The notes beneath the pieces are model-generated. The model had not been told where the DNA came from. It saw nothing but the letters and a program-made list of their open reading frames with translations, and made no database searches. The position numbers and the translations under genes were made by a program. 29,830 nucleotides of DNA, taken from positions 1-29,830 of IMG/VR virus record IMGVR_UViG_3300037193_001542. One strand, written 5' to 3'. Below are positions 1 through 29,830 of the stretch, piece by piece (the first letter of the stretch is position 1; every line of letters begins with the position of its first letter). The DNA comes from a virus.

Positions 1-128
1 ACGTTGCCCTTCTTGTAGATGCGGCGCAGCAGGGCGTTGTTCTTGGACACGTTGTCCTTGATGTCCTTGCTGTGCTTGCGGAAGGTCGTGGACACCAGCT
101 CGGTGAACACGCTGTTGGGGGATGCCAT
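1..128 (-). CDS. Major capsid (coat) protein, N-terminal fragment
   Basis: Only the first 42 codons lie in the window; the gene continues past base 1. The product begins MASPNSVFTELVSTTF and continues with a charged stretch ending near KNNALLRRIYKKGN. This N-terminus resembles phage coat proteins that start with a 'PNS.FTE.V.TT' helix and an 'NVSKNNALL' segment (recognition from memory). The position directly after the scaffold gene, with a 31-base gap, is the usual place for the coat gene. The ATG is preceded by GGAG with about 9 bases spacing. The product would form the procapsid shell around the scaffold. Confidence 0.8.
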   Translation of the reverse strand, partial: MASPNSVFTELVSTTFRKHSKDIKDNVSKNNALLRRIYKKGN

Positions 129-159
129 GAGTTGAAGCTCCGAAAAGTTAGGTTACACG

Positions 160-1362
160 TCAGCCCGCGTGTTTGCGACGAATCGCCGCGAGCGTCTCTG
201 CCATCGTGTCGTCCATGCTTCCCGAAGCGGCCGTTCCGCCGCCTTGGTGTCCGCTAGTCCGCGCACCGCCTCGTCCCGCGGCTGCCTTCTCAGCGGCGGC
301 TGCACGTTCCGCGGCTTCCTTGTTGGCCTTCTCGACCGCGTCGGCTTGTTGCCTTGCGATCTCCTTGGCCCGGGTCACCGGGTTCGCCCAGACAGCCTTT
401 TCGTAGGCCTCCTGATGGGACATTTTGCCCCCCGAGCCCCGAATCAGGGCAGCCATGTCGTCTGCCACATCATCGAAGTACGGGTGGGCCGGATCGTTGG
501 CGAAGGCCTCGATTTCCTGGACCATCTTGCTGTGCGCTTCCGCTGCAGCGGCCTGGGATGCCTGAGTGCGCTCGCCCTCGTACCGTTCGAGTCGTGATTG
601 TAGGCTGCCGATCTGTTCCTGCAAGGCCTTGACTTGCGGGTCGGCGTACTCGCCGTTGTTGGGGTCAGCCGGCGATGCGCCGGGAAGCGTCACACCGTAG
701 TCCTTGGCGAGCTTGGCCAGCGCGGCCGACTTCTGCTCCGCCGGGACGTCGTTGCGGCTGAAGAACAGATGGGCGTTGACCAGGTTGCCCACGAACTTCT
801 GCGGCTCGACGCCCGCCTGCTGCAGCTGTTGCGCTACAGGAGCGAGGAACCCCTTGACGGTCTTGGCGAATCCGGCGTCTTCTCGGTACATTGCAAGACC
901 CGAAAACATGTCATTTTCGCGCTTGACGATTTCTTCCCGGAGGTGCTGGGGGATGGTGTGCCAGTCGCTGGCGGCTGCTTGGCTCCAGGTGGTAGGAGCA
1001 GCGGCAGCGGTAAAACGAGCAGGAGTACCACCGCCAGGAACGGGAGCCGGACTCGGAGCTGGTGCCGGACTCGGGGCCGGAGTCGGCGCAGGAGCGGGGG
1101 TAGGCGCAGGAGCAGGCGTCGGAGCCGGGCTCGGAGCAGGAGCAGGTGCCGGGGCTCCGGTGCCATCAGGATGAGGAGCAGGCTTGCGTTCAGCAGTACC
1201 AGCGCCAGTGTCACCCAGTCCCAGATCGTCATTACCATCATCGCCTCCTGAAGTGAAGCCGAGGTCCGCACCGATGGAATCCACCGCTGCCGTCATGTCG
1301 AAACCGCCACCACCGCCAGCATCGTTGTCGTTGAACAGGCGGAACTTTTTGCCCAGAAACAT
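160..1362 (-). CDS. Scaffolding protein
   Basis: A 400-residue protein that should line the inside of the procapsid and leave during packaging. The N-terminus is Gly/Asp-rich and acidic. Residues about 71-109 are an almost pure Pro-Ala tract with Ser/Thr interruptions. The remaining half is mostly charged helix with likely coiled coil near residues 235-275 and an Ala/Lys/Glu-rich stretch near 335-365. The C-terminus is basic (AIRRKHAG), as expected for the coat-binding end of scaffolds. It lies between the zinc-ribbon gene and the coat gene. The ATG follows AAAGGGGATTCAG, a leader nearly identical to that of the small terminase. The call rests on composition and gene order, not on a catalytic motif. 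Confidence 0.8.
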   Translation of the reverse strand: MFLGKKFRLFNDNDAGGGGGFDMTAAVDSIGADLGFTSGGDDGNDDLGLGDTGAGTAERKPAPHPDGTGAPAPAPAPSPAPTPAPAPTPAPAPTPAPSPAPAPSPAPVPGGGTPARFTAAAAPTTWSQAAASDWHTIPQHLREEIVKRENDMFSGLAMYREDAGFAKTVKGFLAPVAQQLQQAGVEPQKFVGNLVNAHLFFSRNDVPAEQKSAALAKLAKDYGVTLPGASPADPNNGEYADPQVKALQEQIGSLQSRLERYEGERTQASQAAAAEAHSKMVQEIEAFANDPAHPYFDDVADDMAALIRGSGGKMSHQEAYEKAVWANPVTRAKEIARQQADAVEKANKEAAERAAAAEKAAAGRGGARTSGHQGGGTAASGSMDDTMAETLAAIRRKHAG

Positions 1363-1373
1363 CTGAATCCCCT

Positions 1374-1805
1374 TTAAGAAGCTTGCACCGGAGTCGAACG
1401 CTCCAGAGTCGTTGTCAGGCCGCCTTCCATCTCCGCCGCCAGGCGGTCACGCTTCTCGGTCGGCAGCTCTGAAATCAACCGATCAGCAGTTTCGTCGATG
1501 CTGGCCTCGAAGGCCGCTTCTTCCCGTTCCAGCCGCCTTGAGTGGGCCTGGGCTTCCCCGGGTTCCAGGATGCGGCAGCCCGTGCGCTTGAGGTTTTCCT
1601 CGTGAGCACGGCGGCCTTCGATCATCCGGCCAGTGACCGGGCATTCGTAAGGCGCATAATCCCCCACGACGTAAGGTGCGCTGACCAGACGGTTCATCGC
1701 GGTATCGCAGTGAAGGCAGGAGACCGTTTTGTGCAGGTCTTCGAGCTTCAGCATCACTTCCCGCTTGCGGTTGCAAGTCGGGCACTTGTAGTCATACAGC
1801 GGCAT
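1374..1805 (-). CDS. FmdB-type zinc ribbon protein
   Basis: A 143-residue protein. The N-terminus MPLYDYKCPTC and the pairs Cys8/Cys11 and Cys30/Cys33 are the signature of the FmdB/CxxC_CxxC regulatory zinc-ribbon family. The rest is charged, mostly helical and Glu/Arg-rich. Phage homologues are often found between portal and scaffold genes; their role is not established. The start was chosen because the family begins MP.Y.Y.C, and because AGGGGACT lies just upstream. The first 14 bases overlap the portal's 3' end. A small hairpin with a UUCG loop precedes the ribosome binding site, with a parallel before the holin gene at 27886. Longer in-frame extensions are arginine/serine-rich and unlikely. 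Confidence 0.85.
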   Translation of the reverse strand: MPLYDYKCPTCNRKREVMLKLEDLHKTVSCLHCDTAMNRLVSAPYVVGDYAPYECPVTGRMIEGRRAHEENLKRTGCRILEPGEAQAHSRRLEREEAAFEASIDETADRLISELPTEKRDRLAAEMEGGLTTTLERSTPVQAS

Positions 1806-3993
1806 TTTGAGTCCCCTGGGCCGAAGCCCCTTGTTGTCCGTCCGGCGAAGCAGGTGCGGGTGCCTGCGGTGTGGTCTTGAGAACCACTTGCATCTGGAGC
1901 TGCTGCATCCTCTGGGCATGCTGCGCGCGGTTGAATTCCGCCTGCATTTCCAGGGCCTCTCGCTTGATCTGGTTGTCCATCTTGGCCAGCTCGAGTTCTT
2001 CTTGCTTGTTCGCGCGCTCTTGCTCGGCGGCTTGCTGCTCCATCTTGAACTTCTGCGCGTCGCGCTCCATTTCGGCCTTGACCTTCTGTGCAGCCGGGTC
2101 TTCCTTGGCCTGCGGTTCCTGCATCGCGCGGAAGGTCTCTTCGACGTCCTCGCCCATGCGGAACTTCTGGATGATGTTCAGCATCAGGGCCTTCGCCGCC
2201 GGGAAGGGCAGGACACCATCCTTGACCATCGGGAAGACACCGTTCAGGAGCTGCGCCATGGCGTTCATCAGCTCGCCGAGTTCCTTCTTGTCTTCCGTGG
2301 CTTCGATGTCCACCGTGCTGTTCGTCTCGATGTCGATGACGAAGTTGCGGATGGTGTCGTTGCGAAGGAAGTTGACGATCTCTTCCCAGGCGGGCTGTGC
2401 CAGCACCTGCTGAGCCTGCGCCGCCCGTTGCTGGAGCTGCTGGGTCTGCGCTTGAGCCTGTTCCGGGGCCATCAGGCCTTGTTGGGCCTGCATCTGCAGT
2501 TGCGGCAGCATGGTCTGCGCGGCCATGAGGGCCTGCTGCGCCTGCTGCTTCTCCGCCATCCGGGGGAACTTCAGCCCCGTCATCTGCTGGAAGGTCTCCA
2601 CCGAGAACTTCTTCGCCGCCAGCTCCGCCTGCATGCGAAAGCACGCCCGGCTGAAGCGCTGGACTTCCTTCTGCATGCGCTTGATCCGCATGGTGCCCCA
2701 GGCCTGCTTCATTTCCTGCGCGCCGAGGGTCTCGGAAGCCTGGCTCGCGCCGAGCATGATGTCCGCCACGCCGCAGATTTTCTGGATCGTGCCGATCACC
2801 TGCTGGCGGTTCAGGTAGAGTTGCTGGAGGGCCGTGACCAGGGTGTCCAGCGGCATCATCCAGATCGACTTTTCCAGGGCTCCGCCGCCCATCGACTGCA
2901 TCGCGGCGACGTTTTGTACGGGCTGCAGGGTGTTCTCGGGCTTGGAGAGGAGCTGGTCTAGGCCTTCCAGCGTGGAGTCGTACATGCCCCGGACTTTGAG
3001 GGCACGAGTCAAGTGCCCGATACGGCGGGTGACGTCGTCCAGCTCCTTCGCCTGCGCCTCGTACATCAGGTAGAGGGTGTTCGGGACGAGGGACTTGATG
3101 CGCGGGGTGAAGCTGATCGGCCGAGGGGCGTTGAAGAAGCCTTCCAGACCCAGCGGGTCGTCGTTTTCCTGGATGAAGGTCGGGAAGCCTTCGCTCAGGT
3201 AGATTTGCTTCTTCGTCCGCTTGTCCCAGACTTCCCAGATATGGGCGAATTTGGCGCCCTGGGCGTCCGCCGGACCCTGGTTGTCGTTTTCCTTGTCCTG
3301 GTCCTGGGAAGGGGAGTGGGTGAGCTTGATCTTGGAGCCCTTTTCCTCGCCGAAGGTGCTGACGCACTCCTCGCGGGTCATGAAGTGCTCGTAAGCCATC
3401 CAGGGCACGTGGGACCACTGCTTGGCATAGCCGAACCGGACCCGGTCCCAGGGCACAGGGTCGCCGCAGACGGTCTCGTACTTGACGCGCTTCTGCTCGA
3501 CGCCAGCCTGATCCAGGGTCTTTTCGAAGTCGGCGTCGTAGCTGAATCGGCACAGGCCACGGCCGGGGACCAGAGCCTCTTGCACAGCGAGCTTCTGCAG
3601 CTCGTCGAACTCCGTGTAGCGCGTGTCGCCGGTGTCCGCCAGGGCCACCAGGGTGTTCTTGATCACCTGCGTGGCCGCGATGGCCAGGGGGTTTTCCTTG
3701 TCGATCTTGCGCTTGACCACCGGCCTGGGCGTGTTGTTGTAAACTGCCGGCGCCAGGGTCTCGGTGTTGGCGTAGAGGATGTTGAAGTCGGCACTGGTGG
3801 CGCTGGAGTCCTCCGCGGCAGCTTTTTCCTGCTCGTAAATCGCCACCACGCGGGAAGCTTCCTTCCGCCACTTTTCCTCCCGCTTCCCAGCGTCATCCAG
3901 CTCCGTCAGCCAGCGCGTGACCTTTTCGTCCCGTGTCAGGGCCGTAGCCGCATCGTCGATTTTGCTGAAGAGCTTCTTGAAGATATCGGCCAT
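1792..3993 (-). CDS. Portal protein (P22-like)
   Basis: A 733-residue protein close in length to P22-type portals (about 725). The dodecameric ring forms the packaging channel at one capsid vertex and binds the terminase. The N-terminal part contains the 'KW..EA..V..IYE' and 'NILYANTETLAPA.YNN.PRP' type segments typical of large podovirus portals. Residues about 480-535 are extremely Gln/Ala-rich and helical. The last hundred residues are a charged Gln/Glu/Lys coiled coil, like the C-terminal barrel of P22-type portals. The ATG is 3 bases past the large-terminase stop, so translation is probably coupled. Its very high GC third positions leave another frame open for about 700 codons; that is a shadow. 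Confidence 0.9.
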   Translation of the reverse strand: MADIFKKLFSKIDDAATALTRDEKVTRWLTELDDAGKREEKWRKEASRVVAIYEQEKAAAEDSSATSADFNILYANTETLAPAVYNNTPRPVVKRKIDKENPLAIAATQVIKNTLVALADTGDTRYTEFDELQKLAVQEALVPGRGLCRFSYDADFEKTLDQAGVEQKRVKYETVCGDPVPWDRVRFGYAKQWSHVPWMAYEHFMTREECVSTFGEEKGSKIKLTHSPSQDQDKENDNQGPADAQGAKFAHIWEVWDKRTKKQIYLSEGFPTFIQENDDPLGLEGFFNAPRPISFTPRIKSLVPNTLYLMYEAQAKELDDVTRRIGHLTRALKVRGMYDSTLEGLDQLLSKPENTLQPVQNVAAMQSMGGGALEKSIWMMPLDTLVTALQQLYLNRQQVIGTIQKICGVADIMLGASQASETLGAQEMKQAWGTMRIKRMQKEVQRFSRACFRMQAELAAKKFSVETFQQMTGLKFPRMAEKQQAQQALMAAQTMLPQLQMQAQQGLMAPEQAQAQTQQLQQRAAQAQQVLAQPAWEEIVNFLRNDTIRNFVIDIETNSTVDIEATEDKKELGELMNAMAQLLNGVFPMVKDGVLPFPAAKALMLNIIQKFRMGEDVEETFRAMQEPQAKEDPAAQKVKAEMERDAQKFKMEQQAAEQERANKQEELELAKMDNQIKREALEMQAEFNRAQHAQRMQQLQMQVVLKTTPQAPAPASPDGQQGASAQGTQNAAV

Positions 3994-3995
3994 GA

Positions 3996-5537
3996 TCAGT
4001 CCTGGTTTTGGCGAGCGAGACGCCGCTGGGTAATGCGGTTGACAATCTCGTTGAATGTGAGTTCAGAGGGGAGTTTGGGCAAGTTTGAGCCTGCAGGCAC
4101 GGGAGCCTTCTTGACCCAGGGCCGGGACATCACGCCATAGCGCCAGTCGTCCGCTGCATGGTCTTCCGCCTCGGTGTCGAGGTCCTCTGCGTGGTCTTCG
4201 TCGTGTTGAAGCGTGGGGATGGTGCGGATCGAGTCCTCACAGGTCTCCAGCACGAACAGCATGGGGTCGGTTTTCGGGCCTTCGGGCTCGTTGGCGAACA
4301 GCGGGATGTTGCCCATGAGCATGCGCATCTGCTGCCAGCCGGGCTCCCGCTTGTTGTCGGCCTTTTTCCACATGCAGCCCTTGATCATCATGTTTTCCGC
4401 GATGCTGGGACCACCGTTGCGGATGAAGATGGAGGGGTCGGCGACGCCGTAAGTGATGTGCTCGCCCTTTTCGCGCTCCAGGATGCCCTGGGCGACGAGG
4501 GCAGCGTCCATTTTCAGGCCCTTATTCGCCCCCGTCGCGCCGTACCACTCGCGGTATCTCAGCAGCGCCCCAACAGGAAGGCCCCAAGTCCCGTCAGAAA
4601 CAGCCCACCAGCCGCAACTGAAAGGCTTCGCCGATCCCCAGTCAAAAGACCGGAATCGAAGAGCGTGCTTAGGAATAGCGTCCAGCCAATCCAGAGGCTT
4701 AACAATGAGATCGCTGTCCCAGTTGTCAAAAAATGCGCCATCGATGATGTTCCAGTTGCCCTCGAGCCAGGCCTTCACGAGCGCCGCGGAGCCGGATTGA
4801 CGCAGACGCAGGATGTACGTCGGGTCATTCCGCATCAGGAGCGCGTTATCACCGATCTTCGAGGGGATGAAGACCCGGCTCAGGCTCACCGTCTGCTTAA
4901 CATGCACGCCAGAGTCCGGATCGAAGTATTCGATATCCGTGGACTCGGTGATGATCTTGAAGCCGCGCGGATCGGGGTCGATGTAGCGCTTCTTGACCCA
5001 GTTATGTCCTGCGCCGCCGGGGTTTCCGGTCAGCCGCATCCCTACCGGGACTCCCGCTCCTGATCGTAGAGTGGCTCGCAGCTTGTCGATGGGTCCAGGG
5101 GAGGGAAAGTTTGTGACTTCCTCCACATAGACTCTAGTATAGCTGTGGCCCTGATATTCTTCCGCGTCCGAATCCTTTTCGAGGTACGCGAACTTGAGTC
5201 GAGCCCCGTTTGCCATTGTCCAGGTCTTCTGCTGCTCATTGTATTTCGCTCCCAGTTTGGGGAAGAGCTGCTTGGTACGCGCAATGACTTCAGCGAGCTG
5301 GACGAGCTTCCGACGGAAGAAGATGCCAATAGCGGCTTCCCCGTAGGTGTTGGAGTGCTCGAGCCAGTCACCGATGGAGGACTCTGTCTTCCCGCCGCCC
5401 CGGGCTCCCCCGTAGAAGACCTCGAAGACCGGACACTGGATCAGCGCGGTTTGAGGGCCCGGCTGGGGCTGCCAGATGACCGTAGGGCCGGCAGCACCTT
5501 CCGAGCGGAGGCCGAGATTGGGCGGGGGAAGGCGCAC
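3996..5537 (-). CDS. terL: Terminase large subunit
   Basis: A 513-residue packaging motor with ATPase and nuclease halves. Walker A is GGARGGGKT at residues 43-51. Walker B is VYVEE at 136-140, followed by the TGN coupling motif at 170-172. The nuclease half has Asp299 in FRSFDWGSAKP, Asp367 in YGVADPS and the acidic run HDEDHAEDLDTE near 445-456. HAADDWRYGVM follows, which is typical of terminase C-termini. The start is GTG with a stop in frame three codons upstream, so it cannot start much earlier; the ribosome binding site is weak. The stretch near 4560-4760 is less GC-rich at third positions than its surroundings. Confidence 0.95.
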   Translation of the reverse strand: MRLPPPNLGLRSEGAAGPTVIWQPQPGPQTALIQCPVFEVFYGGARGGGKTESSIGDWLEHSNTYGEAAIGIFFRRKLVQLAEVIARTKQLFPKLGAKYNEQQKTWTMANGARLKFAYLEKDSDAEEYQGHSYTRVYVEEVTNFPSPGPIDKLRATLRSGAGVPVGMRLTGNPGGAGHNWVKKRYIDPDPRGFKIITESTDIEYFDPDSGVHVKQTVSLSRVFIPSKIGDNALLMRNDPTYILRLRQSGSAALVKAWLEGNWNIIDGAFFDNWDSDLIVKPLDWLDAIPKHALRFRSFDWGSAKPFSCGWWAVSDGTWGLPVGALLRYREWYGATGANKGLKMDAALVAQGILEREKGEHITYGVADPSIFIRNGGPSIAENMMIKGCMWKKADNKREPGWQQMRMLMGNIPLFANEPEGPKTDPMLFVLETCEDSIRTIPTLQHDEDHAEDLDTEAEDHAADDWRYGVMSRPWVKKAPVPAGSNLPKLPSELTFNEIVNRITQRRLARQNQD

Positions 5538-5543
5538 GAGGGC

Positions 5544-5783
5544 TTAGAACTGGATGCCGGCGGGATTTCCAGGGGTGGCGCCAGGGGCAGGCGCGGGAGG
5601 GGCAACGGGTGCGGGAGCCGGGCGGGCTACGGGCTGCTTTCCGCCGGCCAGCCATTGCGCCAGGGGCAGGGGCTGCTGGCCCAGAGCCTGGGCTTCCGCT
5701 GCGTACACCTTGTAGGCTTGCGCGTCCGCCGTGGCGTGGCCAGGCATGATCCGCTTCATCAGATCGAGAATACTTCCGTCCAT
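5544..5783 (-). CDS. Small proline-rich protein between terminase genes
   Basis: A 79-residue product starting MDGSILDLMKRIMPGHATAD. The first half is a plausible helical domain (AQAYKVYAAEAQALGQQPLPLAQWLAGGKQ). The second half is almost entirely Pro/Ala, ending NPAGIQF. It starts 3 bases after the small-terminase stop and ends 7 bases before the large-terminase start, so it belongs to the packaging operon. GGAAAG precedes the ATG. I do not recognise the family. A linker or accessory role in packaging is only suggested by location. A longer upstream start would overlap the small terminase and is less likely. Confidence 0.65.
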   Translation of the reverse strand: MDGSILDLMKRIMPGHATADAQAYKVYAAEAQALGQQPLPLAQWLAGGKQPVARPAPAPVAPPAPAPGATPGNPAGIQF

Positions 5784-5785
5784 TT

Positions 5786-6289
5786 TCAGCTTTCCACCGG
5801 GCGAGCCGGTACATCGATTGCAGGTTCCCCTCTGGCTTGCGCGGCCCACGTCTTTTCGTCCGCCACTTTCGGGGGCAGGGCGACGACGAAGGTGTTGTTC
5901 TGCACGGCGTTCTGCGGCCGGGCGCCCATTCCCAGGGCCTTAGTTGACAGCTCCAGCGTCTTGACGGCCAGATCCGGGTTCCCGGTGGCCTTGAGTTTCT
6001 GCTGCAGCACGTCGAGGGACTGGTCCGCGAGCGCCGCCATCCGGTTTTCCAGATTCTCCCGAATCTCCGGCGTCACCACCTCGTCTTTCCGCGAGGCCAG
6101 TCGGGCCTGGAACGCATCCGACCCCATCACCCGGCTGACCCAGCCCACGCTGTAGTTGAAGTACAGCGCGATGTCGTTTTGACTGATCTCCGGCCGGGCC
6201 AGAATCAGGTCGATCATCGCGTCGTGGGTGTAGCGGACCTTTTGAATCCCATGCTCTTGCCCACTTTTCGTGCCTTGAAGCGACTCCAC
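5786..6289 (-). CDS. Terminase small subunit-like DNA-binding protein
   Basis: A 167-residue protein whose first 60 residues look like a helix-turn-helix: 'THDAMIDLILARPEISQNDIA' is followed by a second helix, 'FNYSVGWVSRVMGS'. A long helical segment follows (about residues 75-120, 'ENRMAALADQSLDVLQQKL') that could mediate oligomerisation. The C-terminus is Pro/Ala-rich. This layout and the position two genes before terL fit a small terminase that recognises the packaging site. The start is GTG, preceded by AAGGGGATTTCA, the late-gene type leader. It is the first gene after the leftward promoter near 6.42 kb. Confidence 0.75.
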   Translation of the reverse strand: MESLQGTKSGQEHGIQKVRYTHDAMIDLILARPEISQNDIALYFNYSVGWVSRVMGSDAFQARLASRKDEVVTPEIRENLENRMAALADQSLDVLQQKLKATGNPDLAVKTLELSTKALGMGARPQNAVQNNTFVVALPPKVADEKTWAAQARGEPAIDVPARPVES

Positions 6290-6410
6290 TGAAATCCCCT
6301 TGTCCGTTTGGCTATCATAGTAGGACGCTTCCTACTCGATGTCAAGCACCAGGGCGTGAAGTTGGGATAGGCGAGGCCGGCGGAAGACTATGCGAGACTC
6401 CCCGACCATT

Positions 6411-6439
6411 ATTCTGGCATAATCCCCCTGGATTCTCAA
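6411..6439 (-). promoter_or_regulatory. Leftward late promoter (sigma70-like)
   Basis: On the minus strand TTGAGA (6439-6434) is followed by a 17-base spacer and CAGAAT (6416-6411). The spacer ends GGGATTATGC, and AATGGTCGGGG follows the -10. The same arrangement and nearly the same bases recur on the plus strand at 9676-9715. Transcription would start near 6404, about 115 bases before the small-terminase gene. On the opposite strand the spacer reads CATAATCCCCC, a -10-like element found in other promoters of this phage. Confidence 0.65.
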
Positions 6440-6612
6440 CCTCCTTTTTTCCATTTTTCAGCCTGGGAGTCTCAGAGTCCTCAAATTCGAAGGCGGAGAG
6501 GTGGGAAAAAGGGGCCTAGCGCGTCCAGGTGGAATGCGCCTAAAGACCTACGCCGCGCCACCCCCTCCTGCCGAAGACCCACCCCGGGGTCAGTGGGGGC
6601 TCACATCGCCAG

Positions 6613-6633
6613 CAGGGGATAAACAGGGGATAA
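6613..6633 (+). repeat. Tandem CAGGGGATAA repeat (DnaA-box-like)
   Basis: Two exact 10-base copies of CAGGGGATAA are separated by a single A, giving an 11-base period. A third copy lies inverted at 7842-7833, in the loop of the large inverted repeat. Read on the other strand each contains TTATCCCCT, which matches the DnaA box TTATCCACA at 7 of 9 positions. They may be initiator-binding sites. Confidence 0.55.
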
Positions 6634-6664
6634 CTACCGTTCGTCGGCGGGCTGAGAAAAGGGG

Positions 6665-6693
6665 TTGCGCTCAGGTCCGCCATCGCCTATAGT
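6665..6693 (+). promoter_or_regulatory. Rightward early promoter candidate
   Basis: TTGCGC, a 17-base spacer and TATAGT (6688-6693). The -10 matches the consensus at 5 of 6 positions and the -35 at 3 of 6. Transcription would begin near 6700 and give a leader of about 165 bases before the gene at 6868. Confidence 0.5.
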
Positions 6694-6775
6694 CCATCCA
6701 TGCCACGGTATCGCCCTGGTCCGGTCCGCCGCTCGTGAGAGCCCTGCCGGTCGATCGTTAACAACTCGCACGGAT

Positions 6776-6809
6776 GCCAGCCCCCCCGCACACGCGGGCA
6801 CCGGCTGGC
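6776..6809 (+). promoter_or_regulatory. Leader hairpin of first early gene
   Basis: GCCAGCC (6776-6782) pairs perfectly with GGCTGGC (6803-6809). Inside it CCCGC and GCGGG form a second stem around ACAC. The element lies in the predicted 5' leader, about 58 bases before the start codon. It belongs to a series of hairpins found before plus-strand genes in this window. Confidence 0.55.
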
Positions 6810-6867
6810 GGTCACGCGCCCATCCGAGGCGCACCAACCCTGACCCATCACACTGAGGATGATCCAA

Positions 6868-7428
6868 ATGACCCAAGCTAACGAAACCAAGCGCCAACCC
6901 GCCATCACCGTGCAACCCCAGACGGTGGTGGATGGGCAACCCCGCGAAGCCGCCATCACCGAAGCCAGCAGGCTGGAGTTGCGGACGGCGGGCGGACAGG
7001 TGCTCCACGCCGACCCGATGCGGATTCCCGAGGCTCTGCACCCGGTGCTGATCCTCCACGGGCTGAAGCAAAAGCTCATCGACGCGGCCGCAATCAGCCG
7101 TGACCCCGAAACGGGCCGCAGCGCGACGATCGATGACAAGTGGGCCGCCGTCACGGCGGTCTGGGAGCGGCTGCTCAGCGGCGAATGGAATGCCGCTCGC
7201 GGCGAAGGCGGCGGCACCGGTGGCCTGTTGTTCAAGGCCCTCTGCCGGATGCAACAGACCAAGACGCCGGAGGCGATCAAGAGCTGGCTGGATGGCAAAA
7301 CCGACAAGGAAAAAGCCGCCCTGCGGCTCAATCCCAAGGTGGCCGCCATCATCGAAACCATCCGGGCGGAGAGCGCCAAGGCCGGCGACATCGACTCCGA
7401 CGCGATGCTGGACGAGCTGGGCGAATAA
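6868..7428 (+). CDS. Conserved early phage protein, paralogue of the gene at 8945
   Basis: A 186-residue protein of unknown function. Its C-terminal 90 residues align with the product of the gene at 8945-9511. Shared features are ERL..GEWN.AR, an 'EK.ALR.NP.V' block, a following 'E.IRAE' helix and the closing tail DSDAMLDELGE. The N-terminal third is different (Gln/Thr-rich, then 'EASRLELRTAGGQVLHADP'). GAGGA lies 9 bases upstream of the chosen ATG; an ATG 9 bases further up overlaps that site and is less likely. It is a single-gene unit: promoter-like sequence and hairpin upstream, strong terminator immediately downstream. Early timing is inferred from position. Confidence 0.85.
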   Translation: MTQANETKRQPAITVQPQTVVDGQPREAAITEASRLELRTAGGQVLHADPMRIPEALHPVLILHGLKQKLIDAAAISRDPETGRSATIDDKWAAVTAVWERLLSGEWNAARGEGGGTGGLLFKALCRMQQTKTPEAIKSWLDGKTDKEKAALRLNPKVAAIIETIRAESAKAGDIDSDAMLDELGE

Positions 7429-7442
7429 GCCCCACTGACAAG

Positions 7443-7476
7443 ACCCCGCAGCCCCCACGGTTGCGGGGTTTTTTTC
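7443..7476 (+). terminator. Rho-independent terminator
   Basis: ACCCCGCA (7443-7450) and TGCGGGGT (7462-7469) form a perfect 8-bp stem with a C-rich loop, followed directly by seven T residues. It lies 15 bases after the preceding stop codon. Confidence 0.92.
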
Positions 7477-7543
7477 TGCCCATTCCCTGGGCGGGCCAAG
7501 GGGCCGAGGTTCCAAGGGTCCTTCAAGCGGGGACTGGGGATTG

Positions 7544-7561
7544 GGTTAGTGGTCACTAACC
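7544..7561. promoter_or_regulatory. Palindromic operator-like site
   Basis: GGTTAGTG and CACTAACC are perfect 8-base inverted half-sites separated by GT. The short symmetric form is typical of a dimeric repressor site rather than a transcript hairpin. A related GGTTAGT occurs in the small hairpin at 7661-7674. No obvious repressor gene is in the window. Confidence 0.5.
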
Positions 7562-7764
7562 GGGCGGAGGGCGGGCGAGGCGATGGCGGCGGGTGCCGGC
7601 CGAAAAACAGCCCCACGGAGGCCCCTAATCGGCCGTTTGAGCGGGTTTCGCCATTCCCGCATGGTTAGTACCATCCTCGCCCTCAAACGCCGCCACGGCC
7701 CCAAAATCCCGGAAAGTGTAACCAGCTGGAGTATCCGAGATTCGGTCAGCCCTGGTCAGCGGAT

Positions 7765-7919
7765 CGGCGGTTGCCGGTTCGTTTACTACCCAGCCCTATC
7801 CCCTTTTCCCGCTCGGCAGTGGATAAGATATGTTATCCCCTGAATTTTTAATATATAAGTTTACACTCGCGAGGGGAAGGGGGTATAGGGTCGGGTAGTA
7901 AATGAACCGAGAACCGCCG
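7765..7919. repeat. Large imperfect inverted repeat, candidate replication origin
   Basis: Bases 7766-7810 and the reverse complement of 7919-7875 match at about 37 of 45 positions. Another four or so base pairs extend inward with one bulge. Four of the eight mismatches become G-U pairs in a rightward RNA. The central 60 bases hold TTATCCACT on the minus strand (7826-7818), which matches the DnaA box TTATCCACA at 8 of 9 positions. TTATCCCCTG follows on the plus strand at 7833-7842, and then the AT-rich run 7842-7863. Together these look like an initiator-bound, easily melted origin. A cruciform, a structured RNA, or a MITE-like insertion with long terminal inverted repeats are alternatives; I see no target-site duplication. 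Confidence 0.6.
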
Positions 7920-7964
7920 CTCTTGTCGGGTCTACTGAAGTCTTGTGAGCGAGGGCTTGACTCC

Positions 7965-7993
7965 TTGAACCCCGGGGAATATGGTGGCATATT
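7965..7993 (+). promoter_or_regulatory. Rightward promoter with overlapping dyad
   Basis: TTGAAC, a 17-base spacer and CATATT (7988-7993). The spacer contains CCCGGGGAATATG. Together with the -10 region (CATATTCCGGG) it forms an imperfect inverted repeat, so a dimeric protein bound there would cover the promoter. The spacer motif CCCCGGGAATAT recurs in promoter-like sites at 18578 and 24217. The leader to the gene at 8055 would be about 55 bases. Confidence 0.6.
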
Positions 7994-8054
7994 CCGGGTG
8001 GAGTTGCGCATAGTCTTCCGCCCGTCCCATTGTCAACCCTGGAGAGCCCCCACA

Positions 8055-8504
8055 ATGAAAAGTTCTGAATTGCTCCTTCTGCAGGACGTCTGGCGCAAGG
8101 CCTATGCCAAGGGCTCGATGAACATCGAGTTCAAGTCCAAGGCAGGCGCTGTCCGCGCTCGGATGCAGCTGTATAATGCGGTGAACAAGATCAAGCGGGG
8201 CTCCGAGGTCGCAGACGTCCCGCTAGCCAGGGCTGCAGAGGAACTCGAGATCGTCTGGGTCAACGACACCACGATTCGCCTGCAAAAGCGAGCAGAAAGC
8301 GACATGATGCAGGGGCTGATGGCTGCAGTTGGGCAATCCGTGGAGGAATATCAGGACCCCGAAATGCTCGAAGCCTCCGATCGCCTGCTGAGGGACCTGG
8401 AGCGCCAAGGGCTCATGAGTTCCGCGCCTGCGCCCGCGCCGACCGAGGATTCGCGGCCCGCTTTCGAACACCAGGCCAATCCGTTCTTCCCCAAGCGAGG
8501 CTGA
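8055..8504 (+). CDS. Hypothetical early protein
   Basis: A 149-residue protein beginning MKSSELLLLQDVWRKAY. The N-terminal 70 residues are helical and basic (NIEFKSKAGAVRARMQLYNAVNKIKRG). An acidic middle part follows, and then a Pro/Ala/Ser-rich C-terminus ending NPFFPKRG. The basic N-terminal region could bind nucleic acid, but no family is recognised. GGAG lies upstream of the ATG at a somewhat long spacing. An upstream in-frame extension would run through the promoter region and is rejected. It is first in a two-gene unit with the next gene. Confidence 0.75.
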   Translation: MKSSELLLLQDVWRKAYAKGSMNIEFKSKAGAVRARMQLYNAVNKIKRGSEVADVPLARAAEELEIVWVNDTTIRLQKRAESDMMQGLMAAVGQSVEEYQDPEMLEASDRLLRDLERQGLMSSAPAPAPTEDSRPAFEHQANPFFPKRG

Positions 8505-8506
8505 GC

Positions 8507-8812
8507 ATGGCCAAGTGGCGATTGCGTGATCCGGGTTCGTTTCCGCCGTCCTTCCATGACGCCATGCGGGCCGGGGAAGGGAAGGACAAGCTGGTGGTCC
8601 GCCGGTTTACCGAAGCCTCGATACGCGCGGATGCCGAGGACTTTCGCATTTTCCGCTTCTCCCTCCGCCATCACCCTGCACACAGCACGGCAGCTTGGGA
8701 AACGAAACTCAAGCACCGCACGCGAGTGGCCTGGAATCCGCTCAACAGGCAGTGGGAACTCCTGCTCACAAGCCGACGGTCGGTGTTGGAAGACATCGTG
8801 AAAATGGAATAA
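8507..8812 (+). CDS. Hypothetical small protein
   Basis: A 101-residue basic protein (MAKWRLRDPGSFPPSFHDAMRAGEG) with many Arg, His and Trp residues and the end DIVKME. It starts 2 bases after the preceding stop, so the two genes are probably co-transcribed. Part of the sequence (VRRFTEASIRADAEDFRIFRFSL) suggests a mixed alpha/beta fold. No family recognised. Confidence 0.7.
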   Translation: MAKWRLRDPGSFPPSFHDAMRAGEGKDKLVVRRFTEASIRADAEDFRIFRFSLRHHPAHSTAAWETKLKHRTRVAWNPLNRQWELLLTSRRSVLEDIVKME

Positions 8813-8829
8813 TTACTTGGCGATTTTTG

Positions 8830-8858
8830 TTGACAGCCCTCCGGGGCTGACGCACACT
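8830..8858 (+). promoter_or_regulatory. Rightward promoter candidate
   Basis: A perfect TTGACA (8830-8835) with a 17-base spacer to CACACT (3 of 6). The spacer contains a small dyad, AGCCC-TCCG-GGGCT. It lies just after the preceding stop codon and about 110 bases before the GTG start at 8945. Confidence 0.5.
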
Positions 8859-8888
8859 CTATCCATGCGCCGCGCATTGCGGATTCCT

Positions 8889-8921
8889 GGGCGGTCCCGC
8901 TAGGCGCATTCAAGACCGCCC
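8889..8921 (+). promoter_or_regulatory. Leader hairpin before gene 8945
   Basis: GGGCGGTC (8889-8896) and GACCGCCC (8914-8921) form a perfect 8-bp stem with a 17-base loop. It is followed after 14 bases by AAGGAG and the GTG start. No T-run follows, so this is a leader structure rather than a terminator. Confidence 0.6.
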
Positions 8922-8944
8922 GCCAACCTTTCAAGGAGCCCAAC

Positions 8945-9511
8945 GTGGCCGAAACGCAAGAAACCGCCGGCAAGGCGAAGACCGAAGTGGAAACCGTGAC
9001 CATGTCCGACGGTCGGGCAGTCGACTTCGCCGGCAAGAAGAAGCTGATCAAGGAGAGCCTCCAGACCCCCGACGGCAAGATCGCCGTCCGCATGGACTTC
9101 CGCAATGGCCAGACGCGCCTGTTCCCGATCCCCGACGCCCTGCTGGCCAAGTTCGCGGCCCACGGCGCCGAGCAGAAGCTGGGTGACGAGATCGCCGGCC
9201 TGAACGACCTGGACGACGCCGTCCTGGCCGTGGACGAGCTGATGGAACGCCTGGGTCGCGGCGAGTGGAACGTCGCTCGCGAAGGCAACGGCCTGGCCGG
9301 CACCAGCGTCCTGGCCCGTGCGCTCGCCGAGGTGCAGGGCGTGGACATCGAGAAGGTCAAGACCTTCCTGAAGACCAAGTCCCAGGCCGAGAAGATCGCC
9401 CTGCGCAACAACCCCCGCGTCAAGCCTGTGGTCGAGCGCATCGAGGCCGAGAAGGCCAACAAGGGCTCGAAGGTGGACACCGACGCCATGCTGGGCGAGC
9501 TGTCGGCCTAA
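8945..9511 (+). CDS. Conserved early phage protein, paralogue of the gene at 6868
   Basis: A 188-residue protein starting at GTG, with AAGGAG 6 bases upstream. N-terminal part: 'VTMSDGRAVDFAGKKKLIKES' then 'VRMDFRNGQTRLFPIP', which looks like a small beta-rich domain. Then comes a helical part (LAKFAAHGAEQKLGDEIAG) and the block shared with the gene at 6868 (MERLGRGEWNVAR, EKIALRNNPRVKP). It closes with the tail VDTDAMLGELSA. Codon use is extremely GC-rich at third positions, which suggests high expression. It has its own promoter and hairpins. The function is unknown; abundance and the acidic tail suggest a DNA- or protein-binding accessory role (inference). Confidence 0.88.
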   Translation: MAETQETAGKAKTEVETVTMSDGRAVDFAGKKKLIKESLQTPDGKIAVRMDFRNGQTRLFPIPDALLAKFAAHGAEQKLGDEIAGLNDLDDAVLAVDELMERLGRGEWNVAREGNGLAGTSVLARALAEVQGVDIEKVKTFLKTKSQAEKIALRNNPRVKPVVERIEAEKANKGSKVDTDAMLGELSA

Positions 9512-9587
9512 CGCTCCGCGTTTCCCTGCCAGGTGGGATCAGACCTGGCCTGTCCCGCGCGTTGGTCAGAAGCAAAGACGCGGCATT

Positions 9588-9624
9588 CAACCCCCGGTCC
9601 TGGGTAGCCTCCAGCCGGGGGTTG
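9588..9624 (+). terminator. Strong intergenic hairpin, possible terminator
   Basis: CAACCCCCGG (9588-9597) pairs perfectly with CCGGGGGTTG (9615-9624), and CTGG/CCAG extend the stem inside. It lies between the stop at 9511 and the promoter at 9676, where a terminator would be expected. There is no T-run, so it may instead protect the 3' end of the upstream transcript. Confidence 0.55.
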
Positions 9625-9675
9625 GTGCTTCAGCGGACACATGCGCAGTGTTTACGCTAGCTCATCATTACTTGA

Positions 9676-9704
9676 TTGACACTCCCCCGGGATTATGCGA
9701 GAAT
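9676..9704 (+). promoter_or_regulatory. Rightward promoter sharing a block with the late promoter
   Basis: TTGACA (9676-9681), a 17-base spacer and GAGAAT (9699-9704), followed by AATGGTCGGGG. The spacer ends CCGGGATTATGC. From GGGATTATGC through the -10 to GGGG the sequence matches the leftward promoter at 6427-6401 at all positions but one. Transcription would begin near 9711 and enter the small-gene cluster. Confidence 0.75.
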
Positions 9705-9728
9705 AATGGTCGGGGGTTACTTGTTTCA

Positions 9729-9747
9729 CCTGGGAGCGGTTCCCAGG
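9729..9747 (+). promoter_or_regulatory. Leader hairpin before gene 9779
   Basis: CCTGGGA and TCCCAGG form a perfect 7-bp stem around GCGGT. It sits in the predicted 5' leader, about 20 bases after the start of transcription. The following ribosome binding site is GGAGGCTAC, a sequence repeated before the genes at 10271 and 11743. Confidence 0.6.
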
Positions 9748-9778
9748 CGGCAAACCCCTCAGTCAAGGAGGCTACCCT

Positions 9779-9991
9779 ATGACCCTGATCGTCGAGGCCA
9801 AGAACAAGGCCGAACTCAAGACCAAGCTCGAAGCGGGCTGCGCGATTCTGAACCCCACTCCCTGGGGTACGGAATTCAAACTCTCCCAGGACGTGCCGAT
9901 CGGCTTCCGCGAACCTGTCGTCCTGGACCCGGCCACTCGCCGGCGGGTCGCGCAGATCGAGAAGACCGCCACGGGCTGGAAGGTGAAGTGA
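9779..9991 (+). CDS. Small early protein
   Basis: A 70-residue protein (MTLIVEAKNKAELKTKLEAG) with a short N-terminal helix and a beta-like C-terminal half (TEFKLSQDVPIGFREPVVLD, then RRRVAQIEKTATGWKVK). AAGGAGG lies 7 bases upstream. It is the first gene of the unit driven by the promoter at 9676. Its stop overlaps the next start (TGATG), so the two are translationally coupled. No family recognised. Confidence 0.8.
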   Translation: MTLIVEAKNKAELKTKLEAGCAILNPTPWGTEFKLSQDVPIGFREPVVLDPATRRRVAQIEKTATGWKVK

Positions 9992-10200
9992 TGGACCAGC
10001 CCCAACTCTACGAAACCACTGTCCTGCGCAAGCCCGATGGCCGCATTCAGGCTTGGATTCGCCACAGCATGATCTTCATGGACGAAATGAAGGTCCGCGC
10101 CTATACCGCATTCGTCTGGAACTACGGCATGGATCACAGCCTGATGATGGACGACTTCGGCAACCTCTTCGGCGCGGACGTCCACGCCCTGCTCAGCTAG
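9991..10200 (+). CDS. Small early protein
   Basis: A 69-residue protein (MDQPQLYETTVLRKPDGRIQ) rich in Met, Asp and aromatic residues, ending FGADVHALLS. Its ATG overlaps the previous stop. A longer frame from upstream would read through the previous gene and is rejected. Unknown function. Confidence 0.75.
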   Translation: MDQPQLYETTVLRKPDGRIQAWIRHSMIFMDEMKVRAYTAFVWNYGMDHSLMMDDFGNLFGADVHALLS

Positions 10201-10210
10201 TCCCGCGCGC

Positions 10211-10250
10211 GCAAGCCTAGTGACAGTGGGCTTGCCGAGCGATCCTGCTC
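10211..10250 (+). promoter_or_regulatory. Tandem-hairpin leader, copy 1
   Basis: Hairpin 1 has GCAAGCC (10211-10217) and GGCTTGC (10229-10235) around an 11-base loop TAGTGACAGTG. Hairpin 2 has GAGC and GCTC (10237-10250) around GATCCT. TGGAGGCTAC then serves as the ribosome binding site. The same order, loop sequence and ribosome binding site recur at 11683-11724 with different stem bases, so pairing rather than sequence is kept. It is probably a regulatory or processing RNA element. Confidence 0.65.
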
Positions 10251-10270
10251 ATAACCTGGAGGCTACCCAG

Positions 10271-10642
10271 ATGGCAAACGCCAACATCAAACGCACCTTC
10301 ACCAGCGAGCGCTGGGGCGAGGTCACGATCCACGCAACCAAGTACGCCAACAACGGCGCACTGGCAGTTCAGCTGACCAGCATGGGGGATTTCGGCCCCG
10401 AACCGCTGACCACTCTCAGCGTCAACATGGCCCATGGCCAGAACGCGGAGAGCAAGGACCTTCCCGAAGGCTGCTTCTACGCCAAGGACTGGTCGGAGAA
10501 CGAAGAGCTGGCGCACGAGGCAGCGGCTTCGGGCTGGTTCAAGTTCCGAGACGACATCCCGCCAGCGATCAGCGGTTACGTCTGCGCCGAAGCGTGGGAG
10601 CTGCTCGATGAGCAGGGCGAAGGTTTCCGCCTGGAGTTCTGA
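10271..10642 (+). CDS. Hypothetical early protein
   Basis: A 123-residue protein (MANANIKRTFTSERWGEVTI) with a beta-rich N-terminal half and an acidic helical C-terminal half (SENEELAHEAAASGWFKF, then CAEAWELLDEQGEGFRLEF). The start was chosen by the family-like N-terminus and GGAGG 10 bases upstream. It follows the first tandem-hairpin leader and begins a run of closely spaced genes to 11677. Unknown function. Confidence 0.8.
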   Translation: MANANIKRTFTSERWGEVTIHATKYANNGALAVQLTSMGDFGPEPLTTLSVNMAHGQNAESKDLPEGCFYAKDWSENEELAHEAAASGWFKFRDDIPPAISGYVCAEAWELLDEQGEGFRLEF

Positions 10643-10643
10643 C

Positions 10644-10832
10644 ATGACCATCCTTCGAGTCGAACAAGACGGCGCCGACTTCTACGACGCTGACCAGCAC
10701 GTACTGATCGAGCGCATCGAAGCCCCCTTCGTGCGGCGCAATGACTGGTACTCTCTCGAAGCTGCGCAAGAGGCTGCAGCGGAGTTCAGCAAGCGGCACC
10801 CCGAAGCTGTGTTTGTGGCGTTTGGAGACTGA
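10644..10832 (+). CDS. Small hypothetical protein
   Basis: A 62-residue protein (MTILRVEQDGADFYDADQHV) with a beta-hairpin-like start and a helical end (EAAQEAAAEFSKRHPEAV). It begins one base after the preceding stop codon. No strong ribosome binding site is seen, so coupled translation is likely. No family recognised. Confidence 0.7.
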   Translation: MTILRVEQDGADFYDADQHVLIERIEAPFVRRNDWYSLEAAQEAAAEFSKRHPEAVFVAFGD

Positions 10833-10834
10833 CC

Positions 10835-11119
10835 ATGACCTTCCATCCAGTCATCCCCAACGCAGTCCTCTATGACTCCGAGGACTTCATCGTCTGCGGC
10901 CCCGAGGATGGATACACCAAGTCCCAGTGGGCTTTCGAGGTCGTCCGCAAGAAGGCTGATCCCCGGCCGCTCGCAGTCTTCCTCCACGGCGCCTCTGCCC
11001 TGGCCTTCGCCGACCGGATCGCAGCCTGGCAGGCCAACACCCCCGAGCGCGAGGAAGTCGAAGCCTACCTCGATCGCCTGACCCAGCTCGGTGTTCATCC
11101 CCTTCGCGCGGACCACTGA
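10835..11119 (+). CDS. Hypothetical early protein
   Basis: A 94-residue protein (MTFHPVIPNAVLYDSEDFIV) that starts 2 bases after the previous stop. The middle is hydrophobic (LAVFLHGASALAFADRIAAW) and the C-terminal part is a charged helix (TPEREEVEAYLDRLTQLG). Not recognised. Confidence 0.72.
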   Translation: MTFHPVIPNAVLYDSEDFIVCGPEDGYTKSQWAFEVVRKKADPRPLAVFLHGASALAFADRIAAWQANTPEREEVEAYLDRLTQLGVHPLRADH

Positions 11120-11120
11120 C

Positions 11121-11384
11121 ATGGCCAAACGCAACAACAAGAAGCCCCTTCGCCGGTATGGTGTGATGTATTTCCGCCAGGGCGTGCGCAAGTGGGAGAA
11201 CCCCGATACCTGGGGGAGCATGGAGCTGCTGGAGAACGCCTACGGGCGCGCAGCCCAGCACGTCGCTCGCAGCGATCTTCTGCCTGGGGAGTACCGGCAG
11301 GCAGTGGTTTACGACCGCCATCATGGTCGGATTGTCAGAGCCTACACCCGCACGGCGGAAGGCATTTCGATTAAGGACTACTAA
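11121..11384 (+). CDS. Small basic early protein
   Basis: An 87-residue basic protein (MAKRNNKKPLRRYGVMYFRQ) with many Arg, Lys and Tyr residues; binding to nucleic acid is possible. It starts one base after the previous stop. The C-terminus is beta-like (RQAVVYDRHHGRIVRAYTRT). Not recognised. Confidence 0.72.
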   Translation: MAKRNNKKPLRRYGVMYFRQGVRKWENPDTWGSMELLENAYGRAAQHVARSDLLPGEYRQAVVYDRHHGRIVRAYTRTAEGISIKDY

Positions 11385-11386
11385 GC

Positions 11387-11677
11387 ATGGAAAACCCTCG
11401 CATCGAGAACTGGGGCATCGTGTCCCTGGACTTCAACCCCTACCAGCCGCCCGAGGCGCAGGCCAAGGGCCTGGCGGGCACGGTCTTCGGCCACCCGGAG
11501 TTCCCCGACGGCGCAGACATCACGACCTCCGCGATCCAGGGCGTCCGCACCGAAGGCGACCACATCTTCGTCCAGACTCGCTCGCGGGAATACCTGCTCG
11601 GCGTGGTCAACCCGGCCTATGAAGAGCAGTACCCCAACGCGCGCCAGCGCGTGGTGAACCAGCTCAAGAAGGTCTGA
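11387..11677 (+). CDS. Hypothetical early protein
   Basis: A 96-residue protein (MENPRIENWGIVSLDFNPYQ) predicted to be mostly beta strand (GDHIFVQTRSREYLLGVVNP) with a basic C-terminal helix (NARQRVVNQLKKV). It starts 2 bases after the previous stop and is the last gene before the second tandem-hairpin leader. The type resembles small phage proteins of unknown function. Confidence 0.78.
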   Translation: MENPRIENWGIVSLDFNPYQPPEAQAKGLAGTVFGHPEFPDGADITTSAIQGVRTEGDHIFVQTRSREYLLGVVNPAYEEQYPNARQRVVNQLKKV

Positions 11678-11682
11678 CCAGA

Positions 11683-11724
11683 CTGCAGCCTCGTGACAGG
11701 GGGCTGTGGCCTGGGTTGACCAGG
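11683..11724 (+). promoter_or_regulatory. Tandem-hairpin leader, copy 2
   Basis: Hairpin 1 has CTGCAGCC (11683-11690) and GGCTGTGG (11702-11709), with two G-U pairs, around the 11-base loop TCGTGACAGGG. Hairpin 2 has CCTGG and CCAGG (11710-11724) around GTTGA. TGGAGGCTAC follows as ribosome binding site. The loop differs from copy 1 at 2 of 11 positions, while the stems differ with pairing kept. Confidence 0.65.
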
Positions 11725-11742
11725 ATTTGGAGGCTACAACCA

Positions 11743-12294
11743 ATGAACTTGAACGATTTGCCAGACGGCAACGACCTGCTCGCCGACTTGCAGGAATCCA
11801 TCCCGCAGGGCGTGCCCAATGACACAGGCTATCGTCGGCGCGCGACTGACGCAGTCACCGAGGACACCGAACTCGACAGCCTCGACGCCCTGCTCCAGGA
11901 ATCCGTCGGCGCTCGGGAAGCCGAGGATCAGTACAAGCTCGACCGGGCGGCTGCCAAGCGCGGGTTCAGCGGGATGTCGAAGGAGGAAGTCGACTTCTGC
12001 AACTCCCGCATGCACGCCTTCGAAATGGCCAGGGTCTGGACGCCCACCCACGCCATCGGGGTCTGGCAGCGGTTCTGCTGCACGAACTGCGATCAGAAGC
12101 GCATGGTCTTCAGCCGGTACATGGAGCACCACCAGTCCCGGGTGAACCCCAGCACCCATCGCTGGGTCACGGTCAAGGAGACGAAGATGGAAGCCACGCC
12201 GGTTCGAGAGGACCGCGAGGTTCCGACCTGTCCTCGCTGCAGCGAGTGGGCCCTCGATCCCAGGGACATGGCCGAACTCAAGGAGGTGCTGTGA
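11743..12294 (+). CDS. Zinc-ribbon-containing hypothetical protein
   Basis: A 183-residue protein (MNLNDLPDGNDLLADLQESI). The first half is acidic and helical. The second half has CCTNC and CPRC pairs spaced about 60 residues apart, consistent with one zinc ribbon, with a Lys/Arg/His-rich segment between. GGAGG lies 10 bases upstream. Its stop overlaps the GTG of the next gene. A nucleic-acid-binding role is possible but not shown. Confidence 0.8.
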   Translation: MNLNDLPDGNDLLADLQESIPQGVPNDTGYRRRATDAVTEDTELDSLDALLQESVGAREAEDQYKLDRAAAKRGFSGMSKEEVDFCNSRMHAFEMARVWTPTHAIGVWQRFCCTNCDQKRMVFSRYMEHHQSRVNPSTHRWVTVKETKMEATPVREDREVPTCPRCSEWALDPRDMAELKEVL

Positions 12295-12506
12295 TCTTCA
12301 CTAAGAATATCTTTCGCGCGCACGGCATCGGGACCGTACTCCTGGGAAAGCACGCGCATCAGCTCCATCGCACCGCTGAGGAAGCCTTGCAGTACGAACT
12401 GATGCAGCATGGGCACCTGGGGGCCATACACAGCATCTTCAACGTCCTGACCGAGGATCAGCAACGTCGTGTCCTCGAACAGCTCGGCTGGAAGGAGGTC
12501 AAGTGA
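12291..12506 (+). CDS. Small hypothetical protein
   Basis: A 71-residue protein starting at a GTG that overlaps the previous stop (GTGA), with AAGGAGG 5 bases upstream. It is helical and His-rich (GKHAHQLHRTAEEALQYELM), ending EQLGWKEVK. The same GTGA arrangement joins it to the next gene. Not recognised. Confidence 0.78.
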   Translation: MIFTKNIFRAHGIGTVLLGKHAHQLHRTAEEALQYELMQHGHLGAIHSIFNVLTEDQQRRVLEQLGWKEVK

Positions 12507-12829
12507 GTTATCGCTTCACCCTGGAAATCTTCCCCGAACCCTGGGCGGAGGCCGGGATCAACCAGTCCCTCGAAATCACCTTCGACTACACTCCCAGCAC
12601 GCCGGACACCTACAGCCGAGATTGGGGCTGGATGCCGGGCGATCCGGACGAAGTCAACTTCCGCGAGATTGCTCTGCTCGGCGGCACGCATCGCTGGGCG
12701 GACTGGACTGACCTCGTTCATGGCCAGCTCTACGACTTGCTCTGGGAACAGTGCCTAGCCTTCGGCAATGAGCAATCCCAAAAGGCTGACCGCGACTACG
12801 ATCCCCCTGACCACGACGACCCTTACTAA
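12503..12829 (+). CDS. Hypothetical early protein
   Basis: A 108-residue acidic protein beginning SYRFTLEIFPEPW after a GTG start. The GTG overlaps the previous stop, and AAGGAGG lies close upstream. It is rich in Trp, Asp and Pro, and the last dozen residues are almost all Asp/Pro/Tyr (DRDYDPPDHDDPY). Such acidic tails occur in DNA-mimic and single-strand-binding proteins, but no specific function can be given. Confidence 0.75.
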   Translation: MSYRFTLEIFPEPWAEAGINQSLEITFDYTPSTPDTYSRDWGWMPGDPDEVNFREIALLGGTHRWADWTDLVHGQLYDLLWEQCLAFGNEQSQKADRDYDPPDHDDPY

Positions 12830-12838
12830 GGAGCCTCC

Positions 12839-13165
12839 ATGCCCACAGTCAATCCGCCCTTGCCCATTCGCATCGCCTCCCGCGAGGAAGGTGGCATCGT
12901 CTTTTGGGAACTGATCCCGAGCAAGCTCGCGTCGGCGAAGCCCAGCGTTGAACAGCAGGTCCTGTTCACGGTGGACAGGGCCTTGCTCGACGAAATGCCC
13001 TGGCTCTTCGACCAGATGAACCTCCTTGCCTACAAGGTCGGGCAGGTCAAGCTCCAGGCGATGGGCTACGTCAGCGCCGTGCAGCAAGTCGGCGCCGCCG
13101 TGGAGCCCCAGCCGGAATCCACCATCATCCTCGACCCCATCGCTGAAAAGAAGCAAGGACACTGA
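12839..13165 (+). CDS. Hypothetical early protein
   Basis: A 108-residue protein (MPTVNPPLPIRIASREEGGI) with a beta-like start and a helical middle (ALLDEMPWLFDQMNLLAYKV). GGAG lies at close spacing (AAGGAGCCTCCATG). It ends EKKQGH and is followed after one base by the next gene. Not recognised. Confidence 0.78.
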   Translation: MPTVNPPLPIRIASREEGGIVFWELIPSKLASAKPSVEQQVLFTVDRALLDEMPWLFDQMNLLAYKVGQVKLQAMGYVSAVQQVGAAVEPQPESTIILDPIAEKKQGH

Positions 13166-13166
13166 C

Positions 13167-13493
13167 ATGCCCAACTCTCCCCGTCCGCAATGCATCATCA
13201 CCGGCTGCGCCCTCTACATCCCCGCCGAAGGCAAGGTCCTGTGGGGTGACCTGCACGAATTCCGTGACCTCTACATCTTCAACGGCGTAGTCAGGAACGA
13301 CGGTTCCGTGGCCTGGACTTACGTCAGTCCCGATCCCGACACCCATTGGGACAAGATGGTGGTGGTCAACCACCTGACCGCTCCCTACTTCGACAAGCGG
13401 GGCATCGTGGTCCTGGCGAAGGAACACTGCGAACTCAATCCCGCTGCCAAGGCCTACCTCGGAGAACACTATGCCCAGACCCCCTCGTGCTGA
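13167..13493 (+). CDS. Hypothetical early protein
   Basis: A 108-residue protein (MPNSPRPQCIITGCALYIPA) that appears beta-rich in its first half (VLWGDLHEFRDLYIFNGVV) and contains three Cys besides a final one. It starts one base after the previous stop and is overlapped by the next gene for 23 bases. AAGGA is upstream. Unknown function. Confidence 0.72.
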   Translation: MPNSPRPQCIITGCALYIPAEGKVLWGDLHEFRDLYIFNGVVRNDGSVAWTYVSPDPDTHWDKMVVVNHLTAPYFDKRGIVVLAKEHCELNPAAKAYLGEHYAQTPSC

Positions 13494-13695
13494 CCGTCCC
13501 CAGGACAAGACCATCAGCCTCCCTACCAGCCTCTGTGGCAAGGTGGACCTCCTTCTGTTCAGCCCCCTCGAAGGCAGGGTCCCGCACGGTGCCTGGGCCA
13601 GGTACATCACCGGGCTGATCGAACAGGACCTGGAACAACGTGCCGCGTTCGTCGAACTTTCGAGGGTGACCCATGACGCCAAGAGCCAAGGATGA
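13471..13695 (+). CDS. Small conserved phage protein, possibly DNA-binding
   Basis: A 74-residue protein (MPRPPRADRPQDKTISLPTS). The pattern 'KTI.LPTS...KVDLLLFSPLEGRVPHGAW' with a following amphipathic helix is one I associate with small phage proteins of ribbon-helix-helix-like appearance. That assignment is tentative. GGAGAA lies upstream. It overlaps both neighbours by about 23 bases in other frames. Confidence 0.72.
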   Translation: MPRPPRADRPQDKTISLPTSLCGKVDLLLFSPLEGRVPHGAWARYITGLIEQDLEQRAAFVELSRVTHDAKSQG

Positions 13696-13924
13696 AGCCG
13701 ACATCGCCTCGGAGCAGGAAGAACTTGCCCGACAAGAAGCCCTGCGGCAAGCCGCTGGTCGGTATTCCCCACTTACTTTTCGGGGCCAGTGTCACTACTG
13801 CGACGAACCCTGTTCCGGCGCCTTCTGTGACGCGGATTGCCGCAAGGGCTGGGACCATGAACAACGTGTCCGCGCGAAGCAGCGCGGCCGGGCGCAAACG
13901 CAAGTGAAGGAGAAGATTCAATGA
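13673..13924 (+). CDS. Small zinc-binding protein
   Basis: An 83-residue protein. The centre reads CHYCDEPCSGAFCDADCRKG, with Cys pairs spaced like small zinc ribbons of the DUF2116 type. The ends are charged helices, the last one very basic (RVRAKQRGRAQTQVKEKIQ). It overlaps the previous gene by 23 bases and the next by 4 (ATGA). A role in binding nucleic acid or a host protein is possible. Confidence 0.78.
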   Translation: MTPRAKDEADIASEQEELARQEALRQAAGRYSPLTFRGQCHYCDEPCSGAFCDADCRKGWDHEQRVRAKQRGRAQTQVKEKIQ

Positions 13925-14100
13925 ACAAGACCTTGATCCTGATCGCCCTGGTGCTGATCCTCACTGCCTGCGGCGGGGGCGGCGATGCGCCGGAAACGGA
14001 AGTCACCGTGCAGGAACCTCCGCCGGCGCCCGCGTACTGGGAGAAGTGGGAAGCCCGGCAAGGTGGGATGATTCGGCCGAAGGAGGTGCAAGGTGAGTGA
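13921..14100 (+). CDS. Small lipoprotein
   Basis: A 59-residue protein with a clear lipoprotein signal: MNKT, a hydrophobic run LILIALVLIL, then the lipobox LTAC with the lipidated Cys at position 17. A GGGG linker follows, and then a Pro/Glu-rich mature part of about 43 residues. AAGGAG precedes the ATG, which overlaps the previous stop. The start of the next gene overlaps its last 8 bases. An early membrane-anchored lipoprotein could act in superinfection exclusion or cell-envelope takeover. An o-spanin is less likely because no i-spanin partner overlaps it and it sits outside the lysis genes. Confidence 0.75.
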   Translation: MNKTLILIALVLILTACGGGGDAPETEVTVQEPPPAPAYWEKWEARQGGMIRPKEVQGE

Positions 14101-14902
14101 AACGTCTTGTGCTCATTCCTGGCGCGACTTCGGCCAGCTCGGCGGTCGGAATGTCGTGTGGTGCAGTAAATGCGACCTTCTGGCTTGGACAGGGAAGGAG
14201 CCTGACACCACCCGTCCTGCTGCTGGTGCAGCCGAAGCCGCCAACCTGCATGCGGCGATCATGTCTCAGTTAGCCGTACCGCCGGATCAGTCGGATGCCT
14301 TGGGGCGGTTGCATGACCTGATTCATGGGCCGGAAGCGCCGTTCGTGCCCGACCTACCGCAAACGAGCCTCGCCGCGCGTTGGTACGTCAGACTGTGCGA
14401 TGCCATCGAGGAGGAGTGCGCTCGGCTCACCGCCAGCGCGGAGGCTGGTGCAGCCATACAGAAGCCAGCTGATGCGACCAAAGACCAATGCCCCGGCTGC
14501 GAGTGGCCGAATGCACGGGGTATGCAGAAATGTCCGTGGGGCCAGGGCGCCGAGTGCCCACGCAACGAGCCCGCCCCCGAGGGAGGTGAAGGAGCTGCAC
14601 TACTGCCAGCCGATGAGCGGGTGAAGTTCGAGAAGTGGCTGACCGTCCGTGAATCCGGCAAAGGCTACCCAGCCGATCTATGGGAAGCATGGCAAGCCCG
14701 CGCCGCTCTCTCCTCCAGCGATGCACGCACACCGGATGCGCCGACCGCTCGGAGGCTGGATCAGGGAGATTTGATCGAAGCTGCCTACAACGTCAGCGTG
14801 GCCAAGTATGACGTCGGCACGCTCGACTGGGCTGATGCGATGGTCGCCTACCTCTACCCCGCCGCCATCGATTCGGCCCACGCCAAGAAGGAGCCCAAGT
14901 GA
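14093..14902 (+). CDS. Hypothetical protein with zinc-ribbon-like motifs
   Basis: A 269-residue protein starting at GTG behind AAGGAGG. The N-terminus has CAHSW and CSKC, a possible metal-binding ribbon. A second Cys-rich part (CPGCEW, CPWG, CPRN) lies near residues 125-150. The C-terminal part contains FEKWLTVRESGKGYPADLWE and AWQARAAL, a segment I associate with modular phage Ea22-like proteins, and another helical stretch to the end. It is modular and probably assembled from shuffled segments. Function unknown. Confidence 0.72.
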   Translation: MSETSCAHSWRDFGQLGGRNVVWCSKCDLLAWTGKEPDTTRPAAGAAEAANLHAAIMSQLAVPPDQSDALGRLHDLIHGPEAPFVPDLPQTSLAARWYVRLCDAIEEECARLTASAEAGAAIQKPADATKDQCPGCEWPNARGMQKCPWGQGAECPRNEPAPEGGEGAALLPADERVKFEKWLTVRESGKGYPADLWEAWQARAALSSSDARTPDAPTARRLDQGDLIEAAYNVSVAKYDVGTLDWADAMVAYLYPAAIDSAHAKKEPK

Positions 14903-15048
14903 AAATCCTCCGCTTCATTCACCTTTCCTTCGCCCAGGCCTTTTACGGCTGGGCTCTTCGGGAAATCGATCCCATGCATCCGGACCTGCCCAAGCTCGTT
15001 CTCCGCCGGCAGGAATTGGCGGACGCCGCCAGGAGGTTATTCCAATGA
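14899..15048 (+). CDS. Very small hypothetical protein
   Basis: A 49-residue protein starting at GTG (GTGA overlap with the previous stop) behind AAGGAG. It begins VKILRFIHLSFAQAFYGWAL and continues REIDPMHPDLPKL, with a helical basic end. The 'R..HL..A..YY.WAL.E..PMHPD' pattern is familiar from small proteins of other phages. The overlaps on both sides support it as a real gene. Confidence 0.7.
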   Translation: MKILRFIHLSFAQAFYGWALREIDPMHPDLPKLVLRRQELADAARRLFQ

Positions 15049-15200
15049 CCAGAGTCCTTATTACCATCACCACGGAGGACTCTGAAGTCCTCGAGCAGTT
15101 CGCTATTGAACTGGAGCGTGATCCCCCGATCAAGCCTGAACGCCTGGCGTCGGAAATCGTGGATTACCTGGACAACAGCTTCGACATAACAGACATATGA
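15045..15200 (+). CDS. Very small acidic protein
   Basis: A 51-residue acidic protein (MTRVLITITTEDSEVLEQFA) whose ATG overlaps the previous stop and whose stop overlaps the helicase start (ATGA both times). AGGAGG lies 8 bases upstream. A beta strand, then two helices, are likely. Not recognised. Confidence 0.72.
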   Translation: MTRVLITITTEDSEVLEQFAIELERDPPIKPERLASEIVDYLDNSFDITDI

Positions 15201-16453
15201 CCCCCAATGACGAACAAGCCGTCGCCATCGCGGCGATGCTCGACCACCTGAAGACCACCGGCGACGATCCCTACTTCGTCCTCCGCGGTCCCGCAGGCAC
15301 AGGCAAGACCTTCACCAGCACCAACTCCCTGCTCCAGTTCAAGCGCCGCGTGATCGTCACCGCGCCGACGAACAAGGCCGTGCGGGTGCTCCGTGAAGCC
15401 CTGAAGCAGTGGGACCTCCGCCTGGAGTGCCGCACGATCTATTCGCTGCTCGGCCTCAAGCTCGCGCCGAACGGGGAAATCAAGGAGCTGACCAAGCCCG
15501 AGGATCCTGTGGACCTGGAAGACGTCGCCGCCGTCTTCGTGGATGAGTGGTCGATGGTCAACCAGGCCTTGTGGGGCCACATCCAGGACGCGCAGCAGCG
15601 ACACAAGCGCCTGCGCTGGGTGTTCATGGGGGATCAGTACCAGCTCCCGCCCGTGGGGGAAATGAGCAGCCCGATTGCGGGGCTGACCAAGGGCTCGGAG
15701 CTGACCCGCATCATGCGGCAGGACAACCAGATCCTCAAGCTCGCCGCTCACCTTCGCGACATGGTGGCCAAGCCCTTCGCCCAGCTCCGCCTCATCGAAG
15801 ACAACAACGGGGAAGAAGGAATCTGGAAGCCCGTCTCCCTCGACCAGGCCATCCTCAACCAGGCCCAGGGCTTCGCCAAAGGTGAGAACAAGGCCATCGC
15901 CTGGCGGAATGCCACGGTGGATCGCCTCAACCGCCTGATCCGCCAGGAACTCTTCGCCGACGGGGACAAGTACCCCTGGCAGGAAGGCGACCGCATCACC
16001 CTGCTCGAACCGGCGATGAACTTTGACAACGAAATCATCGGTACGACTGACGAAGAAGGTGCGGTGGAGGATTCGCAGATCGCCAACCACCCTGAGCACG
16101 AGGAATTCAAGTGCTGGCGCATCCTCATGCGCTCGGACATGAACACTGCGATGACCCTCTGGGTCCTGCACGATGATCCGAAGAACAAGTTCCTGTTCGA
16201 GCAGCGCAAGGCGAGGCTGGCCACTGTGGCCAGGGCGAATCCCAAGGCCTGGGGCGAGTACTGGTCCTTCATGGAGTCGTTCCACAAGGTCCGTCACGCC
16301 TATGCCATCACCGCGCACAGGGCGCAGGGCTCGACCTACCAGCGCGCGTTCGTGAACTGGAAGGACATCCTGGCCAACCAGAACAGGGGCGAGGCGATGC
16401 GGTGCCTATACGTTGCGGCCACCCGGCCGAAGAAGGAGCTTTATCTTGGCTAA
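15197..16453 (+). CDS. SF1 DNA helicase (Dda/RecD-like)
   Basis: A 418-residue ATP-dependent helicase. Motif I is GPAGTGKT at residues 31-38, and motif Ia is VTAPTNKAVRVL near 54-65. Motif II is VFVDE at 113-117, and motif III is GDQYQLPPV at 145-153. Motif V is TAHRAQGSTY at 372-381, and motif VI is YVAATRP at 405-411. The size and the compact layout fit the Dda branch of the RecD-like SF1B family, which moves 5' to 3' and acts in replication and recombination. The ATG overlaps the previous stop. The last 8 bases overlap the next gene, whose ribosome binding site lies inside this one. Confidence 0.92.
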   Translation: MTPNDEQAVAIAAMLDHLKTTGDDPYFVLRGPAGTGKTFTSTNSLLQFKRRVIVTAPTNKAVRVLREALKQWDLRLECRTIYSLLGLKLAPNGEIKELTKPEDPVDLEDVAAVFVDEWSMVNQALWGHIQDAQQRHKRLRWVFMGDQYQLPPVGEMSSPIAGLTKGSELTRIMRQDNQILKLAAHLRDMVAKPFAQLRLIEDNNGEEGIWKPVSLDQAILNQAQGFAKGENKAIAWRNATVDRLNRLIRQELFADGDKYPWQEGDRITLLEPAMNFDNEIIGTTDEEGAVEDSQIANHPEHEEFKCWRILMRSDMNTAMTLWVLHDDPKNKFLFEQRKARLATVARANPKAWGEYWSFMESFHKVRHAYAITAHRAQGSTYQRAFVNWKDILANQNRGEAMRCLYVAATRPKKELYLG

Positions 16454-16766
16454 TCTGAAATACTTCGGCACGTATACCAGCCAGAAGATGGAAGTGCCTG
16501 CTCCGCAGAACATCCCCAAGCGTGCCTGGCCCTTCCCCAGCCGTGACAAGCGGTTCTACGAACAGCGAACTGTCGCCAACACCTGCCCCATGTTCGGGGG
16601 GAAGGTCAGCCTCTGCAAGCACTGGTCCACAGGGGACGAGAATTCCGAATTCCTCCCCAGCGACCCTTGCTCGGTGTGCGGTGAAACTGCCGAGAAAGTG
16701 GTTGACACCTGTAACTCATCCGGCGATAATCCCCCGGTATCTCCACCATCCACTCCGGGAGCTTGA
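16446..16766 (+). CDS. Hypothetical Cys-containing protein, TTG start
   Basis: A 106-residue protein that appears to start at TTG, because AAGGAG is placed exactly 7 bases upstream and the family-like sequence ANLKYFGTYTSQKMEVPAPQ begins there. It has two Cys near the middle (CPMFGG, LCKHW) and a CSVCG pair later, a possible zinc site. The Pro/Ser-rich end (PPVSPPSTPGA) covers the promoter at 16702-16730. It overlaps the helicase by 8 bases. Function unknown. Confidence 0.72.
   Translation: MANLKYFGTYTSQKMEVPAPQNIPKRAWPFPSRDKRFYEQRTVANTCPMFGGKVSLCKHWSTGDENSEFLPSDPCSVCGETAEKVVDTCNSSGDNPPVSPPSTPGA
16702..16730 (+). promoter_or_regulatory. Strong sigma70-like promoter
   Basis: TTGACA, 17-base spacer, GATAAT: a full -35 match and a 5 of 6 -10 match at ideal spacing. 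CCCCCGG follows the -10, as in the other promoters at 18578 and 21558. It lies inside the 3' end of the preceding gene and would give a leader of about 32 bases for the gene at 16769. Confidence 0.8.
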
Positions 16767-16768
16767 CC

Positions 16769-16987
16769 ATGTATTCCCCCCAGGAATCCGCTGAAATCCA
16801 GAACCTCCGCCAGAAGGCGATGTCCAACACCATCACGCCCCAGGAACTTCGCCGGGGCATCGAACTCCTGCGACAGGGCCGAGTCCAGGCCGCGGCTACG
16901 AGCGCGAAGTCCAAGGCAACGAAAGCCGCCAAGGCCACGCCGGTGAACAGCGACAGCCTGCTCGACGAACTGGGCGGGCTGAGTTAA
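16769..16987 (+). CDS. Small conserved phage protein
   Basis: A 72-residue protein (MYSPQESAEIQNLRQKAMSN) with an N-terminal two-helix unit (TITPQELRRGIELLRQGRVQ), an Ala/Lys/Thr-rich linker and the acidic tail VNSDSLLDELGGLS. That tail resembles the ends of the products at 6868, 8945 and 21735. GGGAG lies upstream. It is the first gene after the promoter at 16702. The basic linker plus acidic tail suggests contacts with DNA or a partner (inference). Confidence 0.82.
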   Translation: MYSPQESAEIQNLRQKAMSNTITPQELRRGIELLRQGRVQAAATSAKSKATKAAKATPVNSDSLLDELGGLS

Positions 16988-17155
16988 GTTGGTGCCGGTC
17001 TAACCAGCCGGAAGTGATGCACTAGGGGTTAAGCGGGAGCGGGTTCGACGCCCGACACTAGAGCATTGCCTGTACTGTCTCGCCGATGGCCCAATAGGGA
17101 CTTCGGAGTTCGGGGCAGTATGGATAATGTTCATCAACAGCCCAGGAGGCTCTAA
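16988..17155 (+). other. Structured intergenic leader
   Basis: A 168-base gap rich in short inverted repeats: CCGG pairs around 16996, AGTG-ATG-CACT, TAACC with GGTTA, and CGGG-TTCGACG-CCCG, which resembles a tRNA T-arm. These do not assemble into a tRNA cloverleaf. GATAAT at 17123-17128 could be a -10 but has no good -35. AGGAGGCTC is the ribosome binding site of the next gene. A structured leader is likely; its role is unknown. Confidence 0.45.
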
Positions 17156-17434
17156 ATGGCGACAGCCAAAGTGAAGGTGTACCCGGCGGTCTTCGTGACC
17201 AGTGCCGGCAAGGTCGGATCGGTGAACTGCTTCAGCTCCCCGATCAACGACAAGGTCACGGAGTACGGCGACTTCTTCATTGCCCTGCCTGTGCAGGAGA
17301 TCGAAGTCGAAGTCCCGAGCGAAGAGAAGGTGCGGATGGCCTGCCAAGTGCTCTTGGCGCACCAAGCCGATGAAATGCGCAAAGCCGCAGAACTCTTCGA
17401 ACGCAAGGCCGACATCATTGGGGATCAAGCATGA
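17156..17434 (+). CDS. Hypothetical protein before the nuclease gene
   Basis: A 92-residue protein (MATAKVKVYPAVFVTSAGKV) with a beta-rich first half, an acidic middle (VQEIEVEVPSEEKVRMACQV) and a helical C-terminus. AGGAGG is 9 bases upstream. Its last four bases overlap the nuclease start (ATGA), which suggests they act in the same step. Not recognised. Confidence 0.78.
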   Translation: MATAKVKVYPAVFVTSAGKVGSVNCFSSPINDKVTEYGDFFIALPVQEIEVEVPSEEKVRMACQVLLAHQADEMRKAAELFERKADIIGDQA

Positions 17435-18471
17435 CCCGCCCCATGTTCCCCCACACCATCGACAGCACCATGCTGGCGGCCTTCCGTTCCTGCCCGCAGA
17501 AGATGTTCCTCAGCTACATCCAGCACTGGAAGCCGAAGGAGGACTCCGTCCACCTGATCGCCGGCGGGGCTTTCGCCAAGGGCATCGAGGTCGCGCGGAA
17601 GGCGTACTTCGAGGGCATCCACATTTTGCCCACCATCACGCTGGAAACCAACCTGGCCACCGGCCTCAGCGAGCGTAAGGTAGTTTGGGGCGAGAAAGAT
17701 TGCGAGCCTGGCGATGCCACACTGGCCCAGGAAGCCGGCCTCCACGCCTGCATGGTGGCCTACGGCGACTTCGAGTGCCCGCCCGAATCTGCCAAGTCCA
17801 TCGAACGCACCGTTGGTGCCCTGGAGTTCTACTATGACAACTACCCCTTCGGAATGGACGGAACAAATCCAGTCACATTTCCGAACGGTCGAAGAGGCAT
17901 CGAGTTCTCTTTTGCGGAACCTCTCCCATTCAAGCACCCTGTCACTGGTAACCCGATTCTCTACACCGGACGGGCAGACATGGTCGCTGACTTCGCTGGT
18001 GGCACTTACGTCTTTGACGAGAAAACCGCAAGCCAGCTGGGTGCTTCATGGTCGCGCCAGTGGGAACTACGGTCACAGTTCACTGGATACGTGTGGGCTG
18101 CACAGCGAACCGGACTCAATGTCCAAGGTGCAGTCGTTCGTGGCGTCAGCATCCTCAAGACCAAGTACGAAACCCAGCAGGCGATAACCTATCGGGCGCC
18201 CTTCGAAATCGAGCGGTGGGAAGCCCAGGTGGCTCGTGACCTCCAGCGCATGCAAGACTGCTGGGAGCAGGGCTGGTGGGACTGGAACCTCGACCATGCC
18301 TGCGCCGAGTACGGTGGCTGCGGGTTCCAGCGCATCTGCAAGTCCGCCGACCCCGGGACGTGGCTGCCGATGTATTTCGAGCGGAAGGTCTGGGACCCGC
18401 TGGCTCGGAAGCAGATGTCGGTGGAGGAGTTCGAAGCGAGCTGGGGGCATAACCTAGGAGTGCAGTCATGA
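17431..18471 (+). CDS. PD-(D/E)XK exonuclease, Cas4/RecB-like
   Basis: A 346-residue nuclease. The core is GRADMV with Asp183, then FDEKTAS with Asp196, Glu197 and Lys198, then Q216FTGY220. These are the catalytic and Q-motif signature of RecB/Cas4-type nucleases. Cys21 in RSCPQK and Cys291, Cys297 and Cys303 in CAEYGGCGFQRIC are placed like the four ligands of the 4Fe-4S cluster found in Cas4 and AddB. It probably resects DNA ends for recombination together with the helicase and the Sak4-like ATPase. Third-position GC drops sharply inside the gene (20 of 40 codons from 17860, against 38 of 40 from 17461). Confidence 0.88.
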   Translation: MTRPMFPHTIDSTMLAAFRSCPQKMFLSYIQHWKPKEDSVHLIAGGAFAKGIEVARKAYFEGIHILPTITLETNLATGLSERKVVWGEKDCEPGDATLAQEAGLHACMVAYGDFECPPESAKSIERTVGALEFYYDNYPFGMDGTNPVTFPNGRRGIEFSFAEPLPFKHPVTGNPILYTGRADMVADFAGGTYVFDEKTASQLGASWSRQWELRSQFTGYVWAAQRTGLNVQGAVVRGVSILKTKYETQQAITYRAPFEIERWEAQVARDLQRMQDCWEQGWWDWNLDHACAEYGGCGFQRICKSADPGTWLPMYFERKVWDPLARKQMSVEEFEASWGHNLGVQS

Positions 18472-18605
18472 GACTGGCCTGGCTTGTGAAAGACTACGAC
18501 GACGATGCGTGGAAGATCCTCTTCGAGGAGCCTGACTTCGCCCGATATGCTGAGATAAAGATGATCGCCTGGGTGGAGTTAACCCCCGGGAATATTCCTG
18601 CATAA
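18468..18605 (+). CDS. Very small hypothetical protein
   Basis: A 45-residue protein (MRLAWLVKDYDDDAWKILFE) whose ATG overlaps the nuclease stop (ATGA), with AGGAG upstream. The pattern of a hydrophobic start, an acidic Asp-rich centre and a Trp/Ile-rich end is familiar from tiny phage proteins of unknown role. Its last codons overlap the -10 of the promoter at 18578-18606. Confidence 0.68.
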   Translation: MRLAWLVKDYDDDAWKILFEEPDFARYAEIKMIAWVELTPGNIPA

Positions 18606-18606
18606 T
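18578..18606 (+). promoter_or_regulatory. Promoter of the CCCCGGGAATAT type
   Basis: The -10 is CATAAT (5 of 6). The -35 is GTTAAC at 17 bases or TTAACC at 16. The spacer is CCCCGGGAATATTCCTG and contains the palindrome GGAATATTCC. CCCCCCGG follows the -10. Transcription would begin near 18613, only 3-4 bases before the next ATG. Confidence 0.6.
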
Positions 18607-18616
18607 CCCCCCGGAC

Positions 18617-18937
18617 ATGCAGCAGCACTTCATCATCGAAGGCCGCTACCTTGGGTCAGCTGAACGCCTGTTCTCCCTGACCCAGGGCGCAAGCCCACTT
18701 AGCTATGCCTTCTTTTGCCACCACTGCGGAGAGGTCTTTGCTAAGTGCCCTGTCGAAGGCCGCCCGTGGCAGTTCTGGTCCCGCACCTGTCGCAGCTGCC
18801 CAGGCGGCGGAACCCTTGGCAACCCTGGAAGCCTCTGGCTCTCTTGGGACTCCGAATTCACTGACGCACTTCCAGAGCCGGTGCTGAAGTGGGAATTCCT
18901 CAGGCTCTTGGAACAATACGACAAGGAACAGGCATGA
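18617..18937 (+). CDS. Zinc-ribbon protein, possibly from a leaderless mRNA
   Basis: A 106-residue protein (MQQHFIIEGRYLGSAERLFS). CHHC at about residues 35-38 and CRSC near 59-62 form a probable zinc ribbon. The C-terminus is acidic and helical. No ribosome binding site precedes the ATG. The promoter -10 ends 11 bases upstream, so the transcript may start almost at the ATG. The stop overlaps the next start. Function unknown. Confidence 0.72.
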   Translation: MQQHFIIEGRYLGSAERLFSLTQGASPLSYAFFCHHCGEVFAKCPVEGRPWQFWSRTCRSCPGGGTLGNPGSLWLSWDSEFTDALPEPVLKWEFLRLLEQYDKEQA

Positions 18938-19344
18938 CCTACGCCTCCACGAACCCCAGGATTGAGGAAGCGCACCTGCAAATGGTGCGAAACCTCGCCA
19001 AGCCAGGGGAGGAAATCATCAAGAGCCTCACCCCCGAGAAGGCGCATCTGCTGCACATGGCAGTCGGCGCCATCGGTGAGGCTGGCGAAACGCTGGACAT
19101 CGTCAAGAAGCTCGTCATCTACAACAAGCCGATGACCCCTGAGATGCGCAAGAAGCTCGTCGAGGAACTCGGTGACAAGGAATTTTACCTGCGCGGCATC
19201 TATGATGTCACCGGCATCAGCCGCGAAGAAGTTCTTCTGGCCAACATGGCCAAGCTGAACGTGCGCTATGCCGAAGGCACCTACAGCGACGCTGCGGCTC
19301 AGAACCGTGCCGACAAGGACGGCGCCCAATTCGACCCTGCCTAA
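18934..19344 (+). CDS. MazG-like nucleotide pyrophosphohydrolase
   Basis: A 136-residue all-alpha protein. EAGE at residues 49-52 and E78-L-G-D81 reproduce the ExxE...ExxD metal-binding arrangement of MazG/all-alpha NTP pyrophosphatases. The helix in between (TLDIVKKLVIYNKPMTPEMR) has the usual length. The C-terminal RYAEGTYSDAAAQNRADKDG is typical of phage members. It would hydrolyse nucleoside triphosphates, or lower the host ppGpp-type alarm as proposed for phage MazG proteins. The start was chosen at the ATGA overlap with the previous gene, with AAGGA upstream. Confidence 0.85.
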   Translation: MTYASTNPRIEEAHLQMVRNLAKPGEEIIKSLTPEKAHLLHMAVGAIGEAGETLDIVKKLVIYNKPMTPEMRKKLVEELGDKEFYLRGIYDVTGISREEVLLANMAKLNVRYAEGTYSDAAAQNRADKDGAQFDPA

Positions 19345-19354
19345 GGAGAACAAC

Positions 19355-19558
19355 ATGACCATCGCCAAGACCCATTCGAAGCCCCGCGGCTTCCAGACCC
19401 TCCCCCCCGAGCGCATGGCGGAAATCGCCAGTCTCGGCGGCCGCACGGCTCACCGGAAGGGCGCTGCCCACCAGTGGACGTCGGAGGAAGCCCGGGAGGC
19501 CGCCCGCAAGTCCGTGGAAGTGCGGCAGGCGAAGATCGAGAAGGCCACGAGGTACTAG
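19355..19558 (+). CDS. KGG-type stress-induced motif protein
   Basis: A 67-residue protein. 'RGFQTLPPERMAEIASLGGR' followed by 'TAHRKGAAHQWTSEEAREAA' matches the pattern of the KGG/GsiB stress-protein repeat (RGF..m....r..ias.GG...h..G..h.wt.eea..a), here as one to two copies. Such proteins are small, charged and hydrophilic; a DNA-binding or protective role is proposed but not proven. AAGGAG lies 9 bases upstream. The C-terminus is very basic. Confidence 0.8.
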   Translation: MTIAKTHSKPRGFQTLPPERMAEIASLGGRTAHRKGAAHQWTSEEAREAARKSVEVRQAKIEKATRY

Positions 19559-19564
19559 CCGACA

Positions 19565-19586
19565 GGGGCAGCGGCTTTTCTGCCCC
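19565..19586 (+). promoter_or_regulatory. Intergenic hairpin
   Basis: GGGGCAG and CTGCCCC form a perfect 7-bp stem around CGGCTTTT. It lies between the stop at 19558 and the ribosome binding site of the gene at 19603. No T-run follows, so read-through is expected; it may be an RNA-processing or stabilising element. Confidence 0.55.
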
Positions 19587-19602
19587 ACAACCAAGGAATT
19601 GC

Positions 19603-19839
19603 ATGAACTATCCTCCTTCCATGACCAACACCGGCGGTGCTGTCGGTTACAGCCGTGGCGAACTGGCCGGCAAGCAAGCCGTCCTCGACCGCGCACCGCC
19701 CCTGGCCGAGAACATCGACAACCGCATCGCCTACCACCTGCAGGAGATCGAGCGCCTCAAGCAGGTCAAGGAGACTCTCTCCAGCGGCAGCATCCTCGAC
19801 GTCCGCATCGAAGACCTGCGTCAAGCGATGAACTACTGA
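19603..19839 (+). CDS. Small hypothetical protein
   Basis: A 78-residue protein (MNYPPSMTNTGGAVGYSRGE). The C-terminal half is a helical hairpin (ENIDNRIAYHLQEIERLKQV, then VRIEDLRQAMNY), likely a coiled coil. AAGGAA precedes the ATG. It sits between two intergenic hairpins. Not recognised beyond similarity to small coiled-coil phage proteins. Confidence 0.78.
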   Translation: MNYPPSMTNTGGAVGYSRGELAGKQAVLDRAPPLAENIDNRIAYHLQEIERLKQVKETLSSGSILDVRIEDLRQAMNY

Positions 19840-19855
19840 GCCCTGCTCAACCGGC

Positions 19856-19874
19856 GCCTCAGCGGCCTTGAGGC
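19856..19874 (+). promoter_or_regulatory. Leader hairpin before the Sak4-like gene
   Basis: GCCTCA and TGAGGC form a perfect 6-bp stem around GCGGCCT. It is followed after 10 bases by GAGGAAG and the ATG. The loop begins GCGG, as in the hairpin at 9729; the hairpin at 19565 reads the same way if its last stem pair is opened. Confidence 0.55.
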
Positions 19875-19894
19875 AACTTCACTTTGAGGAAGCT

Positions 19895-20755
19895 ATGAAC
19901 GCAGTCCCCATTCCCACTCCACAGCCCACCCTCCCGGGCTTCAACGTCCTCCTGATGGGCCCGGCCGGCACCGGCAAGACCAAGGCCCTCGGCACCCTGG
20001 TCGACGCCGACCCCAATCTCAAGGTCCACGCGCTGTTCCTCGAATCCGGCAGCGAGTCCCTCATGGGCCACTGGCGCGACGTCGGCAAGCCCATCCCGGA
20101 CAACCTCTCCTGGCAGACCCTGGCGGCGCCCAAGGCTTCCTTCAGCGAGTTGCTCGACTCAGCCAAGCTCGTCAACACGATGTCCCTGGACTCGCTGGCC
20201 AAGATGGCCGATCCCAACCGCTCGAAGCACAACCGCTTCCTCGAACTCCTGATGGCCCTCAGCAAGCCCAAGGACGAGCGCACTGGGAAGGAACTCCCGC
20301 CGGTGGATCAGTGGGGCACGGACAGGGTCATCGCCATCGACGGCATGACGGGGATCAGCCAGGCCGCCATGTCCCTGGTCATCGGTGGCAAGCCCGTCCG
20401 CTCGCAATCCGACTGGGGCATCGCCCAGGACCAGGTCGAGAAGCTCCTTCGCCACCTGACCGACGGCTGCCGCACGCACTTCGTCCTGCTCTCCCACGTC
20501 GAGCGCGAAACCGACCAGGTCCTCGGCGGCACCAAGCTCTTCGTCTCGACGCTGGGCAAGGCGCTCACGCCCAAGATTGCTCCGATGTTCAGCGACGTCA
20601 TCCTGACCGTCCGCGAAGGCACGAAGTGGTCCTGGGACACCAGCAACCCCATGGCTGACGTCAAGGGCCGGAACCTCCCCTTCGCCGCCGGCCAGGCCCC
20701 GGACTTCGCGCAAATCCTGAACAAGTGGAAGCAGCGCGGTGGGGTGGTGGCGTAG
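19895..20755 (+). CDS. Sak4-like RecA-fold ATPase (recombination)
   Basis: A 286-residue ATPase. Walker A is GPAGTGKT at residues 22-29. Walker B is VIAID at 145-149. A following strand (HFVLLSHVE near 195-203) fits the sensor region of RecA-fold proteins of the AAA_24/Sak4 group. Sak4-type proteins promote single-strand annealing or strand exchange and commonly pair with a phage SSB; the next gene is a candidate SSB. There is no nuclease or helicase domain. GAGGA lies 7 bases before the chosen ATG. A packaging or helicase ATPase is less likely from size and neighbours. Confidence 0.78.
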   Translation: MNAVPIPTPQPTLPGFNVLLMGPAGTGKTKALGTLVDADPNLKVHALFLESGSESLMGHWRDVGKPIPDNLSWQTLAAPKASFSELLDSAKLVNTMSLDSLAKMADPNRSKHNRFLELLMALSKPKDERTGKELPPVDQWGTDRVIAIDGMTGISQAAMSLVIGGKPVRSQSDWGIAQDQVEKLLRHLTDGCRTHFVLLSHVERETDQVLGGTKLFVSTLGKALTPKIAPMFSDVILTVREGTKWSWDTSNPMADVKGRNLPFAAGQAPDFAQILNKWKQRGGVVA

Positions 20756-20796
20756 GAAGTCATCCCTCCCAACGTAGGACCCTTCGCACAAAATGA

Positions 20797-20831
20797 TTGA
20801 CAACTTGGCCGCAGTATGCCAATGTTGTCAA
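20797..20831. promoter_or_regulatory. Near-perfect dyad overlapping a promoter-like -35
   Basis: TTGACAACTTGGC (20797-20809) and GCCAATGTTGTCAA (20818-20831) are inverted copies with one inserted base, around an 8-base centre CGCAGTAT. The left arm contains a consensus -35 TTGACA, but no good -10 lies 17 bases downstream. CAATCCCCC after the right arm resembles the tail of other promoters here. It is an operator or a leader hairpin for the gene at 20924. Confidence 0.55.
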
Positions 20832-20923
20832 TCCCCCATGACGCGCCGGCAGGCCGTGTAAACGGGGACTTTCGTTGCCTGCCATTCACTTTCCCTCAAT
20901 TCAGCTCTTTTCAAGGAAACATC

Positions 20924-21379
20924 ATGAGCACCTTCGATCCGAACACCTTCCTCGACATGACGACGACGGATGCGAACAGCACCAAGTCGACCCCTGTCCC
21001 CGTCGGCGAATACGTCGCCTTCATCGAGAAGGTCGATGCCCGTCCCTGGTCCAAGAAGGACGACCCGTCCAAGTCCGGCATGGCGCTGGACCTGCTCTGG
21101 AACATCGACGACGCGAACGTCAAGGCCCTGCTCGAGCGCGAGAAGGTCACCGTGAAGCAGGGCGTCATGCTCGACCTGACCGAGGCCGGCGGCCTGGACA
21201 TGGGCAAGGGCAAGAACGTCAGCCTCGGCCGTCTGCGCGAAGCCGTGGGCCTGAACGCTCCGGGCCAGCCGTTCGGCTTCCGCATGCTGGAAGGTCGCCC
21301 GGCCAAGATCGTCGTCAGCCACCGCATCGACGGCGACAACATCTACGCCGAAGTCAAGGCCGTTGCCAAGCTCGGCTAA
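20924..21379 (+). CDS. Probable single-stranded DNA-binding protein
   Basis: A 151-residue protein (MSTFDPNTFLDMTTTDANST). The centre and C-terminal part are beta-rich (VPVGEYVAFIEKVDARPWSK; GFRMLEGRPAKIVVSHRIDG; NIYAEVKAVAKLG). This is the pattern of phage OB-fold proteins of the DUF669-like group found next to recombination ATPases. Codon use is extremely GC-rich, as expected for an abundant protein. It lacks the classic DDIPF tail. AAGGAA lies 9 bases before this ATG; a longer upstream start would cross the dyad. A good terminator follows. The SSB role is inferred from fold pattern and neighbour. Confidence 0.65.
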   Translation: MSTFDPNTFLDMTTTDANSTKSTPVPVGEYVAFIEKVDARPWSKKDDPSKSGMALDLLWNIDDANVKALLEREKVTVKQGVMLDLTEAGGLDMGKGKNVSLGRLREAVGLNAPGQPFGFRMLEGRPAKIVVSHRIDGDNIYAEVKAVAKLG

Positions 21380-21398
21380 CCCGCCAGCGTGGTAAGTG

Positions 21399-21424
21399 AA
21401 AGGGCTCCCACAAGGGGCTCTTTT
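21399..21424 (+). terminator. Rho-independent terminator
   Basis: AAAGGGCTCC (21399-21408) pairs with GGGGCTCTTT (21414-21423), with two wobbles, around CACAA, and the T-run is at the end of the stem. It lies 20 bases after the stop codon at 21379. Confidence 0.75.
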
Positions 21425-21429
21425 GCTTA

Positions 21430-21532
21430 AGGCGCTGCCGTCAACTCGCAGGGCGGAGACATCAACCGGCTGGTCCTCCATCGGGCGGTCTCCTCCACCT
21501 GACTAGCTGTTTTCCGCCAGCGGGCAGCGCCT
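21430..21532. repeat. Long-range stem enclosing a structured segment
   Basis: AGGCGCTGCC (21430-21439) and GGCAGCGCCT (21523-21532) form a perfect 10-bp stem 83 bases apart. Inside, GGAGAC (21455-21460) pairs with GTCTCC (21488-21493), and GGCGG can alternatively pair with CCGCC at 21514-21518. TCTTTTCT follows the right arm. A folded RNA or a large-loop terminator is possible. Confidence 0.5.
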
Positions 21533-21557
21533 CTTTTCTAACCTGAATGGTAGCTGA

Positions 21558-21586
21558 ATGGCATTTGCCCAGCGTCTGTCGATAAT
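21558..21586 (+). promoter_or_regulatory. Promoter candidate for gene 21735
   Basis: ATGGCA (4 of 6), a 17-base spacer and GATAAT (5 of 6), followed by CCCCGGGG. The -10 and following C/G tract match the promoter at 16702. The leader would be about 140 bases. Confidence 0.5.
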
Positions 21587-21734
21587 CCCCGGGGCCATAG
21601 AACGGCCCACGCGCCGCGCGCCGGTCCGGGGATACCAACCCCTCACCCTCACCCGCAAACCGCACGGCGCCCCCATTCCGGCCCGGCGCGGGGCATTCCT
21701 GCGGCCCATTTCCTAACCCGCCACGCACTCAACC

Positions 21735-23138
21735 ATGCGACTCCACAAAATCACTGACATCATCATCAGTCCCGACCGTCAACGCCAGCATTTCGACCCG
21801 GATGCCCTGGAAGAACTCAAGAATTCGATCCAGGAAGTCGGCCTGATGCAGTGCCCGGTGGTCCGGGAATCGGCTGACGGCCCGGTGCTGGTGGCAGGGG
21901 AGCGGCGTCTGCGCGTCATCACGGACATCTACGCCCTGGACGGCGCGATCCGCTACAACGGCCAGCCCGTGCCGACGGGGATGCTGCCCACGGTGACGCT
22001 GGGCGAACTCGACGTGCTGGCCGCGGAGGAAGCGGAGCTGGACGAGAACCTGAAGCGGAAGGACCTGACCTGGCAGGAACTCGCGGCGGCGCATGAGAGG
22101 CTGCACAAGCTGCGGGGTGCCCAGAAACTCGCTCGTGTCGAACGAGAGGGTCTCCAGCCTGGCATCCTTCCGCAAGTCCAGATCAACCAAACCGTCGCCG
22201 ACACCGCCAAGGAAATCCACGGCCGGTCCGACGGCTACTTTCAAGACGTCGTCCGCAAGGAACTGATCGTCGCTAAGCATCTGGACAACCCGGAGGTCGC
22301 GAAGGCGAAGTCGGTGGACGAGGCGTTCAAGATCTTGAAGCGCTCGGAGCAGGCGCAGAAGCACAGGGACCTGGCGCTGGAGGTCGGGAAAAGCTTCTCG
22401 GCGGAGGATCACCAGGCTTACAACATCAGCTGTCTGGAATGGATGCGAACAGCGCTCCGCACGCAGCCGGAAACCAGCTACGACGTTATCCTGACCGATC
22501 CACCGTATGGCATGGGCGCAGATTCCTTCGGCGACGGTGGCGGTAAGCTGGTCAACTCCCAGCACAAGTACGACGACTCCCACGAGTCCTGGGTTGCATT
22601 GATGGAGCAGTGGGCTCACCTGTCCTACGCCATCGCCAAGCCCCAAGCCCACGCCTACGTCTTCTGCGACATCGATCGCTTCCACGAACTCAAGGCCTTC
22701 ATGCAGGCCGCCGGCTGGTATGTCTTCCGCACCCCGCTGATCGACTACAAGACCGACTCCGGCCGAGTCCCTCTTCCTGACCGCGGTCCCCGTCGCCAGT
22801 GGGAAATGATCCTGTACGCGATCAAGGGCGAGAAGCCTGTCACCACCATCGTCGGAGACGTCATCCCATGTCAAGCAGATCCGAACATGACGCATGGAGC
22901 GCAGAAGCCCGTCGCCTTGTATGTCAACCTTCTGAAGCGGAGTGTCAAGCCTGGGGACCAGGTCCTGGACACCTTTGCTGGAAGCGGAACGATCTTTCCC
23001 GCTGCCCACTCGCTCCAGTGCCGTGCCACCGGCATCGAGCAGGAACCGGAATACTTCGGGATGTGCCTGAAGCGCCTGAAGGAACTCAAGGCGGCAACGG
23101 GTGACATGGATGCGCTGCTGGAGGGCCTGGGCAAATGA
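21735..23138 (+). CDS. ParB-like domain fused to beta-class DNA methyltransferase
   Basis: A 467-residue fusion. Residues 1 to about 110 form a ParB/Srx-type domain: 'IIISPDRQRQHFDPDALEEL' and AGERRL at 54-59, the usual phosphate-binding box. A helical middle follows (about 110-220). The C-terminal half is an N4-cytosine/N6-adenine methyltransferase with DPPY at 255-258, GAQKP near 388-392 and FAGSGT at 414-419. DPPY before FxGxG marks the beta class. It could methylate phage DNA to evade restriction, with the ParB part giving DNA binding or nicking. The tail MDALLEGLGK resembles the ends of the proteins at 6868, 8945 and 16769. No restriction gene is adjacent. Confidence 0.88.
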   Translation: MRLHKITDIIISPDRQRQHFDPDALEELKNSIQEVGLMQCPVVRESADGPVLVAGERRLRVITDIYALDGAIRYNGQPVPTGMLPTVTLGELDVLAAEEAELDENLKRKDLTWQELAAAHERLHKLRGAQKLARVEREGLQPGILPQVQINQTVADTAKEIHGRSDGYFQDVVRKELIVAKHLDNPEVAKAKSVDEAFKILKRSEQAQKHRDLALEVGKSFSAEDHQAYNISCLEWMRTALRTQPETSYDVILTDPPYGMGADSFGDGGGKLVNSQHKYDDSHESWVALMEQWAHLSYAIAKPQAHAYVFCDIDRFHELKAFMQAAGWYVFRTPLIDYKTDSGRVPLPDRGPRRQWEMILYAIKGEKPVTTIVGDVIPCQADPNMTHGAQKPVALYVNLLKRSVKPGDQVLDTFAGSGTIFPAAHSLQCRATGIEQEPEYFGMCLKRLKELKAATGDMDALLEGLGK

Positions 23139-23548
23139 ACCAAGCTGATTTCGACAAGGTGGTCCAGGAGACCGTCGCAAGCATCAACAACCTGCTCAAG
23201 GTCAAAGGAGGCGAATATGCAGGAAGCACCGACCGGCTCGCAAACTTCAAGAGGGGCGCCGCCCTCACTGGATGTACTCCGATGCAGGTGCTCTTCGTGT
23301 ACCTCTCCAAGCACTACGATGCAGTCGCCACTTTCGTTCGCGACGAAGCCATGGGACACCAAAGACCTCGGAGCGAACCCATCGACGGCAGACTCGACGA
23401 CATCATCAACTACTGCCTGCTCGCCAAAGCCCTCGTCCGAGAAGGGGCAGAGCAAACGGTGGTCCCTGACGGAGACGTTGATCAGCACGGCAATCGGGTT
23501 TCTCCTTTCGCTGACCTTACAAGTCTCCCTTACCCTCCTGTACGCTAA
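23135..23548 (+). CDS. Conserved phage protein, possibly Nmad1/DUF1599-like
   Basis: A 137-residue protein. The first 105 residues carry a conserved-looking helical core: 'INNLLKVKGGEYAGSTDRLA' followed by NFKRGAAL, TPMQVLFVYLSKHYDAVAT, and 'PIDGRLDDIINYCLLAKAL'. This recalls the nucleotide-modification-associated DUF1599 family, but I am not certain. The last 30 residues have a different, Pro/Asp-rich composition where the gene overlaps the following frame. The ATG overlaps the methyltransferase stop, so the two are co-translated. Confidence 0.72.
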   Translation: MNQADFDKVVQETVASINNLLKVKGGEYAGSTDRLANFKRGAALTGCTPMQVLFVYLSKHYDAVATFVRDEAMGHQRPRSEPIDGRLDDIINYCLLAKALVREGAEQTVVPDGDVDQHGNRVSPFADLTSLPYPPVR

Positions 23549-23657
23549 ACCCTTCACCTTCTGGGAAAACATCCAGTTCACCATCTGGTTCACCCTGCTC
23601 AGCCTAGTGCGGGGGTACTACGTAAGGCGACTGTTCAACTGGCTCAACAACAGGTAA
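23319..23657 (+). CDS. Small two-TM membrane protein, overlapping frame
   Basis: The convincing part is the last 66 residues: 'RWSLTETLISTAIGFLLSLT' then LQVSLTLLYAKP, 'FTIWFTLLSLVRGYYVRRLF' and NWLNNR. This gives two membrane segments and a basic end, as in small phage membrane proteins with the ending 'SLVRGY.VRR.FN'. The start is uncertain. The ATG used here gives 112 residues, with a Ser/Thr-rich N-terminus shared out of frame with the previous gene. A non-ATG start near 23450, behind AAGGGG, would give a family-like length of about 70. It ends 4 bases before the polymerase gene. Confidence 0.6.
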   Translation: MQSPLSFATKPWDTKDLGANPSTADSTTSSTTACSPKPSSEKGQSKRWSLTETLISTAIGFLLSLTLQVSLTLLYAKPFTFWENIQFTIWFTLLSLVRGYYVRRLFNWLNNR

Positions 23658-23661
23658 AAAC

Positions 23662-26043
23662 ATGCAACCGACAGGACCTTGCCCGGCAAGGGTGATGATC
23701 GTAGGAGAAGCCCCCGGTGAAGCCGAAGAACGAGCAGGAATCCCTTTCGTTGGCCCAAGTGGCGCGGAACTTGACCGAATGCTACAGGAAGCAGGCATTT
23801 TCCGCTCAACTTGCTTCGTCACCAACGTTGTCCGCAAACGCCCTCCTGGAAATGACATTTCTGTCTTCTTTGCGGAGAGGAAAACAGATCGTACGCTTCA
23901 GCACGTGGAACGCGACGGGAAGTGGTGTCTTCCAGTTGTACTGGACGGCGTGGAACTGCTTAAGCGGGAAATCGAGGCTTGCCAGCCAAACGTTATCATC
24001 GCGCTTGGGAATACGGCTCTCTGGGCTCTCACGGGCAACTGGGGTATCACCAGCTGGCGAGGATCAACCCTTGAGTGCAAGCTCCCTCTTGCCCTTGACT
24101 ACAAGCCCAAGGTCATCCCGACCTACCACCCCGCCCTCATCCTCAGGCAGTGGGCATGGCGCCAGACTGGAGTTCATGATCTTCGACGAGCTGCACGAGA
24201 GTCACAGGTTCGGGAGATAAAGCCCCGGGAATATGACTTCATAATCCGGCCGGATTTCCACACCGCCTTCGCCATCCTCACGTCTCTCCTGCGCGAAGCG
24301 GACAAGGGCAAGCTCAACCTCGCCTGCGACATCGAAACTCGCGCGGGGCACATCGCCTGTATCGGCTTCGCCTGGAACAAACGCTCGGCCCTGTGCATCC
24401 CGCTGATGTGCGTCGAGCGGCCGGAAGGCTACTGGTCTATCGAAGAGGAAACCGAGCTGACGTTCCTCATGATGAAGCTCCTGACCCACCCCAACATCGA
24501 GGTCGGCGGGCAGAACTTCATCTACGACGCGCAGTACCTCTTCCGCTGGTGGGGGATCATCCCCAGGGTCAAGCACGACACCATGCTCTCCCACCACAGC
24601 ATGTTCAGCAACTCCCAGAAGTCCCTGGGCTACCTCGCCTCCATGTACTGCGAGCAGTTCGTCTACTGGAAGGACGACGGCAAGGACTGGGACCCGAAGG
24701 TCGGTGAGGACCAGCTCTGGAAGTACAACTGCGAGGACTGCTGTTACACCTTCGAAGTCTGGGAAGGGGAAGCCTCCGCCATCCAGGCGTTCACTCCCAG
24801 CTGGCCCAAGCTCCCCGCCGTCCACGACTTCCAGCACCAGCTCTTCTACCCCGTCCTGCGTACGATGAACCGGGGCATTCGGTCGAACCAGTCCCGCCGG
24901 GGGGAAATGGCCATCACGCTGCAGGAAGAAATCGCCAAGCGCGAACAGTTCCTGATCGACGTCACCGGCCATCCCCTGAACCCGAAGTCCCCCAAGCAAA
25001 TGCAGGAGTTCTTCTATGGAGCCCTTCGACAGAAGCCTATCTTCAATCGTAAGTCCGGGACCATCACCTGTGACGATGAGGCACTTAATAAGATTGCAGA
25101 AAGGGAACCTATTCTGCGACCTCTCGTTCGACGAATCCTGGAGCACCGAAGCCTTGGAGTGTTTCTGTCCACCTTTGTCAACGCGCCTCTCGACAGTGAT
25201 GGCAGAATCCGATGCTCCTTCAACATCGCTGGAACTGAAACTTATCGGTTCTCGTCTTCTCAGAACGCTTTCGGAAGTGGCCTCAACCTGCAGAATATCC
25301 CCGCAGGGGGCGAAGCTGGAGATGACCTTGAGCTACCCAACATCCGAACTCTTTTCCTCCCAGATCCTGGGAACACGTTTTTCGACATCGACCTGTCATC
25401 GGCTGACCTGCGAATTGTGACCTGGGAGGCGGACGAGCCGGAAATGAAGGCGATGCTGCGGGAAGGCAAGGACCCGTACACGGAGGTCGCCAGGGAGTTC
25501 TACCGCGACCCTTCCTTCACGAAAAAAGACCCCCGCCGGCAGACCTTCAAAGCCCTGGCCCACGGCACGCACTACCTGGGCAGCCCGAAGGGCTTGTCCG
25601 ACCGCATCGGCCTGCCCGTCGCCGACGTTGAGCGTATCCAGAAGTGGTACTTCGGCAAGTTCCCCAACATCAAGAAGTGGCAGGAGGACTTCAAGGACCA
25701 GCTCGTCAAGCGCCGCTACGTCGAGAACATTTTCGGCTATCGTGCTTACTGCTTCGACCGAATCGAAGGCACGGTGTTCAACCAGTTCATCGCCTGGATT
25801 CCGCAGTCCACCGTTGCGTGCCTGATCAACCGAGCCTACGTCGCCATCGACGCCCAGCTCAAGGAAGTCGAGGTCCTGCTCCAGGTTCACGATTCCCTGG
25901 CCGGGCAATTCCCGACACACTTGAAGGACTGGGCCATCAAGCGGATCGTAGAGCTGGCTGAAATCCCGCTGCCCTACGACGACCCTTGCCTTATCCCCGT
26001 TGGGGTGAAAACCAGCGATGTGAGCTGGGGCGACTGCAAGTAA
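23662..26043 (+). CDS. UDG-like domain fused to family A DNA polymerase
   Basis: A 793-residue replicative polymerase. Residues 1 to about 190 are a uracil-DNA-glycosylase family 4-like domain (GEAPGE at 15-20, TNVVRKRPPGN at 54-64, YHPALILR at 155-162). SPO1-type polymerases have a similar extra domain. The iron-sulphur Cys pairs of active family 4 enzymes are not evident. The 3'-5' exonuclease has DIET at 223-226, N285/D289 and Y355xxxD359. Polymerase motif A has Asp577 in DLSSADLR. Motif B is R626..K630..H634-G635..Y638, with His where Pol I has Phe762. Motif C is HDS at 743-745. Third-position GC alternates sharply along the gene. Confidence 0.93.
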   Translation: MQPTGPCPARVMIVGEAPGEAEERAGIPFVGPSGAELDRMLQEAGIFRSTCFVTNVVRKRPPGNDISVFFAERKTDRTLQHVERDGKWCLPVVLDGVELLKREIEACQPNVIIALGNTALWALTGNWGITSWRGSTLECKLPLALDYKPKVIPTYHPALILRQWAWRQTGVHDLRRAARESQVREIKPREYDFIIRPDFHTAFAILTSLLREADKGKLNLACDIETRAGHIACIGFAWNKRSALCIPLMCVERPEGYWSIEEETELTFLMMKLLTHPNIEVGGQNFIYDAQYLFRWWGIIPRVKHDTMLSHHSMFSNSQKSLGYLASMYCEQFVYWKDDGKDWDPKVGEDQLWKYNCEDCCYTFEVWEGEASAIQAFTPSWPKLPAVHDFQHQLFYPVLRTMNRGIRSNQSRRGEMAITLQEEIAKREQFLIDVTGHPLNPKSPKQMQEFFYGALRQKPIFNRKSGTITCDDEALNKIAEREPILRPLVRRILEHRSLGVFLSTFVNAPLDSDGRIRCSFNIAGTETYRFSSSQNAFGSGLNLQNIPAGGEAGDDLELPNIRTLFLPDPGNTFFDIDLSSADLRIVTWEADEPEMKAMLREGKDPYTEVAREFYRDPSFTKKDPRRQTFKALAHGTHYLGSPKGLSDRIGLPVADVERIQKWYFGKFPNIKKWQEDFKDQLVKRRYVENIFGYRAYCFDRIEGTVFNQFIAWIPQSTVACLINRAYVAIDAQLKEVEVLLQVHDSLAGQFPTHLKDWAIKRIVELAEIPLPYDDPCLIPVGVKTSDVSWGDCK
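24217..24245 (+). promoter_or_regulatory. Promoter-like copy inside the polymerase gene
   Basis: CCCCGGGAATATGACTT followed by CATAATCC repeats the spacer, -10 and downstream pattern of the promoter at 18578 (spacer start, -10 and most of the CCGG tail match). The -35 position reads ATAAAG and is poor. It may be a remnant, a protein-binding site or a weak internal promoter. Confidence 0.35.
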
Positions 26044-26067
26044 AACGACAAGCGAAAGGCCCGAGGG

Positions 26068-27255
26068 GTGGCACGCAATTACGAAAACTGGCTGCAGGGG
26101 TTCATCGACTACGCGAGTTTCGGTGAAGCCCCTCGGCACATGTACTTCTGGACGGGGGTGAGTACCATCGCCGGGGTGCTGAGGAGAAAGTGTTGGATCG
26201 ATCAGAAGAGCTTCAAGTGGTTTCCGAACTTCTATGTAGTGCTTGTGGCGCCACCTGGCATTGTGTCGAAGTCTACAACAGCGGGAATAGGGATGGAGTT
26301 ATTAAGAGCCGTCCCCGGGGTCAAATTCGGACCAGAGATCGTTACATGGCAGGCCCTCGCTACATCGTTTGTCAATGCGGCCGAGACCTTCGAATACCAG
26401 GAACTGCACCACACTCAGTCAGCCTTGACTATCGAATCTTCGGAGTTTGGGAACTTGTTGAACCCACAGGACAAGGAAATGGTAGACATCCTCGTCACGC
26501 TCTGGGACGGCAAGGGCCTGAAGAAGGAGACCAAGCACAGCGGGAATGATGAAATCGTCAATCCCTGGATCAACCTCATTGCCTGCACCACGCCCAGCTG
26601 GATCGCCGGCAATTTCCCTGAATACCTCATCGGGGGCGGCCTCACTTCCCGTATGGTTTTCGTCTATGCGGAGCAGAAGGAAAAGCTAGTCCCCTATCTC
26701 CACAAGGTCGCGCCGGGGAACTACGCCGAAACCAAGGCGAAGCTGCTCGAGGACCTGGAAACCATTGCCCTGAAGTGCGTGGGGGAATACAAGCTAACGC
26801 CCGAAGCCGAGCGCTGGGGAGAGGAATGGTATGCGAAGCACTACAATGGGGAGCGGCCGAAGAACCTTGACGACGATCGGTTCGGAGGCTACTTTGCTCG
26901 CAAGCAAACGCACATCCACAAGCTTGCCATGGTACTTGCGGCAGCGCAACGTAACGAAATGGTCATTGAAGCAGAGGACCTTCAGCTCGCGAACACGATG
27001 GTCACAGATCTCGAGCCTGATATGGCTATGGTGTTCAGTAAGATCGGGAAAACGGACGACTCCTTCTACGCCGACCGCCTAATCGCCTTCGTCCGCCGCC
27101 AGGGAGAAGTCCCCTTCAAAGAGGTCTTCCGCTTCGTCCACTCACAGTTTCCGAGCCTTCGAGACTTCGAAGATATCCTGGCCGGGTGCGTGCGGGCGGG
27201 TTATCTGACCGTTTACAATAAGAACGGAGTGCCCACGGTAAAAGCCGCGGATTGA
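26068..27255 (+). CDS. DUF3987-like ATPase (putative replicative helicase/primase-associated)
   Basis: A 395-residue protein starting at GTG, with AAAGG 8 bases upstream. 'HMYFWTGVSTIAGVLRRKCW' is followed by WFPNFYVVLVAPPGIVSKST. The second stretch holds a degenerate P-loop (Gly64 ... Lys68-Ser69). Later NPWINLIACTTPSWIAGNFP and LIGGGLTSRMVFVYAE correspond to the strand and sensor region of DUF3987-type phage proteins, which are related to helicases. The last 70 residues resemble a winged helix (VPFKEVFRFVHSQFPSLRDF). Its place after the polymerase suggests the replicative helicase role. The 3' end overlaps the convergent gene at 27142-27435. Confidence 0.75.
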   Translation: MARNYENWLQGFIDYASFGEAPRHMYFWTGVSTIAGVLRRKCWIDQKSFKWFPNFYVVLVAPPGIVSKSTTAGIGMELLRAVPGVKFGPEIVTWQALATSFVNAAETFEYQELHHTQSALTIESSEFGNLLNPQDKEMVDILVTLWDGKGLKKETKHSGNDEIVNPWINLIACTTPSWIAGNFPEYLIGGGLTSRMVFVYAEQKEKLVPYLHKVAPGNYAETKAKLLEDLETIALKCVGEYKLTPEAERWGEEWYAKHYNGERPKNLDDDRFGGYFARKQTHIHKLAMVLAAAQRNEMVIEAEDLQLANTMVTDLEPDMAMVFSKIGKTDDSFYADRLIAFVRRQGEVPFKEVFRFVHSQFPSLRDFEDILAGCVRAGYLTVYNKNGVPTVKAAD

Positions 27256-27435
27256 CTGGTTCGAGTCCAAGTCCCGCATCGGAGGGCCCTTCAGCAGGGC
27301 CTTTTCCATGTCCACGCGGTCCTTGTAGCGACCGTTGTGGTGCCGGATGCGGGCGACTTCGTCGATGATCCAGGCGAAGGGATTCTCCCCGGAATCAGGG
27401 TTGAACACCCGGGGCTTGCAGGTCCTGATCCCCAT
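27142..27435 (-). CDS. Small hypothetical protein, convergent overlap
   Basis: A 97-residue basic protein (MGIRTCKPRVFNPDSGENPF) with a helical segment (AWIIDEVARIRHHNGRYKDR) and a more variable C-terminal half. GGGGAAG lies 6 bases upstream of the ATG, which is one base after the holin stop, so the start is well supported. Its last 114 bases overlap the opposing gene end at 27255, and its middle covers the early terminator. The C-terminal extension could be recent. There is no membrane segment, so it is not a spanin. Function unknown. Confidence 0.6.
   Translation of the reverse strand: MGIRTCKPRVFNPDSGENPFAWIIDEVARIRHHNGRYKDRVDMEKALLKGPPMRDLDSNQSIRGFYRGHSVLIVNGQITRPHAPGQDIFEVSKARKL
27282..27306 (+). 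terminator. Terminator of the rightward early module
   Basis: GGCCCT (27285-27290) and AGGGCC (27296-27301) form a perfect stem around TCAGC, extended by G-U and A-U pairs, and TTTT follows. It lies about 30 bases after the last plus-strand stop codon, inside the opposing minus-strand gene. Confidence 0.75.
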
Positions 27436-27436
27436 G

Positions 27437-27886
27437 TCACTTCCCCTTTTTCTCTTGCGAGCGGAAGTGGGCGTAGCCGAGGTAGCCTGCGCCGAACAGA
27501 GCGTACAGCTCGCCTGGAATCGCCCCAAGCCAGGCCTTCATCCCAGCGGCGACTGCCAGTGCGATGTCCGGGCGGAAGGCCGACACGAAGCCCATCGGGA
27601 TGCTCGCCAGGATCATGATGTAGATGACGTACAGGAACGTCGGCCGGGCGCGACTGGTCCAGGGGTCCTGGGATTGCGCCTCCGCGATGATGGCGGAAAG
27701 CTGCACCCTGGTCTTCTCCAGGTCCCCCGTCAGCAGCACTTGCTGCAGCTCGAGTTCCGCCCTGGCCCGCTCTTGTGCCTGCGCGATCTTGTCAGGAAAA
27801 AGGCGGTCGATGAGCCCCTTACCGAGGTCCATCAAACCGCCAGCCAAAACCGCACCCGCAGGTGTGGCCAGGAGTGGAAGTGCCAT
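27437..27886 (-). CDS. Holin of the 3TM (GTA_holin-like) type
   Basis: A 149-residue protein. After a weakly hydrophobic start (LLATPAGAVLAGGLMDLG) comes a long charged amphipathic helix, residues about 25-72 (AQERARAELELQQVLL, EAQSQDPWTSRARP). Two clear membrane segments follow, TFLYVIYIMILASIPMGFVS and a third near LGAIPGELYALFGAGYLGYA. The 'QDPWTSRARP.FLYV.Y' core marks the 3TM holin family linked to gene-transfer-agent release. It would permeabilise the inner membrane at lysis. Translation is preceded by a small hairpin and AGGGGACTAAA, like the FmdB gene at 1805. Confidence 0.85.
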   Translation of the reverse strand: MALPLLATPAGAVLAGGLMDLGKGLIDRLFPDKIAQAQERARAELELQQVLLTGDLEKTRVQLSAIIAEAQSQDPWTSRARPTFLYVIYIMILASIPMGFVSAFRPDIALAVAAGMKAWLGAIPGELYALFGAGYLGYAHFRSQEKKGK

Positions 27887-27912
27887 TTTAGTCCCCTGGG
27901 CTCCTCAGCCCG

Positions 27913-28398
27913 TTATGAATCCTCTGCCCCGTAGCGTAGGTTGGTCGCAATCCGCCTTGCCCAGCCTTTCCCATGCGCAGGCCAGTTCTTGGCCCCGGTC
28001 ATGAAGTCCAGCCGCTCCGCAACGATCAGCATGATCTGGTCGGTTTCGCTCATTTCGTCAGCAGCCTTCTGCGAGACTGGTCCGAAATGTCCGTCTGGCG
28101 AAACCCCCAGCGCCTTCTGATACGCGCGGATAGCGTTCGGAATCCCGCTGTTGACTGCGAAATCGAACAGCTGCCACGCTACGCCGTCATGCTTCCCATC
28201 TAACCGCAGAGGAATCCAGAAGTCAACCAAGTAAATCTCGGCTGCTCCGTCCCAGGTCAAATTGGCGATGTCAACGTGAGGGTAGGAGCGCTTGCTGATG
28301 CCGAACTTGGTTTCGCCGCCAGGATCGTTTGGGTCGTTGACATAACCGCCTTCGTGAGGCAGCAGCCGATGCAACGCCCGATCGAACGTCAGGCCCAC
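27913..28398 (-). CDS. Endolysin, GH108-type muramidase
   Basis: A 161-residue lysozyme-like enzyme that should cut the glycan backbone of peptidoglycan. LPHEGGYVNDPNDPGGETKF is the glycosyl-hydrolase 108 signature with catalytic Glu16. The second half (FDFAVNSGIPNAIRAYQKAL, then VSPDGHFGPVSQKAADE) is the accompanying PG_binding_3-type domain. The GTG start was chosen because GGAGG lies 5 bases upstream and the enzyme begins right there. Longer frames run through the preceding holin-like gene. No signal peptide is seen, so export depends on a holin. It overlaps the upstream gene by 10 bases. Confidence 0.9.
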   Translation of the reverse strand: MGLTFDRALHRLLPHEGGYVNDPNDPGGETKFGISKRSYPHVDIANLTWDGAAEIYLVDFWIPLRLDGKHDGVAWQLFDFAVNSGIPNAIRAYQKALGVSPDGHFGPVSQKAADEMSETDQIMLIVAERLDFMTGAKNWPAHGKGWARRIATNLRYGAEDS

Positions 28399-28646
28399 TT
28401 GAACCTCCGCAACACAGGCTTCACCGCCCGCTTCCACAGCCACTCCCCCAGGAGGAAGGTGGAATAGCAGGCCGCCACGGTGGAGGCGATTGCCGCTGCC
28501 CATTGCTGGAAATTCACTGGCCAGAAGTGCGTGGCCTCGGTGGCCAGAGCAAAGGCCGAAGAACCGACACCACCCGCGATGGCAGCACTTGCTTTCGCAA
28601 CCGGGGCCTGGATGGCATCAGCTCCCACTGATTTCTCCACGTTCAT
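28389..28646 (-). CDS. Small membrane protein, probable class II holin
   Basis: An 85-residue protein with two hydrophobic segments, about residues 17-36 (Ala/Gly-rich, pinholin-like) and 48-68 (AAAIASTVAACYSTFLLGEW). The tail is strongly basic (KRAVKPVLRRFKWA). Size, topology and a 10-base overlap with the endolysin gene fit a class II holin. A second holin-like gene lies just after the endolysin, so one of the two may be an antiholin or have another membrane role. CGGAGC precedes the ATG. Confidence 0.72.
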   Translation of the reverse strand: MNVEKSVGADAIQAPVAKASAAIAGGVGSSAFALATEATHFWPVNFQQWAAAIASTVAACYSTFLLGEWLWKRAVKPVLRRFKWA

Positions 28647-28682
28647 TGTTAAGCTCCGTCATGATACTCCCTCGGGATCTTT

Positions 28683-29033
28683 TTAGATTTCGGACTGGAT
28701 GAACTGCAAGCCCAGCTCTTCTCGTACTGCGTGAGGGTCTTCACCCTGGCGAATGGTGCTGGCGGAGAGCAGGGCCTCGATGTCGGCTAAGGGCACTTGT
28801 CCCCCGGCCGCTTCGAAAATCGCCTGCGAGTCCGCGAGCATGTCAGCGAACTGTTGCCAGAGCCGCCCACTGGAAATGAAGTGCGTGGGGGCGCCGGTGG
28901 CGGAAGGGGAGAGCGGGGTGAGCAGCATCCCTTCCCCCGCCTCTCCACCAATGCCTGCGCACAGCGCCCTGGCCAGCTCCACATGCGCCACGGGGACGAC
29001 CAGGGTGACAGGGGTTTCGGTCCATTCACTCAT
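28683..29033 (-). CDS. Hypothetical protein after the fibre gene
   Basis: A 116-residue protein (MSEWTETPVTLVVPVAHVEL) with a mixed fold: a strand at the start, a helical middle (SSGRLWQQFADMLADSQAIF) and an acidic end (EDPHAVREELGLQFIQSEI). The ATG overlaps the fibre stop (ATGA), and AGGAG lies 11 bases upstream. A fibre-assembly helper is possible by position only. Confidence 0.7.
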   Translation of the reverse strand: MSEWTETPVTLVVPVAHVELARALCAGIGGEAGEGMLLTPLSPSATGAPTHFISSGRLWQQFADMLADSQAIFEAAGGQVPLADIEALLSASTIRQGEDPHAVREELGLQFIQSEI

Positions 29034-29830
29034 ACGAGAATCACTCCTGCCTTTTTGGCAACTGCGGCTTTGACCAGCTCGCGCTCGGCTGCGGTCACCG
29101 GCGTGCCGAAGCGGTGGATCGGGCTGAAGATGCGGCCGGGGAAGAACCGGGACGAGCCGCTGTTGAACTTGCCCACCACGAACCCACTGGTGCCTGCGGC
29201 CGCTGGGCCACATGCGACAGAAATCACTGCCCCGTTGTCGATCTGGATGTTGATGTTCGTTCCATCGTGCCAAGTTGTGAGGACGTGCGTTTCACCCACT
29301 GGTAGGGTCGCTACAGTCGTGACTGTCGTGAAGCTCGCACCTGTTCCGACAGAAAGTGAAGCTGCGTTGGCAGTTCCGACTCGAACGACATGCCCAGCGT
29401 TCGTGCCTTCGTCGCTCCAGATTTCACGGTTCGTCCCCGCCCCACCAGCCACGCGCACCGCAGCGCAGAAGAAGAAGCCCGTGGTCCCGCCCCCGCCCGC
29501 GGCGGCCGAGCTGGAGTCGTCCACGCCGTCGAACTCCTCGCCGATCGGGAAGCCGGCAGTGTCGTAGTCGGTGGCGGTGTTCACGCGCTGGTAGGCGGGG
29601 ATGGCGAGGGTCGTGTCGGCGGTGAGGCGAAGGTCTGGCCCCCACAGCAGCACCCCGCTCGTACCGTCGCCGGTGTAGGACTCCGACCCCCCGGATTCAA
29701 GGTGCACCATGATGCGCACGCTTGTCCCGCTGGTGTTCGGCTGCCCGCTCAGGGTGCAGAGATACCAGCCGTTGCCGACGCCTGAAATACTGGCAGCGGC
29801 ACCCGACGCCCCGCCGCTGCTGCTCGCTGC
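29030..29830 (-). CDS. Tail fibre/host-binding protein, C-terminal part
   Basis: The frame is open to the window edge; 266 residues of the C-terminal part are visible. The first visible portion (GVGNGWYLCTLSGQPNTSGT, then YTGDGTSGVLLWGPDLRL) looks like a carbohydrate-binding-module strand set, often repeated in phage fibres. A jelly-roll/LamG-like domain follows (GFFFCAAVRVAGG, IWSDEGTNAGHVVRVGTANA, HVLTTWHDGTNINIQIDNG, SRFFPGRIFSPIHRFG). It ends in a short helix with AAERELVKAAVAKKAG. This fits receptor binding at the cell surface. The gene starts outside the window. Confidence 0.8.
   Translation of the reverse strand, partial: AASSSGGASGAAASISGVGNGWYLCTLSGQPNTSGTSVRIMVHLESGGSESYTGDGTSGVLLWGPDLRLTADTTLAIPAYQRVNTATDYDTAGFPIGEEFDGVDDSSSAAAGGGGTTGFFFCAAVRVAGGAGTNREIWSDEGTNAGHVVRVGTANAASLSVGTGASFTTVTTVATLPVGETHVLTTWHDGTNINIQIDNGAVISVACGPAAAGTSGFVVGKFNSGSSRFFPGRIFSPIHRFGTPVTAAERELVKAAVAKKAGVILV

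Follow-up and report, generated by a model that had tools for sequence, protein, structure and literature searches.

A long inverted repeat with an AT-rich centre as a candidate replication origin in a lineage of phages with UDG-PolA polymerases

Outside a few models, the replication origins of tailed phages are almost never known. The mitochondrial light-strand origin (OriL) is a stem-loop in which the T-tract of the loop is single-stranded and serves as a priming site (PMC4256270). In herpes simplex virus, the inverted binding sites of OriS and OriL flank an AT-rich spacer that melts (PMC12543377). The replication module of the mobile element SCCmec (CCPol-MP, Cch2) combines a polymerase of the A family with a putative origin in which inverted repeats occur, and its CCPol-MP primed poorly on poly-dT (PMC7581432). 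Bacterial oriC of the DnaA type is characterized by an AT-rich element beside short repeats.

The phage element described here is a long inverted repeat (IR) with an AT-rich centre, and it shares features with these systems. It would resemble OriL if its arms form a stem around the homopolymer tract found in most relatives, and no homology is claimed. Nevertheless, the phage stem is 40 to over 100 bp and its loop 50-150 nt, whereas OriL is much smaller, is a second-strand origin and uses POLRMT. The arms of the herpes origins are sequence-specific UL9 boxes, whereas the arm sequence of the phage element is not conserved between relatives, and no conserved binding site of a known initiator was found in the elements, so the element cannot be assigned to either the mitochondrial OriL or the herpes OriS type. 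The SCCmec origin differs in that its defining feature is a set of direct repeats (iterons) to which the Cch2 helicase binds. Concerning oriC, the likeness lies in an AT-rich element next to short repeats, but in the phage element DnaA boxes are neither clustered nor enriched. Searches of the open-licence literature turned up no earlier account of an element of this kind.

The window, meaning the whole stretch of DNA analysed, is a 29.8-kb viral record (29,830 bases) with an overall content of ~61-62% G+C. It is a fragment of a genome of ~40 kb, which bears on origin calls based on skew. The portal (1792-3993) and the terminase large subunit (TerL, 3996-5537) are encoded leftward, and the rightward genes include those for a Dda-like helicase (15197-16453), a PD-(D/E)XK nuclease, a Sak4-like ATPase, a family-A DNA polymerase with an N-terminal uracil-DNA-glycosylase-type domain (UDG-PolA, 23662-26043) and a DUF3987/primase protein (26068-27255). 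Another rightward gene (21735-23138) encodes a fusion of a ParB N-terminal domain and a DNA methyltransferase. The IR is located between gene A (6859-7428, plus strand) and the rightward operon, whose first gene apparently starts at 8055.

Gene A encodes a protein of 189 aa of unknown family, and its paralogue gene B (8945-9511, plus strand, 188 aa) is found on the opposite side of the element. Both products share 43% identity over 135 aa (E 3e-24). The two proteins are conserved throughout the lineage and belong to no known family or fold; they have a conserved HG-x-x-QK motif, and their C-terminal tail is acidic (DxDALLxEL). The structure model of the gene A product is confident (pLDDT 88, pTM 0.61); its comparison gave zero matches in the PDB and only uncharacterised viral proteins in BFVD. 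In the relatives, the 3' end of gene A faces the element, also in the subset of genomes where the gene is inverted relative to the terminase, so the element lies near the point where the gene blocks diverge whatever the local direction of transcription.

Gene A is followed by an apparent intrinsic terminator on the plus strand (7446-7475, CCCCGCA...TTGCGGGG and then T7), which was read directly and is not in the terminator-scan list. Beyond the IR, 34 bp past the right arm, there is a promoter-like sequence on the plus strand for the rightward (early/replication) operon (TTGACT-N17-TATGGT, 7957-7985), and on the minus strand another one (TTGAGA-N17-CAGAAT, 6439-6411) precedes the leftward (terminase/structural) block. 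These two and a third at 9676-9715 (plus strand) are related (TTGA..., 17 nt, -10) and have a common block like GGGATTATGC..GAATAATGG, and they probably constitute a phage-specific promoter family; the downstream sequence CGCATAGTCTTCCGCC is common to the 7957-7985 and 6439-6411 copies.

Regarding the anatomy of the IR, arms at 7765-7810 and 7874-7919 pair at 38 of 46 positions (82.6%) and enclose a centre of 63 nt; without gaps, the repeat can be extended to arms of 49 nt (7762-7810 and 7874-7922, 82% complementary). The large inverted repeat reported in the earlier note is therefore real, and slightly bigger than claimed. It is by far the strongest of the window (score 22, runner-up 11), while 20 shuffles of the whole window gave maximum scores of 10-19. 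When gaps in the arms were allowed, the score rose to 36, whereas dinucleotide shuffles of these 300 bp (n = 300) gave 9.4 +/- 1.3 and at most 14.5, and the z of RNA folding was -9.6 for one strand and -9.4 for the other. The centre (7811-7873) has 38% GC and contains the AT-rich core GAATTTTTAATATATAAGTTTACA (7842-7865), the AT-richest part of the window. In fact, for lengths of 17, 20, 25, 30 and 40 bases the AT-richest stretch of the whole window falls within this centre, for example the 20-mer ATTTTTAATATATAAGTTTA at 7844-7863 with 95% AT, which bears out the AT-rich centre of the earlier note at every tested length from 17 to 40 bases. A putative AT-rich unwinding element, which is a feature of replication origins, is thus present at the centre of the IR. 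The IR is single copy, and neither a further copy of the arm sequence nor relatives of the element at the DNA level were found in the phage and plasmid collections searched. A transposon or MITE was ruled out on these grounds.

The centre also contains a small inverted repeat, read from the sequence (AGTGGATAAGATATGTTATCC, GGATAA-N6-TTATCC, 7818-7838), and this repeat contains the DnaA-like sites on which the earlier note had partly based its proposal of an origin, TTATCCACT (7818-7826, minus strand) and TTATCCCCTG (7833-7842, plus strand). The match of 8 of 9 positions to the DnaA box is correct. It lends no support to an origin, given its chance frequency in the window (4 matches of this quality observed, 2.07 +/- 1.35 expected) and the lack of enrichment in relatives, where the elements of 25 genomes hold 2 occurrences of TTWTNCAC against 2.1 in shuffles, with one perfect DnaA box in total. 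The DnaA argument of the earlier note is unsupported for this reason, and a DnaA-dependent, oriC-like origin was rejected, as DnaA boxes (TTWTNCACA) are neither clustered nor enriched in the window and the 25 genomes. A separate case is the relative L007, where a second long inverted repeat (313-455), both arms of which contain a perfect DnaA box (TTATCCACA), adjoins the A9-centred repeat at 89-233.

Skew was not uniform among genomes: GC-skew extremes were near the element in some of them and elsewhere in others, with inconsistent sign and no consistent switch. Of 14 genomes, 13 have their AT-skew minimum no more than ~2 kb from the element, and the remaining one has it 10 bp away across the wrap; this minimum tracks gene orientation. 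Concerning short motifs beside the run of A or T described below, TTGTAA (9 versus 3.3 +/- 1.5 in shuffles) and GTAACA (7 versus 2.7 +/- 1.4) were counted and GTTTAC was also examined, but many motifs were tried, so the three stay a lead. Runs of C6/G6 were 17-fold more frequent than in the rest of the genome, yet not clearly above shuffles (44 versus 30.8 +/- 7.0).

The earlier note had made its proposal depend, beforehand, on the repeat being present in relatives, and there it is kept at the equivalent place. IMG/VR relatives were fetched with the terminase protein and the searches for inverted repeats were done blind. Many relatives present one long imperfect repeat of 150-440 bp in total, in most cases located upstream of the terminase at a distance of 2-3 kb. 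At its centre there is a run of A8-A12, less often of T, and the scores are as high as 55, versus a 99.9th percentile of 18 in the background. In addition, 39 near-complete or large genomes with the UDG-PolA polymerase, the window included, were scanned whole. In this set, which was gathered by terminase or gene A homology and not at random, and which consists mostly of uncultured phages with some incomplete records, the best IR of the genome lies just past the 3' end of the gene A homologue in 26 genomes, at 0.6-1.7 kb from where the gene A hit begins. For 23 of them this holds directly, for G022 once its contig is wrapped, and for G029 and G030 through a second gene-A-family hit. Moreover, the best IR, picked blind to runs, is no more than 60 nt from an A8+/T8+ run in 23/39 genomes, where 0.11 would be expected, most genomes having only one or two such runs. 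Read in the sense of the terminase, the run is of A in 28 unique elements and of T in 5. The element is also present in MW202489 (circular, 40,250 bp), which is the sole close record of the public phage collection. The IR centre of the window itself has A5/T5 at most and no A8+/T8+ run; its core (7842-7865) lies where relatives have the A8-A12/T8+ run and is presumed to be a melting or entry tract.

By the same test, 13 of the 39 polymerase-bearing genomes are without the element, some of them having only the run and some neither feature; G014 and G015 carry the polymerase, gene A and gene B and have no IR between A and B. Two further observations concern this set. One contig of L080 (G021) has several strong inverted repeats scattered throughout the genome (scores of 36, 32.5 and 31.5), unlike the other relatives. 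The polymerase match is in two pieces in G011, G013, G015, G022, G030, G031, G034 and G035, in some of them with a gap or an in-frame stop, which suggests inteins, introns, split genes or sequence errors.

The distribution of the element among more distant phages was informative about what it is inherited with. Five genomes with a related TerL and without the polymerase, gene A or gene B (G036, G037, G038, Pam5 and MW202444) show no IR above background. Conversely, Microcystis phage Mel-JY34 has the polymerase (44%), the primase (54%) and both gene A-family genes, and no TerL homologue was detected in it; its best IR (score 24.0, next 17.5) is located between the two gene A-family genes and contains the only A8+/T8+ run of that genome. 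The element therefore travels with replication and not with packaging, and an association with the replication module is a feature of replication origins. In Vibrio phage VS-ABTNL-3, identified through its related primase (44%), the highest-scoring IR is centred on T8 and located in a 687-bp gap between divergent gene blocks. In more distant phages with a related primase the element was not seen, and PaP2, Tiera and Kuura have no IR above background. In Kuura and Tiera the AT-richest 30-mer lies in the corresponding gap; in the Caulobacter phage Kuura (L284) this 30-mer (43137-43166) holds an A12 in the early-gene gap with no strong repeat, and could represent the element in reduced form.

What is conserved in the arms is the symmetry. 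They are unalignable between most phages and their pairing is nonetheless kept. Between G006 and G024, a divergent pair, complementarity has survived changes of both partners at 15 paired positions, and the positions changed on both sides amount to 20 versus 10.8 expected, a value reached by 0 of 5000 shuffles. Compensatory change was significant in this pair only, the closer pairs having too few changes, and in close pairs the "gained" pairs are of the same order as the "lost" ones. Folding models place the run fully unpaired in the apical loop in some elements and strands only.

Several other functions could be proposed for such a repeat. If transcribed, it could work as a long hairpin RNA (a regulator, a decoy or a processing signal), and the very stable folds predicted for both strands (z ~ -9.5) agree with this. 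RNA hairpins tolerate G-U pairs, but over 28 elements the mismatches of the arms are G-T in 150 cases and A-C in 167, so that G-U is not favoured on either strand; this absence of bias points to a DNA rather than an RNA element and argues against an RNA transcribed from one strand as the reason why the symmetry is maintained. Furthermore, the interval from the terminator of gene A to the IR gave no promoter-like site in the promoter scan, the direction of reading through the element is not constant, as the gene between it and the divergence point can be either way round, and Rfam covariance models gave zero matches at gathering thresholds, all of which makes a structured RNA unlikely. A phage regulator bound to both arms could instead control the divergent promoters 6439-6411 and 7957-7985, between which the element lies, 34 bp ahead of one -35. 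We regard this as rather unlikely: a single regulator would conserve the sequence of the arms, which cannot be aligned between relatives, and operators do not usually have a central A8+/T8+ tract or arms that measure 40 to over 100 bp.

The proximity of the terminase gene, 2-3 kb away in many relatives, and the several contigs that end near the element would fit a role in packaging, as a pac/cos site or genome end on which the terminase acts. Such a function is highly improbable, as the element is missing in the five genomes with a homologous TerL but a different replication module and is found in Mel-JY34, whose TerL has no detectable homology; the breaks of near-complete contigs are spread over many positions, so the ends close to the IR seem to be due to assembly. 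The symmetry could also be the product of template-switch mutation at a fork-stalling quasi-palindrome with no selected role, since hairpin-templated correction can match the arms while their sequence drifts, and the similar numbers of gained and lost pairs in close phage pairs are in line with it. This explanation is very unlikely too, because it leaves unexplained the fixed genomic position, the central A8+/T8+ tract in 23 genomes and the co-inheritance with the replication module.

A replication origin is the best explanation of these data, and in this respect the proposal of the earlier note holds without its DnaA argument. From the sequence comparisons, the IR at 7762-7922 probably serves this phage and its lineage as the replication origin, or as the main site of initiation. 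Such an origin would likely be DnaA-independent and placed at the hub where the gene blocks diverge, with a dyad or hairpin that exposes the A/T tract. The arms could fold the duplex back, as a cruciform in supercoiled DNA or as a hairpin when single-stranded, or alternatively they could be bound as a dyad. The AT-rich core (A8-A12/T8+ in most relatives) would thereby be exposed as single strand at the centre, the Dda-like helicase and the primase/PolA of the phage may enter there, and forks would depart both ways along the two diverging gene blocks. The small proteins encoded by genes A and B are candidate factors acting at the origin.

A broader and more tentative possibility is that these phages have a family of origins defined by shape and not by sequence, in which a long, freely drifting DNA hairpin or cruciform would offer an A/T tract to the polymerase, primase and helicase together with genes A/B, without DnaA, iterons or a known initiator. 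If the origin reading is true, origins could be recognised in uncultured genomes by structure and position instead of sequence, and phages with no known initiator would have a defined site for testing how they begin replication. It would also hint at a role for the unannotated pair of gene A and gene B proteins.
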